Shown here: positions 1 through 64,000 of the stretch, in pieces | How positions within the stretch are numbered: position 1 is the first letter of the stretch | Layout: each line of letters begins with the position of its first letter | Assembly (NCBI GenBank): GCA_002189035.1 | Contig: NEEC01000004.1 | Span: 1,984,001 to 2,048,000 of the forward strand | Direction of reading: 5' to 3' | DNA from: Utricularia gibba | Taxonomy: Eukaryota; Streptophyta; Magnoliopsida; Lamiales; Lentibulariaceae | DNA: 64,000 bases | Program-made: the position numbers and the translations under genes | Notes under the pieces: generated by a model | Told to the model about the DNA's origin: nothing | The model's database searches: none | What the model saw: the letters and a program-made list of their open reading frames with translations, nothing else

Positions 1-1337
1 GTAACATCGATAATTCAATAAAACATTTTTATGAAGTAGACATTGATATTCGAGATAACGTGGTGTAAACTACACTATTAATTTTTTAATGTATTATTAA
101 GAGGCATTTGTAGTTTTTAACAGTAAGTATTTGATGAAAAAATGACACACCCAATATACAGACATCATTTATACATAAATGGAGTCTATATATTTAAAAA
201 CAAATGTATATATTGAAATATTGATGAAAGATCAAGTGAAGTCATTGTGAATTGAACAAAAAAATCAATTTTCTAGTTGGGCCCATTTTTTCTTATTTCA
301 AGCCATCAAGTATGACTCATGTTTAAGATAAACAATCAAATGATTTGATTGCTTTTTATTTGTCAACAATCCTATAGTTGTTATGCCAGTATTCAGTTAC
401 ATAATAGAATAGAAAAACTGGTCCAAGACAAACAAAAGTTTGGTATCTATCTTTTCCATTAAAACTAATTTACATTCATAAGATATAAGAAGGTTGAATT
501 CTAAGATTAGGAAATGTGAGTTAAGTTTGTGAGTATGCCTTGTAGTTGTAGTTGGATTTCCCCAAAATCCGTTCATTTTTGAGTGATTTTTTGCTCATGG
601 TTTTTTCTCTTCATAGTTTCCATGTAAATTTAGTATTGTCTTTATTTTGCATCAACACCACACAAACACAAACTTATTTTGAATTAAACACAATTCATGT
701 TAAGCTACTTCTTGATCTTTCTTTTTTGAGATTTTTTAGCTATATGCTTAAATGTAACAGTATAATATATACATGTTAGTGGCATACCCGTTGGGAGAGG
801 AACACCATATGGAATAGAGGAGATAAATACTAGGACCAGTTTTCCTTCCCCTTAAAAACCAGGATATGAATCTCCGATGGAATAGAGGAGATAGAGCCCC
901 TTGCCACTTTGCTAGGGTATTGACATGATTTGGATCGTCAAACGTACTCTTCAACATATTTCACCATTGTAGACTAACGATGGCCATATCACTTAATGTT
1001 GAAATTTCATTAATACATAAAGTCTTCACACTTAAACGCAATAGCCAATACTAGCCACTTGCACAATATTTCAAAAAAATAAGCCATGTGTGATGTGTTG
1101 CACCAAGTTCAAATCTAATTCTATAAAAAAAAAACAAAGTGGAGCAAAAGACCTTGAACTTGATCAAATAAAATTAACCTAGACACTGAAAATAAAATTA
1201 ATAATATTAGTATACCTGGTACCTAGATTGTCGTTTTGTCTGAGAGTAATATTAAGTCAATGGGCCTTGACAAGGCCCAACTTCTCAAGGATGTGTATTA
1301 TCTCCCATTTAAGGCAGTAAAGGTCCGGTGCTGAGCG
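1..1337. other. AT-rich intergenic DNA and upstream region of the DEG5-like gene
   Basis: I recognise no protein-coding homology here; the short open frames have no family motifs. A 15-base stretch reading ggaatagaggagata occurs twice (about 811 and 878), which looks like a small local duplication. Close to the following gene, tgggcc and ggccca elements lie around 1260-1280 as an inverted pair. Such GGCCCA/TGGGCC site-II-like elements are common in promoters of plant housekeeping and organelle-protein genes, so this is a plausible proximal promoter. Confidence 0.4.
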
Positions 1338-2932
1338 ATGGCGGGACTTCAGCTAAGCTTTCCGTGCAGGGCATTGTCTGCAAAACAACCTTGTAAAACT
1401 CAGCATTCTCCATATTCCCGTGCGTGCTTGAGCAGCTTCACCAGAAGAGCATCTCTTGTTTTTACATATTCTTGGCTCACGACATCTTTCTCGGGTTTCC
1501 ATCCATATCGGAATCTTTCATCGTTTGCTCAAGAGATAATAGATTCGGAAGAAAACAGGGGTGTTGAAATATTTGAGGTCCTCTTCTTAACTCCTTCGAA
1601 TGTCTCCATGTCCTTTATTTTTCTTCTATTGATTACCCGATTCACCAACGCCTTATTGGACTTTAGGAGAATTCATCCTCTGTTGTTTTTGTTGAAGACA
1701 TTGGGTTATCGAAATTACCCCAGAAAGGGGTTAGTATTATTGAAGAAGATGACGGTTTCAAAGTTGAGGGAACTGGTTCTGGTTTTGTCTGGGATGGATT
1801 TGGCCACATTGTGAGCTTTGTTTCTCAATGTCTTTTGATTTTTTATGTTTCCAGCCAATGTTAATTTTCAATCTCTGAAGCCCAACATCATTTTTCTAAC
1901 AGGTTACCAATTACCATGTAGTTTCCAAGCTGCTGACTGATACAACTGGCTTACGACGCTGCAAGGTCAGGCCCATTCATCGGTTGCTTCTTCATGTACC
2001 GAACTCAACTTGTTGAGTTTGGTTTCAGGTGACCCTTGTTGATTCCGGAGGCAACAAGATTACATCTGAAGCCAAAATAATCGGCTTTGATCCTGAATGC
2101 GACATTGCTGTTCTAAAGGTACATTACCAACACAATAAGGGGCATGTTCTATGTATTCTTGATCCGTATCCTTGTGGTCACAATTTGTGTGATGCAGTGC
2201 AAATGAACTTCACCTAAGATCACTTCTACTCTCATGTTAACAGGTTGACACAACAGGGTATGAGTTGAAGCCAGCAATCATCGGCTCATCTGGTGAGCTG
2301 CGAGTGGGGCAAAGCTGTTTTGCCATTGGAAATCCGTATGGATACGAGAACACCCTGACTTCAGGGGTAACTCTTATTACTCCCATTCCTTAAGTTGTGG
2401 ACAAACCAATTGCCAAATGTCTGTTCCCCGCTCGCTTGTAGAATCTCAAGTCTTCAATGTGAAATGCTGCAATGAACTGATCATCCGAAATGATTGACAT
2501 TGCTCGCATGGGGTTTAGGTTATCAGTGGACTGGGCAGAGAGATACCATCCCGAATGGTGGCGCGATTCGAGGAGCAATTCAGACTGATGCTGCTATCAA
2601 TGCTGGTAATTTCTGTTGAAACTTGCAGTTCAGGGATTCCTTGCCAATGAGGAGACGCATGGATTCATTCCATCGTTGCAGGTAACTCCGGCGGACCACT
2701 GCTCGACTCCTCCGGCCATGTCATCGGAGTCAATACCGCAACGTTCACGCGTAAAGGTGTGCCATGCTTGACATGAAACGCTTGGTTTCTGCAGAAATGA
2801 AATGGTTGGCATTTGTCATTGCATCCAGGTACGGGGATGTCCTCAGGGGTGAACTTCGCGATACCCATAGACACGGTGTTCCGGGTAGTACCTCGCTTGA
2901 TTGTGTACGGAACTCCGTCCGCAAAGAGATAA
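1338..2932 (+). CDS. DEG5: DEG5-like thylakoid serine protease, eight exons, with a -1 frameshift in exon 6
   Basis: Exons 1338-1577, 1667-1810, 1903-1965, 2029-2118, 2244-2366, 2519-2605, 2682-2756 and 2829-2932 join with GT-AG borders into a Deg/HtrA trypsin-like protease. Key motifs are EGTGSGFVWD, VTNYHV (catalytic His about residue 133), ECDIAVLK (Asp about 174) and GNSGGPLLDS (Ser about 252). The C-terminus ends in VYGTPSAKR with no PDZ domain, as in DEG5, which works with DEG8 in the thylakoid lumen on photosystem II turnover; the restored length (about 308 aa) fits that family. The N-terminus is Ser/Arg-rich, as in a plastid transit peptide. Exon 6 is 87 nt where the phases of its neighbours require 88: a base is missing in the ccc run near 2550. 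The frame then reads through exon 7 and stops early in exon 8, losing the catalytic Ser. This is either an assembly error or a recent pseudogene. Confidence 0.85.
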
Positions 2933-4574
2933 ATGAAGGAATCATCAATCAGGTGCACTCCCATGAGGGAGGAAAGAGCCTGCAACTCTTATCATCTGAA
3001 CCACTGAACCGAACTGAACTGACTCGGCCTTTGTTTGATCAACAGAATCATGTTGCTGAACTGAGCAGCCCATTCGACAGGATGATGGCGATGACCTCGC
3101 CGGTCAGCAGTTCAATTTAGATGTTTCTAGAATGCAATGCATTGAAAAATTCCGATTCTCAAAGAATAACAAAATGTTCAATTTTCGAAGACAAAAAGAT
3201 AGAGCATTGATGAGTACGAAATTCGATATTGAAATATCCGACTCGGTATTTAATAGATCTAGAATACTTGATTGTTTACCAAAACGGTTTAATTGTTTTT
3301 CAAAAGAATTATTATTAATCCCATTATTTGAAAACCATGTACAATATTATATTATGTCAAAATTAATTTTCATTATCAAACTCTAATGTATTCCTTAATT
3401 TCATCTATAGATTTTGAATGGGATTCTAGTTGATATGAGTGTGGAATGGCTTACATTCCATGTTATGACATTAGGGAATTTAATTCTTCAATGTTCAATG
3501 ACAACAATTTTGGCTATTAGGCCACATCGTTCAACTGATGGAAGATGAGAACAGAGATTTTGAGTAGACATTCTTGAGTTTCATGATAGCATGCAAATTG
3601 AGGAGCTTTTGGAGTGAATAATTATTATTATTGAGAGTGTCTTCAAGTTTAAATAGAGGATTTCGTTCATGCTCAAAGTGGAACTCACTACAAACTAACG
3701 AAGCTGAGAAACGACAAGCTGATCAGAAGAGATACTCATGTTGAGTTCTGCACAAGGAAATGGGTTGAGGTGAGGTGATTCTGTCTAAGAAACGATATCA
3801 AACACATGTACATCGCAAGCTAATGGAAAAGAAAATTGCTCCGAGGGAGTTCCTGGATCGCATATACGCCAATTATTGGCTACCCTGTACCATATTCATT
3901 TTTAAAGCATTTCCAATGTCAAGCATGTGATTTCTGGACAAAACTGACGTAGGCCCATCTAATGAAAGCTCAACTGGGAATAACTAAGTAGTTTTCTTAC
4001 CAAGGTTGTTCTGTTTCTCACATTTGCAGGAAATGGAATGGTGCTTTAACTACAGTGCAATTCCATGCAAAGCTAACAGACACAACTAGCGCTTGCTTAA
4101 GTCATCGCTTCGAGTGGAAAACCAAACGACCATATGGAATAATAACACAGCACAGTAGAGGAAGAAGCAGAAGGAATTGTTGGATGATGTGGCGCACGAG
4201 GAGGAGAGCACGTAACACTTTTCGACACCACACAGGATACGGGTGTCGTTGTCGGTCCATTTTTTACATTCATCGAGGTGCAGTCATTGGCATCAATGCC
4301 ATGTGCCCCATTGGGTGGGTGCCATGCACGTGGACAACTAAATACCATACGAGTCACGTTCACAGCTACCCTCATCTCTCCGAAAATAAATGAAGCACGT
4401 GTTTGAAATAATTAATCCCGATAAACTCGAGAGTTAGGTTATATTTTCAATAACCCTTTGTTAACGAGACCTCGAGTCTGCAAACAAGTTACGGGGTGAC
4501 TTTTAGTTTTTTGGATCTTTGTGTTTCAATGATGCATTGGCGTCATTGAATTTTGCGTTCTTTCAGACAGAAAT
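2933..4574. other. Intergenic region with no recognised gene
   Basis: This begins with the probable 3' UTR of the DEG5-like gene. Open frames at 3132-3386 and 4055-4393 have no family motifs and skewed composition. No LTR ends or terminal repeats were found. Confidence 0.4.
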
Positions 4575-5507
4575 CAGGGATGGGCGGTAGCTGTCTCAAC
4601 GCAACTCCTTCTGGGGATTGTAAAATGTGAACACCAACCAGTCAGCTTGGGTCCGAGGATCTTACACTTAAGTTAAGAGGAGGGATAAAAATTAAAATTA
4701 TATAAAATAAATTATTTACACTTTATAAATTTGCTTTAGGTTGCTTCTTATTTTTAAAGTTTTCAATAACATTTTCATAACCTTATTTTTATGTAATTCC
4801 ACTTTCGATATAAATCAATAAACTATTTGTTGTAATATTGTTTTCTATATTTTACTACATAATTTTGTCTTGATAATTTTCATAGCTGAAAATGCATGTT
4901 CAACGCTAGATGTAGAAACTGGAAGAGGTATATGCAAGTACAAAAATTTATCAATCAGATAATAAGTCATATTTCTAGCACTTTATGTGATACATTGATG
5001 CAATTCAATAAATGTATGTGATCACGAGGAATGTCTACGATAAAATGTTTTAATTGAGGTTCTAATTGAAAAATCTCTTAACTAGTGAAATCTTCTGAAT
5101 TATATTTATATACCACTAGGTATATTTCTAATTGGATAAAATGATTAAAACAATTCTTGAAAATCAATGTAATCATAAGGCTTAATAGATTCATAACATT
5201 TTCATTGAATCTAAGAATTAATTCATACTAAAATATATCAATCAATAATATCTTTTATTTGTAAAATGATGTTGTCAATAACATGCATCTGCTTTATGCA
5301 AAATATATATGTATTTATTTTTGGAACATCGATTGTAGGCATACTTATTTTTTTATCAGCCCATCCTTATTAATTTAACATTAAGAAGGGACTGAAATTT
5401 AAACATTATAATTTTAAATCTTATAGACGTACAACTTATTATTATTATTTTTTTGTTATATAGGGGCTACTTTACATGCTATTTACACTTAACCGCCCCC
5501 GCCCCTG
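4575..5507 (-). mobile_element. Internally deleted hAT-superfamily element with decayed transposase C-terminus
   Basis: Read on the minus strand, about 5100-4700 encodes a broken hAT C-terminal region. LEPQLKHFIVDIPRDH is followed by LPVSTSSVEHAFSAMKIIKT and, after a stop, a LLIYIES-like segment. These match the hAT dimerisation domain of plant TTF-type/ZMYM1-like hAT proteins, which normally read LPVATATVERAFSAMK. Several stops and frame changes show that it is dead. The 5' end of the element is probably the minus-strand sequence starting CAGGGGCGGGGGCGG at 5507, typical of this hAT group. The other end may be the degenerate CAGGGATGGGCGG at 4575. I could not find a matching 8-bp target duplication, so the borders are tentative; the transposase homology is clear. 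Confidence 0.7.
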
Positions 5508-7431
5508 GTCCCTAACACATGGCTCCCATTGATGGGTCGGACTGACACCAAACTCTACCCCTCGCTCATGGGTTGACTGGTAACTCTTCTCTCCAATAAT
5601 TACTTAAGATGTAGCTGAGTTGAATTATATGTTTGAATATGAGTGTTTGGTTAAGTGATAGGATCAAAGAAGAAGAAAAAGCAATTCTTAGATTAAATGG
5701 TAAACAGTGCACCTGCGTTAGAGTTACGAGTCACATGGTCACTCATTTAACTGGTAGCCACTCTTGAAGACATGCTCAATGAAATAAAATGCCTTTTAAC
5801 GAGGACGGATGCACCAACGGTTGAAAATTGAGTATTTATGAAGAGGTGGGTATTTCGCATTGCTAATTGAAACTTACTTCAAATAGTTTATATGAAATGT
5901 TATCCTATTAATCTTGATGAATTTAAAAATGACTTGAACTTCACGTGCACACAAAATCTAATTTATTAGATGAGCTGTTAGGTTTTCAACACCAACATGA
6001 TTGATAAGCAAGATAAAGAACCATTTTACATGAGTGGGATAAGAAAATTCCCCCCTCCTCCCTCCCTCCTCTGATATATGTGCTATATTTGATATCCAAT
6101 CTTCCATCAATATTTAAGAAAATGATATAGCATCTTCACCCACAAACAAGCGAATTGAACACTCACAACCAGATCGAGAAATAACCTCACTCCGAGGAGA
6201 ACCCTCTAAAAAACCTAACTTGTATACTCACATTTATTTTCAATTGTAGTAGATTGCACGAGTACACTCATCATTAAAAGTTTTTCTCTAGATGCTTAGG
6301 CATCTCCATGTTCTCACAAATCACAAATGAGTTCCTCCATATTCTTCTTCTACATGTCTTCAATTAATCTTTTTTCAGACAAGACAATCATTTTTTCATC
6401 TTTGATCTAGTAATCTTAACATTAAATGGAGAAAATACGAGTAAAAACTTGTTGAAAACAAAATATTCTATCATATTAAAAGGATACTCATTAGCAAAAA
6501 TCATATGAGAATCAATTTCTTTTAATTTCGTATAATCATAATCAAAAGCTAAATAATTTTAAGTATAGAAAAAAAACACTAGTTGTAGTAAATTTTTATT
6601 TTGAATCATTCTCTTATGTTTTAAAACACAATTCACACCAAATTTATGGTTTCGTTTATTGGCAACTTAAATTGTTGTTGCAAAATTTGCATTTGTAATC
6701 TTTGAAGCATTTTTGCTGATAATTTCTTTATTCTTTCCCATACTTTAAATGTCTTTTTTATTTTTCATTTTTCAAAATATTTTTCTCCTTCCTCAGTTGA
6801 AGAAGTTTGTGAATTCACATCAATGCTAACAAATGTAAGTAAATAAATAAGAAACAACATCATTGCAATTTACATGAATTATAATAGTTTTATTCAACCA
6901 TAGGATTGGAGTATAATCTTAATATTTCAATGATGAAATCCACCATGATGGTGTACTATGAATAAAGTTTGAAGCTATTTGTGAAATACAAAAACTTTTG
7001 CAGCATGGTCTGGAGAATAAGTAAAGTGTTGTTCATAACCAAAACAAAAAAACAAGGATTTCCTTTGAAAATTGAGGGCTGGTAGATTATACCTGATAGT
7101 TTTAAAGAGGGATCAGTAATCTAAATTTTTTTTAGATATTTTGATTATATTATTATTAATTAAATATATAATTGATTTTATTCGATTGTTCATTCATTAA
7201 ATTAATTAAACATAGATTTAATTCGTACCCATTTATCTTATTATTTAAATAAAAATAAATAATTTTAATCAAAACTGACTACAATTCATGTTGGTCCTTA
7301 CCATCACAACTTTTCAGTTTGTGACTGTTAATAACTGGAACTCGTACGGGTGGCTACCAAATACACTGCATGTGACAACATTCAACTTGGGCTGGTTTTA
7401 ATGGCTTATTGATGGACGATAGAAAACAAAG
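5508..7431. other. Intergenic region, AT-rich, probably old transposon debris
   Basis: I see no intact coding region and no recognisable domain on either strand. The sequence is strongly AT-rich, with many stops in all frames. Confidence 0.35.
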
Positions 7432-7478
7432 CTGGGGGCGGACCCCTACATGGGGTCAGGCTCCCGCCCCTTGATTCT
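7432..7478. repeat. GC-rich hAT-terminus-like sequence just upstream of the decarboxylase-family gene
   Basis: The stretch gctgggggcggacccctaca to ctcccgccccttg is a GC-rich island with short inverted pairs (ggggcggg/cccgcccc, acccc/ggggt). Read on the minus strand it starts CAAGGGGCGGGAGCC, close to the CAGGGGCGGAGCC terminus of the hAT group seen at 4575-5507. It ends about 80 bp before the gene start and 33 bp before the TATA box. I infer a hAT end or relic in the proximal promoter; no partner terminus or target duplication was found. Confidence 0.4.
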
Positions 7479-7511
7479 AAGCACACAAAAATAGTGAAGC
7501 TCAAAGTTCCT

Positions 7512-7518
7512 TATAAAG
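7512..7518 (+). promoter_or_regulatory. Candidate TATA box of the decarboxylase-family gene
   Basis: TATAAAG lies 42-48 bp upstream of the ATG at 7560, so transcription would start roughly at 7542-7550. It lies downstream of the ATG at 7494, which argues that the longer open frame is not the translated one. Confidence 0.55.
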
Positions 7519-7559
7519 ACAATGCATACCTCATTAGAACTCCGCGCATCGGACACGAG

Positions 7560-9116
7560 ATGGGGAGCACGCCAACTCTGGAGTCCGAGAATGGATTCGC
7601 TGGGAGTCTGAACCCGCTGGATCCGGAGGAGTTTCGTCGACAAGGCCATCTCGTCATTGATTTTCTGGCTGATTACTACAAGAATGTCGAAAAATATCCT
7701 GTTAGGAGCCAAGTCAAGCCCGGCTATCTAAAGCAACGGCTGCCGGAGACGGCGCCCTATTCACCGGAACCGATAGAGGAGATTCTGACAGATGTGAAAA
7801 AAGATATTTTACCGGGGATCACACACTGGCAGAGCCCAAATTACTTCGCTTACTTCCCTTCTAGTGGGAGCATTGCGGGGTTTCTGGGGGAAGTGTTGAG
7901 TTCTGGTTTTAATGTTGTCGGATTCAACTGGATGTCGTCGCCTGCGGCGACGGAGCTAGAGAGCATTGTCATGGATTGGCTTGGAAAAATGTTGAAGTTG
8001 CCGGAATGCTTTCTATTTTCTGGAGGGGGAGGCGGAGTTCTCCAGGGGACCACCTGTGAGGCACTTTTGTGCACGGTGGTCGCCGCCAGGGACCAGGCGT
8101 TGAAGAGGCTTGGGAGAGACTGTATCAACAAATTAGTGGTGTACGGTTCCGATCAGACTCACTCCGCATTGAACAAGGCGGCGAAGATCGCGGGGATCGA
8201 CCCTGGAAATTCTAGGGCCATTGTCACTACCAGGGAAACAGCATTCGAGTTGACTGCTGAAGCACTACGGGCTGCGATTACTGCAGATATCGAGGCTGGA
8301 CTGGTGCCACTCTTCTTCTGCGCCACCGTGGGAACCACTTCCTCCACCGCCGTCGATCCATTGGCGCCATTGTGCAAAGTTGCCAAGGAGTACGGTGTTT
8401 GGGTCCACGTCGATGCGGCGTACGCCGGGAGCATTTGCATCTGCCCAGAATTCAGGCACTTCATCGACGGCGTAGAATACGCCGATTCCTTCAGCTTCAA
8501 CGCTCATAAATGGTTCTTCACGACGCTTGACTGCTGCTGTCTCTGGATCAGAAACCCGACTTCTCTCGTAAAAGCCCTGTCTACAAACCCTGAATTCCTT
8601 CGAAACAGGGCTTCTGAAAGCCAACAAGTTGTCGATTACAAGGATTGGCAGGCGACTCTCAGTCGCCGGTTCCGATCACTGAAACTGTGGCTCGTCCTCC
8701 GCAGCTACGGCGTCGTTAATCTTCGTCGATTCCTCAGAAACCACGTGAAAATGGCTCAAAACTTCGAGCTACTCCTGGGGATGGACAAACGTTTCCAGGT
8801 CGTGGTGCCCAGAAACTTCTCCATGGTATGCTTCCGGTTTTTTCCATGCAGTGGCGATGTCCCGTTGCAGGAGGAGGATGCCAACAAGTTGAATTCGAAG
8901 CTGTTGGAGTCGATAAATGAGTCCGGTAAGATTTACATGACGCACACGGTGATCGGCGGAGTGTTCGTCATGAGATTCGCCATCGGCGCCAGCTTGACGG
9001 AGAATCGGCATATCGACTTCGCCTGGAATGTTATTCAGGAGCATGCAAACGCTGTGCTGCTACCTAACACCAAGGGTGGCACAAACGGCCATCACCATGA
9101 CGACGTGAAGATGTGA
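7560..9116 (+). CDS. Aromatic amino acid decarboxylase family protein, predicted aromatic aldehyde synthase
   Basis: This intronless 518-aa protein belongs to the plant tyrosine/DOPA decarboxylase-like group II PLP enzymes. Family landmarks in order are [52 protein letters not shown], the phosphate-binding [20 protein letters not shown] (His about 201), HVDAAYAGS (Asp contacting the PLP nitrogen) and FNAHKWFF with PLP-binding Lys317. The catalytic loop reads STNPEFLRN, so position 346 is Phe. It is 29 residues after the PLP Lys, as Tyr332 is 29 after Lys303 in mammalian DDC. Tyr gives decarboxylation; Phe there is the known hallmark of plant phenylacetaldehyde and 4-hydroxyphenylacetaldehyde synthases. 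The start at 7560 (MGSTP) fits family N-termini and lies behind the TATA box; an in-frame ATG at 7494 would add 22 unrelated residues. Substrate (Phe, Tyr or DOPA) cannot be decided from the sequence. Confidence 0.92.
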
Positions 9117-9359
9117 AGTTGGTGTGGTACCTCCAGTTATTCCATATTTCAACATGCTTGTTATGATTTACAACACAGGTAATAGGTGGATGAAGTGCTT
9201 AGTAGAGGTTGGAATATGAAAATCATCTAATAGATGATTGATTGAGTTCAATGGTACCTCAATACATGCAAAAGTTACATGGGAAGCGACATAGAGTAGT
9301 ATTTAAATCAATTACTCAAAAAAATAAAAAAATTGGATGTTTTTTTTTGTAAATATAGG
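9117..9359. other. 3' flank of the decarboxylase-family gene
   Basis: Probable 3' UTR and short spacer. No distinct polyadenylation site was chosen, and no gene is visible. Confidence 0.35.
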
Positions 9360-10960
9360 ATGCTCAGTCAATATCTTAATTTTTGGTGGTATAAAACATT
9401 ACCTTTTATGAATGACGCAAGAACAAGACATAGATCTACTTTGTGAAATTTAATGTCTTTTGAGTCTTTCAAACTATTTCATTGAATGTTAGAGATAGTG
9501 ATTAGTGCAAAACTATGTATTTTTGGACAAATAATGATGGAAATTTTGTAGTAATTAGTTCAAAAATTATTGCTTGAAACTTGGAATTAGAAAGGTAGCA
9601 ATCAAACTTGGAGCACCATAGCACTTTCTGATTGCAGAACAATTAAACAAAACCTTTTTTGATAAAAATGTGTTGCATATTGAAGGATTTTGGGCTACTA
9701 GTAGATTGTAATTAGAAGTTTTGACAATATCTAACATAAGTTCTAAGAAGTCACATGTATTATGCATACTAGAAGAAAAATGATTAGGCAAACAAGCAAG
9801 TTTTGTCTATCTAAGAATGCTTGGTTGCTTGAGATGGGTTATTACATCCTAATGTCGGAAAGACTCATATGATCTAGATATCTGAAGTTTTAGGAGGATT
9901 AGAGGTTATTTTGTAGTATGTTCAAGGTATCAATAAAATGAATATTAACTTAGAGTCATTAGGAGTTAGAAGTTTCATTGAAAATACACTTATTGACGTT
10001 TTAGCATTGCTTTAACCAACAAGTTCTTAACAATTGGTAGATCTATCTTAAGATGTATCTCCAATAACTACTACTCCAGTGGTAGAACAATTAAAAAGTC
10101 AACTAAAGCTCTTATTCCCAACACAAGATGCAATCATACTAATTTTTATATAGATGACATATACTTATTAATTGACATATGGAGTAGATTGATACTCTAA
10201 AGTAACAATTAGATTTGGAGTTTGGTATGAAGGGCTTAGTTGCAACTAAAAGGAATGTTTTTTTCTTAACTATACTTGTTATAGTCATCAAGTGATGGAG
10301 AGGTATGGTATGAGAGACTGTAAGTCAATGTTAGTGTTAATGAACCCAACTATTAAGTTGTCAATAGATTTTTGTCCCAAAAGAGCTAATGAAAAACAAG
10401 AAATAGAGAACATGCATTTCTCCATCAATGGCATTGGTAATGTATGTTACGATGAGTATAAGGTAAGATATTGTCTATCCCATCAGTTGCATCAATAGAT
10501 ACATGTCAAATCTTGGATGCATGCATTGGAAGGATGCTAAATGACTATTGTGTATTTGAAAGTAACAACAGTGTTTTGTCATGTTTTGTAGACTTAGACT
10601 TAGCTTGGAACATAGACACAAGGAAATCAATGACATGTTTTATCATTATACTTGATGGAGTAAGGGTGACTTGGATATCTACATTACATAAATTTGTGAC
10701 TCTTTCACCAAGGGAGGTAGAGTACATAGCTTTGTCTAAAGTTGGAAAAGAAGTGATGTGACTTGATTGATTTTTAAGAGAACTTGGTCTCAAAGAGCAC
10801 AAGGTGTTTTGTGTGATAACCGAAGTTCTCTAACTTTGAATGAGAATCATATTTATCATTCAAGTACCAAGCATGTATATATTTAGTATCATTGGGTCAA
10901 TGATATGCTGAAACAAAGCATGTTTGTTTTGATGCAACTAGAAAATAATTGACTTAATGA
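9360..10960 (+). mobile_element. Ty1/Copia retrotransposon remnant (integrase to RNase H)
   Basis: Broken plus-strand frames follow the Copia pol order. Integrase-core traces come first (FWTNN-GGNFV near 9520, then NKTFFDKNVLHIEGFWA near 9640-9690). The reverse transcriptase tail follows (FGMKGLVATKRNVFFL, then MERYGMRDCKSMLV at 10292). The RNase H region ends it (FVDLDLAWNIDTRKSMTCF, then LSPREVEYIALSKVGKE, then LREL and STKHV before 10890). Stops and frameshifts occur throughout. No flanking LTR pair was identified. Confidence 0.8.
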
Positions 10961-13272
10961 TTGATAGAAGGAAAATTCTAAAGATGTTGTATGTCTAAAG
11001 GTTTTCTATATTAAAAGATATTTATAAAATTGAATAAGTATTCTATAGGACATTCAAAAAAAAATGCAATAGTAGCAAATTCGGGTCGATTCATAGTGAG
11101 CAAGCAGTTTTTCAATTGTAAGTCCTAAGCACAAGCGAGACTAAATAGAAAATTTTAGTTGGGAAACGAGTTTCTACTCCAAAGAAATTAGTAAAAATTC
11201 AGAAAATAATATCTACACTAAAGACAAACAACATAATAAGTAAATCGGCCTGCAAGTTTAAAAGTAACAATTACACTTAATATAAAAATTAATCATGCTT
11301 AAAGGATAACCTAAATATGCTCTAGTTATTATTTTGATTCACACAGTAAAAGACACAACAAAGAAAAACATGCTAAGTTGAAAACACTCAAATAAAATGA
11401 ACGTTTAGCAGGAAATGTTAAGTGAGCTAGCAAGTTGTGAAAATGCAGAAATAAAATGCTGAAAATAAAAAATTAGTTCGGGTTTTTAAGTTAGTTTTGT
11501 GCATCAATTATCATCTTCCTCTTGTGCTGGTTGGTTCTAAAGCTTGGTGGGACAGTTCCTATTGTTTTGCTACTATTATGGGCAATGGAGGTGGTTCCAG
11601 TGTCAGTCTAGAACTATTTCTTTCACCTTCTTCACATAGGCAGATTGGTGTTTTATAGGGCTTTGAACGTTGAAGATAGGTTCCAGTGTCACGCTCGAAT
11701 TGTCCTTCATTCATCTTCTTCCTTGAAATTGGTTCAAACTTGCAGGAAAAACCTCTCCCAACATTTGAAATCTCCGTTCTTTTTCCACTCTATTGTGCAT
11801 GCCCCATGTTACGTGCCTTGGGGAGGCTTAGCTTCCTTGTTCCTTGTTTCATGTCCAATAGTCTTATCTTCTCGTGCATGTAGATGCATAGTTTTCATTT
11901 TGCCCCTAGACTAATAAATACTACATATAGTGGTCAAAATACATGGCTCAACCCAAATGGGCTGGCCGTTCATGGGCCTGAATAAATAGTAAGTTCACCT
12001 CAACAAGAAAATCAATGCAAAATAGGCTCAAAATAAGTTTTTACACAAAATAAATTTGATAACTCTAATTTTAACATTTTTACCTATTTTAACTTACTAA
12101 ATTCCTTATCTTAACATGTAAAACACCACAAATATGATTAGTTTTGACACAACATCAATGACGAAGACATTAGCCTCCTCAAGGCATAAGATGCTAATGA
12201 AGGAGACATGATTTGTGTTAAAGTATTGATCACACATTCTCTTCCAATCTGAGAGGTAGATTGTAAAAGGAAAACAAGTACACATTGCGTAGATGTGCTT
12301 ATGTTTCTCAATGAGCTAGAAGTAAAGTGATGCTACATCTTGAAATTACTTGGTTTGGATGGGTAAGTCCCATGATATGCAGCAATTATTAGAATTGCTT
12401 ACATGATGATGAATGAGAGGTGATCATTGAGGGTATGTTTTATGTCTAGATAATGTTGGGTTGAACAAATAACATAATGAAGACATAGCAAATCAAGATA
12501 ATAAATGTGATTTTGGCTCTGTAAGTAGTGTTCATTCAATATATGTTATGTTGATCCAAAGTGAACATGAAATATTGATTCTTAAAAAATTGAGTTCAAG
12601 AGGTTTCACTATGTTTTTGCCTAGTGTTTTACTTGGTTATATCATAGTGTCTTACAAATCACACCAAAGAAACCAAACACATAAATGGCAATGTCAATTA
12701 GGTGAACACTTTAGTTCGTTAGCATCAATCCTAATGCTTTTAGGTGTTGGTGAATTGGATGCTTCTAGCATTTAGTTCTACTCTATTTCCTAGTGGACAA
12801 GAATATATGGTTTTCTCTCTTTTGTATTGTAGTGATGCACTCTTTGAATCCTTCTTTTTAGAAACAACATATATCACAAGTTCAAGAAAACACTCGAATC
12901 CCTCTATCCAATCAACAACCACTTTGCATTATATTCATAGGGGTATTTATCTCTCCCAATTTATATTCAGTGAAAATCATTTCTTTCATTTTAATAGTAC
13001 TTTTAGTTCTCTTTTCATGTCAATATTTTTTTATTTATTTACATTTTACAATTAAAGCAAGCAAAAACTTTGATTGTTTTTTAGGAGAAATTAAACACAA
13101 AATTTTATTTGAATGCTGTAATCTTACATACATCGTCTTCAAATTTGGACTTTATCTTCTGCTTTCATTTAACAAAATAGATCTGATTAAAATTTGTTAA
13201 ATTTGCATACATCGTCTTCAATTTTCATTGCATTTTTTCTTTGCTGTAATCTTACCATTTTATGTAGAAATA
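10961..13272. other. Intergenic region with unclassified repeat-like segments
   Basis: About 11080-11170 has the look of a retroelement module (gggtcgattcatagtgagcaagc). Open frames at 11645-11914 and 12744-13055 have no domain I can name. No gene is supported. Confidence 0.3.
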
Positions 13273-13577
13273 TGGAAGGAGATAATAGCTCACACGCGAG
13301 ATGGGCTGATCCTAATCATGTAAAGAACTTCATTAAAGTTTCTATGATAAAGGTTCGTGCCGAAAATAAACCGAATAGTCACTTCAACAATGTGGATTGA
13401 CATTTTAATTCTTTGACATGTAAGAACTATTTTCGAGCTCAATTGAAAAACAATTGAGATAAGATGAAAAAAGTTTGCGATATATGGGATAAGTTGATGA
13501 AGCAAGTTGGAAATGGTTTTATGTCTAATAGTGCTATAATATCTTATTCTCATTGGAGTGATTATTTAAAAATATAT
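13273..13577 (+). pseudogene. Myb/SANT-like DNA-binding domain fragment of a PIF/Harbinger ORF1
   Basis: Starting with MEGDNSSHARWADPNHVKNF, the plus strand encodes one Myb/SANT-like (Myb_DNA-bind_3) domain: ENKPNSHFNNVD, then NYFRAQLKNN, then DKMKKVCDIWDKLMKQVGNG. This is the usual ORF1 companion of Harbinger transposases and the ancestor of plant L10-interacting-Myb proteins. Two conserved Trp codons are TGA (about 13398 and 13456), so it is not translatable in full. No transposase was found with it. Confidence 0.65.
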
Positions 13578-13812
13578 TAACTTTGCTCCAAGACTTTGTT
13601 TCTATGTTACATATACTGTCCTTTAGTTGAATCGATTATATAGTGGAATTTGTAATGTAAAAATTACATTTTACAGTGTCTAATAGAGAATCCAAACATC
13701 ATTGATTTTTATAGTATTTTTATGTTAAAAATACTATGTTTTTTGCAGTGTTTCATCATAAATTATATTGTATGATTGTAATAGAACAAAGCTGCTCTGT
13801 GCTATAAGAATG

Positions 13813-14329
13813 TGATGGGGTATAAATCGATTGGGGACGATCGGATTTTGAAAGGCTGCCAAAAGGAGCCCTAACAGGATAACGTCAGTCAGCAGGCCAA
13901 TATGTGTTAGAAATTTGGCAGCGATGGCCGTCTGACACAGTCTGAAAAGCAGCTGAATTACGGTGGAATAGGCGGCCGATGTTTGAAAAGCACGGTCGCA
14001 TAGCAGGCACAAAAGTAACCGACACCTGTAGAGGCGAAGAATCGGCTAGACTGGCCTCCCCTATAAATAAAAGGAATCATGACAGGAGAAGCGATTCGAT
14101 CCCTAGCCTCCCAGTCTGTATCTTTCTCCTTCATCTCCGTTTAGTAAACATTGTCTTTAATGAGCTCTGACAACTCCGTGGTTTTTCCGCTTCACGGTGG
14201 TTTCCACGTAAAAAATCCCCGCTTACTTCTATTTTATCCAATCAAATCGAACTGACAGCAAAAAGGACACTATACCACTCGCAACCCGAATATCGGCCTA
14301 GTCCGGCATACCGATTTTCACCCGTAACA
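13813..14329 (+). mobile_element. Solo LTR, probably Copia type, with GAATG target duplication
   Basis: The block starts TGATGGGG and ends CCCGTAACA. It is flanked by exact 5-bp repeats gaatg at 13808-13812 and 14330-14334. It is less AT-rich than its surroundings. It contains a TATA box (TATAAATA, 14062-14069) followed by the gtggtttttccgcttcacgg and ttccacgtaaaaaatc motifs common near the R/U5 part of plant LTRs. No internal retrotransposon sequence adjoins it, so it is best explained by LTR-LTR recombination after insertion. Confidence 0.85.
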
Positions 14330-14416
14330 GAATGTAATACCAATTTCTCTAGAATAGCGAGAATTAATGTTTAGCAATATCTTTAGTCACTAGAGAATAT
14401 ATATCTTATATGGCAA

Positions 14417-14800
14417 ATGAACAGCAACCATTGCATTTTTTCAAGAAGCAATATTATTCAATATAATATTGAAGACTATAAAATTACTACACATGTTGAA
14501 AACTCTCCATATGGTTGTACTCCCACTCAACAATTTAGTCAATCTAGCATATCAATATCAGTTCCAAAAGCGCTAGCAAGCAAAAGGGAGCATGTATGAA
14601 TGAATGACAACAACGTAATTGCTCAAGCATTGGAAAATGTGGCAGAAGATGTTGAATCTTCATGAGAGAAGCATTTTGGAGACCATGAGAAGGTTGAAAT
14701 TAAAAGATGTTTGGAGTTTTTGCACAACTACAATAATATAAGGTTTGCACATGAGATATATGTACATGTCATGAAAACCAAACACAACATTTGACTTATC
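14417..14800 (+). pseudogene. Possible continuation of the Harbinger ORF1-like fragment
   Basis: Frames MNSNHCIFSRSN, then LASKREHV, then NNVIAQALENVAEDVES and KRCLEFLHNY resemble the charged helical C-terminal part of Harbinger ORF1 proteins. They lie directly beyond the solo LTR, on the same strand as the Myb/SANT fragment at 13273-13577. My inference is that the LTR landed inside an older ORF1 copy; homology here is weak. Confidence 0.35.
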
Positions 14801-15440
14801 TCAAGTATGATTATCAAATTTATTAGTATAAAATGTGGAAAAATGTCTCTTGAAGTTGGTGTTGTTTGCAAGAATAATTTATCTGAATGCTTTTTTTTTC
14901 ATTTGAAATTGATGTATTGAAGATTCGGTTCGGTTCATTTTATCATATGTATTTCGGTTCATTTGTATTGAATAGCCATTATAACTCATAATTTCTATTC
15001 AAGAATCATTTTACTCAATACATTGCATGAAGATGGGGTGCATTGTACCCCTCTTCATATTGTTTTCTTCTCTAATTATAAACTACCTAATTGCTTTGTT
15101 CCTTGTTTTATCTGTATGGTTATTTCTAAGTGATATCAAATTCCCTCATCCATATAAATCATAAGATCATTATCTATGTAGTTGTTATAAAATTCTTTCT
15201 TCCATATATACAAAAAACGTTCTCTTTTCTATAGATTATTCTAGCCAAAGAAAAGCCAAGGTAGCAAAGATCTTTTCTAAGATCATTATCTATGTAGTTT
15301 GATCCTTCTATATGTGCTTTCTCTTTTATACATTACCAACAATCAATTAGAATCTTATTCATTTGGTTTTTTTCAATGTTTTGTCAACTCTTCATTTTGG
15401 TTATCCATATTAGGAGAAGAGCATTCTGAGAGGGGCTAAT
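14801..15440. other. Intergenic AT-rich spacer
   Basis: No gene, domain or terminal repeat seen. Two similar gatcattatctatgtagtt segments occur near 15165 and 15280. Confidence 0.3.
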
Positions 15441-16690
15441 TGTTAAGTGTCATTTTTAAGTATTTATTATATATTATTACGTGCTAATTAAGTATTAAGT
15501 CATCCAAATTAGAAGTTATATTGATAAGTATTCTATTTTCCTAGAAAATTCTATATTTGCATTTTGTACATATTCTGTTATCTTTTTTCGTGTATTTTCA
15601 CCCAAAATATTAGGAGGTAGGCTTGGAGTGTTGAATTAGACTTGCAGTAGATCAAACACTGACGTTTTGTGCCTTTCACATGATTTGAGTTAATCGTGAG
15701 CGGAAGATTGACACCAGTAAGGATCTCTAACTTACAGCATGTCAGAGTCTACAGCAATGTTTAGGCGCTTAGTTGCACACATGGGAAAGCTAGTGGTGCA
15801 TGCAAGACAGAATGAATGATGAAAATGGAGTAGAAGAAGTTAATATACGTGGGGAGTGAATTAAAACCTACTTGGAACACTTGTTTTTGAACTTCTTTTT
15901 CACTTTTTTTTTTCACACTTGAACGTTTGATTCTTTCTCTCCACCAAGGGAGGAATAACACTACTTGTTTCATTTTCTTGTTTTCATGGTCATTCATGGC
16001 TAAACGTTTTTAGTTTTGAAAACAGATGAAGTTTCCTTGTATATCTTGAGCATCAATCTCGGTTCTTTTATGAAATTCTTCTGGATTTCGCATATTTCAC
16101 ATTGTAGTTTTTCTCTAGTCATGGTCCATGAGTAAGTCACTCCTCGTAGATTTTCATGAAGAGCACCATCTCCAACCCTACTGACTCAAGGATGATATCA
16201 AATTGTTTGTACCATGACAGTAGATGGGTAGTGACCTTGTACCCACTAATCATCATTGGCAATAGTTGGGTACACACACCAAATTCATCTTTGAAGTCAA
16301 TTGACGGCAATCTTCTTGTCCTCTCAATCGTCCAAGAGGAAATCATATGAGGCTATTCATGTGCCTCCTTGTTAATTAGAGTGCTATTCTTTTTTCCTAT
16401 AACCAGTTATTCGGAAGGAATTAGTAAAAGTTGAGGCGAGAATAGACAAAAGGAGGAAATAAAATCTAATTCCTAAGAACTACGTCCCTTAATGAAGGTT
16501 CATTACTTGCATTGTATCTTTTATTTTTATGTTTCAAAAACTCTCTTTTACAAACTCATGACAATTTGTAAAAGTTTAGTACAAAATAATTTCTACAAAA
16601 CTTAATTCTTTGAAATCGACACTTGTACTATGTTTTATTATGTTCTACGTTTTTCTAAATTAAAATTTATTGAGGAAACTACACGCAACA
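15441..16690 (+). mobile_element. Solo LTR of an Athila-like Ty3/Gypsy element, CTAAT target duplication
   Basis: This 1250-bp block begins TGTTAAGTGTCATTTT and ends GGAAACTACACGCAACA. It is bounded by exact ctaat repeats at 15436-15440 and 16691-16695. It is the same family as the LTR at 42973-44319. Both start TGTTAAGTG, both end in a GGAAAC-ACACGCA-CA motif, and both share the internal gggtagtgacct and tataacc-gtta/gta-tc segments. No internal region is present here, so it is a solo LTR. The short open frames inside it are not genes. Confidence 0.88.
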
Positions 16691-16695
16691 CTAAT

Positions 16696-18399
16696 GTAAA
16701 AAAGAAAGTTAATTGCATAGATATTACAATAGTTTACATAAATAGAGAAGTATACAAGTAATATACAAACAGAGAAATATATAAAAATGAGTTTTTATGA
16801 GAAGATACAAGTGATTCAATTCATGGACATACTACCAAATTCATGGGAAATTCTGATTATTATTGATAATGTATGTGTTTAAGAGACAATTAACTTATTT
16901 TTAAATCTTTTTTTTAAATATTTTATATCAAATAATGATCAAATTTACTGAATGACTTGTCTTCAAGATACTAATATGGGAAGCTAACCAAATATTAGAA
17001 GTAAGATGTCAAATATAATAATCATGTAAAATAAGTTTAAATTTGATATCAACAAAGTTATCTTGATCTTAATCTTGTATTTTCGCCATTACTAATAGGA
17101 GTCTAACTATGGTTTGTTTAGTACGGATGAGAAGAGATGTGGCTCCTTAAGGTTTGTTCATCACCAAAATTGGGACCATGTTGCAATTGAGAGATTTGTA
17201 ACATGTGTCTTTACTAAGAGTGAAAGTGAGGTTTATTTAGAATGACTATTTAAATATAACTATAAAAAATGATTATTTTTAAATGTTTTCTTAAACCAAT
17301 TTTTATTTGATCTACCAACTTCAAACAAATAGAATTAAAACATGTTTTATGTAACTTGCTTTATGTGAAATACTTCTTTTTATTGATATTACTAATTTAT
17401 TCGTATTAATTAAATAATTTTTGAATTTTTTTTCAACTATTCTCTTCAATTCATACCTATCCCACTAATATATACATATGTTTCACTTTCAAAACCATCT
17501 TCATTTCTTTTGTTCACAAATCACAATCCACATCCATGACTTTGAGATGGAGAAGTATTCATTGTCTTCTTTGAGATCATACATAGATGATGATCAATTT
17601 TCAAGAAGTAATAAAAAATTACTACAGTAATCGAGTGCGTAAGTTTTCGTGTAAAAATAGGAAGTTTATGGGAGTAGAATTATTGAAGTAGTTGTTAGAA
17701 GGCAACCCAATTAGATCTTATGGCACATTAAAGATGAGAACTCATATTTTTTTTTTATCAGTTTACAATAATAAGTATGGGCTGTAGCCCCCTATATCTA
17801 AAACAAATGAATAAGTTGAAATGTTAATAAGATTTAAAATTTTAATAATTAAATTTTAGTTCTCCTTAATTTTACATTAATAAGTATGAGTTAATAAAAA
17901 AAGGATTTTATCCCCCCTAAATTAAAGTTGAAGATTTACCCCTCATATTAGCTAAGATCACAATCAACATCATCTTATTCAAGAGTATCAACATTCAAGT
18001 ATGATGTTTCTTAGTCTTATATCAACTTTTTTTTAGCTAACATACTTTTTGTGGGATAATGTTGTGTTTTGCATATTTCGTAGCATGTACAATCCATAGA
18101 TATTATTACATGAAGTTCTTAAATCTTGTTTTAAGATATTTAAGAATTGGATTTCTTAATTTCAACCTCACAATTACTCCTTCATAGATCCAATTTGATA
18201 ATCGGTACTCACGTTATTGGGAACATAGTGATGGATAGAAACTCCCATTCCTAGTATAAGGCAGCTTGTGGACACTCAATCGATTATGGATGTGACATTT
18301 GTTTGTTCAACCAATTTGGTCTCTATCCAACTAGTCTTCTTTGATGTTCATATCTTAAGTTCAACTCATCCTTCATACTTGCCCCAACATGCATGGTGC
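16696..18399. other. Intergenic region containing a hAT 5'-end fragment near 17750-17920
   Basis: No gene is visible. About 17760-17920 (from gggctgtagccccctatat to ataagtatgag) matches, in inverted orientation, the subterminal part of the hAT element at about 5338-5490 (gtagcccctatat, ataagatttaaaatt, ttaataagga). It is therefore a second fragment of that family. The remainder is AT-rich and featureless. Confidence 0.5.
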
Positions 18400-19840
18400 T
18401 GTCATCCCTAGCAATTGCACTCTTTGTGGGCACTTAAGGCTTGAGTTCTTGGTTCTCAATCACACTAAGTAACAATACTTAAATGTTTATGGGCTAATTT
18501 TTTACTATCTATATGAAGTTTTATTTTCGACCATTTGAACTACTTTTTGAGATGAATTTTACAATAGTTGTTTTATATAAAATAATACATGTTAATCAAA
18601 TATTTAATAAAAGGTCATATTTATTGTTATAGATTGGATGCCTAAAGATAATATTGTATTATTATCATAAAACTAAATATAAAATTTTTTATGAAACATT
18701 TTATATAAACATACTCATTTTTCAGATCACTCTTTTTAAGTTATAAATCATTAGTGCTCATACATTTCCATTTCATGGAAGCTTTCCTTAAAACAAATAA
18801 CATCAATATACTTTGTATTAAACTCTTGTTTAACATGAGTTAAAACCATTACATAATAGCATGAGGGATAAAAAAATAATTTGAACTCATGTTTTAAATC
18901 ATGGAAAAAATCGTAAACTGTTTGTTCATATAATTCATGGGTTGAACAGTTTAATCATAGTTTAAATCATGATTAACTAGTTCACTTTTTTTAAAAAAAA
19001 AAAGAATTAACATTTTTTTATAAAAAAAATATCAAATCATAATTGAATGGTGTTGCCATCCCAAGCAATTGGATTTTTTCAGGGGTACTTAGCACCTTTC
19101 TTAGTTCTGAAGCGCATGAAGTAACATTACTTAATATGAGCTAATTCTTTACTATCTAAAAGTCTTTTTTTCTCGAGATCCCTAAAAAAATATCTTAAGA
19201 ATCATCCATAAAAAATACTAACATAATTCTAATAGTTGAAACACATATCGTTCGTTATTGCATTGCATCCCTCTCACGGCGTATTTAAACTACTTTTTGA
19301 GATGAGTTTTACAGTAGTTGTTTTATATGAAATCATACAATAATCACATATTTGATTAAAAAAATCATACTTGCTATTATAGATTAGATATCTAAATAAT
19401 TTTTTATTTAATACTTTACCACAATGAAATATAGGCTCATTTATCATATATATTTAATGAATTTTATGATAATAATACAATATTATGAATTATAAGTATT
19501 TTAGAATATTGTATATAAATCTAGTTAGAAAATTTTCAACTAAATCATATTCATATTTACTACAGAGCATATCAAAACGTAGTAGTAAACAAATCTTTAG
19601 TGCTCATACTTTAAAACAAATAAATAACCCATCAATATACTTTATGTTACAAATAGTATTATTACAGAGTTAAAAAAATAATCATGAAAAAATCGTAAAC
19701 TGTTTGCTCATATAATTTATGGGTTGAACAGTTTAATTATAGCTTAAATTATGATTAAACAGTTAGTTTTTAAAAAAAATTTAAATGTTTTTTATGAAAA
19801 AATATCACATCATAATTGAATTGTAGTTGAATCAAAATTA
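18400..19840. repeat. Degenerate direct tandem duplication, period about 750-780 bp
   Basis: Segments recur in the same order and orientation. The ctactttttgagatga motif is at about 18540 and 19288, agcaattg near 18412 and 19058, and aaaatcgtaaactgtttg near 18906 and 19687. The last is followed in both copies by catataatt-atgggttgaacagttta. Spacing drifts from about 640 to 780 bp, showing later indels. No coding potential is visible in either copy. Confidence 0.65.
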
Positions 19841-20267
19841 GATTATAATTTATTTTTTTCTATTTAAAATTATTCAAACTTGATCAATTCTTATTATAAA
19901 CATTGATTTGAATTCACTTCACACAAATCCCGATTTATTTCAATATCTATTGGCAGGAGGCGGGTTTAATTTTTGTCATCTACAGCCCACCCATTTTAAC
20001 ACGGGTTGCCCGTACAAGATCCACCTTTTTTTGGATTAATATCACAATGTAATAATAAGCATGAGAATCCAGCCACGTTTCACAGTGTAGAGGAGGGAAA
20101 TGGGGATTTCAGTGATCAAGAAAATTATACCAAATTCCTTGTGAAACAGCCTGCTTCACCTTATGAGTAGTAGCTCCCTTCCTGTCTCCTGATGAAGATC
20201 CTTCCCTGATGAAAGCTTAACCAGGGCTGGTTCAGAGTCTGAGATTCACGAATGGGAAAGCTGATCT
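19841..20267. other. 3' flank of the APSR1/NRG2-like gene
   Basis: AT-rich up to about 19950, then mixed composition that probably includes the 3' UTR of the minus-strand gene. No other gene seen. Confidence 0.35.
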
Positions 20268-22612
20268 TCATTTAGGGACGTTATGTAGTATGTTCTCGAA
20301 GCTCTGAGCATATACACTGGAGAAGGCTATCAGTGCCTCGAAAGTCTTGGGAAGGTTGGTTTTCAGGTTTCGCAGAATCATGGCTCTTGTGGCCTTTATG
20401 CAGCTTGCGTATTTCGCATTCTCATCATCCACTGATTTCTTATGAGCTTCCACTTTCGCACGCCGTAGTATTAATGGATGCTTGCCATTTGAAGCTGAAG
20501 TAGTATCATCATTTGGCAAGGTCCCTCCATACTTCATTTCCATTTCAGAAAGCGCAGTGAGCTCCCGGCCTAATCTTCTCTCTAGCTTCTCACATCTTCT
20601 GCGTATATTTTGTTCTTCTTGCAGCTGTGTCAAAATACTGCTTATAGCTGACAGCAGAGAACTAATGGCCTCAGACACCATCTGCGGATAAAACATTGCT
20701 ACACATAAGTGTTGAACTGAATATTATAGTATGACTGAGTTGTCTGAATCATATCTATAATATAAGGTCCACGACGTGGACTCAGACATATGAACCACGG
20801 TAAGAGAAGGAAAAATGTGGTGTACCATTTCGGGTAACTTGTCAAGTGTCTGCAACCATTTTTCCAGGAGTTGATGCAACATTGTCGAGTTTTTACTCCA
20901 GGGGCCATCGATATCACGAATCCCTTTTGTGAGCTTTGTCCATTCACACAGGGCCCTTATGTACTCCCGTTGAAATTTCACAAGGCTGCAAAAGTTTTGG
21001 TACCAAGAGGAAACTTCAGTTTGCAGTTGACATGCAGCCAACACTAGGTACTCGGTAGTTGGTTCAACAAATGATTCATCCACTAAATGATTCAGCTGCT
21101 GAGAAATATGATTCTGGATTCGATGACATTTATGCATGGTTCGCCACATGTGCATCATCCTGCACAAAAGCATAAGAGCATTCTGTTACTCGAATGGTTA
21201 TGGAGGACAAAAAACACTAACTTAACATGCACAATGACTCTACCCTGATGCTAGAGCAATCAGCTGAGGATGCAGTTCCTCATTTATGAGCACCAGTATG
21301 TTCGAAGAACATTGCTCAATCGATTCTTGAAGAGATAGGAGGCGAGATTCTAAACTTTCAACTGCTATGCGAGTTTTTTCAACGTTCATATCATCTTTTG
21401 CGTCTTCTTGTCTCTGCAGCAATGAAGATTTTCTGATGTACTCCATCTTAGCTACTTCTTCATCCTGTCAAACAAATACTCCGCTCAATAACAATCAGGT
21501 TAACTTTTTACAGCCCTCAATAGGTCTTAACTACCTTAATGTTTTTGTAGAGTTTCTGCTCTTCCGAGTAAAGCTTCTCAAGGGTGAGGCAATGAGCTCC
21601 CGGCTTACATGGTTCAACTTCACCAACCAGGTCTCCTTGTTCTTTTGAGTAACGAAAAGATCTTGAGGACCAATTCCAAGACAGGGCACTGAAAACTTTT
21701 GCCGAATTGCTTTTATTCCCTGAATACCAAGACAATATACAATGTCAGAAGAACAACCACATAATGAGGATATAGGAATCAAGTCAGGGCGGGTGGGGGA
21801 GTGTGGGTACCTGTGTTCACTTTAAGACTATGATGAAGAGAAATTGCACTCATGTCAATGTCGATGAAGACTGCCACATCCTTCACAGTAGCAGACGCTT
21901 TCAAGAAATAATCATCTAAGTTTTTAATGATGGAACCCAAGCTCTTCTTGCCTCTCCAGGCTACCACAGGAGCATCTTCGTTGTCCTTCATCCAGCTAGA
22001 AGTCGATGAATTATCATCGAGATGATTGATCTGCTGTCCTGAAAGCTCGGCCTGATCTTCAAAGAAAGCGCCATCTTTCTCCACTTCAGTGAATTTTCTA
22101 CATTTCTTTTCATCATCGTCTACAGACTCAACACTTGAATCATCCCAGTTCTCCCTGATCTCCTCACCATCAATATGCCCTGTATGTTCACGAGAAGCCG
22201 AACCAAAGAGTTCCCAATACTCAAAAGAAGTACCAGGGGGCGGAGGTGGAGGATGGTCAATTTCCCCATCACTTTCAATGATGTCATCATGTTCAGACTT
22301 CGTTTCTAGTGGTTTTTCAGCCGGATTCCGACTATCTGGGCTGAAGGGAGGAGGTGGTGGCGGTGATGGAGGCAAAGGTGGGGGAGGAGAGGGCGAAAAT
22401 CCTGCACCAGAAGCCGTTTCCTCGGCTTCCAAAGACTGAGATTCAGTGAACTGCCTCAGTGTAAGGCCAGTGTTTATCAATGATCTCAGATAGGCTAGCT
22501 GTGCATCAGCAAACTCCTTTCTACATCGCATCAACTGTTTCATCAACCTCTTCCGTTCCTCGCAAATTCTTAATCTTTCCCCTTTATCAACTTTCGACGC
22601 CACACAACCCAT
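20268..22612 (-). CDS. APSR1/NRG2-like protein with DUF630 and DUF632 domains, five exons
   Basis: On the minus strand, exons 22612-21811, 21719-21535, 21464-21244, 21159-20826 and 20681-20268 join in frame with GT-AG borders into 651 residues. The start MGCVASKVDKGERL carries a Gly2 N-myristoylation signal and opens the DUF630 domain (residues 1-60), followed by proline-rich runs (about 75-95 and 120). The DUF632 region runs from about 215 to near the C-terminus, with KSLGSIIKNLDDYFLKAS, LEKLYSEEQKLYKNIK, MHKCHRIQNHISQQLNHL and FQREYIRALCEWTKL. Relatives include Arabidopsis APSR1 and NRG2 and rice REL2, membrane-associated proteins linked to phosphate or nitrate responses and leaf shape; they have no known catalytic motif. 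The gene looks intact. Which paralogue it is cannot be told by eye. Confidence 0.9.
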
Positions 22613-24758
22613 TTATCCTTTTCACACAGAGAAGAAATTTCGATAAATTTCTACCTGATTTAGAACCCTTCTCCAAATAGTCCCGCGCAATCAAAAGTCA
22701 GACGATAAGAGCGAAAATAAAGAAGCGTTTTTAATCCAATCTCAGATACGGAAAACACCCAGTATCAGTAACTACCAAAGCTTAAAAGAGCAATCCTTGG
22801 GACACGCAGCCACAACTGCAAATTGGGTCAGGGCAAAAACAACCATCTTTTGCACAAAATAGTCAACAAAACTGCCGTGTAGAATAGGAACCCTACACAG
22901 TCGAAGTACTTTTAGAACTCTGCGGCGCAATCGTACACTGTCAATTCACGCCAACGCCAAGAAACAAAGAAACACACAAACAACGGTGCAGAATGTTGCG
23001 TATTTGTAGAATGGAAGGGAAAAGCAATAGAGAAACAATAAAGGTGCAAACGAAAAGGGGAAGTAAGAGTAACTACGCTGTTCCAGTGAGCGTGAAGCTC
23101 CCAGTCTCAAGCAGCAGGATCAGAGAAATCGCAGCAATCCAAAGGAAAAAAAAAAAAAAAGGCAGCATTCCGGGCCATGGATTCCCTTTTCCCCTTCAGA
23201 AAGTAGTTGAAAAGGGAGCAATTCAACTCGCATTTTTATTTTAATTTTTAATCTTACTCCTTATTTTCAATTTAATTGCCAATTTTTGGATTTATATTAA
23301 ATAATTCAAAGAATAAAGCATCAAAATTTCACGGGCAAATTAACCGAAATTAAATGATTTAATTATAATATTTAATGAACACAGTTGCTGCATAAAGCGG
23401 CGTTGGCCCCCTTCCCCCAAAGGCGCTTTAGTCTCACTGCCGCCCTAAAGCTGCACTTCAATACATACATTTTTAGGGCAAACTACGCAGCTTTAATATA
23501 TCGTGCAAATCCACACGAACATTAAATGGTTGCACGATCAATTCAGACATCTTGTTGTCAAATTTGATTCCAATTCGGACAACATCAGACCTGATTCCCA
23601 TCACTTGGGACGATATTTAATGACGTGACGTCGCGGCTGAGTGGGTTAGATTATTTAGATTCAGATAAATATCTATCAGCGAATTCCTATGTGAAAAAAA
23701 AATAGCGCTTAGTATATGAATATAATTTATTTAAATAATATAATACTTTTATTTTTTATATCAATATTTAATACCATAGAATATATAAGAAATTACAGTT
23801 ACTCTCTTAACTTTCAAAGGAACTAGGACAAACTACGAGGATGAAGAGAATCTGCCACTAGGACAAATCTAGAGTGAAAAGAAAATAAAATAGCAGATGG
23901 AGAAGAAGGAAAAAATAATTAAAAAAAGGATAAATAAATATTTTTAAAGATAGGTATAAAAATATTCATAACATTGTCCTTTAGGAGGTGCATTTTTTTT
24001 TTCTCTGCAAACTTTCATAAATTTATCATAAACCAACACTAAAAATCGCATATCAAAACTCCTGAACCATAAAAACAACTCCTATCATTGTTTTGAAGCA
24101 CGATGGAAACATAAATTATTTAAGATAACGATTGAATTAAATTAAAATTGTTTTCAAATATAAAAAAACAAATTGGAACATAATTATAATTTAATTACAA
24201 TTAAATTCCGATTTGATATTTTATAATAAAAAAATATTTTAAAAAAATAATTCAATCACAAGTTAAACCATGATTGAACCAACTAAAGTACTCATACAAT
24301 CGATTCCGATTTAAAACATTGATTACTACTAAGAAATAAGGACGGGTAAAAACAAATAAATTCCAATAATTCAAATGAGCACGTGACGTGAATAATGCGC
24401 ACATGATTGTTGTACGTTAGGTGAGGAAAGCAGCAATGCATTATTGCAGAATCCTGCGTTGAAAACCGTCCATTGTCTGTGTAAGTGAACTGCCTTCACT
24501 CACTAGTTTTGTTAAAAAAAGAAATTAATTGTTGTTGGGTAGACCTTATTCAATTTGGCATTACCCGATCCGATCAACCGAACCTAGTTTTTCAGGTGGA
24601 GAAAAATGAACGCATTGGAAACCATTTTGTGCACGTTGTCTTAATTAAATGAGACACGTGCTTGTGATTTCATGGGATCGGCACACAGTACCTGCCTTCC
24701 TCGTCCCATAACTGGATTCATTGATTGGTTGATTGCATTTGTCTTCTCCAGGCATTGG
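22613..24758. other. Promoter/5' UTR of the APSR1-like gene and intergenic spacer
   Basis: About 22613-23250 is less AT-rich and probably holds the 5' UTR and promoter of the minus-strand gene. A small open frame at 22993-23244 lacks any homology. About 24120-24320 carries an inverted copy of the dispersed repeat also present at 18870-19050 (Gaaccatgattgaa/ttaaatcatg motifs). Nothing else was recognised. Confidence 0.35.
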
Positions 24759-27709
24759 CTAAGAAGGGGACACCGCGTCGCACAGCGATTTATATGCCTC
24801 CACACATTTCTTGAACTTCTCTTCTGCAGCTACCTGTTGAAGGACACCAGTTTTCCACATAATCTCCACCACTTTCAAGTAACATTTTCAGTGCAAGAAA
24901 GCATGGCCATGGAGAATCAGAGCGACAAGAGGAAAACTCAGCCATGAGTTAGAAAAAAACAGGAACAGCATAATGCACAAGTGCTACTCAAATCTCACGA
25001 TTTCACCTCTTGAAGCTTTAAAAGGAAAAAGGGAATCAGCATGCGGTAAGGACTAATGCACATGTATTAGCATTTTACTACTACACCTGTGAAGGACCGC
25101 GATGCTTGTCTGGATGCCATTTCAGAGCTGATTGCCGGAAGCTGCAATTGAACGAGGAGTTCACACAAAAACTTGTGATGTTTTTTTCTTATCATGCCGC
25201 ATTCATATATTCGAATGAGCCAAAGTATCAAGAGCAGGGGAAACACTCACGCAGCCTTGACATCTTCGATTTTCAAAGGACCAGCCCTGGGTAAACCCAG
25301 GGTTGCCCTATCAACGCATGATCCTTCATTCAAATGAATCCTACTTCTGCTGTATGCACTGTAATTCCATTCTGAAAACTTCTTCCAGTTGTAATCATTT
25401 TCGGAGGCTCTAAACGTCCACGAGAAGCCTTGTGTACCAAAAAATGGATCAGAAACTCGCTCATGGCTGCCTTCAGAATCATCGACCCTCTCTTTCTTAT
25501 GCCTACCTGAAAATTACATGAAAACGCAATCTTCCTGAATCAGAATCAAATAAATAGAAAAACAACTCCCGTAAGCACTAATATTCCATCAACTCTGCCA
25601 TTTACTCATTCAAACACAAAATATAGCATTGCACAGAAATTAACTCAGGAAACTTAAAATAGGGTGGGGAAAAAAATGCTTGGAACTCAATTGAATCGAA
25701 GTGTAAAGATGGTTGCAAGTAATATTAACAAAAGCGGTTGAAACCTACGCCTCTACATCATCAGGCACCCATAGTTTCATTTTTCCTAGCATATCCATGA
25801 GAAGCATGACAAAAAAACTGATTTTTATTGCACAGAAACATACGATTCAATTTTTTAGGTCTCCTTGCTCTATGACTGGCCTTTAACCGATACTTCTTGT
25901 GCAACTGATCCACATCATATTCTCCTATCTGCAGAAACCAATAATATAGTGAGCTAGATAGCAGTATAAACAAGAAATAGAGGATAAAACTAGCACACGG
26001 ACTATGTATCAGACTAACGGAGTTAAAAAAAAAAAAGCACAGTTAATTTAACGCTGGGATATGGGAAAAAACCACCCAAATGAAACTTTATGAAAGCATA
26101 ATTGTGCGAGAGCGCCATCATTATAAATAAATCACAAACGGTTGGCCGTGCTAGCCATTGAAACAAAGCGTTCATATTAAAAAACACTTGGTAAAGAATC
26201 AAAAGAAAACCTTCATCAAGAAAGTGGCATATCCCAATTCCTTTTTTTTTTTTTAAAGAAAAAAGAGCTTCTGAAAGCATAATCTACTACAATTGGAAAC
26301 TCAACCAGAAATCCTGAGCCATATAACTAATTTTGTATTCCTATTACAATAAAGCATAAAAATATTTAAGTGTGCGCTGAGTCACTTATTGACACACCTC
26401 AGCCATTGCGGTCGGAGTGCAACCACGATGAAGTATACTTTTAAGCACTTTTTGTGTGTTGGAACGCTTCTGTCGGACAGAATATCTGATGTAGTCCTGA
26501 ATGAAATTTCTCAACATTAGAGATATTATGCAGAAGACCAAGGTTTTGCAAACTAAAAAGCAGTTTAGCGTTAAGTTTACAAAAATTGAACTAACGATAC
26601 CCAGAAGATGCATGTAAACACAAAAGTCATTATGTAGTAGGAGAAGAATTAATTTACAGACTCAATTATCGTATCACGAGTTTTATTCTGTATTGAGTAA
26701 TCTTCTTGCTGCTTCAGTAATCTGTACCTTGATTACAGCAGAGGCGAAAGACAACATTCAATCAACAATTCTATCCTAGCTAATTCTCTTGATTGGGAAG
26801 TGAACAAAGTCATCTCAAGTCTACAACACGAACAAGAGCAGTGGATATGATATTGAAATGCAAAATAGGAGAAGTATGGATAGAGAAAAATAACAAGGTA
26901 AAAGGACATTCGGATCTAGGATTACAGAACTAAAGTATAAGCTTAGACCCTAAGCATGGGGAAATTTCTCACAGCAATAAGAGGTCCTTTTAGAGTTCAG
27001 TAACAAACGAGGTAACAAATAAAGGACACTAGTCTTAGGTTTGTAAACTGGTTAACTGGGCCACAACAACCGTTTCCAACATTATTTACAATAACGACAA
27101 TGACCCAAAAGCCCAACATAAAGAAATCAACAAGTTCATCCAACATACATTTAGGATATAAAAGTTCACGGAAAAATCAATTAACAGGATACAATCGATG
27201 AATCTCAGAATTTTTCAGTGAGCCGTTTCTGTTTATTCAAGAGGGAGATGCTTTAATTATTGAATAAAAAGTATATAATCAGGGATACTTCAAATGAGTC
27301 AGAGAGTAGGGAGATTTATCACCTTTGATTGCTGTGATTTTCCTCCGGAAACCTGCCCGCATTTTAGGAACACATTAATCTTCAAAATGAAATATCAAAA
27401 GGCACTAACATCAAGAAAGAAATTCTGCCAGCACACGATCGGTTAACTAACAGGAGGTAGTAAGTGCAATGAAATACACCTAAGAAGGAAGAAGTGGTTC
27501 TTTTATATCAAAATGCAAAAACGTAAAAGATGGCATATGAATCTTACAGAATCGAACTTTATTTTCCATTCCTCAGAAGAGCTACTGGTGGAATGGAACT
27601 TGGAGTAATACTTCATGCATACTAGAGTGGCAGCAGAACCTCTCTCCGTGAATTGAGAAATTGCGCTCCTTAGGCTCATAAAGCTCCATGATCGCCACAT
27701 TACTTGCAT
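24759..27709 (-). CDS. J-domain (DnaJ/Hsp40-like) protein, probably mitochondrial, seven coding exons
   Basis: I assembled minus-strand exons 27709-27548, 27352-27323, 26496-26398, 25928-25844, 25506-25251, 25141-25087 and 24833-24759; all have GT-AG borders and compatible phases, giving 253 aa. The N-terminus (MQVMWRSWSFMSLRSAISQF) is rich in Arg and Ser and lacks acidic residues, as in mitochondrial presequences. The middle has a basic segment RLKASHRARRPKK. The C-terminus is a J domain: IEDVKAAFRQSALKWHPDKH with the HPD tripeptide at residues 220-222, then AAEEKFKKCVEAYKSLCDA. The HPD loop is what stimulates Hsp70 ATPase, so a co-chaperone role is expected. An acceptor at about 27722 suggests an intron in the 5' UTR. 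No disruptions were seen. Confidence 0.85.
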
Positions 27710-29064
27710 GATGAAACATTCCTGCGGATTAAATTAATGAACAAAACTATCAATTTAAAGCTTAAGATGAGACGAAGAGTCAATCAACAATTGCTCCAAA
27801 AACATATCGGAGTAGGTCTGGTGGATATGCAACCTTAATCTTCTGATCTTCCGCCACCTCCTCTCCCAAAATGTGAAACGAAAAACAAATAAGCATTTCC
27901 ATCTCCCATCCACAAACCCATTCAAATATAAGTCAATTCATTCCCTTTTTATTCCACAAAACCCTGTTACCCCTTTTGTGTTCGCTTAACGAATCGATTT
28001 CACATACTACTTCCAACGAGAAGCTAAAACCAAAATCAGAACTTGCTAACAAAAAAGAATTTTCAAGCACAAAGCAAAATCTTTAGTCCATCAGAGAAAA
28101 TGGAAAACCTGTGTTTCTCTCTTGGCGTACCGCTGTTTTGATCACCCGGCTCGTTGAAGAAAACAAGCCAACGAGGAGACTACCAACAAAATGGAGAAAC
28201 AATTTTATGATATAAAAAGAAAAAACCCCTCGGTGTAATCCTCTCCGGCGGATCTCTGTGTTCAGTCCTTCGGTACGGGTTTATGCCCGTATTTACTTCT
28301 TTTTTGAACTTCATTCCAAGTCTTCTAATATTGTAACATTAATACAAATTTGTAGTAACATTGCCTCATTTTAAGGGTATATGTGAGGTCGGATTCTTAA
28401 CATCATATATTACTGCCACTTATTCATGAGTTGAAAAGTAAAAACACTAGAGCAGAACTGGCCCCTTACTGTGATCATCCTCGTCCTACGTCTCAACATA
28501 TTTTAATGAAGAGAGGAGGCTGTCTATCAAGGGAATGTGAGGCATATTTTCAAGGTTCGCAAAAGAGGAAGACCCCAGAAAGCTTCCACGGCCAATCAAG
28601 ATGGAGATGAAGATGAAGCCAAAAGAAGTAACGACCCCAACATAGATTTGCAAGAATCCAGGTTTCAACTTTGTGCGAGGAGAAGGAAAAGGCACTGGAG
28701 TCATTTGCCTCGTCCATTGCTCGATGCAGCCTTAGCTAGGAGAGATCCACGTAATAGCTGATATGAGGAGCATAACCGAGGCCTATCAATACATATAATC
28801 ATGGTCTAAATTGTAACCTTGACACTGTTGGAGTTCTAAGAAGCTGCTGAGACTGGAACTGGAAGATATCCCCACCTTGGTGGAGTAGGCGAGCAGCAGC
28901 AGAATAATGAAGTCCTGTTTTGACATTTAAAACCTGAACAAAGGCTTCACCAATGAGCTATTTAAAACATGCTCCTGCACTTGGGAATGGGAATATTGTA
29001 CACCAGCTCTTTACAAACATCGTAAAAGAATAGAATGCTCAAAGAAGTCTTCAATAACCAGCAT
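27710..29064. other. 5' region of the J-domain gene and spacer to RPL21
   Basis: About 27722-28280 probably contains 5' UTR sequence and an intron of the minus-strand J-domain gene. Overlapping open frames near 28486-28761 on both strands have no recognisable domains. The rest is RPL21 3' flank. Confidence 0.35.
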
Positions 29065-30079
29065 CTACGAAAGGGTGACGGCAGGTGAGTCCTGGTATCC
29101 CGTGATACTTGTAATTCTTATTCGTGTCATCGGCTGTTGATCAAAATACAATCCTCATGAACAAAAAATTCCAATGCACGAAATAATGAAGGCTACAAAA
29201 TGTACCTGTCGATGCCCAATGTTTCTTCTGTAGTGTTTCTTCTTCTTGTACTTGAAGACAGAAACTTTCTTGTCCAAAGTCTTCAGGAACAAAGGAAATT
29301 ATGAGTGAAAAGTAGTAACTCAAAAGGCATATTTTTCATAACTTACTTGCTCTTCAACAACTGCCTGGACAGTGGCATTGGGTACAATTGGCTTTCCGAT
29401 GTAGGTGCTAGTTTTGGTTCCGACTAGCAATACCTTGTTCAGCTTTATCTGTAAACAACTGAAGTTAATCCAGACAATACAAAGAAAAGATAGCTTTTCA
29501 GGCAACGAAATGCAGTACTTGCCTTATCATCTACATTCGCCCCTTTAAGTCTCGAAGTGTATATGAATCGCCCAGGAAAAACAATATATTGTCTTGATCC
29601 AACCTAACAAGTCGTAGCATGAACATTCAGATTCTAACACACTAGCGAAACGAAACATGGCAATTAACTAAACCTCCACTCACCATGACGACAGCGAACA
29701 CTTCCTCGCGTTGGGGCTTATCGGATTGAGCTGAGGGGTCGCTCAGCGTCTCGGTAATCTCATCCGCAGGGGCGAATCCATCTCCTGCATCGACAACTTC
29801 TGCAGCATCTCCCGTGAGGAGGATTTCGTTCTCTGGGTCGGATTCGGAGCCCACATCCTCAATTTCAGGGTCATTCAACTCGGCAGCAGCCCCAGAAGAT
29901 GCATATCTTAGGGGAGAGAAAGACGGTGAGTTACGGCGCGAGAGGAGCGAGTGCGAATGACGAGGGCCGGGAATACAAAACAGAGCGTTTCCCGAAGAAA
30001 GAAACGGAGGAGTCGGAAGCTGATCGCGAGAGAGCTTAGGCGTGAGGGCAGAAGAGCAGATTGACAGAACTGCTGCCAT
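29065..30079 (-). CDS. RPL21: Plastid large-subunit ribosomal protein L21 (bL21c), five exons
   Basis: Minus-strand exons 30079-29684, 29603-29523, 29448-29347, 29280-29206 and 29133-29065 give 240 aa, all phase 0. Residues 1 to about 60 are Ser/Arg-rich, as a chloroplast transit peptide; an acidic linker follows. The L21 domain starts at about 125: EVFAVVMVGSRQYIVFPGRF, LKGANVDDKIKLNKVLLVG, TYIGKPIVPNATVQAVVEEQ and the rRNA-binding tail KVSVFKYKKKKHYRRNIGHR. bL21 binds 23S rRNA in the 50S subunit. The second intron starts with GC instead of GT. I chose the second in-frame Met (MAAVLSIC); an upstream Met at 30103 would add eight residues. The gene appears intact. Confidence 0.93.
29517..29522 (-). 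other. RPL21: Non-canonical GC splice donor in RPL21 intron 2
   Basis: The exon ends GATGATAAG and the intron begins GCAAGT on the minus strand. Except for the T-to-C change this is a perfect AAG|GTAAGT-type donor, as is typical of the minor GC-AG intron class. Using it gives an exon of exactly 27 codons that joins the conserved L21 domain without a break. Confidence 0.85.
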
Positions 30080-31998
30080 GAGGGAATCGACAATGGAGCT
30101 CAACGGCGGTCACCGGTGAGTCGTTATCCGTTTCGATCTTTTAACCCTTGATTTTGGGTTGCGCCCGATTATCCATTTTATTTTTTTCCAAAACTTTTCG
30201 GCATTTAAATATGCGGAAACATAGAAAATGAATTTTTAATCATTTTTTTTAAAAAAAGTTGAATTTATTCTTCATTATAATCATATATTTGAATTGAAAT
30301 TTTTTTATAATTGATTAAATTATATTTAATACATGTTAATAATATTTTTAAAAATAAAAATTAATGTTTAAATAGAATTATCCCTTTTAACCTAATATGA
30401 ACAAGAATTTTAAACCTCTAATTTTAAAACATTATTTTGAACATTTATTTACAAAAATTTTGTATAATGGTCCTAAAAATAGATATAAATTATTATTTTT
30501 AATTAAAGCGTAGGCCTTTTCTCTCATTTTTTATTTTTTACTATTTCATATAGTCATTTTATATTCTTCAAAATCATTATTTTTTTATAAAAGCCTAATT
30601 TTGTATTTTGCCAATCATTTGGGCCCTTTTGTCTGTTTTGCACTCAGCAAGTATTTCGTTATTGGGTTTGCATTTATGCTGGAGCCCGGAATGTTATTGG
30701 AGGCCCACACCTTTGGGTCATACCCAATGGTTGTACAACTTTTCAATTAATAAGAAAATATTAATCATCGTTTTACCACTCTTCCTCGAACTAGTAGAAC
30801 GCGTTTACTAAGATAATTTAATTACTAATTTATTTTTATTTAGATATTCACATATCATATGGTTATACATAAACTTTAAATATGTATGTATATTTAAAAT
30901 AATATCATGTTTAATAGGTGTATTAATAGATAATTTACAATAATTAATCATAAAAATTGTTAAATAAACTTTTAATTTTATTAATATTTAATTCAAAAAT
31001 TTGTTAAATAAACAAATGAAGCGTCTTTGTTTAGAATCTATTCATTACTTTATATTCTTTTATTTAGTATCTTGTTTGAAGGTGAGTTTTACAAATATTA
31101 TTATGAATACACGTATGCTTAAACATGCCTATCAAGTATAGGATGTTTGGTACTCTTTTAATATAATTCAATTTTAATCAATGGCGTTTGGTAACCAAAT
31201 TTGTACAATAAAATCCTCATTTCTTACAAGTCAAAAATTGGATTTCTACTTAAAAAACAAGATTTGACTTTAAGTAAACATTATTTTAACAGTCTGATCT
31301 TTAACTATACTAACTACGAAATATACCAATATCGGCGAACCCATTTGCTTCATTCACCGTTTACAGTGCAATTTGAAGCAAGATGAATCCTTTGGTAGTA
31401 CTGAAATTGCGTGGGTTTCCATTCCGGGAAGAGAGGTGACACATGAGTATAACTAGGCCGACATACTTCACTCTATGGACCACAACGCTACCTTAACAGT
31501 ATACGAGTTGAGTCACATGGCTTTCCCACTTGCGTGTTGGAGCATTAAAGGAGCTACCCACCCACCAAGAGCGAGCGGCTTCGGGTCCTAAACCCTTCCA
31601 GGGTCAGGTCAGGTCAGGTCTACCGTGAAGTGTGACGCAGGGGCTGAGGCAGAAGGCAACTGGTGTAGTGACGCTCCGGCTGATTGAAAATGCCTCTGGG
31701 GTGAAGATGTTGGCTTCCCATTGGACAGAAGTGCATCCATTTGCGTGTTTTTTAAAGTGTGTTTGCTCCGAGGGGCAATAGATTTAGACCACTGAAATCA
31801 AACTCAAACTCTCCCTCTCCCTCTCAGGGAAATAAATAAACTACTCAAGTGGTGAATGGAGGGATAAGCATAAGCATGCTCAGTGACTACTACTTTAATA
31901 ATGGAGGAGCGTCATGCGGGAACTCTTCGCAGCAGGAGAACCAGGGTCGTTCCCCCACCTTGTCTACTTATTTGCAGAAGTAGTCATTCGTATGTTCT
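30080..31998. other. RPL21 promoter region and intergenic spacer
   Basis: 30080-30200 is the proximal promoter/5' UTR of the minus-strand RPL21 gene. About 30200-31400 is AT-rich with no gene. About 31400-31980 is markedly less AT-rich and includes a short tandem pentamer run (gggtcaggtcaggtcaggtc, 31601-31620), but no coding homology was found on either strand. Confidence 0.35.
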
Positions 31999-32006
31999 CT
32001 TTTACA

Positions 32007-32692
32007 TAGAGATGTAATCGATTCGAACTGGTTCCGGTTGCAATTTAATTTCAGAATATGAGCATCCATATGTTTTTAGTTTCAAAACCATAACCGTATA
32101 GTTTTGGTTCAATTCAATATATTTGGAATTGTGGAACCGTCAATTTTGACTCGTGTATAACCGATTAAATTGATTTTCGAAATCATGAACCATTGATTTA
32201 TATTAAAATATTAACAAATTCAAAATATTAATTAAAATATGTATACAATTTAATGAATTTGACATATATTTATAATTCTATAGGTACATCCTAAATCGCT
32301 AATCATCGACAACACATCATTTTTTATAATATATTTTACAAGCATTCATATGATTCTTAAGGATGTTTAAAATCACTTATAAATATCCACGACCATTGTT
32401 AAAGTTGTCTAGAAACAGTTTTGTTAAATAAAATTGATTCCCAGACACTCATAATAGTTAGTGTGGGTGTCTCGAAATTGCATCAATAATAACTATTTGG
32501 TTTTAGTTTCGATTCAGTTCAACGGTTTCGGTTCCAATTTTGGTTTCGGTTCAGTTCAAAGTTTTGGAATCCAATTCCAAAGTGAAACTAAAATCATAAT
32601 CTACGACAAACTGCAATTTAAGAACTAACATTTCAAAATAACCATTCAGTTGCAAACCGAAACTGGATGGTTCAGAACCGATTTCATCTCTA
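32007..32692. mobile_element. Non-autonomous hAT element (MITE-like), 686 bp
   Basis: The left end reads TAGAGATGTAATCGATTCGAAC. The right end, reverse-complemented, reads TAGAGATGAAATCGGTTCTGAAC: the first eight bases are identical and the similarity continues for at least 22. The element is flanked by near-identical 8-bp repeats, cttttaca (31999-32006) and tttttaca (32693-32700), the target-site length of hAT transposons. The interior is AT-rich with recurring ggttcggtt/aaccgaa motifs and no open frame, so it depends on transposase from elsewhere. Confidence 0.85.
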
Positions 32693-32700
32693 TTTTTACA

Positions 32701-35569
32701 TACTAAATTAATAATATTACATTATACGTGGCCAATTTTCTTACACAATCTTTGACACATGATCAAATTTTTAATTCATCCCCCCCTATCTCTCTATTTT
32801 ATACATATAATGCTTAAAATTAATAATGCAAGGTCTCGTCTAATTGATAGATTAAGATTATTTGAATTTAGATAAATATGAGTGTGTAGGTTTATATGAA
32901 TTTAATTTATTCGAGTAATATAACATTTTTCATTTGATATGTGTATTTAATATTATTGAGTTTATAATAAATTATAATATTATCCTCATTTTTTTACCGA
33001 CGGCACCAGCAGTGATACGTAATCGAAATCTACGAATGGCCAGGCAAGAAAAAATTAAAATAATTAATAAATAATGATATATATTTGATGGGTATATTAT
33101 ATTTAGACCACCATATCAAATTTTCAATTTTTTATAAACAAATCAACACTAAATCCCCGCACATCAAACATCCTTTAAATCCTTCTAGTACAATGAGCAC
33201 TGATGCACATTATTTGACTTTGGTTGATTATAATTTTTTGTAATGAGAAAATTACGTTAAAAAACACCAAATTTTAATATTTTGAAAAAAATAATCATTA
33301 ACTTTTAATATGAATTGTGTAATCCATCTCTATTGACAAAATCAATCTTCGAAAATTCGTTTATCTGACATAATTAATCCCCAAACTTTGACGTCGCGTA
33401 TAATTAATTTTCAAAACTTTATACTTTACACATTCAACCATTTGAATATGAAATATAATTAGTTTACTATTATTCAAAAACTAGGTACGAGTAGTTGATA
33501 ACTAATTTTATCAAAGTTTTAAATAAATAGGAACTAATAATTCCAATTGTTTTAAATAATAAAGATTATTTATATTAAATTGGTAGATACTAAAATGATG
33601 GTGATTAATTTTTTTAACCAATTTTATCACTGTATTAAAACAGTGATAATAATATTACTGGGTATTGTAATTTTCATGAATATTGAAGATCAATAGCGTC
33701 AAAGACTCTTTTTATAATGTAGGGGTGTGACCATGGCTCATTTAAAAAATTGACCACTATTAATTTTTTTATCACGCGCTGAAATAAAATTTTCACACAT
33801 AAGATGTCCACTTTTTTAATCAAGCGCGTGACAGTAAGTATTCAATAACAATTTATGGAGTTGCATGGTTTTCCCCCGACATTGAATGCCCGGGCACCGA
33901 AGCCAAAGCCAGCCGTTGATTTTTGTGCATCTTTGAATGATTGGAAGGCAGAATCTTATGCCTTGGGAATAACGCATCTCATAAATGAGACGATTTTTCA
34001 AACTTGTGATCGAGAATAGGATTTGACATTTGAATGCGCTTCAATTTAAGAATTTCAATTAACATATGTTTGATTTGTGCACCTAATAAATCTTCCTCTG
34101 TCCGTCCATTCCTCTCTCACTATTTTTTTCAAATCACCACAAAAATTTGTGTTTGTGTTTATGATGCGAGAAAAGGTGATGCCCCTAAAACGTTTCAACA
34201 CAAACACGTGTCACATCACTCGGGTTACGTGGCTTTTTGAAAACTAGACATGTGACACTAAAATTAAAATTTTAGACATAATTTATTTTTCATAAATAGT
34301 AATAGTAAAATGGTTAATTTTCAAAATAGTCCCGGATTCCGTCATCACTAGTAGGTTTTTTAATATAATTGAAAATTACAGTGTAGTAATAATTAATATA
34401 TATTTTAAAACAATTTTCAATTATTAAAAATCAGTTGTTGCAGAAAAACTGCTTTTCCATGTTGAATTAATTTTTTAAAATTGCTTTTTCGTAAAAGATA
34501 AACTTGATATAAATGATGGAATTTATTCTGCAAATAAGAATTGGTTTTACAAATATTCCTATAATGTAAAGTGAAAGGGGGTCCCCGCCCCTCTTATTCT
34601 CAAATGAACAATCAACTTCAACGGTGGTGTCGTCACTGAGTGTACTCCGGGCAGGGAGGTAGCATGCATGGTTTTTATATTATTATTATTATTTAGGCTT
34701 AATTTATTGAAATTTTCTCAAAAATTTGACGCAAAGAAGAATGTAATAACAGAGTCCCGTAGCTTACTTAGTTCTGATTCTGAAGCCGGAGCGAATCAAC
34801 CTGCTCTTTTTTCTCCCTCCCTCTGCATCGCAGCCGCACGTGTCGCGCTCTCTGGGTTCCCTTCAGAGACATTTGTTTATATTATTAGAAGATTTTGGGA
34901 TGGGTGATTTATTTATATCGAAATCTGATCCGATTTCATCTCTGTTTCTGTTTCCCAATTCGATTGCATGCCTAAATCCATAAGATTGTGCGCGAATATG
35001 TAGGGTCTTTTTGATCCTGCTCCCCTTCTGGGTCTTCTACTTCGTTCGCCGGGTCTCGGTATTTGTATGACACGACACCGATTCCGGGTCATTCATGGGT
35101 CCACACAGTCATGGATCTTGTTTCGAGTATCACGATGTGTCTGTGGTTTGTTCTTCGTCCACGCTGTTATATTCGATCCCTATTTATAAAGGCAACCGCG
35201 TAGGTATGTCTTGATTCTGCATGCCCACGATGGTATTTGGTTCGTAAATGCTTGGATTTGGGACACATATGGGCCTCTGATTTTCTTCAGGATTGAATGC
35301 AACATTGAATCCCAAAGCCGCCGGTACAACAATGGGCGTTTGAAATTTATTTTGTGTTTCATCATCATTGACTGTGTGAAAATAAAAAGCTTTTACTTTG
35401 GGATTCCCTTAACGAACCTTCCGTTGATTCTTCCCCTACTACGCCATTCATTGCTGCCACGCAACTGTATGCCATTCGGCTTTTGAAAAACGCTTTCACA
35501 CACGACTTCCTTTATTTTCTCAGTCGGCGATATTGTATTCTTCTGCAGTTAGAATACGCGCAAGTCGAA
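32701..35569. other. Intergenic region and FEX upstream/5' UTR
   Basis: About 32701-34550 is AT-rich with no recognised gene. From about 34560 the composition becomes mixed, and 34750-35569 probably contains the FEX promoter and 5' UTR, perhaps with an intron. Open frames at 34668-34907 and 35211-35486 have no homology that I recognise. Confidence 0.35.
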
Positions 35570-37064
35570 ATGAATATCGAGCATCGGAACGCCGACGATG
35601 CTCTGGAGTGCAGGGGTGGTGATGGGGTTGGCGATAACGCCATATACAATAGCAACAAGATTAGAGCAAGCAACGAGATTGTCCCCATCGATGCAATCGT
35701 TATACCAATACAATCAGACATTAAAGTGAGTTCCGTTTTGTCTGGTTTCTTACATTTCTTGATGGTTTACACTGACCCTGTATTTTTTTCCCCAGGTTGC
35801 CAAACAGGAGGCTCAAGCTTTGGCACACCCTACGTATCTTCTTTCTCTTGCAGTTTTTGGGATTGCAGGGGTATTATGCTCCATAACGACGTCGTTTTCC
35901 TGTTGAATTCTGTGGGTATATGTAATGTTCATGAGCGCTGATGGCAATATATGTTTTCAGGTTATGACACGATATGGCTTCAGAGTACTGTCCACACACA
36001 AAGTAGTGTATGGGCACAGGGAAGTTAGCTTTGCAAGTGACAAGAGTTTTCTCTACCCCGACCTTATATCCAACATGGTTGGATCCTTCCTCATGGGGTG
36101 GTTGGGAGTGGTTTTCAAGAAGGATATTTCGAATATCTCCGACCATCTCGCCGTCGGACTCTCGACGGGGTTTCTGGGCTGCCTCACGACTTTCAGTGGC
36201 TGGAATCAAAGCATATTGGACCTCAGTGTGGACGGCCGATGGGTCCATTCTTTCCTTTGTGTCATCATAGGTTACGACAGTATAATCATCCCCTTTTGTT
36301 ACCTTTGCAATGTTCATGATGGATGATGACAAATAAATACTTTCTCTGCAGGGCTTGTTCTCGCCGGTTTATCAATCGTACTCGGAGTGTGGACAGCAAA
36401 GATTTGCAGAAAATATATCGCAGCATACTTCAAGGCTCCTGATACCATTTGCCTCTTCACAGTAAACAAGCCCAAGTGCCTGGTGACACTTTTCACGGTG
36501 TTTCTTATTTCACTAGCAGTACTCTGGAGCGTGTTTGTAGCTCTGGAGATCACCAGCTTCAGAAAAGATGGCAACAAGGCTGAGGTACTCCTCGGAGGCC
36601 TTGTCGGCCCCTTCGGGTGTGGCTCAGATGGTACCTGTCTCGTCTGAACGGACGAGGATTCGGGAAAAACAGCAGCCTGAAATGGATGCCCTTCGGGACA
36701 CTCGCTGCTAACGTTCTTGCATCTTGCATCATGGCTGCAATGGCGATTATCAGCCAGACGGTAAGTAAAATCCAGTCACGTGTACCTTTTCCTTTTTCTT
36801 ACATGATCGATCACACACGATACGATTGGGTGTGGATGTTTTTCAGGTCAACGGAAGAGAAGTCGGCATTCTGACAGGTGGCATACAGCTGGGGCTACTG
36901 GGCTCGCTTAGCACGGTCTCAACATTCATGTCCGAGATGTATGAGATGGGAAGAACTTGTAACCCGTTAAGGCTGGTGGCGTATGCTGTAATTACGATAG
37001 TGTCCTCCTCCTCTTGGGCACCCTCATATACTCTGTGCCTTGTTGGGTCAGGAATTATAGTTAG
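35570..37064 (+). CDS. FEX: Plant FEX fluoride exporter (two fused CrcB/Fluc domains), five exons, two -1 frameshifts
   Basis: Exons 35570-35725, 35796-35870, 35961-36270, 36352-36760 and 36847-37064 follow the plant FEX pattern; restored length would be about 389 aa. After a soluble N-terminus, CrcB domain 1 has SNMVGSFLMGWLGVVFKKDI and GLSTGFLGCLTTFSGWNQ. Domain 2 has LLGGLVGPFG, then WLRWYLSRLNGRGFG, PFGTLAANVLASCIM and GLLGSLSTVSTFMSEM. The G-T-FSGWNQ and STVSTF segments are the pore signatures of Fluc channels, which expel fluoride across the plasma membrane. Exon 4 is one base short: the frame breaks in the ggg of cccttcgggtgtgg near 36619. Exon 5 is one base short near 37003, where the conserved C-terminus (GTLIYSVPCWVRNYS, stop at 37062) continues in the next frame. 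Either the assembly has indel errors or this is a pseudogene. Confidence 0.85.
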
Positions 37065-38238
37065 TGACCAAATGTCTGTTTCGGGCTGGGCACGTGGATG
37101 CTAATTGTATGATATTATTGACCTATTGCGTAATTCAACGAACTTAATTGGCCCACTTATTTTCTAACGTTCAGATTGTGCGAATCCAATCCACCACTGC
37201 ATCCCTAGTTTGGGTGATTCGAACCATAGTTTAAATCGTGATTGAATTATATGTTTTTTTTTAATTAAAGAACCAATTATATCATGGATAATGTTACATC
37301 TCTATAAATATTGAATATGAATAATAATAATAATTTAACTGAGATATTTTCCTCGAAATTTTTCAAATTCGATAAGTTAACCACTCTAGGGAGCTGTTAT
37401 ATTTTTTAATATGTGTGTTTAAATTATATAAAATAAAATTAGTTTTAAAATTATATAAAGATAATCAATTTCTAGAGTATAAATCTAATTTTTCGAATAA
37501 CGTAAAATTATATTATAGAGTTTAATAGATTATATTATAAAGTGTAATAGATTAATTTTTTTATAAAATTTAATAAAGTGATATAAAAATATTTTGGGTA
37601 TTTAAATAATAAATTATTTATCTCATCATTTGAATCTTTAATTTTAATATAGAATGAATAAATATTAAAATCTTCAAAATCACAAAATCAATTCAATAAA
37701 TTTTTAAAATAGAGCAGGTTGTGAATATTAGAAATTCATTAATCCCTACATATACTATGTTAGATATTTAAGCGTTTCATATTGATGAATATTCAAAAAT
37801 TAAACATGGGAAAATCATAGTTTAACCATAAGTGGGTAATGATTTATTTATTTATTTTTTACTTTAGAGTGATTCAAATCAATTTAACCCTTATTATAAA
37901 CGGTTCGTGGCTCAAAACAATTCAATCGTTGTTCATTTACTGTTTTTTTAAATATAACATAGTTTAGAAAAAAAAAACATTTTTTTTCTTTTTTGTTGTG
38001 TGTTACTTTTATTAGAAAATGAAGATAGAAATACTGAAGAATGAAAACAGATTGGTGAATCGCCCATCAAATATTCAAATTTTTCACAAAATTTCTTTAT
38101 GGCTCTTGAGGTATTGATCATATGATCGTCTAGGCTACAGAACACTGCAGACACATAAGGAAGATACTCTTTTTGTAGCAAACAAAAATATGAAGTTTTG
38201 GATTATTTAAACAAAAAGCAAGATACAGACAACATATT
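37065..38238. other. Intergenic AT-rich spacer
   Basis: No gene. Contains copies of the dispersed ccatagtttaaatc-gattgaa motif (about 37216 and 37815), related to repeats near 18900 and 24250. 38100-38238 is probably 3' UTR of the ERF gene. Confidence 0.35.
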
Positions 38239-38814
38239 TTAACAGAAGCTCCAAAGCCTGATATCACCTTCCTCAAAGGAATCCTCCATTGTATGAGAAT
38301 CCAAGAAGGAGCCATTAAGCATCATATCATAATAATTGGGAGACTCCATGTTGAACCAAGAAAGCACCTCTAGATCAACCCCACCTTCCTCCTCGGATCG
38401 CAGTCGAATCGGCGTCGGGTGCGTCGGCGAACCCGTCTCGTTCGATGAGGACGAAGAAGAAGGCTCCGGGACCAAACCCTTGTACCTGGTATCGGCAGCG
38501 GCGGCCGCGGCCACCCTCTGGATCGTCTTCGGAGACATGGCCGGTTTTTGTGGCTGTGAGCTGAGAAACTGGTCCCTTGAAGTTGGAAAATTGAGGCTTG
38601 TGGAGGAGTAGCCCTTGAGACACAAATGGGCTGCATCGTAGGCTCTGGCTGCAGCCTCCGGTGTCGAATATGACCCCAGCCATATCCTCGTCTTCTGATT
38701 TGGAGCCCTGATCTCGGAAACCCATGAGCCCCAGCTTCTCATTCTTACTCCCTTGTATTTCTTCTTCGTTTGTGCTTCCGGGGCTTTGCCTTCTCCCTTC
38801 ACCATTGGTGGCAA
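38239..38814 (-). CDS. ERF014: ERF014-like AP2/ERF (DREB-type) transcription factor
   Basis: An intronless gene of 191 aa. One AP2 domain spans about residues 19-75: [20 protein letters not shown], then [20 protein letters not shown], then [10 protein letters not shown] and LNFP. WVSEIR places it with the DREB side of the family. Outside the domain, [16 protein letters not shown] and the acidic C-terminal [11 protein letters not shown] closely match what I recall of Arabidopsis ERF014. The Ser-rich run and the acidic tail are probably regulatory or activating. It acts in the nucleus and binds GCC-box or DRE-like elements. A second in-frame Met three codons later (MVKGEG) is an alternative start. 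The gene looks intact. Confidence 0.92.
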
Positions 38815-41022
38815 GTGACTTCTCTCTTCTGGTTGATGAAGAGGCAGGATGGAAGATGGAATTTGAGTTCATTACAACGGGGTTGGCCCAATAAAAGGAG
38901 AAATCTCCATCATCTCTCCGATCTATCTATCTAACCACAGTGCAAGAAAACTAAATGCCTTTGTATTGCACATGACACTGACACGTTTTATCTGCAAGCA
39001 TGTGCCGCGAAGTTGCAGTTGAATTCCAAGCAACAAAAACACTGATTACTTGTAACACGATATTGGAGTACAGCCAAGAATTGTCTGGTTCACTGACAGC
39101 GCTCGGTCAAGACGAGCGCAGGAACGCTTCTAGCAGCCCACACCCAACAAATGTAATAATGGGCAATACATGCTTCTTTCCGAAAAAAAAAAAACAATTA
39201 AGAGTAATTTTTTTTTTTTTGCAAAAAGGGAAATGTCCTATAGAACATTTACTGAAATAATAAAATTTCATGAAAGTTAATCTGAAGAGGGCAATTATAT
39301 TTATAAGAAGGAATATTATTATGATGATGTGCAGAAGGAAAACAGCTGGCGCTTCTCTGTCCACAAAACGCGTTTGGAAATAAAACGCTCGGACAATTCA
39401 AAAGTAAATTCAGGAACGAAACCTGATAATAAACAAATAAATAAATAATAGAGCAAAATTCGAAATGTTGACTTGGTCAACGAGGAGTCATCTCCTAGGT
39501 CTGAATTAAATTGGTGCTGCACCCAAATGACATGTCCAGATAGCTTACATGGTTGATGATAGGGTAATTTTATGTCTCTATTAAATTGAATCAATCGCTT
39601 TTGCAGTGATAATGTTCACGAGAGGCCATGGGATGTGGAATTAGTTGCTTCCATCATGGTTTATGTCACCATCCTATCGTATCATGATTTATAATCAAAC
39701 GCAACTTGTTAATACCCACATTAGCTCCTAATCATATTACATATATATTGTTTTTCACTTCTTTTTTTCCTATTTAATGTAAAAAAAAAACACAAAATTA
39801 TCTGTTAAACAATCGCAATTCCAATTCCAATTTCCCTTTCATATTGAACTGCCCTTTTTGTTTACTTACTCCAAAAGTCATTAATTTATACAGCACAAAA
39901 AAATAGAACAATAAAAGCCTGTTCCATTTTCAAAGATGTTATGTTTTTCTATTTTGATTTACAGATCAAAATTTAGAATTTCAAAAATAAGAAAAAACAA
40001 GTGTAGATGAAAGCGATTATAAAAGAAAGATGATATGTATTGATTGATATTGGGGCATGGTGCATTTTCATTGAATTTGGAGTTGGAGTGCAAAGAGAAT
40101 AATTTTTTTGGCATGTAGGTGTGGCGTTGCGATCAGCCAAGATGGACAAGGGCGACTGCGAATGAATGAGCTGGCACTCGGGCACCGTACCTTTCCACTG
40201 CATCCGTACCAATTATTGCCACCTCGTGCCCATCCAAATCCGTGCAAACCTGCCTGCCACCAAATGGCTTCTTAACTCATTTTTTTAATTTGGTCATGTG
40301 CTTGAGTTGAGTCAGGTTTAATAATTTGTAATCATATTTTCAATTATTATTGAAGGAAATTGAATGCAATTATGCATTTGATTTGAATCAATTCATTGAA
40401 CCATAATTTTAAAATGCTACCCGGATGTCAAAAGAAGGCCATATGCCTTTTTTGTAATAAATTATTCGAAAATGTAATGACTGAAATGGGCAACTCAGAA
40501 GAATAGGGGATGGAGGGGACCAATTGGGCGGCAAAATGGTATGGGCTGCCTCTTCTAGGCGCATCAACAGCCTTTTAATCCAATTCAGCCATGGTGGCAT
40601 GTATGGTGGGAGAATTAAGGTCTTCTTTGGTAGAAAGTGTTATTGTATTTTAAATAATATATAGTAATTATGTATTTGTTAAGAAATTATGTTTAAGAAT
40701 ATTATGCAATATTTTGAAAAATGTTATTTTAAAATCCATGATATTTTAATCACGTTTTTTAGGGTTTATAGATCATCACAAAATAAATACAAGTCTAGAA
40801 ACATGTCTCAAGAGGAGTAATATGATAGCATAGTTGATATTGGATGTAGTACTTTGACTCCATGATATCCATTTGATGAAGATGAGAATTGTGGTTGGGA
40901 AATACTGGGGGTTTTTATTATAGGTAAAATATCTTTTACTTAATTTATTTTGTCTTGCTATGTCTTGCAAGAGTATGATGAGATTATTAAATTTATATGC
41001 TTCCTTGTTGGTTGACAGGGTT
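38815..41022. other. ERF014 promoter side and intergenic spacer
   Basis: 38815-39000 is the likely promoter/5' UTR of the minus-strand ERF gene. The rest has homopolymer A/T runs and no coding homology. The open frame 40776-41099 (minus) is a shadow of the transposase fragment that follows on the plus strand. Confidence 0.35.
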
Positions 41023-41090
41023 TCGTCGTAGACAGTAGAATCCTCCATGATGCACTCACAAATGAAGATGTTTTTCATGTATGTAAAGGT
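41023..41090 (+). pseudogene. Short Harbinger transposase fragment
   Basis: The plus strand reads VVDSRILHDALTNEDVFHVC and then K before a gtatgt donor. This resembles the (A)DSR-LRDA segment of DDE_Tnp_4 transposases up to its usual intron; the transposase at 49656-48231 shows the same exon end after ADSRALRDVV and RKG. It lies just outside the large Harbinger element and is not part of its transposase. Confidence 0.45.
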
Positions 41091-42189
41091 ATGTGACATG
41101 GGTATTGTCTATTTTTACTTTATTTATGGCTTTAAAAATAGTCGAAATGAAATTGCTCTTGCAAGTGCATAATATTTATGTGACCATGAATATAGTAACA
41201 AATAATGATTTTAGCACAATATAGGAGAGTTTGTTATCATTTGAAAGAGTAGGAGTGAATTTAAACACTTCATAATGCAAATGATTATTTTAAAATGTGT
41301 CATGCTTCAACTAACTATATGATCGAAAGAGAGTGAGGTTTATTGAAAGTGAGACACAATGTTTACCAAATGTAATGTTGATGTAATGTATAAAATAATA
41401 TAATATCAATTTACAAATGAATCATATGACTCTATAAAAGATATCAACAAAGACTTCACAAATAACTACTCAATCTCATGTTTGAATGTGTTGAACATAA
41501 CTTCCTAAATGCATCTCTATTTATGGCATTTTTTTTATTTGGAACAGATTCAATGAAACAAGAGAGGAGATGAGAATGATAAACATTTAGGCCTCGTTTG
41601 TTAGGTGGGTTTAAATTAAAAGGATTTATATTATTTTATTTTATTATATCCCATAAATAATTGTTTAGAATGAAGTATGTGTTTGGTAGATAGGGTTCAA
41701 TAATATGGGATTATCAATTTTGTATGTTTGTTAGAAGTACTTATACATAGATTTTCAATACTAGAAAATATGAATTCTCTAATATACTCTTTATGTATAA
41801 TATAATATCTTATTATCCTATTTTGATCCCACATGTAGAAACGTGAGATTCAGATTGGGGAATTCGAAACCCTCGAGTTGTGATGTGCATGGATCTTTGG
41901 CTCATGCAACTCTGGGAGCAAGTTTGATCTATCAAAAAATTGGGTATTGGGTGATTCAACAGGTATTTTTTTCTCAAATTTGAGGCGTTTATTTCATTTG
42001 CTGGTTGAATGACCTTAACCACGTGGATTGAGCAACTGGGTGTTAGTATGTGTGATGTTTTTTGAGTAATATGGCTGTGAATTGTGCCCCTGAAACCCAT
42101 ATAATGTTGTTATACTTCTTGTGCCATATTGAGCTACATGTGTATTGTGGTTTTGTCATGGGTTGCGCACTTAGGTGTTGGTTGCAGAA

Positions 42190-42835
42190 ATGGTTAGAGC
42201 AAATGTGGCTATAACAAAATGTGGGAGAAGTGGTGATAACATTAAGACCAAAAGACAGTGGAAACCTGATGAAGAGCGCTTTCTGATCCACGCTCTAAAG
42301 GATATCATTCAAGGTGGGTGGAAAGTAGAGAATGGATTCAAAGGTAATTACCTTCAAGCACTAGAGGAGGCGTTCCTCAAATTGTGTCCCGGCTCAGATA
42401 TCAAAGGCACTCCCCACATGCAATCAAAGATTCATAACTGGAAAAAAGATTACAATACCCTATCTGACTTTCTCAACAAGTCTGGTACCGGGTATGATAA
42501 CTCAACAAACACAGTAGATGCTAGTGAGGATTTGTGGGTGGAGTTCAAATAGGTATTGTTGTTCTAATATGTATGTAGTAGGTAGTTCCTATGAGATTAT
42601 TAATGTACACTTGTGGATTACATGTGCAGCACAATGAGAAGGTGTACAATTTGATGCGGTTTAAGCGTTAGCCTTACTATCCAGATTGGTGCATCATCTT
42701 TGGCAAAGATAGAGCCACTGGAGAATTTGCAGAATGTGTCCCTGATGCTGCTAATGCAACACAACAGGCTGATGACTCTATGGCTAGTTTGGAACAACCA
42801 TTGCATCTTCTTGAGTATCCTGAAGTGGAGGTTGA
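42190..42835 (+). pseudogene. Harbinger ORF1 with Myb/SANT-like DNA-binding domain
   Basis: From MVRANVAITKCG the frame contains a trihelix-like Myb/SANT domain: QWKPDEERFLIHALKDIIQG, FLKLCPGSDIKGTPHMQSKI, then NWKKDYNTLSDFLNKSGTG. It continues after a probable short intron (42550-42630) with PYYPDWCIIFGKDRATGEFA and DDSMASLEQPLHLLEYPEVE. ORF1 proteins bind the termini and help the transposase enter the nucleus. A TAG interrupts the second part where a Trp is expected (just before PYYPDW), and the frame breaks near an A-run at 42840. The Athila-like LTR begins at 42973, cutting off the C-terminus. Confidence 0.75.
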
Positions 42836-42972
42836 CTCGGAAAAAAAATGGTGACCAAAGATCACATGATGCATCCTCTACATATGAAGAGTATCCCTCA
42901 TTAGGAGGGACTCCTGGAGGCCGCACAGGTAATCACACTACACCACCCGTGGTGATGAACCTAGGAAGAAGA

Positions 42973-44319
42973 TGTTAAGTGCCATTTTCTTACTATTTCT
43001 TAGGTTTTTTTTATGTGTAATTGCGATTAGAAGTGTCTAATTAGGGGGTCTATAATATGAGATTTAGGTTTTTATCTAGTTTAGGGTAATTATCCTAAAT
43101 CTTGTATTGTATGTAATAATTTTACTAATTTTAATTGAGTTTTTCTAGAGGTGCACACGTGGCAGAATGTGAGAGAAAGAGGGTATCAGATGACGACAAA
43201 TTGGATCTTCCCAAGCTGACATTCCCTTGATTTCCAGAAGATTGCAGACGCCTAATCATGAGCCTTGACGTGCGGAACACGGGAGTCTCTGGCAGGTGGC
43301 ATCATTAGCATACCAGTGTCAGACGTTGCTTGCAAGTCATCCCAAGTTAACCAGAATCATAGGGACACGAAAGCTCAGACTCTCAATGAAGTTCAGTTCT
43401 GTTCAGACAAGTTTAGTTTTTCTTCAGTTTTTAGTTTTAGACTTTTGTTTCTCTCTCTAGAGGAATTTTCCTCTAGCTTCTTTCTAGAACCTTGTTTTGC
43501 TTTCTTTAGTTTGTATGGCCGTTCGAGGCTAGAAACTTTTATTTATGGGTAGGAACACTACTAGATCTATGTTTCGTTAGCTTATCTTCACATTTTCTCT
43601 GAATCCGAACGGGTTTCGTATGTCTTCGCGCGACTATGTTGTAGTCTTTCTGTAACAGTCCCCTTATTTAAGATTCATGGCTAGCTAATCACTAACCGCG
43701 GGTTTTGGAGAGGAGCAAGGTGGAGAGCACCAACTCACGCCCTTTTGGCAGGAGGAAGATTACGCTTTGTTTGTGGCCGTACCTCAGGATCAATGGACAG
43801 GTAGTGACCTCGTATCTGGACTCATTGGGTCATTGACAACACTCGGGCACACGCGCGCAATTCGGCCGTGAGGGTACGTTGGCACGACCTCTTATTCTCA
43901 CGTTCGTCCAAGGAGGAGCAACATCGGGCTTTTCCCGTACCTTCTTGCAAGAGTGTAAGAGAGGGTAGGAAATTCCTTACTCCTATAACCGGGTACTCAA
44001 GAAGACCAGAGAAAAGTGAAGACGCAATGAACATAGCTGGACAGGATTCCAAGCCCAGGAACAATTACTTTATTTAAGGTTCATCACTTATTTATTTCAG
44101 TTGTCTATTCAAAACCCCCATTGTTTTCTTACTCAAGCTTCATCATTAACGTTTCTCGCACCTTTTACTTTCTAAACCGTTTACAAATCGTGACAGTTTT
44201 ATTCGGGGTACCTCACCTTTCACTTAAAAACAACTCCCTGTGTTTGACACCCGTACTACGCTTTTGTGTTTTACGAGTTTTAAAAATATTAAAATTTGTT
44301 GTGGAAACGACACGCATCA
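42973..44319 (+). mobile_element. 5' LTR of an Athila-like Ty3/Gypsy element
   Basis: It starts TGTTAAGTGCCATTTTC and ends GGAAACGACACGCATCA, immediately before the primer-binding site and gag. It is the same family as the solo LTR at 15441-16690 (shared ends, gtagtgacct segment, cctataaccgggtactc-like segment). About 1.35 kb long. I found no 3' partner in the window, so the element is truncated. Open frames inside it are not genes. Confidence 0.82.
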
Positions 44320-44325
44320 AATTTT

Positions 44326-44343
44326 TGGTGCCGTTGCCGGGGA
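44326..44343 (+). other. Retrotransposon primer-binding site (tRNA-Asp type)
   Basis: TGGTGCCGTTGCCGGGGA lies 6 bp after the LTR end. It matches the TGGCGCCGTTGCCGGGGA site used by Athila-type elements, complementary to the tRNA-Asp 3' end as I recall it, except for one C-to-T change at a CpG. It fixes the LTR boundary and the plus-strand orientation. Confidence 0.85.
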
Positions 44344-44490
44344 GTTGAATTTTTTTGTGTTTGGTGTTGTGTGTGTGAGTTTCGTTTTATCTTCCTTTTT
44401 GTTTTGTTGTCTTTTTCCTTTTTCTTTCTGTTTTTCTTCCCTTGTTGTTTCTTTCACTTGTTTCCGTTTCTGCTTTGTTTTTCTCTTTTT

Positions 44491-45075
44491 ATGCAGCCAG
44501 GTCCACCAAGGGCTCGTCCAAGCCTGAGATCTTATAGAGAAGTTTTATATCCTTTGGACTAGGAGGTGGAACGAAACTTTCCAGTACTAGTTCCCACTAA
44601 CTATGGACCAGCACTACGGACCATCAAGGAGGAAATCACTGCAAATCATTCAGACCGTCCCTTATGCATCATTTTCGATGGAGAAGAAGACTATGGGCTA
44701 CGTCCTTACATATTCCAGATGCTTCCAAAGTTTGATGGAAGGGAAAATGACGACCCCAATCGTCATCTATGTGAGTTGCACACGGCTTGTGCATCCATGC
44801 GCCCCAAGGGAGCTATGGAGAATCAAGTCAAGCTTAGAGTATTTCCCTTCAGTCTTAGCGAATGAGCTTTGGAGTGGCTCTATGGACTTCCACCTTCATC
44901 TATCGCCACATGAGAGCAGATGGTTCAAAAATTCTTGGATCGCTATGCACCACTCTGAAGAGCTTCAGCCGGAAGGAGAGCCTTGACTACCATGATGCAG
45001 AGTGAAGGAGAAAACTTGCAGGAGTATTATGATCGTTTCAACCGAATCTACAACTCCTACCCTCAGCAATACTGA
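44491..45075 (+). pseudogene. Gypsy gag remnant
   Basis: Broken frames from MQPGPPRARPSLRSYREVL continue as RNFPVLVPTNYGPALRTIKE, QMLPKFDGRENDDPNRHLCE, LRVFPFSLSE, ALEWLYGLPPSSIAT and MMQSEGENLQEYYDRFNRIY. This is the order of a plant retrotransposon gag domain (E-DPN-HL, FPFSL--A--WL--LP--SI-T). Stops interrupt it at least at three places (near 44561, 44863 and 44910). Sequence after about 45100 is no longer recognisable. Confidence 0.78.
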
Positions 45076-45387
45076 AGTCATCTTGAGTAACCCCATAAAG
45101 CTACAGCTTTTTCTGGACAACAATAGTGCAAGACGTGAGGTTATGGTGGATGGGATTGTGAGAGGTCTATGATGTCGCTACACCTCTGTTTTTCCTTTGT
45201 TGTTTTGATCATATCCACTTATGATGTCCATGTATCATGACGATCATTTTGCTTTGCATGACAATATTACGCTTTACATGTTTGCCATGAGTAGCTGATA
45301 TCTGATTTCAGTTTGTGGTGCTGCTGGATATGTACACGGGCGTGGTTTAATCATAAACAACGCCCGTATTCCCTTGTTTAGTATACC

Positions 45388-45565
45388 TGATCCAAATTGC
45401 TCCTAAGGGTCGAATGTTAATTAAGATTTAAAATAAATAAATATCCACTCGATCCAAAGTATACCTAAGGTTCGAAGGATAATAAAAATACTAAAATAAA
45501 AAAAGGTTCCATCCGAATCATACCTAAGGATCGAATGGTAATAAAAATATTAAATTAAGGTATTA
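45388..45565. repeat. Three direct copies of an about 61-bp unit
   Basis: Units start with (g)atcc at 45389, 45451 and 45511. Each contains gatccraa, then cctaaggrtcgaat, then aataaaaata-taaaat. The same unit is repeated four times at 47411-47646. Confidence 0.75.
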
Positions 45566-45718
45566 TTTTAAATGAATATGCATATAAGAATATTTGAGAA
45601 TTTATGTTTTGTTTTTTGTAATTTATGAAGTGTATATTGAAAAACCCATGATTACAGTAGAGTGAGTAACATCATAATGTTCCGAAATTCAAACCACTGT
45701 TACATGCCATGAATGTTC

Positions 45719-46870
45719 AAGCAAGAACTTTGTAATAATCCCACATTGGGTGATTAGCATCTAACAGAGGTTGTCCAATTCGTGCATGCTTCACGAAACT
45801 CGGTATATCATTTGCTTCTAATAGACTTGAAGGAAGATGCGTATTTCTCCACACTCAGCTAACACAGCATCTCTTACATCCTGGTATGACGTCGGGAAGA
45901 AAGCGTAATCATGCTGTGACACAATAAGACCATGGCCTAAATGTCAGTAGGAAACATGCGTACCAGACCATATGATCGCAAATAGACTTAACTGGGTTTC
46001 TGATGGACTTGAACGGGGAGTCGTCAATAAGTAAGGTGTTGGTTGCATCATACCGACCCAAGAAGCCTTCATCTTACCCCCAAATCCGCGACAACTCCTT
46101 CAACACAGCAGCTTTTGACCTATTATCATGCACACGTACATGCGTTTCAGTGGTCTTCGATGCATCCCATATGAAAGCCAGCAAGGTGTCTGCATCAGGC
46201 CCAAACATGCACTTGGTGATCTCATGTAGTTGTGCACTATAGAACATAGACAGATGTTAGAGCATTAGATATCAGCACATGCTCTGCAGATTTCATGGAG
46301 TGGGATTTACGCACCCCTCGAAGACCATATACCGACATCAAAGTTTGCAAGACACCATTCGATGAACTCACGAGCAAAGGGCCTGAGGAAGACTGCCAAA
46401 CCAAAAAATCGATTGGTTGAACATGACACAGCCATGAGACAATGTTACGGTGTCTTACTATTTCTCCTATATATCACAGCGTCTTGTTTTCGATGCAACC
46501 TTTGGTACTTGACTTTGAAGACAATGTCTGCTAGCACTCCGTTGACATCCAACACAAGGAGCTTGTGCACTTGTTGCCTGGGCGATGAACTGGGGCCAAT
46601 GTATACCCATCTACTTTCATACCAATTTAGCCTTGCACGTAGTTGGGCATTCTCTTCCAGGATTTTGTCCACATCCACACTAGCAGTTGGTTGCGGGTTG
46701 TCTTCCTCCACATTTCTCCCTACATCCTGTTGTCGATCAGATGCAAATGCTAGTAACATCTCTTCCTCAATGATCACGTCGTCAGGTTTTGATCGCTCGC
46801 GTATCACTCTTCCTTGACCACACCAGAAGTGGCGAGTACCGGCAGCGTCCACCACAGGTGATGAGATCAT
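45719..46870 (-). pseudogene. FCP1/NIF-like (HAD superfamily) phosphatase pseudogene inside the Harbinger element
   Basis: On the minus strand, 46870 to about 46460 encodes a linker, a short coiled coil (KILEENAQLRARLNWYES) and then HKLLVLDVNGVLADIVFKV, the first HAD motif. A second exon near 46400-46300 gives RPFAREFIEWCLANFDVGIW. A third (from about 46250) gives TLLAFIWDASKTTETHVRVH, DNRSKAAVLKELSRIWG, then after a TAA DEGFLGRYDATNTLLIDDSP. The end is HDYAFFPTSYQDVRDAVLAE, a one-base shift near 45860, and ANDIPSFVKHARIGQPLLDA to a stop at 45719. This is a plant FCP1/NIF (CTD-phosphatase-like or TIM50-like) fold. The stop and frameshift mark it as dead. Its intron remnants suggest DNA-level capture, not retroposition. 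Confidence 0.75.
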
Positions 46871-46937
46871 GGATGCTATACATTATCCCAATGAAGATAA
46901 ATGATACAAGATCAATAATCCTCCATTGATTTCAGTT

Positions 46938-47063
46938 GGGCCAATCACTAGATCAAGAGCAAAAATGAATCAAGAAGTGCTTAAGAGGTTATGGGCCAAT
47001 CAACCAAACTATGAGGTGTTGAGCATGGAATTCAACATTCTCAAAGTGTATCAACTTGATTAG
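46938..47063 (+). pseudogene. Small Gypsy pol C-terminus remnant
   Basis: The plus strand reads GPITRSRAK, then NQEVLKRLWANQPNYEVL to a stop. GP(I/M)TR(S/A)RA(K/R) followed by a Leu-rich helix is common near the end of plant Ty3/Gypsy polyproteins. It may belong to the same insertion as the LTR and gag at 42973-45075, or to another one. Confidence 0.4.
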
Positions 47064-47192
47064 AGAAGACCCATTACTATCAAATACATTATTATTACTA
47101 CTTTTCATCTATTTAAGAAGGCCTTACTAATTTAAACCCATAAAGGAAACATTCTGTAATTTATAATCATAAATTTTGATCTTGGTGTATAC

Positions 47193-47784
47193 CAGGCACT
47201 GCAAAAGTTTTGTCTTGGTGTCTACAAGACACCCCTTGTAGGCACTGCGAAACGCTGCTCTCAGTGTCTGAGAGACATGCGTCCCAGGCACTGTAGAATG
47301 CTGCTCTCGGTGTGTGGAAGACACGTTATTTTAATATTTTTACTAGCATTCGATCCTTAGGTATCGTTCAAATCGAGTGGATATTTGTTTATTTTAAATT
47401 TATATTAATGCTCGATCCAAAGTATACCTAAGGATTGAATGCTAATAAAAATATTAATATTAAAAATACACGCTCGATCCGAATCACATCTAAGGATCGA
47501 ACGCTAATAAAAATATTAAAATTGAAAATACACGCTAGATCCGAATCACAACTAAGTATCGAACGCTAATAAAAATATTAAAATTAAAAATACACGCTCG
47601 ATCCGAATCACACCTAAGGATCGAATGCTAATAAAAATATTAAAATAACGTGTCTTCCACACACTGAGAGCGGCATTCCGCAATGCTTGGGACACATGTC
47701 TCTCAGACAATGAGAGCAGTATTTTGCAGTGCCTACAAGGCGTGTCTTGTTGACACCGAGACAAAACTTTTGCGGTGCCTAGTA
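47193..47784. repeat. Large inverted repeat (fold-back) with tandem units in arms and loop
   Basis: The left arm (about 47193-47377) reads forward as ccaggcactgcaaaagtttt, then tgtggaagacacgttatttt, then gcattcgatccttaggt. The right arm (about 47601-47784) is its reverse complement with scattered differences; by eye it matches at the large majority of positions over about 185 bp. The roughly 220-bp loop consists of direct copies of the 62-bp unit. A transcript through this locus would form a long hairpin. Confidence 0.85.
47411..47646. repeat. Four direct copies of the about 62-bp unit (loop of the fold-back)
   Basis: Units begin at gatcc at 47413, 47475, 47538 and 47599. Each reads ctcgatccgaatcacac, ctaaggatcgaa, gctaataaaaatattaaaat, then a taaaaatacacg linker. 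A further copy lies inverted in the left arm (about 47328-47377). Same family as 45388-45565. Confidence 0.85.
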
Positions 47785-47896
47785 CATTGGTCTTCCAGGC
47801 ACCGATAGCGGCGTATTGCGGTGCTAGGAACACAATTCATCCAGGCACCGAGAGCAAATATTCAGAGTGCCTAGAATGCAATTCTTCCAATGTACA
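47651..47896. repeat. Five-plus tandem copies of an exact-period 46-bp unit
   Basis: Unit starts are at 47651, 47697, 47743, 47789, 47835 and a partial one at 47881, always 46 bp apart. Each begins (tg/gg/at)tc-tcc and contains a ggcaccgagagc-like block and a gcggtgcctag-like block, which can pair as a short stem. The left arm of the fold-back carries about three inverted copies (47193-47327). Confidence 0.85.
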
Positions 47897-48230
47897 TGTA
47901 GATAGTGTAGAGCATGTAATAGTTGCACCCAGACGTATGAGCCAACAGTGTGTGGAAACTTGAAGCATCCTTCAACCCTATCATATCTTTCTAGGAACTG
48001 CAAATTCTAGTTTCCAGTGACTGTATCACATTTGCTGTGACAACAATCCAGCATAAATAAGACAGTTCACCGTAGGAAATAACCCAATGTTAGAAGCAAA
48101 TCATGTCTGAAATAACTGATGTGTTTGCACAATATGAATACAACACAACGCAATGCTTATCAACTATTGGAAAATGAAATAAAATATCTTTAAGCCAAAC
48201 CAATAAAATATCAGGATTCATTAGTACACC

Positions 48231-49656
48231 TTATACCCTTCTTTGTGTGGTCTCTCTCCATTGCGCAAACATTATCTCCGCCATTGAATCCCGCCACTGT
48301 GTCCACTCCTCTGAGTTTCCTATAGAGGAAATATGTTCATCATCTTCATATTCCTGTGAATCCGGATTGCGGTACTCTTCCGGAATGACCTCTTCCCATG
48401 GATTAGTTGGCATTTCTCATCGAATAAAATTGTGAAGCAGGGCACATGCAAGTATGATACGAGTTTGCGTTTTAATAGGATAAAAACTATAACTTCGTAA
48501 AATACCCCACCTCATTTTCATTAGACTCCATGCCCTCTCAATAACATTCCTTGCAGAAGTATACCGCATGTTGAAATATTCTTTCGCATTCTATGGAGCC
48601 ATGGACCTAGCACCCCACTCTTTCAGATGGTACCAAACACCTTTGTAGGGTACTAGAAATCCCTCTGCGTTTGTGTAGCCATTATCACACAAGTAATAAT
48701 GCCCTACAAAAAAATGGAATACATGAAAGTTAGTCATAACTATGGATTTCTACACATTGTAAGCACCTACCTTTGCGTACAGTGAATGCTCTTTGTCGAC
48801 AAACTACATCTCGCAGCGCCCTGCTATCAGCAACGGATCCCTCCCAACTGGACAACAAATAGATGAACATGAGCTTATCATCATACACTCCTAGCACATT
48901 AGTGGACACGATTCCTTTACGATTCCTCCACTTTGGTTTATCCTGATTCTTGACTTTCACCTGAAAATATGAACCATCCAATGCACCCAAGCAATTCTGA
49001 AAATTAGAGCAGAAAGTTACAACATGCAGAATACACGTTGCACATCCACAACTATGAAGAAAAATCTTCTTGCATACCTCAAAAAATTTGAAGCTAGAAT
49101 TGGGATCAGAAACATCAATTGGCATAGGTGTCTTAAGTAAATTTTGGTGCAATGACAGCACCGCCGACAATACCACATTGAAATATTTGGACACTATCCA
49201 ACTGCTTTGCATGAATTCAAATTTCTGTTGCCTTGTTTTTCTGTGATGACCTAAAATACCCAAAAACAATGCAACTTCCTCTGGAACATCGACATACCTT
49301 GAAATGGTTAGTCCACCATTACTTCGAAGAACATAACATGACTTGTTGAAGACATCTGCACTTAATCGTAAGTTTTCAAGACAAGCACTCCTTGAATCAA
49401 ATAACAAGGCAGTCAAATGCTCTATTTGTCGTGGTATCTTTTCTCGGTATGAGAACCGAATTCTCCTATCGGTTGGTGTACAACAGAAATGCAACATTAT
49501 AACAATCATAACTCGCATAATACATAGATGCTGACCAACACAATGTGCCGTAGCAAGGGCAGCCAAAATAATCTTCTTTGAAACCATTGCAACAACCTCA
49601 ATAAGCAACGCACAATCTACTGCAATGTTCGGAAAAAAAAAAACCGACTCCATCAT
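48231..49656 (-). pseudogene. Harbinger (HARBI1-like) DDE transposase, nearly complete but interrupted
   Basis: Minus-strand exons are about 49656-49078, 48996-48771 and 48703-48231. The first holds a helical N-terminus and TISRYVDVPEEVALFLGILG. The second holds NCLGALDGSYFQVKV (first catalytic Asp), KWRNRKGIVSTNVLGVYDDK and WEGSVADSRALRD (second Asp). The third holds YYLCDNGYTNAEGFLVPYKG, YFNMRYTSARNVIERAWSLM (catalytic Glu) and RWGILRSYSFYPIKTQ. The whole DDE_Tnp_4 nuclease core is recognisable. Two stops remain, both explicable by C-to-T change: a TAG after ARSMAP and a TGA after LHNFIR. The true start is uncertain. Confidence 0.85.
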
Positions 49657-50029
49657 ATGCGAAACAAAAAATAAGTACTCTTGGCTTAAATTGAAGTATG
49701 GGTTTTCGTTAAAATATCAGAATTCGAATTCACTCACCATATACCTAGAAAAACCCAACAGATTTGTGTTGAAGAGGATGAACAAATACACAGATTTAAT
49801 GTTACGAATTTTCTTATGGAGTAGAAGGGTATTATCGACCAAGTTGTATTTGTGTGAGATGGGTTTCTCAAAACCCACCTCACACGTGGGTTTTGTGAAA
49901 CTAGCAGCTGCAGGTTTAATTCGGGATAATACAAACCCTTGTGTTTTACTAAACCATCCCAACAAACACATACAACTCTTTTTACTCAAGGGTTTAGAGG
50001 GCTAAACCCACCTAACAAACGAAGCCTTA

Positions 50030-50439
50030 ATGTTTCACCACACTTGGCTCAAAGTGATAGGATTTTACACTAAAAATATAGTATAAAAATATCAAAGGAT
50101 TATGTGTTGCTAGCCTAACACAGTCCCAAACACAATAGGCTTAAAATACTTTAATTTTTTTTAAAAAATAATTCTTCAATTATTCTCATATTCATCTCCA
50201 TTGCCTTCATACTCTACACTTTCAAATCCTAATTGTTCCTTCTTATTCTTCATTTGAACAAGATTTTGAACACTCCCCAAATTATCCTCGGATTCAAGTT
50301 TCATTAGATTAATTATCATTTTTATTCAAATTTCATATTTGAATTTCTCAAAGAAGATTTTTCTATGGAACTTTGTGAAAATATTTGCATGTTACCTACT
50401 TTATATTGAATCATAAGTTTTTTTTTTTTTGGTAGCAGC
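50030..50439. other. Flank of the Harbinger element, no gene
   Basis: AT-rich sequence beyond the right target duplication; no recognised coding or repeat structure. Confidence 0.3.
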
Positions 50440-51560
50440 TTGAATTGCATGAAAATGCATCTGAAAATCTTCAACTTTATTGAAATGAAATGAATTTTTT
50501 GCTATCTGTGTTGCACCCTTATTGTCCATATAGAAAGTAGTAGGTTGAGATTGATTTAAATCAACTTCTTCAAACATCTTACAAAGATAATGACTAATTT
50601 GAGATAGATGAAGTAGAAATATATCTCACCTCTACTATGAACTAGACCACTACCAATTTTCTTTTCATATTTCATAAAAAAAGGTGTTTCATTGAACTAA
50701 AAAATATACTAATATGTGCTTTTACAATTTGTGTTTCCAACATAATCACTATCAAAAAAGCCTAAAATTCTTGGTTGTTCATTGTTTGAGCAGGAATAAA
50801 AGATTTCATAATCCAACGTTTTCTTGACGTAATGCATGACTTACTTGACTACTACAAAGTGAAAAACTTTCAGTCCTTTCACAAATCTGGAAAGAATATT
50901 AACACAATGGAACATATCTGGTTTGGTGTGACTAAGGTAAATCATATTACCAACAAAACTAACTTATACATGCTCACTAATAATTTTTTTCCCATCTACT
51001 TTTTTATGTAAGAAGGTTTGTTGACTATGTGAATAAAGCCTTTAAATTCAAAGAATTTTATAATTATTTCATTCTAAACTTTTGAAACCTGTTTTAGATC
51101 ATTTAGAACCTTTTTCATCCTTAATGTTTTGTATTCTTCACCTTTTTTTATAACCTTGTGGTTGTTTAGTAGATGACTTCAATGAAGACATCATTTTATG
51201 TTCATATGATGAACAAATCAGGCATAATGAGCTGCAAGATCTAAAAGCAACTTCACAATATCAAATCTAGATATAGATCTGAACATTTCACTATTATTCA
51301 CATCATATATCTATGAATATTCTTTTGTGACTAAGTTTAACTTTTTTTTTATCTATATATTGTTAGTTCTGTATTTCATTCTATAAATCCACTTTAAACC
51401 AATTGATTCAGTTGTTAGATTAGGAGATCCCTGCACAAGTTCTCATGTATCATTATTTTATAATGGAATTCATCTCATTCTGCATAGATAACCTCCACCC
51501 TTCATCTTGCACAGCTTCTTCATAGGTTGTGGGATCAATCATAACACAATAGGAGAGGAC
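50440..51560 (-). mobile_element. Ty1/Copia pol remnant (reverse transcriptase to RNase H)
   Basis: Minus-strand frames read in Copia order from high to low coordinates. EEAVQDEGWRLSMQNEMNSI (about 51540-51470) opens the reverse transcriptase. MIYLSHTKPDMFHCVNILSR and YVKKTLDYEIFYSCSNNEQP follow, with GFFDSDYVGNTNCKST (about 50960-50700) leading RNase H. EEVDLNQSQPTTFYMDNKGA and TQIAKN lie near 50570. Stops and shifts are frequent, and no LTRs were paired with it. Confidence 0.78.
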
Positions 51561-52662
51561 ATCAACTGATAGGTCCACTGTTTGATTAATAATGTTATTT
51601 AGTTTAGTAAGTATGCTTTTTATCCTTACACTTTGATCTTGGTCTATGTCAAATGTACTTTTTGTTTCAGGATTAAAGGAGCTTGCATTATCAGATACTT
51701 GATCACTCTCAGTTTATGATGATGGCTCAAAAATATTTTCTTGAGATAAGCAGTAATTTGTGTTTTTTTTATTGTAGCCTCAGATGTGCTATCTTATTGC
51801 TCATAATTCTCCGTTTCAATTTGATTCTCATCATATCTTATTCCAATAGTTTTATTTCCTATTTCAATTTGATTCTCATCACATCTAGTGCTGCTGCATT
51901 AATGTGGAATACTAAACTATATAAGTAGTGATCCTGTTTTATAGAAGATAGCGTACTTATCTCACATTGATGATTCTCTTGGAAATTTATCTCACATCAT
52001 ATAACTTTTTGAAATTGGAAAGCATATATGAAGTTTGTCGAATGTCATCTTTAAAATCAAGAAGTTATCAGTAGAAAATCAAGAAATGAAAGTCTACCAT
52101 TACAATATACCTTGTTGAAGACCAACCAAAAAGAATTATGATGCATTAAAGTTGGTGGATCATACTTCTATTTTTATTTAGTGTCATCTAAAGATGAGAG
52201 ATTATAAACAAGTAGCAATATGGGCAAAAATGATTATGTAGACTAATTTTTATGGACGGTAAGGAAATTGGGCTAATTTGCGTTAAGTAAACACGAATGA
52301 TAAAAAGTGCTCCACGTAAGCAAGACCAAGCGAGACTCTTTTCCACTAAGTATTTTTATTTGTAGTGTGTCTATATATAATTTAGTTAGGTTTTTAATTT
52401 AATTAATAATTGTATAATTAGTTATTTTATTTTATTTTTCTATAAGTTTGTTATAATTAATAAAGAAATTTTATGTTAAAATTTTATATAATTTGATTTA
52501 TTTATTTTTTATTTTTATGCATTTTAATTATGTAATTTTTAAAACAAAATTTTTAGAAATTAAAATATTATAATATATTTAATTTTATTGTGATTGGATA
52601 ATAGTTTAGTATTTAATTTGTTTTAAATGATTTATTAATGCATATTCAATAATTCTAATGGT
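51561..52662. other. AT-rich intergenic region, probably more retroelement debris
   Basis: The region next to the Copia remnant may hold its more degraded upstream part. The frame at 51683-51928 has no homology. No gene supported. Confidence 0.3.
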
Positions 52663-52667
52663 AATTC

Positions 52668-53724
52668 TGCAAGTGTACAGAAATCGTCAAAGTAATAAAA
52701 TAAGATCGTATCCACATAGAATTGTTATTGGAAATTTTTTTTTCAAAACAAAGACTTAGAAAGATTGAAAACAAAAGAAAGATTTGTTTTGAAGATAATA
52801 AGAAAACTGACCGTTATAGCATTGTCCCTTATTTTGTGAGATTATAGAATCAACCATGCCACCAGAGCCATTTCACCTCTTGTGATAACCCATGTTTTCC
52901 CCACATCTAAATCTAACCCCTACCCCTCACACCTCGAAGACAGATTAGATAGAATGTATCTTACCAACGATGTACGATTGAGCCCTTCTTCTTAGGAGCT
53001 TGAGTCCAACTTTTGATTCTCTCACACTAGCTATATGGTACGAAAGATCACGTTGGTAAAGAAAATGTTGCGAAAAACAGAATCAGACCTCAAATTAAAC
53101 GCTGGAAAACATAATAACACAGTCACACGCGCATAACTTGCACAAGCAAGGCTTCACAGCAGATACTTAGTCGCAAGCGCTCACACGTGCATGATTGACT
53201 CTAAACAACAAAAGTTGATGAAAAACGAAGGGAAAGTAATCCAAAACATGTTAGACTCGACTCTAAACCCTAATTTGACTCTTTGGTCATCCACCACTTG
53301 ACTCCCTCTTCAGGTCTTCCCATTTGGATCTTTATATAATTGTGGAGATTTGTCGGGCTTTCTTGATGGTTTCACATCAAATCTTTTATCTCAATCTTCT
53401 AAAATTTGATAAAAATCTTCTAGGATAAAATCCAAATTTTCTAAGATAAGATGCGAATCTTATCTTATCCGAGAATCTTTGACCGAGTCTTCATCCAAAT
53501 AGACCGAATATTTACCTCCATCAAAGTAGTTCGAAAATCCCTCAAATTATTCCAAATTCGTCCTGAAAAATCACAAAACACACTTTCCCTCCTAAAAGAT
53601 CAAAATGGTATGAAAGATATAAAATTCTTCTAAAAATATAAGGAAAGTGGGATAAAAAGAATGTAAAACTCATCTAAGATAGTTCTAAAAAGCACAAATA
53701 TAAGTGATACAAAATCACTTATCA
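52668..53724 (+). mobile_element. Solo-LTR-like element with AATTC target duplication
   Basis: The block starts TGCAAGTGTACAGAAATCGTC and ends ACAAAATCACTTATCA. It has the TG...CA ends of an LTR and exact 5-bp flanks aattc (52663-52667 and 53725-53729). It contains taagatcgtatccacatagaat, a motif I associate with plant retroelements. Its last about 110 bp are repeated in diverged form at 59757-59863. No internal domain adjoins it. Strand is assumed. Confidence 0.75.
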
Positions 53725-53729
53725 AATTC

Positions 53730-54299
53730 ATTTATTTTAATTTTGCAAGTCAATTGATACTATAAACATTCCATTGGATTATAGTTTATTGCAAATGCAA
53801 GATCGTCATATTTCGAGTCGAATTTTGATCCATAAAGATTTGAACAATGTTTATATATTTAAGCATTGGGATAACATTTTACTGAGTTCTGAAGACTTAT
53901 CGAATTCAATATGATTACCATTTGTTAACATCATTGATAGAGAGTTGTGTCTAGAAACAAGAATATTTCATTTAGTTTATGGAAATGTAATTTTTTTTGT
54001 ATTTATTTTTTAACTATATTTCTAAAGAATATTCTAATTTTTTTTTCAATTACATTATAGAATGTATCCATTATTTGGGGATTTCAAGTGGGTGGTGATG
54101 ACATCTATATTAAAAGGACATTTAAGAATGTAAATAAATGACTATAATTTCTTGAAAATAGATTTAGATGGAGAGAGACTCCACTAAGAAGTGCAACTAA
54201 ATTTTCAATTTCCAAATGATATTCAGATATTAAGATAAAACAAAAACAATATTAGAAATCACAAAACAGATTATTCATTCATTTTATTTGGTATTCGAG
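53730..54299. other. Intergenic AT-rich spacer
   Basis: No recognised gene or repeat. Confidence 0.3.
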
Positions 54300-55400
54300 T
54301 GCCACAATGTCAACCTCGTTCATGTTTCTCTCGACATTTATCATGATATAAGTATCATTGAATCTCATCCATCTTCTTGACCTAAATCTTATAAAACCTT
54401 ATCAGTATACTACATTTATAACAAATCCAAGGTCGATTCTCGAATGACCATTTGATTTAATGGCATTTGACACATTTTCCCACATTCCAGAGCATGAGTG
54501 CAAGGAAAATAATAGATCATCCACTTTCCACATGTACATGTTTGAACTTATAAGTCAATAATTTGTCGATTTCTCTTAGCACGTTTCCTGCTTACGATGT
54601 AAACATAACCTACAAGCTGGTCAGAATCCCAATAATACAATTGATAACGACCTGTCTTTTGTTGATGTTTATGAAACCATGAGTTCATCTTATGTATAAA
54701 CATTTATAAAAAAAATTTAAATTAGTAAAAGTAGCATAATAATGTAATTAAAAATAACATAATTTACTTTTTTATTATCATTGAAATGAGTAATCTCTTG
54801 TTGTCTTTTAATGAGCATTGTTTGAGTCCAACAGAAAATAGAATCTACAATGATGTATATGTGATATCTTTATATTTGTTTGAATATGCCATTCATGCAT
54901 TCCACTTGATTCATTGTCAAATATTCATGACGTTGCCATTATCATATGCATTTGCCCATTTATTCATGTTCCAAAATCTCCACACAATTTAACCATTATG
55001 CTGCTGATTGATAAGTCATTATTTACTTCATGTAACCTTGGAATTTCATCAAATTTGGAGTAGAACCAGCCACATATAAACAATCTTTCAGCTTCTTATT
55101 TTTTACCGAATTGTTAAAATTAGATACAAAATGTCTAAGACATCATCGATGATGAAACCTGCTAGTATTGAATGTCTCTTTAGAACTCACGGTACCGTAT
55201 ACTTGCATATCTATCGGAGATAATTGTATTAGCTTGTCGTTTAATAACAAAATAATTCAAATGCTCAATAAATCAAGAATAAAATTCATGATTTTCATCA
55301 TCCACATAGGACATATGCAACAAGTATAATATGTTCACCATCATTGTGACAAACAACAATTAATAATTTATGATCATACCTATATTCTTGAATTAGATTC
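54300..55400 (-). mobile_element. MULE (MuDR-type) transposase remnant
   Basis: On the minus strand, from high to low coordinates, decayed frames follow a plant MULE transposase. YDHKLLIVVCHNDGEHIILV (about 55370) matches the segment LLVA-A-DGN--I-P-AF. TIISDRYASIR (about 55220) is followed by NKKLKDCLYVAGSTPNLMKF. KWANAYDNGNV is followed by ECMNGIFKQ (about 54960-54860). The SWIM zinc finger VQTCTCGKWMIYYFPCTHAL (about 54530, CxCxnCxH) closes it. Many stops are present, and no terminal inverted repeats were located. It abuts the unassigned sequence at 55401-55958. Confidence 0.8.
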
Positions 55401-55958
55401 AAATAATCTAATGAAATAAAAAGAGACTGCAGAAAAAAAAAGCGTAATTCACGTAAACGCTTCCAAAAATTGTTAAGATGGAGATGGGATGCTTGTAGGA
55501 GATGTTCCCTGGGAGTATGCCAACAAAACATTAGCTTCCCTTTACAATGCTTCTTACAGGTTTCTGAACATGGTGTGTTGCCTGTTTTTCCTCTGAGAAT
55601 GTTCATGACTTCCTGCAACAGACTCAGAATCGTGAACCGGTCGTACGCCATTGGGCTCGGTGAGCTGATGCATTTCAAGGTTAAAATAGTATGTAAGCAA
55701 GAGCCAAAACTAGGATGCTGCGCTGCAGATTTCAGAACCCCACGAGGATACATAATTTGTCACTCTGTTTTTTCCGCTAAGGATTCTCTGTAGTGCAACT
55801 AGACTTGTTTTTGAGTAAGGCATTGTGAATTTGAATGCTGCTTCAACAGATACCGCGAGAATACATATTGGAAACTCATGTTTCAACGCCGGCTTTCGAA
55901 GGAATCGAAAGAAAATGGATTGAGGGCCATTTTCACTGAATCGAATAACGGATGCCAA
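55401..55958 (-). other. Unassigned possible gene start next to a housekeeping-like promoter
   Basis: A minus-strand frame opens at 55958 (MASVIRFSENGPQSIFFRFL, then RKPALKHEFPICILAVSVEA) and closes at 55710; a second frame (55753-55298) begins MYPRGVLKSAAQHPSFGSCL. I recognise neither. Directly upstream (55960-56030) are a ccctaat telo-box-like element and tgggctc, atgggccga-like site-II elements, as in promoters of constitutively expressed plant genes. This may be the first exon of a gene truncated by the MULE-derived DNA, but the evidence is weak. Confidence 0.25.
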
Positions 55959-56088
55959 AGCCCTAATTCATAATGGGTTTTCCATGAGCCCAATTTGTAC
56001 TATGGGTTTCCGTCGGCCCATTACAAATTTTTTTACATAATATAACGAAATAAATAAATATATATATCGATATTACTCTCCATAATCA

Positions 56089-56132
56089 TCACTTTTCACT
56101 TCTCACTTCTCACTTTTCACTTCTCACTTCTG
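56089..56132 (+). repeat. Pyrimidine-rich CACTTYT repeats before the GARP gene
   Basis: Imperfect repeats of cacttctcacttttcac run up to the ATG at 56140. This is likely 5' UTR sequence; CT-rich leaders are common in plants. Confidence 0.6.
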
Positions 56133-56139
56133 AGTTCTC

Positions 56140-57427
56140 ATGGATTCTCCCGCTCTTTCCTTATGCATGTTGACGTCCGAGACGTTCGAAATGTTTCGAG
56201 GGAGGCTGGATTTTTTCACCTGCGATGATTACGGTGTGCATTTGATCAGGAATCCGGTCTTGACGACTCCTGTGGTTGCAATCAGTAGGCATCGTGTTCC
56301 TCCCTTGGTGATTTTCCCGTTCGGCGTTGTGAATTATTGCGCTAAATCGTGGTTTTTATGTTAACGCAGTAGTCTCCGTTTCGAAGGGAACCAGAAAAGT
56401 CGCTTGCATTTGCCTCCCCGACGGCATGAATTTATACTGCATGTTGAAAGTGGTGAGCTTGGTCGTCAAGATGTATTCCGGGGGGTTGCTGAACAAGCCG
56501 TCCCGAAACCAATGCAAACGGATGGAACGCCCCAATCTAGCAGAGGAGGAGCCCACAACATGTATGTGGGTGAAACCTCAAACAAGCCAAGGATTAGCTG
56601 GGACGCTAAACTCCATGAAATCTTCGTGAATGCGGTCAACAAAATAGGGTTTGAGAGTAAGAAAATATTTCCGTAAAGGGTTTAGGGTTTAAGAATTTTT
56701 TATCGGAAGGATGACACAGTTTTTTGGGTTTTCAGATGCTTCACCCAAGAAAATTCTGGTAGAGATGAACGTGCCCGGACTAACACGAGAACATGTAGCG
56801 AGTCATCTACAGGTACTGCATGTTTTGAGGATGAAAACCCTGATTTTCGATCATCTGCTTTCATTCTTTTTTTAATTGTGTTGTTCTATGATCTCATTTT
56901 CAGAAATATCGGAAGCATATGACTGCAAAAAGGGTGCAGAAAAATAGAATTCTTAGTGGAAACGGTTCCACATTTATTGAGCAGCAACCCAATTCTTCAG
57001 CTCCTCCTCCATGCTCCCAAGTTGAACCGTGTGTTACTACTCCTCCAGCTGAGCAGCAGCATGCAGCACCACGTCTGGCGCAGAATCCTATTATGGATTT
57101 CAACTGTTTGCAGGAAGAACAGCATTCTCAGTCTAATGACAATACATTCGAGGCCATGTATGAGGATCAGATTCTTCCAGACATTAGTATTGCAAGGGAA
57201 TACACACTAGAGGACATTGTTGTTATGGACGGTAATCAGTTTTCCAATTTTCAAGTATACTTTTCATAATCATCAATCACAACTGATATGTATAATTGTT
57301 CGTTGTTTTCACAGAGTCGGGCGAACCATTCCTCACAGAATCAGAAGCTCCTCCCCTCCCACGTAGCACCTCATTAGAGGATGATTATGTGTGTCTAAGC
57401 CCATTATGGGAAAGTGTTGACTTCTAG
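56140..57427 (+). CDS. GARP-type Myb transcription factor with degenerate receiver-like N-terminus (type-B response-regulator-like), five exons, one probable frameshift
   Basis: Exons 56140-56284, 56370-56656, 56736-56812, 56904-57231 and 57315-57427. The GARP DNA-binding domain is split over exons 2-4: KPRISWDAKLHEIFVNAVNK, then PKKILVEMNVPGLTREHV, then ASHLQKYRKH, the hallmark of type-B response regulators and related GARP factors. Exon 1 (FFTCDDYGVHLIRNPVLTTP, then VVAIS) resembles part of a receiver domain but lacks a clear DxxMPxMDG phosphoacceptor block, so cytokinin phosphorelay input is doubtful. The C-terminus is acidic and Pro/Gln-rich. Exon 2 is one base short for its neighbours' phases. 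The frame shifts between about 56470 and 56550, most simply in the six-G run after tattcc. An alternative acceptor after tttcgaag would also restore frame. Restored length is about 316 aa. Confidence 0.7.
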
Positions 57428-58499
57428 TTTGATTTCAGAAAAATATCATATTTTTGTATCCATTTGTAAGATATAATAATTCAAGATTTTTAGATGATTA
57501 CAAGAGGGATCGCATAAAAATTTGTATAATTGTTATAATTTGTGTGTTTCTAGTAGAATAGGGTAGCAATACTCTTGGGGAGTTTTCCAATTAATCCTTT
57601 TAAGGAGTAGCATCCAGAAATTTGAAAGAAAATAACATTACTTTCCATTATTCATGTTAATATAAAATAAAATTACATTGATAGTAGAATATTAATTAGA
57701 TCAAATTAAAATAATATTAAAATTATATAATATCAATAATATGTAAACATAGCGTTTTTAACATTTATAATAAAATACTGAAATCATATGATATTTAAAT
57801 AATGATCATCATTTAAAAATAATCGATATAAATATTTGATAATTATTTTTCATATACTCTTATAGTAAATCAATACACAAAATAAAAAAAATAATTATTT
57901 GTTCAAAATCATTATATCCAATGATTTCAAATCATATTCTTTAAACCAAAAATATTTTCTTTTGTATTTGTTTAGAATAATAGACTGCATCCAATAATTT
58001 TCGAACGTCATATAAAATAATAAGTAGTGCCCACATGTTTTAGATGTTGATTTGAATAACAAGCCGAGTCGAGGTGATATGTTACTACTAGATACATATT
58101 ACAAATTATTTCAAAACATGTATAATGCAATAGAGTGATATAGTTTTGATTTACAAAATAAGAGATCGAGAACTGAAGCATTACAGAAAATATTTCCGTG
58201 ATAAATGTATATATTTAAATGGGATATATTCATTTAGTATTTTATTCAAAAATATATTTGAAAAATTATTTTAGATCGATTAGATCATTAAACGATATAT
58301 CAAAGAATACTTTTGGATGAAATAAAATAATTTGAAATCATTTAGTGTAATAGTTTAGAATAAATATTTATGTATTTTTTGGAATTTTTTGAATATTGCA
58401 ATACATGGAGAATAATTATTTAATATTTATATCGATGTTTATTTTGTATATTTAAATTTCATAATTTTGTAATCAATCATAAGCGATATATGTTCTTGA
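57428..58499. other. AT-rich spacer downstream of the GARP gene
   Basis: No gene or known repeat seen; probably contains the 3' UTR at its start. Confidence 0.35.
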
Positions 58500-59191
58500 T
58501 CACTGCTTTAATAGAGTCAAGTGAGTCATTCCTCTCGAAATCATAAGCTCTTCCCCTACCATGCAACACTAAACTAGAGGATGAATATGTGTGTTTATGG
58601 TCATTATGGGGAAACATTGACTTTGAGGCCATCCATCAAGATCAAAATTCTCCATTATTAGACGTTAGTGTTCCACATCAATATACACTCAAGACTATAG
58701 ATGTTCTTATCAACTGTAAGTAGTCCTCTAATTTCTAAGTATACCTCTCCTGATCATCACTCATAACCCATGTGTGTTCTTGTTGGTTATTGTTACAGAG
58801 TACAGCGATACATTCCTCCCGGACCTAGAAGCACTTCCCCTATCATGCAACACCCTATTAGAGGATAAGTTTGTATGCCTAAGTGCTTTATGGGGAAGTA
58901 CTGACTTCAAGCCCATGCATTAAGATCAGAATTCTACATACAAGATAGTGTGCTAGGTATATATGATCAAAGAATATAGATACTCTAATCAATGGTAAGT
59001 AGTCATCTAATTTCCAAGTATATCTTTTGTGATCATCATTCATAATTCATGTGTATTCTTGTTTATTGCTTTTACACAGTCTAGCAAGCCATTACTCTCG
59101 AAACCAGAAGCTCTTCTTCTACCATGCGGTACCCTATTAACGAATGAGTATTTGTACCTAAACCCATTATGGGGAAGTATTGACTTCTAGT
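58500..59191 (+). pseudogene. Three decayed tandem copies of the GARP gene's last exons
   Basis: Three times (58515-58715, 58800-58990, 59080-59191) the sequence repeats the last exon of the gene at 56140. Each copy has an acceptor, a (E/K)ALPL-C-T-LED-(Y/F)VCL block and L(W)G followed by D(F). In copies 1 and 2 the terminal stop is replaced by, or followed by, a copy of the end of exon 4 (FEAIHQDQNSPLLDVSV, then YTLKT) and a new gtaag donor. Introns of similar length and sequence separate them. Only the third copy ends in the same GACTTCTAG as the real gene. Copy 1 has an internal stop. This is a tandem array of terminal exon cassettes or an ancient tail duplication. Confidence 0.75.
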
Positions 59192-59693
59192 TCGATTTCA
59201 GAAATTTGTTATATTTTTTTTTACATTTTTCGTATACAATAATTCGATATTGTTAGATTGATTGATTACACGAGGGATTGCACAGGGAATTGTATAATTT
59301 TCGTATCAGATTTTTTTAGCATATTTTTGACATATATACATTCATAAAATACTTTAGTTTCCATTTTTTTGTTCAACAAAACCGTATATTTGTTTATTAT
59401 ATTCACATATTATTTTTAATCTATTAGTACAAATTTATTTACTAAAATTAAAAAAAAAGAATTAATGAAAATGTAACATTGTAACATTAATAAAAAATAA
59501 GAATTTCTAATTTACAATAATAATTAAATTATGATTATAAAATAAACTTTTAGTATATGATCAATTGAATCTTTTGTAATTTTAAAAACCAAAGTACATC
59601 ATAATAACATATTGTATACTATTGAAATAAATTGTATTTATGTGATAATATCTCAAAAGTAATTTACACATGACATTAATAATATTATCAATG

Positions 59694-59731
<38 letters not shown>

Positions 59732-60431
59732 GATTTTCGCCATTAACAAATATAAAAGATATAAAATTAATTTAGAAACATAGGAAAAATGAGATAAAAA
59801 TGATGTAAAACTCATCTAAGTGAATAATAAAAAACATAAATATAAGATATAAAATCATTTATCACTAATATCTCATAATAGCATCGATTCTCGATTCAAC
59901 TCTCGAATCGATGTATGAAGAAAATATGATATTATCAACACTAATATTTCATATTTACACTAACTACTAAGAAACCTGAAGAAACATGGAAAATAAACGA
60001 AGAATGTTACCAAACTCAAATCCAAAATCAAGTTATCTTCTTCATTTTACTATTATCGATCTTGTTTCTTCCCAAACCTTCCTAATAAATTTTCCTCTTG
60101 AAGATGAAGCACCTATTAGAAGAAATTCTTCTTCCCTTTTCCAAATGCCACATATTTATCAAAGCATTGTCATGCTTTCTAATGCAATAGCTTTTCAATG
60201 TGGACTTACAAAATGGGCTTGACATCAACCCATATTACTTTGGGGTTTGGTAATCAATATGGATCTCAGCTCATATTACCAATTCATTCAAGTGATAAAT
60301 ATTTGATTAATTTTAACCAATTTATGATTCAAATTTAAAGATATACTAGAATCTATCAAAAATTTGAATCACCAACATTTCGAAAAATCCCTAATTCTTT
60401 TATGTGTATGACTTATTAGATTCATTTGTAA
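59192..60431. other. Intergenic region with an (AT)n microsatellite and LTR-end fragment
   Basis: 59699-59729 is a perfect AT dinucleotide run. 59757-59863 (gatataaaatt, ggaaaaatgagataaaaa, tgtaaaactcatctaag) is a diverged copy of the 3' end of the element at 52668-53724. The open frame at 59986-60222 has no homology. Confidence 0.55.
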
Positions 60432-60760
60432 TTAGTAATAAGAAACGAGAAATCTTATTTTTCTAATAAAAACTTTATTTGATGATATTTTATTGTTATA
60501 TTTATTAAGATAATATAGACTACCTTGTATCAAATCATATGCAATGAATTCATTCGCAAAATATATCATATATATATTTTTAGCAAAATGAAACTCATAT
60601 CCTATCTTAGTCAAACTAAAAATAGAGATAATGTTCTGATAGGCATCCAGTAAATGCAAAACATCTTTTAACAACAAAACAAAGTCATCAAATGTCACCA
60701 AAACCTGATCCTAAGGACACATCAGAAACACTTGCCCTGTTTCCCATCAATTGCAATGAC
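60432..60760 (-). mobile_element. Copia gag-pre-integrase remnant
   Basis: The minus strand reads MGNRASVSDVSLGSGF (about 60750-60700), then VLLLKDVLHLLDAYQNIISI, FSLTKIGYEFHFAKN and LIQGSLYYLNKYNN. This follows the Copia protease-to-GAG_pre-integrase segment (DVL--P-L--N--S---L...G-LY-L). Short and without LTRs. Confidence 0.65.
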
Positions 60761-61952
60761 CCTCGATCAATCTTAGTATGCACATATGTAACAATATAAG
60801 AATTAACATCGATATCTAATACTTAAGTGAGTGATGAGATATCGACACATTCCATCTATTTTTCACTATTTTTTTCAAGATAAAAATTAAATATTTCTTC
60901 TTCTTAGGTTTCTATTAACATTTGAATTTTTTTAGTGACATCTTCATCATTTATATTATGATGTTAATTTTTTATTTCATTCTACTCTTTCTTACATTTG
61001 AATCATATATAATATATATTGTAAATAACAATTTAAGAGAGTGAGATAGAAGAACGGATAGGAATCTTCGACATTCCAAATTTTTAATATACCATACACA
61101 AAAGCTTATATAATAAGATGTATGGGTAGTGTAGACATGGTGATAAGCTTGAGCAAGGAAGGGGAAGTACTCGGGAGTGGGTAGGTATTAATAAAGAAAA
61201 TGGAGCACCCGCTTGGGTAGATAAATAGGTGAATTAATTATTTCTTGATTAAAATAAATAATAATTAAATATTTTCAAATAAAAAAACATCTAAATTCTT
61301 TTTTTAAAATTTATATATTAAATATCTAATAAATTTAAATAAATTATATTTATATATCAAACATAAATTACTTTTTAAATACTTAAAATATATGTACATA
61401 AAGCTAAATACTTTAAATTTAGATTAACATCCTACACGGCTCTTAACTATTTGTAGACTTTTTTTTTGAAGTTAAATGGTTCGGTAACAAAAGTGCATCG
61501 CTAAACCTTTTTTAAAAGCAGGAGGTGTTCCAAAAAGACACCAATACGCACAGCTGGTAGCGTTGTGTGTCCGAATGTGTGTTGTAAGAAATTGATGACC
61601 ATATCGGATATATGTGGGATTTCGTGGACCTTCTGAAAAACTCACTTCGTATCACCGGAGGGGATTCATTCGCTGCGGCGACACAGCGATTCACTGTATG
61701 TGTTAGTTTCTGTCATTTTCTTTCGCTGCGTTACCCTCTAGGTGCCTGGGAGTCTATCCGTAAGCTCACTCAGTGATGATAAGCGCGGCGGGATGGGATG
61801 TTAATGTATTGTTGGGAATTTGGGTGACTGGAGAGGAATGTTGGATTGAATGCGTTTTTCTTAAGCTTGATTTGTTGTTGGGAATGTGTTGGTTCAGTGA
61901 TGCGCTACGCTAATTTTCTTGTGCTTTTCGAACCATGCAGAGTCTTTGAAGG
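60761..61952. other. Spacer, promoter and 5' UTR of the LACS9-like gene
   Basis: AT-rich until about 61430, then mixed. An acceptor-like tgcag at 61936-61940, 12 bp before the ATG, suggests an intron in the 5' UTR, with the first non-coding exon perhaps around 61640-61760. Confidence 0.4.
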
Positions 61953-64000
61953 ATGGGTCCTTACTTTGCTGGTTTAATCATTCCGCTCGTGCTTACGGCT
62001 ATTCTTCGTAACAAGAAAAAGGATCAAAAAAGAGGCGTGCCAGTGGATGCTGGTGTGGAGCCAGGATATGCAATTAGAAACTCCAGATTTCCGAAACCAG
62101 TGGAATCGGCGTGGGAAGGTGTCACAACACTAGCTGAACTGTTTGAGCAGTCATGCAAGAAATATTCCAACTTGAGATTTCTGGGAACTCGGGAAATAAT
62201 TGCTAGAGAAGTGGAAGTTGTTGATGGAAGATCATTTGAAAAACTTCATCTTGGAGACTATAAATGGTTGAGTTATGGACAAGCATTTGAGGCCGTGTGT
62301 AACTTTGCCTCTGGTTTAGTCAATCTTGGGCATCAAAGGGGAGAACGAGCAGCAATCTTTGCTGATACGCGTGAAGAATGGTTCATCGCTCTGCAGGTAT
62401 ATTTGGCAGGTTTAGTTCTGAAGTTTGTTTATTATTTTTTAAGTGTAAAGCGATCTCCTCTGAAACCCTGACCTTCATTTTCACCTTTCTTCTCACTCAA
62501 AAGATTGTGCAAATTGAAGATATCTGATATTTTGTAATCAGGGTTGCTTCAGGCGCAACATCACTGTTGTCACCATATACGCATCGCTTGGGGAAGACGC
62601 TCTTTGTCATTCATTTAATGAGGTCATCTTCCTCTATAAGTTTTTCTACTTTTCGATACCCTTTTGCTGTCAGCTAAAGCTGTCCGATGTGTTCTCTAGA
62701 CGGAGGTCACTACAGTGATTTGTGGGTACAAGGAGCTGAAGAAAGTAGCAAATATTTGTGGGCAGCTTGATACTTTGAAGCATGTAATTTGTATGGATGA
62801 TGAGTTTCAGTCTGATTCTTCATTGCTGGCTGGAATAAGCAATTGGACTGTAGTTTCCATGAACAATGTGGAGAAAATGGGACGTGAGAATCCAGTGGAC
62901 CCAGATTTACCTATTGCTGCTGATGTTGCTGTGATAATGTACACAAGTGGCAGCACTGGTATGCCTAAGGTCCGTATACATAAGTTAAAATATGAAATCA
63001 TTTCGCAAACTTCTCTTTTCTTTATTTGGTCAGTTAATGTTTTCAGTAATAATTTTTTTTATTCGATTGTATGACTTTTGGTTTTTTATTCATACAGGGT
63101 GTGATGATGACTCATCTTAATGTTTTATCAACGGCATCAGCTGTAATGACCCTAGTTCCAGGGCTAAGAACTGATGATGTTTACTTGGCATACTTGCCAC
63201 TAGCTCACATTCTTGAGTTGGCAGCAGAGGTATGGAATTAGGGAGGAAAACTAATTATTCTCTAGCTCTAAGATTCTGATCCATGTCTTCTGTGGATCAT
63301 GTTTTGTGATATGTTTTCTTTAACTGCAGAATTTTGCAGTGGGCATAGGATGCTCTATAGGGTATGGTTCTCCATTAACTATAACTGATACTTCAAATAA
63401 GATAAAAAAGGGAACCAAGGGGGATGCTACTGTATTGAGACCAACGCTTCTGGCCGCTGTGCCAGCAATTCTTGATCGGGTTCGAGATGGTGTTCGCAAA
63501 AAGGTTTCTTTTGTTTCCTATGAAATTTTTGAGACTTTCTATTTTCATAACTGGAATGTAATTCATCAATGTTGATACCTCATGTTTATTAAATTTCAGG
63601 TAGATGCCACAGGTGGATTGTCAAAGAAGTTGTTTGATTTGGCTTATAATCGTCGTCTCTCAGCAATAAATGGCAGTTGGTTTGGATCATGGGGATTAGA
63701 GAAGCTATTTTGGAACTTCTTGGTGTTCAGAAAAATTCAAGCAATTTTGGGTAGTCGTATCCGTTTGATTCTGTCAGGAGGTGCTCCTCTATCTGGCGAT
63801 AGTCAAAGATTTATTAACATCTGTTTCAGGTTTGTGTGCCCTTTAATCTAGCATTGATGGGAATATCTTATGGTCTGTTGAATCAGAACACGTCTGTTCA
63901 CATAGATAGAGATTCCCAGTTCATGTTTCTACTTTTTTCTGATTGCAACTGACCTGCCTTATTTTTTTCAACTACTCATGTACTCTTCTCAGTGCCCCAA
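61953..64000 (+). CDS. LACS9: LACS9-like long-chain acyl-CoA synthetase, 5' part (cut by window edge)
   Basis: Exons 61953-62396, 62542-62622, 62700-62969, 63098-63229, 63330-63503, 63600-63829 and the first 8 bases of the next (63993-64000) join in frame. The N-terminus [20 protein letters not shown] is a membrane anchor. Family blocks follow: [44 protein letters not shown], the ATP/AMP-binding [48 protein letters not shown] and [19 protein letters not shown]. The match is closest to the LACS8/LACS9 pair. LACS9 is the main plastid-envelope enzyme that activates exported fatty acids to acyl-CoA. All exons seen are intact. The C-terminal half, including the rest of the AMP-binding fold, lies beyond the window. 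Confidence 0.93.

Follow-up and report, generated by a model that had tools for sequence, protein, structure and literature searches.

The window, that is the whole stretch of 64,000 nucleotides of Utricularia gibba DNA that was analysed, contains a fold-back structure which is not free-standing but sits inside an 8.4-kb DNA transposon (41590–50026), between the 3′ end of the transposase gene and the start of a NIF-like gene on the reverse strand. The features of the element are given below, with the strand where one was assigned; loci elsewhere in the genome carry L numbers.

41587–41589: left target-site duplication (TSD), TTA, matched by 50027–50029
41590–50026: PIF/Harbinger-type transposon, degenerate copy, with ends common to other copies, terminal inverted repeats, a TSD and the domains Myb_DNA-bind_3 and DDE_Tnp_4
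41590–41613, forward strand: left terminal inverted repeat
42175–42552, forward strand: Myb/SANT-like gene fragment, ORF1-type (PF12776, 47.5 bits, cutoff 23.6)
42973–45070: stretch of about 2.1 kb, taken as a nested insertion, absent in L021–L024, L027 and L035
45313–45558: second block of 62-bp-type repeats, between the Myb and NIF-like genes
45717–46862, reverse strand: remnant of a NIF (FCP1/SCP-type) phosphatase-like gene (PF03031, 20.2 bits, below the cutoff of 21.8)
46863–47128: dispersed LTR-like repeat, occupying the place of about 1.1 kb of the element in L022
about 47987–48031, reverse strand: decayed hairpin counterpart, from alignment with L046, L047 and L048
48231–49716, reverse strand: DDE transposase gene remnant with interrupted frame (PF13359, 34.3 bits, cutoff 24.8, on 48417–48590)
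50003–50026, reverse strand: right terminal inverted repeat, followed by TTA

The second gene of PIF/Harbinger elements is of the Myb/SANT type, and the PF12776 match places such a gene in the window element. Its terminal inverted repeats measure 24 bp with one mismatch, within the 14–25 bp given for PIF/Harbinger in PMC2213677. The TSD, of the TTA/TAA form, was read at both ends in three copies: TTA on both sides in the window, TAA on both sides in L024, and TTA on one side with TAA on the other, thus not identical, in L027. The DDE_Tnp_4 match of 34.3 bits comes from one piece of the transposase, the larger piece scoring 19.4 bits, below the cutoff. PIF/Harbinger elements need two proteins of their own (PMC2836001). 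Because of the 24-bp ends, the TTA TSD and the DDE_Tnp_4 and Myb/SANT genes, the element was classed as PIF/Harbinger, of which it is a damaged copy. No description of it was found among the best-ranked matches in the openly licensed literature.

The putative insertion at 42973–45070 is partly present in L025 and L029, and partial relatives of this stretch were seen in L025, L029, L030, L033 and L037. Next to the repeat block at 45313–45558, other copies have a hairpin cluster that is absent from the window copy. The NIF-like gene shares 42% identity over 182 amino acids with a gene at L049, whose protein gave no Pfam match; a DVNG-type motif is presumably that of a phosphatase. For the repeat at 46863–47128, 46 genome matches were found, the window's own included and the best others at 88–94%, and three pairs on the same strand, separated by about 5.9 kb, point to an LTR.

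The fold-back itself was resolved into the following parts.

47190–47324: left arm, three 46-bp units, inverted (inverted-repeat alignment and unit reading)
47325–47423: left arm, 62-bp-type part of the stem (inverted-repeat alignment and fold)
47410–47646: 62-bp tandem array of 3.8 copies, the outer part in the stem and the inner part in the loop
47551–47784: right arm of the inverted repeat
47651–47880: five 46-bp hairpin units in exact register (lag identity)

A preliminary description had reported a fold-back built from 46-bp and 62-bp units, an observation confirmed at 47190–47880. The arms are inverted copies of one another as it had stated, but their length is 234 nt and not about 185 (47190–47423 against 47551–47784), with 196 of the 234 positions complementary (84%), so that the repeat is imperfect. 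The best 100-nt inverted match reached 91 of 100, against 46–52 in ten shuffles. RNA folding of 47190–47900, proposed at the time as a check, gave −380.5 kcal/mol and a z-score of −29.5, and DNA folding of 47150–47920 a z-score of −28.4 (20 shuffles each). The exact 46-bp spacing also held: five units follow each other from 47651 to 47880 without an indel, starting at 47651, 47697, 47743, 47789 and 47835, and the self-identity at lag 46 is 0.605, compared with a maximum of 0.417 over lags 20–99 in 1000 dinucleotide shuffles. This array extends about two units past the right arm. The 62-bp array (90% matches) is present as described but is not confined to the loop, since 47325–47423 pairs with 47551–47650 in the stem and this part of the alignment takes in 62-bp-type sequence.

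The hierarchical layout proposed for the locus is also found, each 46-bp unit being itself a near-palindromic hairpin of about TTCYAGGCACYG, 8–18 nt and GTGCCTRGAA. The complementary blocks that had been assigned to every unit are recognisable as a dyad but imperfect: GGCACCG and CGGTGCC occur together in exact form in none of the five units, and one exact half is present in three of them. No Rfam family matched in the window at gathering score, though none would be expected for a hairpin of this sort; the tRNA scan was empty. A plasmid relative was ruled out after a search without matches. An identity as transposon terminus, also raised earlier, was rejected, with the element ends lying at 41590 and 50026 and the fold-back about 2.1 kb from the nearer one.

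The genome, 100.09 Mb in 516 contigs, was searched with 47190–47900 and yielded at least 276 matches. Both arms were found in nine copies, namely the window, L021–L027 and L029; with nine genome places carrying both arms, an assembly artefact, one of the conditions named earlier for discarding the structure, was rejected. When these copies are folded, pairing involves 116–132 of the first 135 bases of the arm, whatever the partner, and the fold energies of the plus strand range from −289 to −534 kcal/mol. The palindrome of L021 is longer, with about three 62-bp units per side and a centre of about 120–130 bp. A second form was seen in L033, L035, L041 and L042, which carry a direct 46-bp array in this spacer without the long inverted repeat; the sequence retrieved for these loci (stretches of 3.2 kb for L041 and L042) contains nothing that matches the 62-bp array. 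L043 and L044 contain broken arrays, without palindrome and without 62-bp match.

In alignment with L033, L022 contains 487 additional bases, at a point where L033 overlaps with itself by 75 bases. The additional DNA consists of an AT-rich stretch of about 200 bp, three inverted units and 62-bp units; the AT-rich stretch is dispersed, with at least 40 genome matches, palindrome copies included. A tree built on the 3′ region of the transposase has a branch that separates eight palindrome copies from four array-only copies, with a support of 86/92 and presence in 92% of 200 bootstrap trees. L043 and L044 were left out of this tree; when they were kept and counted as array-only, the values were 83/79 and 88%. 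L029, in which the region is deleted, is absent from both trees. Because the palindrome copies group together, a single origin of the palindrome is the simplest reading, with moderate support. The form with the direct array is probably the earlier state, a direction of change that we infer.

The 62-bp units have a distribution of their own. They adjoin stretches of 1.0–1.15 kb common to L028, L030, L031, L032, L036 and L040 (83–93%), of which L036 and L040, 99% alike over 8.6 kb, were counted as one. Target duplications of 9–10 bp were read by eye at L031 (TATAAGCAAC) and at L036 and its near-identical duplicate L040 (CTTCATGGG), and one with a single mismatch at L028 (CCCTAGTAT/CCCTAATAT); L030 has one end, and no clear duplication could be read at L032. 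Mutator elements make a target duplication of about 9 bp. Duplications of 8–10 bp are linked to Mutator in PMC4079207 as well, and by its target-duplication mark alone the family with the 62-bp units would be Mutator-like. Opposed 62-bp units were also met in a tandem satellite of 2.4 kb. Since the units occur both in the Mutator-like family and in the satellite, the 62-bp part of the fold-back is common to other families, and these repeats are thus found in Mutator-like elements, in Harbinger elements and in the 2.4-kb satellite. The satellite unit comprises two opposed 62-bp arrays, with a period of about 2.4 kb in C349, C215 and C402 (2606–2614 kb); L034, L038 and L039 are loci of this satellite. 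Among the matches listed, the other small contigs, C183, C196, C209, C210, C253, C257 and C404, showed paired matches only.

The 46-bp unit could be followed outside the family. L046, L047 and L048, distant Harbinger relatives that are 69–76% identical in the main matched stretches, have a like hairpin just downstream of the transposase, with z-scores of −2.9 to −7.1 for five folded hairpins; five other folded units gave −1.35 (L041) to −4.6. Because these relatives carry a hairpin at this place and the window has a decayed counterpart, the 46-bp array probably grew from one hairpin downstream of the transposase. A covariance model built from 13 units matched in this spacer and, in other copies, also in a second cluster that lies between the Myb gene and the NIF-like gene. 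With a strict pattern, 10 matches at 7 places were obtained across the genome; the reversed pattern matched nowhere. Of the seven places, four belong to Harbinger copies (L047 with two, L048 and the L026 copy with one each), and the others are 56-bp arrays at L049, L050 and L051, of 8.7, 3.9 and 8.6 copies. The arrays at L049 (1500–2110) and L051 (3230–3780) are flanked on one side by a NIF-like gene and on the other by a hAT transposase, both genes pointing towards the array. At L050 a gypsy-type gene that encodes an SH3_Tf2-1 domain lies close to the array (1874–2092), and L051 holds in addition a 144-bp tandem array (745–1147) with the hairpin core within its unit.

Divergence between the arms was compared within and between copies. 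The arm-to-arm identity within a copy was 0.903 (n = 9), and identities between copies were 0.898 for left arms, 0.884 for right arms and 0.884 for left against right. The excess within copies over the cross-copy left–right value was significant by permutation for the nine copies (p = 0.005), which would allow for some correction between the arms or a pressure common to both; the excess was gone inside a subclade of seven copies (p = 0.26). The arms change mostly independently. Private changes were counted at columns in which 80% or more of the other rows agree; 77 affected one arm, against 5 that were alike in both arms, three of the latter in L022 and two in L029; L022 may have undergone one arm-to-arm conversion. 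Differences between the arms comprised 50 that are wobble-pairable in plus-strand RNA, 27 that are so in transposase-sense RNA, and 41 transversions. Left and right arms were not sorted apart in the arm tree. Site diversity in seven palindrome copies (L027 and L029 not included) was 0.103 and 0.076 for the stem halves of the units, 0.117 for the loops, 0.090 for the spacers and 0.075 for the flank; the stems were no less variable than the flank in this set.

The tests of arm change and diversity gave no clear sign of selection maintaining the long palindrome, with weak constraint or exchange between the arms still possible, and the long stem would appear to have no selected function. Because most arm changes are one-sided and the stems are no less variable than the flank, the long hairpin would seem to be a side effect of template switching, a process also proposed for the Medicago PIF/Harbinger elements with 60-bp repeats.

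These observations can be joined into one course of events, which we consider the probable explanation: the fold-back would be a non-coding PIF/Harbinger spacer that was turned into a palindrome by one rearrangement and has been decaying since. Originally the spacer probably contained a single hairpin behind the transposase gene, from which the direct 46-bp array would have been amplified. In one lineage, a single rearrangement would have brought the 200-bp dispersed repeat, inverted units of the array and 62-bp units into the array, and the same event would have duplicated about 75 bp of the 46-bp array, giving rise to the palindrome. The process was most likely template switching, during repair of a transposon gap or at a fork stalled at the hairpin array. 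After cut-and-paste excision, the gap left behind is filled in by copying a template, and abortive repair of such a gap at a hairpin array would give an inverted copy, captured pieces and the 75 duplicated bases. The palindrome would then have spread with the element, changed in its number of 62-bp units and be losing its complementarity.

We infer a repair process as the source of the palindrome, the sequence alone having no power to separate gap repair from other routes of template switching. Twelve clean internal deletions were picked by hand (a gap of at most 10 bases in the copy and at least 50 in the reference, the palindrome event of L033 excluded). Six of them have an end in repeat regions, which hold 8 of the 24 deletion ends and make up 19% of the reference (p = 0.07, not significant); the ends are thus not clearly concentrated at the repeats, and their placement is at most suggestive. 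The recombination hotspot considered in the preliminary description fits the inverted duplication and the variation in repeat number, although deletion ends are only weakly enriched at repeats; overall, its interpretation was partly supported.

A different account would make the palindrome a self-silencing or regulatory hairpin, in which read-through from the transposase would produce long dsRNA and Dicer would cut this into siRNAs, mostly of 21–22 nt. The very stable fold, its position directly downstream of the transposase and its presence in nine copies agree with such a model. The mostly one-sided arm changes speak against it, as do the wobble differences, of which fewer suit the transposase-sense strand than the other strand (27 against 50), and the lack of an Rfam match, and we hold it to be improbable. 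In U. gibba, DCL3 is truncated and small-RNA reads are 52.8% 21-nt and 14.4% 24-nt (PMC8333044); therefore any siRNA products of the fold-back would be expected to be mainly of the shorter classes, with few of 24 nt. That a Foldback-type transposon of its own is nested within the Harbinger element is, in our judgement, very unlikely. Drosophila Foldback (FB) elements have terminal inverted arms of tandem units around a loop, a build that the tandem-unit arms and tandem loop resemble, and the 62-bp units would belong to a Mutator-like family with 9–10-bp duplications. The outer arms are, however, the array of the host element itself, into which the array-only copies run, and the gained DNA is flanked by an array duplication of about 75 bp instead of a target duplication of 8–10 bp; among the matches listed, the combination of 46-bp and 62-bp units was found in Harbinger copies only. 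A stand-alone Foldback element was likewise rejected, on the internal position of the palindrome and the same array duplication in place of a short target duplication. The arms of FB elements are terminal, whereas those described here lie within a Harbinger spacer, the likeness being that of inverted tandem-unit arms around a loop.

Two further proposals concern the unit rather than the palindrome. The unit hairpin may be the functional part, a dyad placed at gene ends within the transposon and serving as a signal for 3′-end formation, an insulator or a protein-binding site, which would be compatible with the rearranged-spacer explanation; we regard this as a possibility, though a rather doubtful one. 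It would be favoured by the like hairpin downstream of the transposase in L046, L047 and L048, by the model matches in both spacers flanking the NIF-like gene and by the arrays of L049 and L051, each with a NIF-like gene on one side and a hAT transposase on the other. G-U pairs also prevail over A-C mismatches on the transposase-sense strand (36 against 6 of 165 cells), a count made on the unit nearest the transposase in 15 sequences that are related and not independent. Set against this, covariation in the unit stem did not exceed that of shuffles, stem variation within the family is no lower than that of the flank, the fold of L041 is weak (z = −1.35) and the position could be explained by common ancestry. 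A wider version, that a portable spacer hairpin common to unrelated DNA transposons of this plant was tandemly amplified by itself at three or more periods (46, 56 and 144 bp), lies at gene 3′ ends beside Harbinger and hAT transposases, flanks the NIF-like gene and acts on 3′-end formation or gene separation, would be a speculative extension and seems to us quite unlikely. If functional, the unit would be a gene-spacer part common to Harbinger and hAT elements, and as a hairpin beside transposases of two superfamilies it is a part worth experiment. Alternatively, by analogy with CACTA elements, which have subterminal repeats, the 46-bp units might be binding repeats for the transposase. Tandem dyad units inside a DNA transposon would suit this proposal, but they lie about 2.1 kb from the right end and the model gave no match near the ends of the window element at E-values up to 1, so that it appears hardly credible.

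The locus is best described as a PIF/Harbinger element whose internal tandem repeats have been rearranged. The preliminary description had known of no named family with this layout; the carrier belongs to PIF/Harbinger, and a subfamily with 60-bp tandem repeats is presented in PMC2213677. In the account given there, MtPH-A6-4 of Medicago truncatula resembles the present element in being a PIF/Harbinger transposon whose tandem repeats, about 60 bp long, vary in number and have the opposite orientation in some copies. Grzebelus and co-workers explained deletions and repeat changes in the Medicago elements by abortive gap repair aided by the 60-bp tandem repeats (PMC2213677). According to the same description the repeats of MtPH-A6-4 are subterminal, measure 60 bp and contain a triplicated AAACNNCTTATT motif, whereas the array studied here is internal, has a hairpin as its unit, forms one long palindrome and has units common to another family. 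Membership of MtPH-A6-4 was rejected: with one mismatch allowed, AAACNNCTTATT is absent from 47190–47900, and its 14 matches in the whole window compare with 13.2 expected by chance.

Tetris of Drosophila virilis, as portrayed in PMC4079207, is similar in having tandem repeats inside inverted repeats and duplications of 8–10 bp. Its repeats have seeded satellite arrays, and the 62-bp units likewise occur in the 2.4-kb satellite; the inverted repeats of Tetris are the ends of the element, whereas here they are internal (PMC4079207). The U. gibba locus offers a long palindrome formed inside a transposon, probably with one origin, and the apparent earlier form is still present in the same genome, so that the change from a tandem array into a palindrome can be followed at the level of single bases. 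A different palindrome of 172 bp (87%) was observed at 667–837 of L048, where it lies in the spacer that follows the 3′ end of the transposase in this distant Harbinger relative.
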